Assembly (NCBI GenBank): GCA_009781125.1
Contig: WQYS01000134.1
Coordinates: 1 to 6,680, forward strand
DNA length: 6,680 bases
Source: Acidobacteriaceae bacterium
Lineage (GTDB): Bacteria; Acidobacteriota; Terriglobia; Terriglobales; Acidobacteriaceae
Direction: 5' to 3'
Positions 1-6,680 of this stretch are shown one piece after another. Made by a program: the position numbers and the translations under genes. How positions within the stretch are numbered: position 1 is the stretch's first letter; each line of letters starts with the position of its first letter. Under the pieces are notes generated by a model. That model ran no database searches and had not been told where the DNA came from. It was given only the letters and a program-made list of their open reading frames with translations.

Positions 1-2
1 AT

Positions 3-29
3 CGCACGGCGGGCGTGTTGCTGGCCTGA
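3..29 (+). CDS. Possible C-terminal tail of an upstream gene (partial)
   Basis: The window opens in one frame with eight sense codons reading RTAGVLLA, followed by TGA at 27-29. Every third base of these codons is G or C, which is what a real coding end would look like in this genome. The fragment is far too short to identify a product. The other two forward frames also stay open for a short way (to stops at 57-59 and 64-66) but have less biased third positions. If real, the gene ends about 107 bases before the transaldolase start. Confidence 0.25.
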   Translation, partial: RTAGVLLA

Positions 30-45
30 TCGCCCGTTCACCGTG
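5..45 (+). terminator. Bulged 11-bp hairpin upstream of the transaldolase
   Basis: CACGG (5-9) pairs with CCGTG (41-45), and CGGGCG (10-15) pairs with CGCCCG (31-36). This gives 11 base pairs, nearly all GC, with a 4-base bulge (37-40) and a 15-base loop. There is no proper T-tract after it, only ATTT. It could be a terminator for the gene to the left, or an mRNA structure. It overlaps the proposed last codons of that gene. Confidence 0.3.
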
Positions 46-136
46 TCATTTCCAGTAACCTGCTGATTTGTTGAGGTTTGATAATTTCAAAGAAGAGCGA
101 TTGACAGCGATGTCATATATGGGATACTTAATTGGC

Positions 137-811
137 ATGGAACTTTTCATTGATACCGCGATTGTTGCAGAGATTCGAGAGGCTCAAAGCTGGGGCATTC
201 TCGATGGCGTAACTACAAACCCAACCCACATTGCCAAAAGCGGACGTGAACTGGAAGACGTCCTCAAGGAGATCTTCTCCATCTGCCCCGGTCCGATCAG
301 CGTGGAGACGGTCAGCGCCGATGCTGAAGGAATCGTAGCGGAAGGGCGGGCCATAGCGGCTTTCCACAAGAATGCGGTTGTGAAGGTTCCTGTGACGATC
401 GAAGGGCTGAAAGCGGTGAAGCAGCTTTCCAGCGAAGGTATACGCACCAACGTGACCCTGTGCTTCAGCCCGCTACAGGCCTTTCTGGCGGCCAAAGCTG
501 GAGCAACCTATATCAGCCCGTTTGTCCACCGCAAGGAAGAGGCCGGGATGGACGGAATGGAGATGATTCGCCAGATTCGCGCGATCTACGACCGCTACGG
601 ATATAACACAAAGATTTTAGCGGCCAGCATTCGCACAGGTAAAGAAGTTCTCGACTGCCTCCTTGCCGGAGCCGACGTCTGCACTATGCCGCTCAATGTC
701 ATGGAATCGCTGTACAAGCACCTGATGACCGATGCGGGATTGAAGATGTTCATGGATGACTGGAAGAAAGTTCCTCCTACGGAACTGTTCGCCACCCTTA
801 CCCGTCGGTAA
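137..811 (+). CDS. talC: Transaldolase, small TalC/MipB/FSA-family type
   Basis: This is a class I (Schiff base) aldolase of the short transaldolase family. It is predicted to move a dihydroxyacetone unit between sugar phosphates in the cytoplasmic non-oxidative pentose phosphate pathway. From ATG 137 it has 224 residues, close to the usual 214-220. The N-terminus MELFIDTAIV aligns with family members starting MELYLDT. Visible landmarks are Asp6, the GVTTNPT segment (24-30), Lys83 in VVKVPVT (the Schiff-base lysine), NVTLCFS (105-111), SPFVHR (127-132) and LAAS (161-164). Fructose-6-phosphate aldolases carry Gln59 and Tyr131; this protein has Glu57 and Phe129 at those positions, the transaldolase pattern. 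The frame is open back to TTG 68 with ATGs at 110 and 119, but family alignment favours 137. No strong ribosome site precedes any of these starts; GGGA at 121-124 is weak and rather far. The gene converges on the two-component operon. Confidence 0.9.
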   Translation: MELFIDTAIVAEIREAQSWGILDGVTTNPTHIAKSGRELEDVLKEIFSICPGPISVETVSADAEGIVAEGRAIAAFHKNAVVKVPVTIEGLKAVKQLSSEGIRTNVTLCFSPLQAFLAAKAGATYISPFVHRKEEAGMDGMEMIRQIRAIYDRYGYNTKILAASIRTGKEVLDCLLAGADVCTMPLNVMESLYKHLMTDAGLKMFMDDWKKVPPTELFATLTRR

Positions 812-862
812 GGATATGTCCAACGCTGTCATCCATCGCAGATATGCTGTGAATGCAAGGAA

Positions 863-899
863 ACTCCAACTGGCGAATGCATCTGGGAAAGGTTGGAGT
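863..899. terminator. 8-bp perfect stem-loop, candidate bidirectional terminator
   Basis: ACTCCAAC (863-870) pairs perfectly with GTTGGAGT (892-899) around a 21-base loop. On the plus strand it is followed by GCTTATATTTA, and on the minus strand by TTCCTTGC, so both sides are only moderately T-rich. The position between convergent genes supports a terminator role. The long loop and poor T-tract argue against a classic intrinsic terminator. Confidence 0.35.
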
Positions 900-921
900 G
901 CTTATATTTACGCGTATCCGG

Positions 922-937
922 CCTGGTTTCGACCAGG
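922..937. terminator. Compact 6-bp hairpin with TTCG loop
   Basis: CCTGGT (922-927) and ACCAGG (932-937) form a perfect 6-bp stem closed by the tetraloop TTCG, a loop that is unusually stable in RNA. No T-tract follows on either strand. It may help stop or stabilise the 3' end of one of the flanking convergent transcripts. Confidence 0.3.
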
Positions 938-1020
938 AGTGGAGCAAGGTCGTCCGTGAACGCTGCCTTGTCATGGAGTATTGCTGCTGAAGATACAAGC
1001 TGACAAAGAAAGGATACGGC

Positions 1021-1686
1021 TCATATTTCTTCCGACTGCAAAATCCCGTGCGAGAGGCAAAAAACCACGGCTTCTGTGCGATCGGCGACCTCAAGCTTGG
1101 ACAGAAGGTTGTTCACATGATTCTTCACTGTGCTCTCGGAGATGCGAAATACGTTGGCGATCTCGCGATTGGTCAAGCCTTTGGCAACCAGCTTCAACAC
1201 TTCGTTCTCGCGATCGGTTAGCTGCTGGCGGCTCATGCCGCTGGCAAACTGCCGTTCGATCGCCGGAGAGGTCCACCGTTTGCCTGCGTAGACCGTTTCG
1301 ATAGCCTCTATCAGCATCTCGCGGCCGAGATCCTTCAGGATGTACCCTTGTGCACCCGCATCGAGCACCTGGAAAACCTCGTCCTCTGTCTGGTAGCTGG
1401 TCACGATGAGAATGCGCGGATTGGCGAACTCGGCGGCGATAGAGCGTACAACTTCGACGCCCCCCTTCTGCGGCATTCTCAGGTCGAGCAGAAGAACGTC
1501 AGGCTTTAGCTCTCGATAGAGCGCAATGGCTTCTGTTCCGTTGGAAGCTTCGCCTACGACCTCAAAACCGGGCTCATTTCCAATCAGGTTGCGGATGCCG
1601 ATACGGTAGACGAGATGATCGTCGGCAACCAGGATACGTATGTTGCGCGAAGGACGCTGTCTGGCGGAAAATCTGTCCGGTGTCAT
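1021..1686 (-). CDS. LuxR/NarL-family response regulator
   Basis: This is a DNA-binding response regulator, the cytoplasmic output half of the two-component pair. From ATG 1686 it has 221 residues. The receiver domain (about 16-130) shows acidic Asp22-Asp23 in LVADDH, the phospho-acceptor Asp68 in LLLDLRMP, Thr96 in ILIVTSY and Lys118 in YILKDL. A LuxR-type helix-turn-helix follows (about 154-214), with LTDRENEVL, then GLTNREIA and ISESTVKNHV, the recognition helix region. Its ATG overlaps the TGA of the kinase gene (ATGA), and AAGGG lies 7 bases upstream, so translation is probably coupled. An in-frame ATG at 1704 would add six residues but has a poorer context. Its targets are unknown. The neighbouring promoters, including the 7-7-7 inverted repeat before the receptor gene, are the first places to look. 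Confidence 0.93.
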   Translation of the reverse strand: MTPDRFSARQRPSRNIRILVADDHLVYRIGIRNLIGNEPGFEVVGEASNGTEAIALYRELKPDVLLLDLRMPQKGGVEVVRSIAAEFANPRILIVTSYQTEDEVFQVLDAGAQGYILKDLGREMLIEAIETVYAGKRWTSPAIERQFASGMSRQQLTDRENEVLKLVAKGLTNREIANVFRISESTVKNHVNNLLSKLEVADRTEAVVFCLSHGILQSEEI

Positions 1687-3113
1687 AGCGGTACCCTTAC
1701 ACATATTAAAGTTCTGCCCGGAGCGGATTGTATCTGCAACTCCGCATCGATAGCAGCCACGCGCTCGCGGATACCGATCAGACCGAAGTGTCCCTCCGCC
1801 GTGCCGGGCGCTCGATCTGGATCGAAGCCCTTCCCGTTATCTTCCACTTCCAGAGTAACCCCTCGCGGTTCGTACCGGAGGCCAACGCGAATTCTGGTGG
1901 CGGAGGCGTGACGAACAGCGTTGGTAATCGCCTCCTGCCCGATGCGGAACAGGTTGTTCACAATATTATAGGAAAGCGCGACAGGTTCTCCGCTCACCTG
2001 CTGTTCGATCTCTGTCGCCGTTGCCGCCTTCATCTGCTGAATGGAGTGAGCGAGCAGCACGTCAAGACGGTCGCTGCGCGAAGGCGCGCGCAGCATCTCA
2101 ATCGAGAGATGGGACTCGTTTCTGCTGTGACGGACAAGGTGCAACGCCTCCTTTAACAGCTTCTTTGCTTGCTCGGGACTGTGCTCCATCACCTGATCGG
2201 CGGCTTCCAACTCGAGCGAGATGCCGGCAAATCCCTGCGCCAGCGTGTCGTGAATGTCGCGGGCGATCTTGGCCCGTTCCTCGGCAATGGTCCTGTAGCG
2301 GCGATGCTCCTGACGCAAATATATATTCACCAGAATCAGGATCATAATCAGGAAGATTCCGGCAAGCAGCAGTATATGCGGGCCTGTCCACCAGGATGGG
2401 CCTTTGAGCAGTTGCAGGTCGTCCGGACCTCGCAGTTGCAGGGTGAAGGCTTCGCTGTGGCTTGCGCCTGGATCATGGCTGATGAACAAAACGCCGGTGA
2501 TGCGCAGCGTGGCTCCAGGCTGTATCAGATCTACGGGGATCTCCGCGTCCAGATCGTTGTCGGGCATGACAGCCGAGAAGCTTTGGTGCTCACTGCTCAG
2601 GTTGAGCCTTACGCCTGTCAGTCCAGCCGATGTGACTGACACAAGTTGAGCATCCATCTGCACCAGCGCAAGCTCGCTTTCGCCTTCGGCGGCCTGGTCG
2701 GACGTAATGGCCAGTGGCAGAGGCATCGCTCCTCCCCACAGGCGGCGCAAGCTGGCGTTGCGCACCTGCGGTCGCGGAGCAAGCACCATTTCGCCGGTCA
2801 CTTCCACCTCGTCGCCAAGCGCAATTCTGTTGGCATCGGACAAGTCTACGGATATTTCTGTTGCTCCTGTTCTGTCCTGGATCACCACAGAGTGGTGGTT
2901 CAGGATCACAATGCCGCGAATCATGACAGGCACAGCCTGCGAGGCCGCGCGCGTCTGCTCAATCGCTGACCAGATGGATTGCAGTTTGGCGTGCCCGGCA
3001 GACGGCATATCCGCAGCCTTTGCAGGCAATGCCACGACAGCGACCCACAGGGATAAGGTCATAACAAGCCTTTTGAGGCTCGGTGTGCGCGGGGCGTGGA
3101 AGTGCATTGACAT
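1683..3113 (-). CDS. Sensor histidine kinase, HisKA_3 type, with OB-fold-like periplasmic sensor
   Basis: This inner-membrane kinase is predicted to phosphorylate the downstream response regulator. From ATG 3113 it has 476 residues. In order they are: a signal peptide with basic n-region and hydrophobic core, with likely cleavage after ALPAKA (about residue 33); two OB-fold-like segments (about 60-141 and 149-236), the first with IRGIVILNHHSVVIQDRTG and LGDEVEVTG; one membrane helix (about 246-266); a HisKA_3 dimerisation domain with phospho-acceptor His288 in ARDIHDTLAQ; and an HATPase_c domain with N-box Glu394/Asn398 in GQEAITN, DNGKGFD (425-431) and GHFGLIGIRER (441-451). Its end overlaps the regulator start by ATGA. 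The frame extends to TTG 3140, but that codon lies upstream of the proposed -10. ATG 3107 is an alternative. ATG 3062 has a better ribosome site (AAAGG, 6-base spacing) but would lose the basic n-region. The ligand is unknown; pairing OB-like domains with a LuxR-type regulator is inferred to be extracytoplasmic sensing. Confidence 0.92.
   Translation of the reverse strand: MSMHFHAPRTPSLKRLVMTLSLWVAVVALPAKAADMPSAGHAKLQSIWSAIEQTRAASQAVPVMIRGIVILNHHSVVIQDRTGATEISVDLSDANRIALGDEVEVTGEMVLAPRPQVRNASLRRLWGGAMPLPLAITSDQAAEGESELALVQMDAQLVSVTSAGLTGVRLNLSSEHQSFSAVMPDNDLDAEIPVDLIQPGATLRITGVLFISHDPGASHSEAFTLQLRGPDDLQLLKGPSWWTGPHILLLAGIFLIMILILVNIYLRQEHRRYRTIAEERAKIARDIHDTLAQGFAGISLELEAADQVMEHSPEQAKKLLKEALHLVRHSRNESHLSIEMLRAPSRSDRLDVLLAHSIQQMKAATATEIEQQVSGEPVALSYNIVNNLFRIGQEAITNAVRHASATRIRVGLRYEPRGVTLEVEDNGKGFDPDRAPGTAEGHFGLIGIRERVAAIDAELQIQSAPGRTLICVRVPL
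1694..1699 (-). promoter_or_regulatory. Ribosome binding site of the response regulator
   Basis: On the minus strand TAAGGG lies inside the last codons of the kinase gene, 7 bases before ATG 1686. It decides the start: the upstream ATG at 1704 lies before this site. Confidence 0.6.
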
Positions 3114-3131
3114 GAATAAATCAGTTATGAT

Positions 3132-3160
3132 CTTATACAATCGATTATAAATCCTGTGAA
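3132..3160 (-). promoter_or_regulatory. Promoter of the kinase/regulator operon
   Basis: Reading the minus strand, TTCACA (3160-3155, 5/6 match to the sigma-70 -35) is followed after 17 bases by TATAAG (3137-3132, 5/6 match to -10). Transcription would begin near 3125, leaving a very short leader before ATG 3113 or 3107. The AATCGATT palindrome sits inside the spacer, a position where a bound protein would block RNA polymerase. Confidence 0.5.
3136..3149. promoter_or_regulatory. AATCGATT-centred palindrome, candidate operator 1
   Basis: The 14-mer TACAATCGATTATA is palindromic except for the third base pair from each end. It fits the central CG and flanking AA/TT of LacI-family operators (TGNAANCGNTTNCA), with one mismatch in each half. 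It lies in the region shared by the divergent kinase and jellyroll genes, between the -35 and -10 of the kinase promoter. A second AATCGATT site sits in the other divergent region at 4903-4916. The cognate regulator is not in the window. Confidence 0.4.
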
Positions 3161-3166
3161 CCTGTG

Positions 3167-3895
3167 ATGTGGAGACTGAAAAGACTCACCCCAAAAGCGA
3201 TTATTCTTGCTTTTCTTGGAACTATCATCGTTCTGGCCTCTCTTTGGTGGGTGCTGGGGGGGCATTTCTCCGGGTGGCGAGGGTATCGAGACCATCGCCT
3301 GAGCCGACTCGATGGCTGGCACTCCATCTCGGGCAACTGGTCGCTCAGCAACAACGTGATATCGAACGCGCACTATGGACGGGGCGACATGCTGATTGCC
3401 TCCTCTTTCCGCGGTAACAACTACAAGATCGCCGCCGACCTCCGTTTCGATCTGCTTTTTCCGGAGACGCATTACGGCGACGCCGGTCTTGTCATTCGCG
3501 TCAGCGATCCGCAGCGAGGCGTGGACTCTTATCGCGGCTACTATGCCGGACTGCGCCCCGACAGTCAGACGCTGGTCCTGGGGCGGGCTTCCTACGACTG
3601 GCTTACCCTCAAAGAGTTGCCGCTTGCGGTTCCTGTCGCTAAAAATGAGTGGTACCACATCGAACTCTCCGCTCGCGGATGCGACCTGTCTGTTGAAGCA
3701 AGACCTATTCCAGACGGGCCGCCAACGCGAATCGATTACCACGACGCGAACTGCCTCACGGATGGAATGGGAGGCCTGCGTTCTTTCTACACACAGGCTT
3801 CGTGGCGTTCTGTGACGATGACCCTCTCTGATCGCGCCAATGGGTCTGCACTCAGGGGTTCGCAACCCAGTGGCTCGCCGAATGCTGGTCAATAA
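3167..3895 (+). CDS. Membrane-anchored jellyroll (LamG/concanavalin-like) protein
   Basis: I do not recognise a named family. From ATG 3167 the product has 242 residues. A short basic N-terminus is followed by one hydrophobic segment (about 11-30) and no signal peptidase site, so it is probably anchored in the inner membrane with the rest in the periplasm. The body (about 48-221) is rich in beta strands and aromatic residues and matches the rhythm of LamG/DUF1080-like jellyrolls: GW then SGNW (50-58), GDAGLVIR (104-111), YYAGL (125-129), NEWYHIEL (160-167) and a closing GLRSFYTQASW stretch. Such folds usually bind carbohydrate. Cys172 and Cys196 could form a disulfide. GTG at 3164 directly before the ATG is an equally possible start; no good ribosome site is visible. 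It is divergent from the kinase operon across about 50 bases, suggesting shared control. Its 3' end overlaps that of the opposing binding-protein gene by 44 bases. Confidence 0.75.
   Translation: MWRLKRLTPKAIILAFLGTIIVLASLWWVLGGHFSGWRGYRDHRLSRLDGWHSISGNWSLSNNVISNAHYGRGDMLIASSFRGNNYKIAADLRFDLLFPETHYGDAGLVIRVSDPQRGVDSYRGYYAGLRPDSQTLVLGRASYDWLTLKELPLAVPVAKNEWYHIELSARGCDLSVEARPIPDGPPTRIDYHDANCLTDGMGGLRSFYTQASWRSVTMTLSDRANGSALRGSQPSGSPNAGQ
3849..3872. terminator. Hairpin in the overlapping 3' ends of two convergent genes
   Basis: GGGTT (3856-3860) pairs with AACCC (3864-3868) around a 3-base loop, and CACT (3849-3852) pairs with AGTG (3869-3872), leaving a 3-base bulge. It lies inside coding sequence of the jellyroll gene and covers the stop codon of the binding-protein gene. 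No T-tract follows. There is no intergenic room for another terminator here. Confidence 0.25.
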
Positions 3896-4796
3896 TCGTT
3901 ACGGAAATCTGCGTGCTCCATCTGCCGCCGTGCTTAGCATCCAGGGCCTTTTTCATGGCTTCTATGGCGGCTTTTCCCATCTCCTGCGGATTGCTTACAA
4001 CCAGCGCATCGATTTTTCCCTGAAGCAGGGCATCGAACTCGTCGCGCTCGCCAGAGATTCCAATCAGCACCGGACGCCTGCGTGCCTGTGAGTTGAAGGT
4101 AGATGCGGCCGCATGGGTAGCGAACTCGTCGGTGGTGAAGATTCCGCCCAGATTCGGGTGTTCAGAAAGCAAATCCAGCGTAGCCTGGCGAGCCCTGGCC
4201 CAATCGGAGAGTCCGTACTTCACATCCACAAGTTTGATATGCGGCGTGCGCGCGATCTCTTCGGCAAAGCTCTCCTCAATACGCGAACTGCTCTCCACCG
4301 TGGGACTGACGCCGACAATTCCTATCTCGCCCTTTCCGCCCATCAAAGCGGCAAACCGCCTGGCGGCCAGCCGTCCCGCTTCTTTTACATCCCATCCCAC
4401 AAAGGCGTCAAAATCTTCAGCCGCCAGCGCGATGGGCGATCCGATTACCACCACTGCGATTCCCGCCTTCTTGGCTTTGCGCAGTACGGAGGCAAGTACA
4501 AGCTGGTGCGAAGGCGCTACGACGATTCCCTGAACATGATTGGCGATGGCGTCTTCGACCATTTGTTCCTGCTCCGCATAGTCGGTGACCTCCTGCGGAG
4601 CCTCGAATTGCACCTGGATTCCAGCGGCATCGGCCTCAGCTTTTACCTGATGATTGAAGACCTCCCAGTAGTGCAGACCGCCCGCCGGGGCAATTACGGC
4701 GACAGTTGGCGGCTGTTTTTGCCGGCATCCTGCGATCATCGGCACGGCAAGGAGCAGGACAACGTGTAGCAGAGTCTTTCTATATCGAATCTTCAA
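3852..4796 (-). CDS. Lipoprotein sugar-binding protein (RbsB/LacI-type periplasmic fold)
   Basis: This is a periplasmic-binding-protein type I domain on a lipid anchor, predicted to bind a sugar at the periplasmic face of a membrane. From TTG 4796 it has 314 residues. The N-terminus KIRYRK plus a hydrophobic core ends in lipobox IAGC with Cys24, an ideal 23-residue lipoprotein signal. The rest shows the family's repeating pattern: TVAVIAP (31-37), HYWEVFN (42-48), QGIVVAPS (89-96), VGWDVKEAG (133-141), GEIGIVG (156-162), GIFTTDEFA (218-226) and LQGKIDALVVSNPQEMG (258-274). There is no DNA-binding helix-turn-helix, so it is not a LacI regulator. The frame is open to TTG 4850, but a near-consensus promoter starts transcription near 4846, which rules that start out. 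TTG 4835 would leave only an 11-base leader. No permease or ATPase gene lies next to it, so it may deliver its ligand to an unlinked transporter or report it to the sensor kinase. Confidence 0.87.
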   Translation of the reverse strand: MKIRYRKTLLHVVLLLAVPMIAGCRQKQPPTVAVIAPAGGLHYWEVFNHQVKAEADAAGIQVQFEAPQEVTDYAEQEQMVEDAIANHVQGIVVAPSHQLVLASVLRKAKKAGIAVVVIGSPIALAAEDFDAFVGWDVKEAGRLAARRFAALMGGKGEIGIVGVSPTVESSSRIEESFAEEIARTPHIKLVDVKYGLSDWARARQATLDLLSEHPNLGGIFTTDEFATHAAASTFNSQARRRPVLIGISGERDEFDALLQGKIDALVVSNPQEMGKAAIEAMKKALDAKHGGRWSTQISVTIIDQHSASHWVANP

Positions 4797-4852
4797 GTCT
4801 TCACCACGGCCCTTATAACTGAGCCAACCACGCAAATTGGAACGAGGCAAAT

Positions 4853-4880
4853 ATTCTATCCCAAGTTTTCAGGTTGTCAA
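4853..4880 (-). promoter_or_regulatory. Strong promoter of the binding-protein gene
   Basis: On the minus strand a perfect -35 TTGACA (4880-4875) is followed after 16 bases by TAGAAT (4858-4853, 5/6 match to -10). Transcription would start near 4846, giving a leader of about 50 bases to TTG 4796. An AAGGG lies in that leader, 13 bases from the start, and GGTGAAG lies closer. The AATCGATT palindrome is centred about 63 bases upstream of the start point. Confidence 0.6.
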
Positions 4881-4902
4881 TAGGCATTTCCTACCTATTT
4901 AT

Positions 4903-4916
4903 TCTAATCGATTGCA
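4903..4916. promoter_or_regulatory. AATCGATT-centred palindrome, candidate operator 2
   Basis: The 14-mer TCTAATCGATTGCA matches the LacI-family consensus TGNAANCGNTTNCA with a single mismatch (C for G at position 2). It shares the AATCGATT core with the site at 3136-3149 and lies in the divergent region between the binding-protein and receptor genes. Its right half runs into the inverted repeat at 4912-4932. Confidence 0.45.
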
Positions 4917-4932
4917 GTCTATAGTACTGCAA
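4912..4932. promoter_or_regulatory. 7-7-7 inverted repeat, candidate regulator site before the receptor gene
   Basis: TTGCAGT (4912-4918) is repeated in inverted orientation as ACTGCAA (4926-4932) across a 7-base spacer. The arms match perfectly. The spacer contains most of TATAGT (4920-4925), a possible -10 for the receptor gene without a good -35; TTTATT at 4898-4903 is the best spaced candidate. The dyad could bind a dimeric regulator such as the LuxR-type response regulator encoded in the window, or form a hairpin in a transcript that starts further upstream. Confidence 0.45.
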
Positions 4933-4952
4933 AGTTGAATCCACACACTTTC

Positions 4953-4958
4953 AGGAGG
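4953..4958 (+). promoter_or_regulatory. Consensus ribosome binding site of the TonB-dependent receptor
   Basis: AGGAGG, a full Shine-Dalgarno match, lies 7 bases before GTG 4966. It is by far the best ribosome site in the window and fixes the receptor start at a GTG codon, directly ahead of a good signal peptide. Confidence 0.85.
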
Positions 4959-4965
4959 TAGTATC

Positions 4966-6680
4966 GTGCGGTTTTCAAGTCGTATTTTGCAGTGTTTAAG
5001 TCTGATGATAGGGCTGGCAGTGATCCATCCCTGCGTTTTACATGCTCAGTTTCTCGACCAGGGTGGCCTGACGGGTGTAGTTCAGGACGCTACCGGAGCG
5101 GTCATTCCCGGAGCTGTGGTCACGCTGACCAACCCCGCGACGTCTTTGACGTTATCCACCAAAGCCGATACCAGCGGAATGTTTGTATTCTCGCCCATTA
5201 AGATTGGCCAATACTCGGTGACCGCGTCCGCCGATGGCTTCCAGAAGACGACGCAGCAGAACATCACCGTATTTGTGGGCCAGCGGTCCAGCGTTACGAT
5301 CACCTTGAAGACCGGCTCGGTCAACGAGGTCGTAACCGTCACCGACGCTCCGCCTTTGTTGCAGACACAAGAGAGTTCCACCGGGCAGGTCTTCACCATC
5401 AAGGAGCTTGACAACACGCCGCTGAATGGGCGCAACGTCATGTTTATGGCTCAGATGGCGGCAGGTGTGGCCGCCACGCCTGGATCGCGCGCCAAGGGCA
5501 CGGGCGACTTCAGCGCCAACGGCATGCGCGCCGAGCAGAATAACTACGTTCTGGATGGCGTTGACAACAACGCCGTGTCGGTGGACTTCCTGGGCGGCGC
5601 CGGCTTCATGATCAATCCTCCGCCAGACGCTCTGGAGCAGTTCAAGATTTCGACCTCCAGCTATAGCGCCGAGTTTGGACGCTCCGCTGGAGCTGTCGTC
5701 ATAGCCAGCCTCAAGTCGGGCACCAACGATATCCACGGCTCGGTGTGGGAGTACCTTCGCAACGACTATCTTGATGCGAGAGACTGGCTCCTGGCCCCGG
5801 GGGCGCCCAGCGCCGCCTACCGTCAGAATCTGTTCGGAGCTGCGCTGGGGCTTCCCATTCGTAAGAATCATCTCTTCTTCTTCGGCGATATACAGGCTAA
5901 CCGGATCATGATCGACCAGCCGCAAGGCACGGCAACCGTGCCGACGCTGTTAGAGAGAACCGGAGACTTGTCGGAGCTGCTGAATGGCGCCAATCTCGGC
6001 GGTAACGCGGTAACGTTGTATCAGCCGGGGAACAGCCCTAATCTGACACCGTATCAGTCAGGGAACAGCGCCACGATGGCACTGCTGTCCAACCCGTCTT
6101 GTGCGACTCCTAATACGATTGCACCCACTGCTAGCGGTCAGGTGCTGGGACAGAATGTTCTGTGCTCGGGTACGGGTTCGTACAGCGGGTTGGCGGAGAA
6201 GGTCCTGAATATGTATCCGAAGCCTAATGTGCCGGTGCAGGTTGGGGCCAAAAATACCTATCTTGCAAATAACAACTACAGCTACAGCCTGCGGCAGCCG
6301 CAGAACACGGTTCAGTGGGACACGCGCCTGGACTGGAATGTCAACGCCAAAGATCAGGCCTTTGCCCGCTTCAGCTATATCAATCAGCGCGGAAACAATG
6401 AAGGTCCTATGGGGCCGATCCTGGATGGCGGCGGCGGCAACGGAAATCCGGATATAAGCGGCAAGATGCTTAACTACGGCAATAACTTTGTTCTGAGCGA
6501 GACTCATATCTTCAATCCCAACGTGGTTAATGAGTTTCGTTTTGCCTACAACTATGGCAAGTTCTCGATCCTGAATCCCGGCTACGATAGCAACGATGCT
6601 GCGGATCTGGGATTTGGCGGAATACCCTACGGGCCTGACTGGCCTATGAACGGCGGTATGCCCAGCACTACGATCAGCGG
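4966..6680 (+). CDS. Oar-like TonB-dependent receptor with carboxypeptidase-regulatory-like domain (partial)
   Basis: This outer-membrane receptor is predicted to import a ligand too large for porins, probably a carbohydrate given its neighbours, powered by TonB. The gene is intact from GTG 4966 and runs off the window after about 571 residues, roughly half of the usual 1,000-1,200. A signal peptide (1-27, cleavage near LHA|QF) is followed by a carboxypeptidase-regulatory-like domain (about 34-117: GGLTGVVQDATGAVIPGAVV, then GMFVFSPIKIGQYSVTASADGF). Next comes the plug domain (about 140-260, with TPLNGRN, FSANGMRAEQNNYVLDGVDN, FKISTSSYSAEFGRSAGAVV and KSGTNDIHGSVWEYLRN). The first barrel strands follow, including FGAALGLPIRKNHLFFFGD and VQWDTRLDWNVNAKDQAFARFSY. 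Asn/Gly-rich stretches such as 487-495 are probably exposed loops. A consensus ribosome site and the dyads at 4903-4932 precede it. It is divergent from the binding-protein gene. The substrate cannot be read from the sequence. Confidence 0.93.
   Translation, partial: MRFSSRILQCLSLMIGLAVIHPCVLHAQFLDQGGLTGVVQDATGAVIPGAVVTLTNPATSLTLSTKADTSGMFVFSPIKIGQYSVTASADGFQKTTQQNITVFVGQRSSVTITLKTGSVNEVVTVTDAPPLLQTQESSTGQVFTIKELDNTPLNGRNVMFMAQMAAGVAATPGSRAKGTGDFSANGMRAEQNNYVLDGVDNNAVSVDFLGGAGFMINPPPDALEQFKISTSSYSAEFGRSAGAVVIASLKSGTNDIHGSVWEYLRNDYLDARDWLLAPGAPSAAYRQNLFGAALGLPIRKNHLFFFGDIQANRIMIDQPQGTATVPTLLERTGDLSELLNGANLGGNAVTLYQPGNSPNLTPYQSGNSATMALLSNPSCATPNTIAPTASGQVLGQNVLCSGTGSYSGLAEKVLNMYPKPNVPVQVGAKNTYLANNNYSYSLRQPQNTVQWDTRLDWNVNAKDQAFARFSYINQRGNNEGPMGPILDGGGGNGNPDISGKMLNYGNNFVLSETHIFNPNVVNEFRFAYNYGKFSILNPGYDSNDAADLGFGGIPYGPDWPMNGGMPSTTIS

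What the first reader, a model, noticed from the sequence alone, without database searches (positions are those of the whole stretch)
1021..4796. Orphan sugar-binding lipoprotein beside a sensor kinase operon: possible binding-protein-gated two-component system
The window holds an RbsB-type lipoprotein with no ABC permease or ATPase gene next to it. Instead it sits next to a HisKA_3 kinase, a LuxR-type regulator and an anchored jellyroll protein. Established precedents for a periplasmic sugar-binding protein acting on a kinase are ChvE with VirA and XylFII with LytS. Here the kinase has an OB-fold-like sensor rather than the domains used in those cases, so it would be a different architecture. 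The functional link is inference from gene proximity, shared operator-like palindromes and matching cell compartments.
Basis: partly seen in the sequence, partly recalled or inferred. Interest (0 to 1): 0.72.

Follow-up and report, generated by a model that had tools for sequence, protein, structure and literature searches.

The report
Sugar sensor with detachable binding parts
In this soil bacterium a sugar-binding lipoprotein without a transporter, a carbohydrate-binding protein, a sensor kinase and a gene regulator are encoded side by side, and because relatives often carry two of these parts joined in one protein, they probably work together as one sugar receptor.

Summary
In detail: an RbsB-type lipoprotein (SBP), an anchored jellyroll protein (JR), a HisKA_3 kinase (HK) and a NarL/LuxR-type regulator (RR), with no ABC gene among the six genes of the window. 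Comparison strengthens the guess. In 34 of 200 genomes from the family of the closest relative found, these parts cluster (46 loci). With the window and five more loci, 52 were examined: in 45 JR is fused to the kinase (TM-JR-OB-OB-TM-kinase), usually with the SBP gene overlapping just upstream. The window is a split form with the JR segment inverted between SBP and HK. All 52 JR+OB kinases have an adjacent SBP; 8 JR kinases without OB (one clade, so about one event) and 29 OB-only stretches have none. No CUT2 permease match lies within 50 kb of the 46 loci, and 31 of 40 genomes have none. JR is CBM66-like; the sensor is two confidently modelled OB folds. TonB receptors and GH127 genes lie nearby. 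The palindromes resemble LacI-type operators, not sites of this regulator. Best reading: a three-component sugar receptor for glycan-use genes, a new architecture of a known kind. Physical gating, ligand and target genes are untested.

The parts
1021..1704 (-). RR: NarL/LuxR-type response regulator
   Evidence: Response_reg 1.4e-26 and GerE 2.3e-20; RR match near 48 of 52 JR+OB loci
1683..3062 (-). HK: sensor kinase, signal-like N-terminus, two periplasmic OB folds, one TM, HisKA_3, HATPase_c (ORF open to 3140; start chosen from the 459-aa database copy P0001)
2391..3011 (-). stretch modelled as the tandem OB-fold sensor
3164..3895 (+). JR: membrane-anchored CBM66-like jellyroll protein (first ATG at 3167); in most relatives fused to the N-terminus of the kinase
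3852..4796 (-). SBP: RbsB-type (Peripla_BP_4) lipoprotein, tail to tail with JR and overlapping it by 44 bases
   Evidence: adjacent in 52 of 52 JR+OB loci
4966..6680 (+). start of a TonB-dependent receptor (CarboxypepD_reg, plug, OMP_b-brl_4), divergent from SBP, runs off the window
   Evidence: TonB receptor match within 3 kb at 41 of 52 loci
4903..4916 (.). LacI-type operator-like palindrome between SBP and TonB receptor, one mismatch
   Evidence: consensus recalled
3136..3149 (.). weaker palindrome between HK and JR, two mismatches by eye (a level that chance reaches often)
   Evidence: consensus recalled
137..811 (+). fructose-6-phosphate-aldolase/transaldolase-like gene; membership of the system not shown
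   Evidence: TIGR00875 above its cut-off

Best explanation
SBP, JR, HK and RR are one sugar-sensing three-component system that controls a glycan-use locus headed by the adjacent TonB-dependent receptor. Shown by sequence and comparison: the four genes are a recurring unit; JR is usually the N-terminal part of the kinase's outer half; the SBP gene usually overlaps the fused kinase gene on the same strand; no CUT2 permease match lies near; the kinase sensor is a pair of OB folds next to the membrane. Inferred: the SBP binds a sugar taken in or released by the locus and docks on the JR/OB part; the CBM66-like JR gives a second carbohydrate contact or holds the SBP; the OB pair passes the change through the membrane to the kinase; the phosphorylated regulator switches on SBP, TonB receptor and hydrolase genes, on top of LacI-type control. 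In the window's lineage the receptor has come apart: JR is now a separate anchored subunit whose gene lies inverted between SBP and HK. For part of the family the ligands are probably fragments of arabinofuranose-containing glycans; the window's own ligand is not predicted.
For: Same block and layout in L001 (SBP 57, JR 51, HK 60, RR 74% identity). 46 JR+OB loci in 34 of 200 genomes, five more from the phylum sample. SBP adjacent in 52 of 52; RR near 48 of 52; TonB receptor within 3 kb at 41. JR fused to kinase at 45 of 52 (one of these, L241, has a frame break between OB and kinase). ORF overlap of SBP and fused kinase at all 36 loci measured, exactly four bases at 17. No SBP at 8 JR kinases without OB or at 29 OB-only stretches. 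Permease: 0 of 19 matches within 50 kb; 31 of 40 genomes without a match; 12 of 14 controls positive. OB pair; JR as CBM66 relative and as accessory domain of GH54 enzymes. GH127 genes: 23 of 128 matches within 15 kb of a locus, about 1 expected.
Against: No binding, ligand or expression data. Adjacent SBP and kinase genes need not be linked: two P. aeruginosa cases proved negative (PMC11113362, passages). The 8 OB-less kinases are one clade, so the OB/SBP co-occurrence is about one event. SBP-JR co-divergence follows gene order and may reflect linkage. Other PF13407 proteins occur in all 40 genomes searched (1 to 24 matches each), so transporter-less SBPs may have other roles there. The window shows no glycoside hydrolase.
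Confidence: 0.72

Rival explanations
1. The SBP serves uptake rather than sensing: as a lipoprotein it hands sugar to or from the TonB receptor, or holds it in the periplasm. The kinase senses glycan directly through JR/OB, and the genes sit together because they are used together.
For: SBP is a lipoprotein beside a TonB receptor at most loci. Two OB-only kinases (L253, L254) and the 8 JR kinases without OB have TonB receptor and RR matches but no SBP, so such kinases can work without one.
Against: The same loci show that a TonB receptor alone does not bring an SBP; the SBP goes with the JR+OB kinase in 52 of 52, also at 6 loci where no TonB receptor match was seen. The SBP gene overlaps the kinase gene, not the receptor gene.
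Confidence: 0.15
2. The SBP works with an ABC transporter encoded elsewhere in the genome, and its place beside the kinase is only shared regulation.
For: 9 of 40 genomes do have CUT2 permease matches. The window's own genome could not be searched.
Against: 31 of 40 genomes with JR matches have no CUT2 permease match, the relative G001 among them; none of 19 matches lies within 50 kb of a locus. Genomes may be incomplete, and ATPases were not searched.
Confidence: 0.07
3. The SBP has lost or changed sugar binding and is a structural subunit of the receptor, or binds something other than sugar.
For: Ligand-site residues were not tested. SBP divergence tracks JR most closely.
Against: The best solved relatives are mostly named as sugar-binding proteins, and sugar-active enzymes lie around the loci.
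Confidence: 0.06

Closest known systems
CuaD-CuaS-CuaR of Ruminiclostridium cellulolyticum (three-component system; PMC10384115, passages read)
   Same: Lipoprotein SBP gene beside kinase and regulator genes; SBP needed for signalling; serves sugar uptake genes
   Different: The paper reports an ABC importer (CuaABC) as its target and an extracytosolic part of CuaS that it does not describe as CBM or OB; CuaS is a class-I kinase with HAMP. Here: HisKA_3 kinase, OB pair, CBM66-like module, TonB receptor
XylFII-LytS, TorT-TorS, LuxP-LuxQ (PMC6321045, passages read); ChvE-VirA (recalled)
   Same: Periplasmic binding protein acting on the outer domain of a sensor kinase; XylFII is a sequence relative of the window SBP (5xsd, E 1.3e-11)
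   Different: Their sensor domains are not known to be tandem OB folds with a CBM66-like module (recalled, not compared here)
BT1754, Bacteroides hybrid two-component system (PMC3404733, passages read; structure entry 2x7x 'sensor protein' found by the window SBP, E 2.8e-9; that 2x7x is BT1754 is recalled)
   Same: RbsB-like sugar domain signalling through a kinase to a glycan-use locus
   Different: All in one polypeptide with its regulator; here the SBP and RR are separate and JR/OB lie between
CBM66 of Bacillus subtilis levanase
   Different: CBM66 is part of an enzyme; JR is anchored in the membrane as a part or partner of a kinase; binding residues were not compared

Membership tests
SBP-dependent (three-component) sensor systems | SBP gene beside a kinase/regulator pair, as a recurring unit | tested here: met
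   52 of 52 JR+OB loci have an SBP within 1.5 kb, 48 of 52 an RR
SBP-dependent (three-component) sensor systems | Kinase with a periplasmic sensor domain | tested here: met
   Signal-like N-terminus, OB pair, TM
SBP-dependent (three-component) sensor systems | SBP physically binds the sensor and changes kinase output | not testable with these tools
   No complex prediction or experiment available
CUT2 ABC importer binding protein | Linked PF02653 permease | tested here: not met
   0 of 19 permease matches within 50 kb of 46 loci; 31 of 40 genomes without one; the window's genome itself is not held
Bacteroides hybrid two-component systems | Sensor, kinase and regulator in one polypeptide | tested here: not met
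   SBP, HK and RR are separate genes in the window
CBM66 | Fold and sequence similarity | tested here: met
   Fold match made on the JR of fused relative P0121, sequence match on a profile that includes the window JR; the window JR was not modelled
CBM66 | Fructan-binding residues and ligand | not tested
   Residues not compared
3-keto-disaccharide hydrolase domain (PF06439) | Pfam score above cut-off | tested here: inconclusive
   Window JR 25.0 bits against 26.8; several relatives score above it
OB fold | OB barrels | tested here: met
   Model and matches for both halves; PF01336 in some relatives, below its cut-off in L132

The most novel reading that the evidence does not exclude
A modular two-input glycan receptor: the CBM66-like module reads polymer or oligosaccharide, the tethered SBP reads released sugar, and both act on a tandem-OB relay in one kinase, so that full output needs both. 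In some lineages the polymer-reading half was cut out by an inversion and works as a detachable subunit, which would allow mixing between paralogous receptors.
Probability: 0.2. Interest if true: 0.78.

Novelty: new variant of a known kind. Interest (0 to 1): 0.62.

Why it matters
How Acidobacteria of soils sense plant glycans is little known (recalled). This would be a recurring receptor family, 46 loci in 34 of 200 sampled genomes and up to four per genome, placed beside TonB receptors and glycoside hydrolases, playing the part that hybrid two-component systems play in Bacteroides. It adds a CBM66-like/tandem-OB outer half to the SBP-linked kinases. The natural fused, split and OB-less forms make the question 'which module does the SBP talk to' directly testable.

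Tried and rejected
ABC partner: sought with the CUT2 permease family and not found near the loci; ATPases were not searched. Palindromes as sites of this regulator: rejected. Exact matches to the LacI-type consensus (recalled) occur upstream of 11 of 52 SBPs (12 sites) and 13 of 63 TonB receptor matches (14 sites), against a mean of 0.0 in 40 shuffles; the two sets overlap where the genes diverge, and 41 of 52 SBPs have no exact site. Plain AATCGATT is upstream of only 2 of 52 SBPs, the window included.

A 1052-aa ORF in L157 looked like an SBP-JR-HK fusion; it is an over-extended frame, the SBP being in another frame. The Fisher p printed is not used: the OB-less kinases are one clade (support 0.998), and that call lists 9 OB-less rows because L126's kinase was paired with two JR matches; 8 is right. 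SBP-JR co-divergence is not taken as proof of contact, because the correlations fall with gene order. The kinase tree has a weak root (0.348), and L119 (split) pairs with L150 (fused), so the number and direction of splits are open.

Fold lists: no known SBP-kinase sensor is among the rows shown; this is no evidence. Plasmid collection with the SBP: 74 records, all under 60% identity. Literature searches listed no paper whose title or abstract start describes this system; the library lacks most subscription journals. PMC3174227 (passages only) does not mention it in those passages. Occurrence outside Acidobacteriota was not tested.

Full report
WHAT IS THERE. The window holds six genes: an aldolase-like enzyme, RR, HK, JR, SBP and the start of a TonB-dependent receptor. 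None matched an ABC permease or ATPase family. JR has one hydrophobic anchor near its N-terminus; HK has a signal-like N-terminus and one clear TM before the kinase core. The window's own genome is not held.

CONSERVATION. The one scan of genome contigs gave 80 loci; only L001, from an Acidobacteriaceae MAG, matched the sensor part as well as the kinase part. L001 has the same block in the same layout (SBP 57, JR 51, HK 60, RR 74% identity) with a TonB receptor after RR. JR was then searched in 200 genomes of the family of L001's genome: 40 matched, 60 places. All 60 places lie in stretches read here, annotated with profiles built here. 34 of the 200 genomes hold at least one JR+OB kinase locus, 46 loci in all. 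An OB profile in 396 genomes of the phylum matched 41; the stretches fetched from it gave five more JR+OB loci. With the window the total is 52.

FUSION AND FISSION. At 45 of the 52 loci JR is fused to the N-terminus of the kinase, in proteins of roughly 700-800 aa; in L241 the frame is broken between OB and kinase. In a fused relative the order is TM, JR, two OB folds, TM, kinase. At the 36 fused loci measured the SBP ORF lies just upstream on the same strand and overlaps the kinase ORF, by exactly four bases at 17; longer overlaps depend on mechanical start choice. Seven loci are split. In L144 JR and HK are separate but in tandem behind the SBP. In the window, L001, L115, L116, L117 and L119, JR is on the opposite strand between SBP and HK, the layout expected if the JR segment were inverted in place. 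In the kinase tree the window's clade is nested among fused forms (0.893 for WIN, L001, L115, L116, L117), though the root is weak and L119 pairs with a fused member. A protein that is part of the kinase in most relatives is probably still its partner here.

WHO GOES WITH THE SBP. An SBP lies within 1.5 kb at 52 of 52 JR+OB kinases. The eight JR kinases without OB have none, but they form one clade, so this is about one event. The 29 fetched OB-only stretches have neither JR nor SBP matches; several are cut by contig ends; two (L253, L254) have TonB receptor and RR. So the SBP goes with the JR+OB combination, not with the receptor gene or either module alone. RR is near 48 of 52. A TonB receptor match is within 3 kb at 41, farther at 5, not seen at 6. 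Over 48 loci, tree distances of SBP correlate with JR 0.90, OB 0.86, KIN 0.80, RR 0.74; the partial correlation with JR given the rest is 0.53 (0.54 in fused loci), with OB 0.11. That would fit SBP-JR contact but also mirrors gene order.

NO TRANSPORTER. The CUT2 permease family gave 19 matches in 9 of 40 genomes (12 of 14 control genomes positive), none within 50 kb of the 46 loci. PF13407 proteins are present in all 40 genomes, 1 to 24 matches each, so SBP-like proteins, LacI regulators probably included, are common there.

SETTING. Among 175 of 192 listed neighbour proteins, after TPR repeats the commonest families shown are GH127 beta-L-arabinofuranosidase (9 of 82 and 6 of 93), then sulfatase (5 and 4) and arabinofuranosidase C-terminal domain (3 and 2), with GH43 in 3 of the first set and GH32 in 2 of the second. 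Neighbours in the window's closer relatives include GH116, TPR and UnbV_ASPIC proteins (L115), GH43, TPR and a GDSL hydrolase (L001), and a GH95 match (L117). Of 128 GH127 matches in the 34 genomes, 23 (22 genes) lie within 15 kb of a locus where about 1 is expected by length. This points to arabinofuranose-containing glycans for part of the family; the window itself shows no hydrolase.

OPERATORS. The palindrome at 4903-4916 fits the recalled LacI-type operator with one mismatch; that at 3136-3149 with two by eye, which chance reaches often. Exact sites are enriched: 12 at 11 of 52 SBPs and 14 at 13 of 63 TonB receptor matches, mean 0.0 in 40 shuffles. Ten genomes searched have 11 to 25 Peripla_BP_1 matches each, a family that covers LacI regulators and also some SBPs. 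A LacI-type layer of control is likely, and the palindromes do not by themselves tie SBP to kinase.

STANDING. The kind is known: CuaDSR (PMC10384115), XylFII-LytS, TorT-TorS and LuxP-LuxQ (PMC6321045), BT1754 (PMC3404733). So is the warning: kinase and SBP genes side by side in P. aeruginosa that proved unlinked (PMC11113362). All four were read as passages only. What goes beyond proximity here is the recurrence, the gene overlap and the JR-HK fusion. The searches named under Tried and rejected listed no paper on this system. Contact, ligand and target genes remain to be shown.

Noticed in passing
L126:9822-12191 and L164:8070-10196: GH54-type arabinofuranosidases carrying two tandem JR (CBM66-like) domains at the C-terminus; the same domain type serves enzymes and kinases.
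   Followed up: partly
L242-L269, L274: Large family of Acidobacterial proteins with one to several OB pairs in tandem, many over 650 aa and some with receiver-like matches, mostly without match to the HK core profile used here; function not examined.
   Followed up: partly
L126, L134, L139, L151, L159, L160, L161, L163: JR kinases without OB pair and without SBP, one clade, with RR and TonB receptor matches nearby: a possible direct glycan-sensing form.
   Followed up: partly
window 3852-3895; L115:8912-8944; L116:1974-2006: SBP and JR genes overlap tail to tail by some 30-45 bases in the window and two relatives.
   Followed up: no
upstream of SBP and TonB receptor genes, e.g. L118, L120, L121: LacI-type operators, sometimes two or three in a row, suggest LacI control of TonB receptor loci.
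   Followed up: partly
L115:3868-7896, L116:4732-6630: UnbV_ASPIC/FG-GAP proteins beside the cluster in two close relatives of the window.
   Followed up: no
L241 (G532): JR-OB and kinase parts in different frames with a stop between; either a broken gene or a sequencing error; not mended.
   Followed up: no
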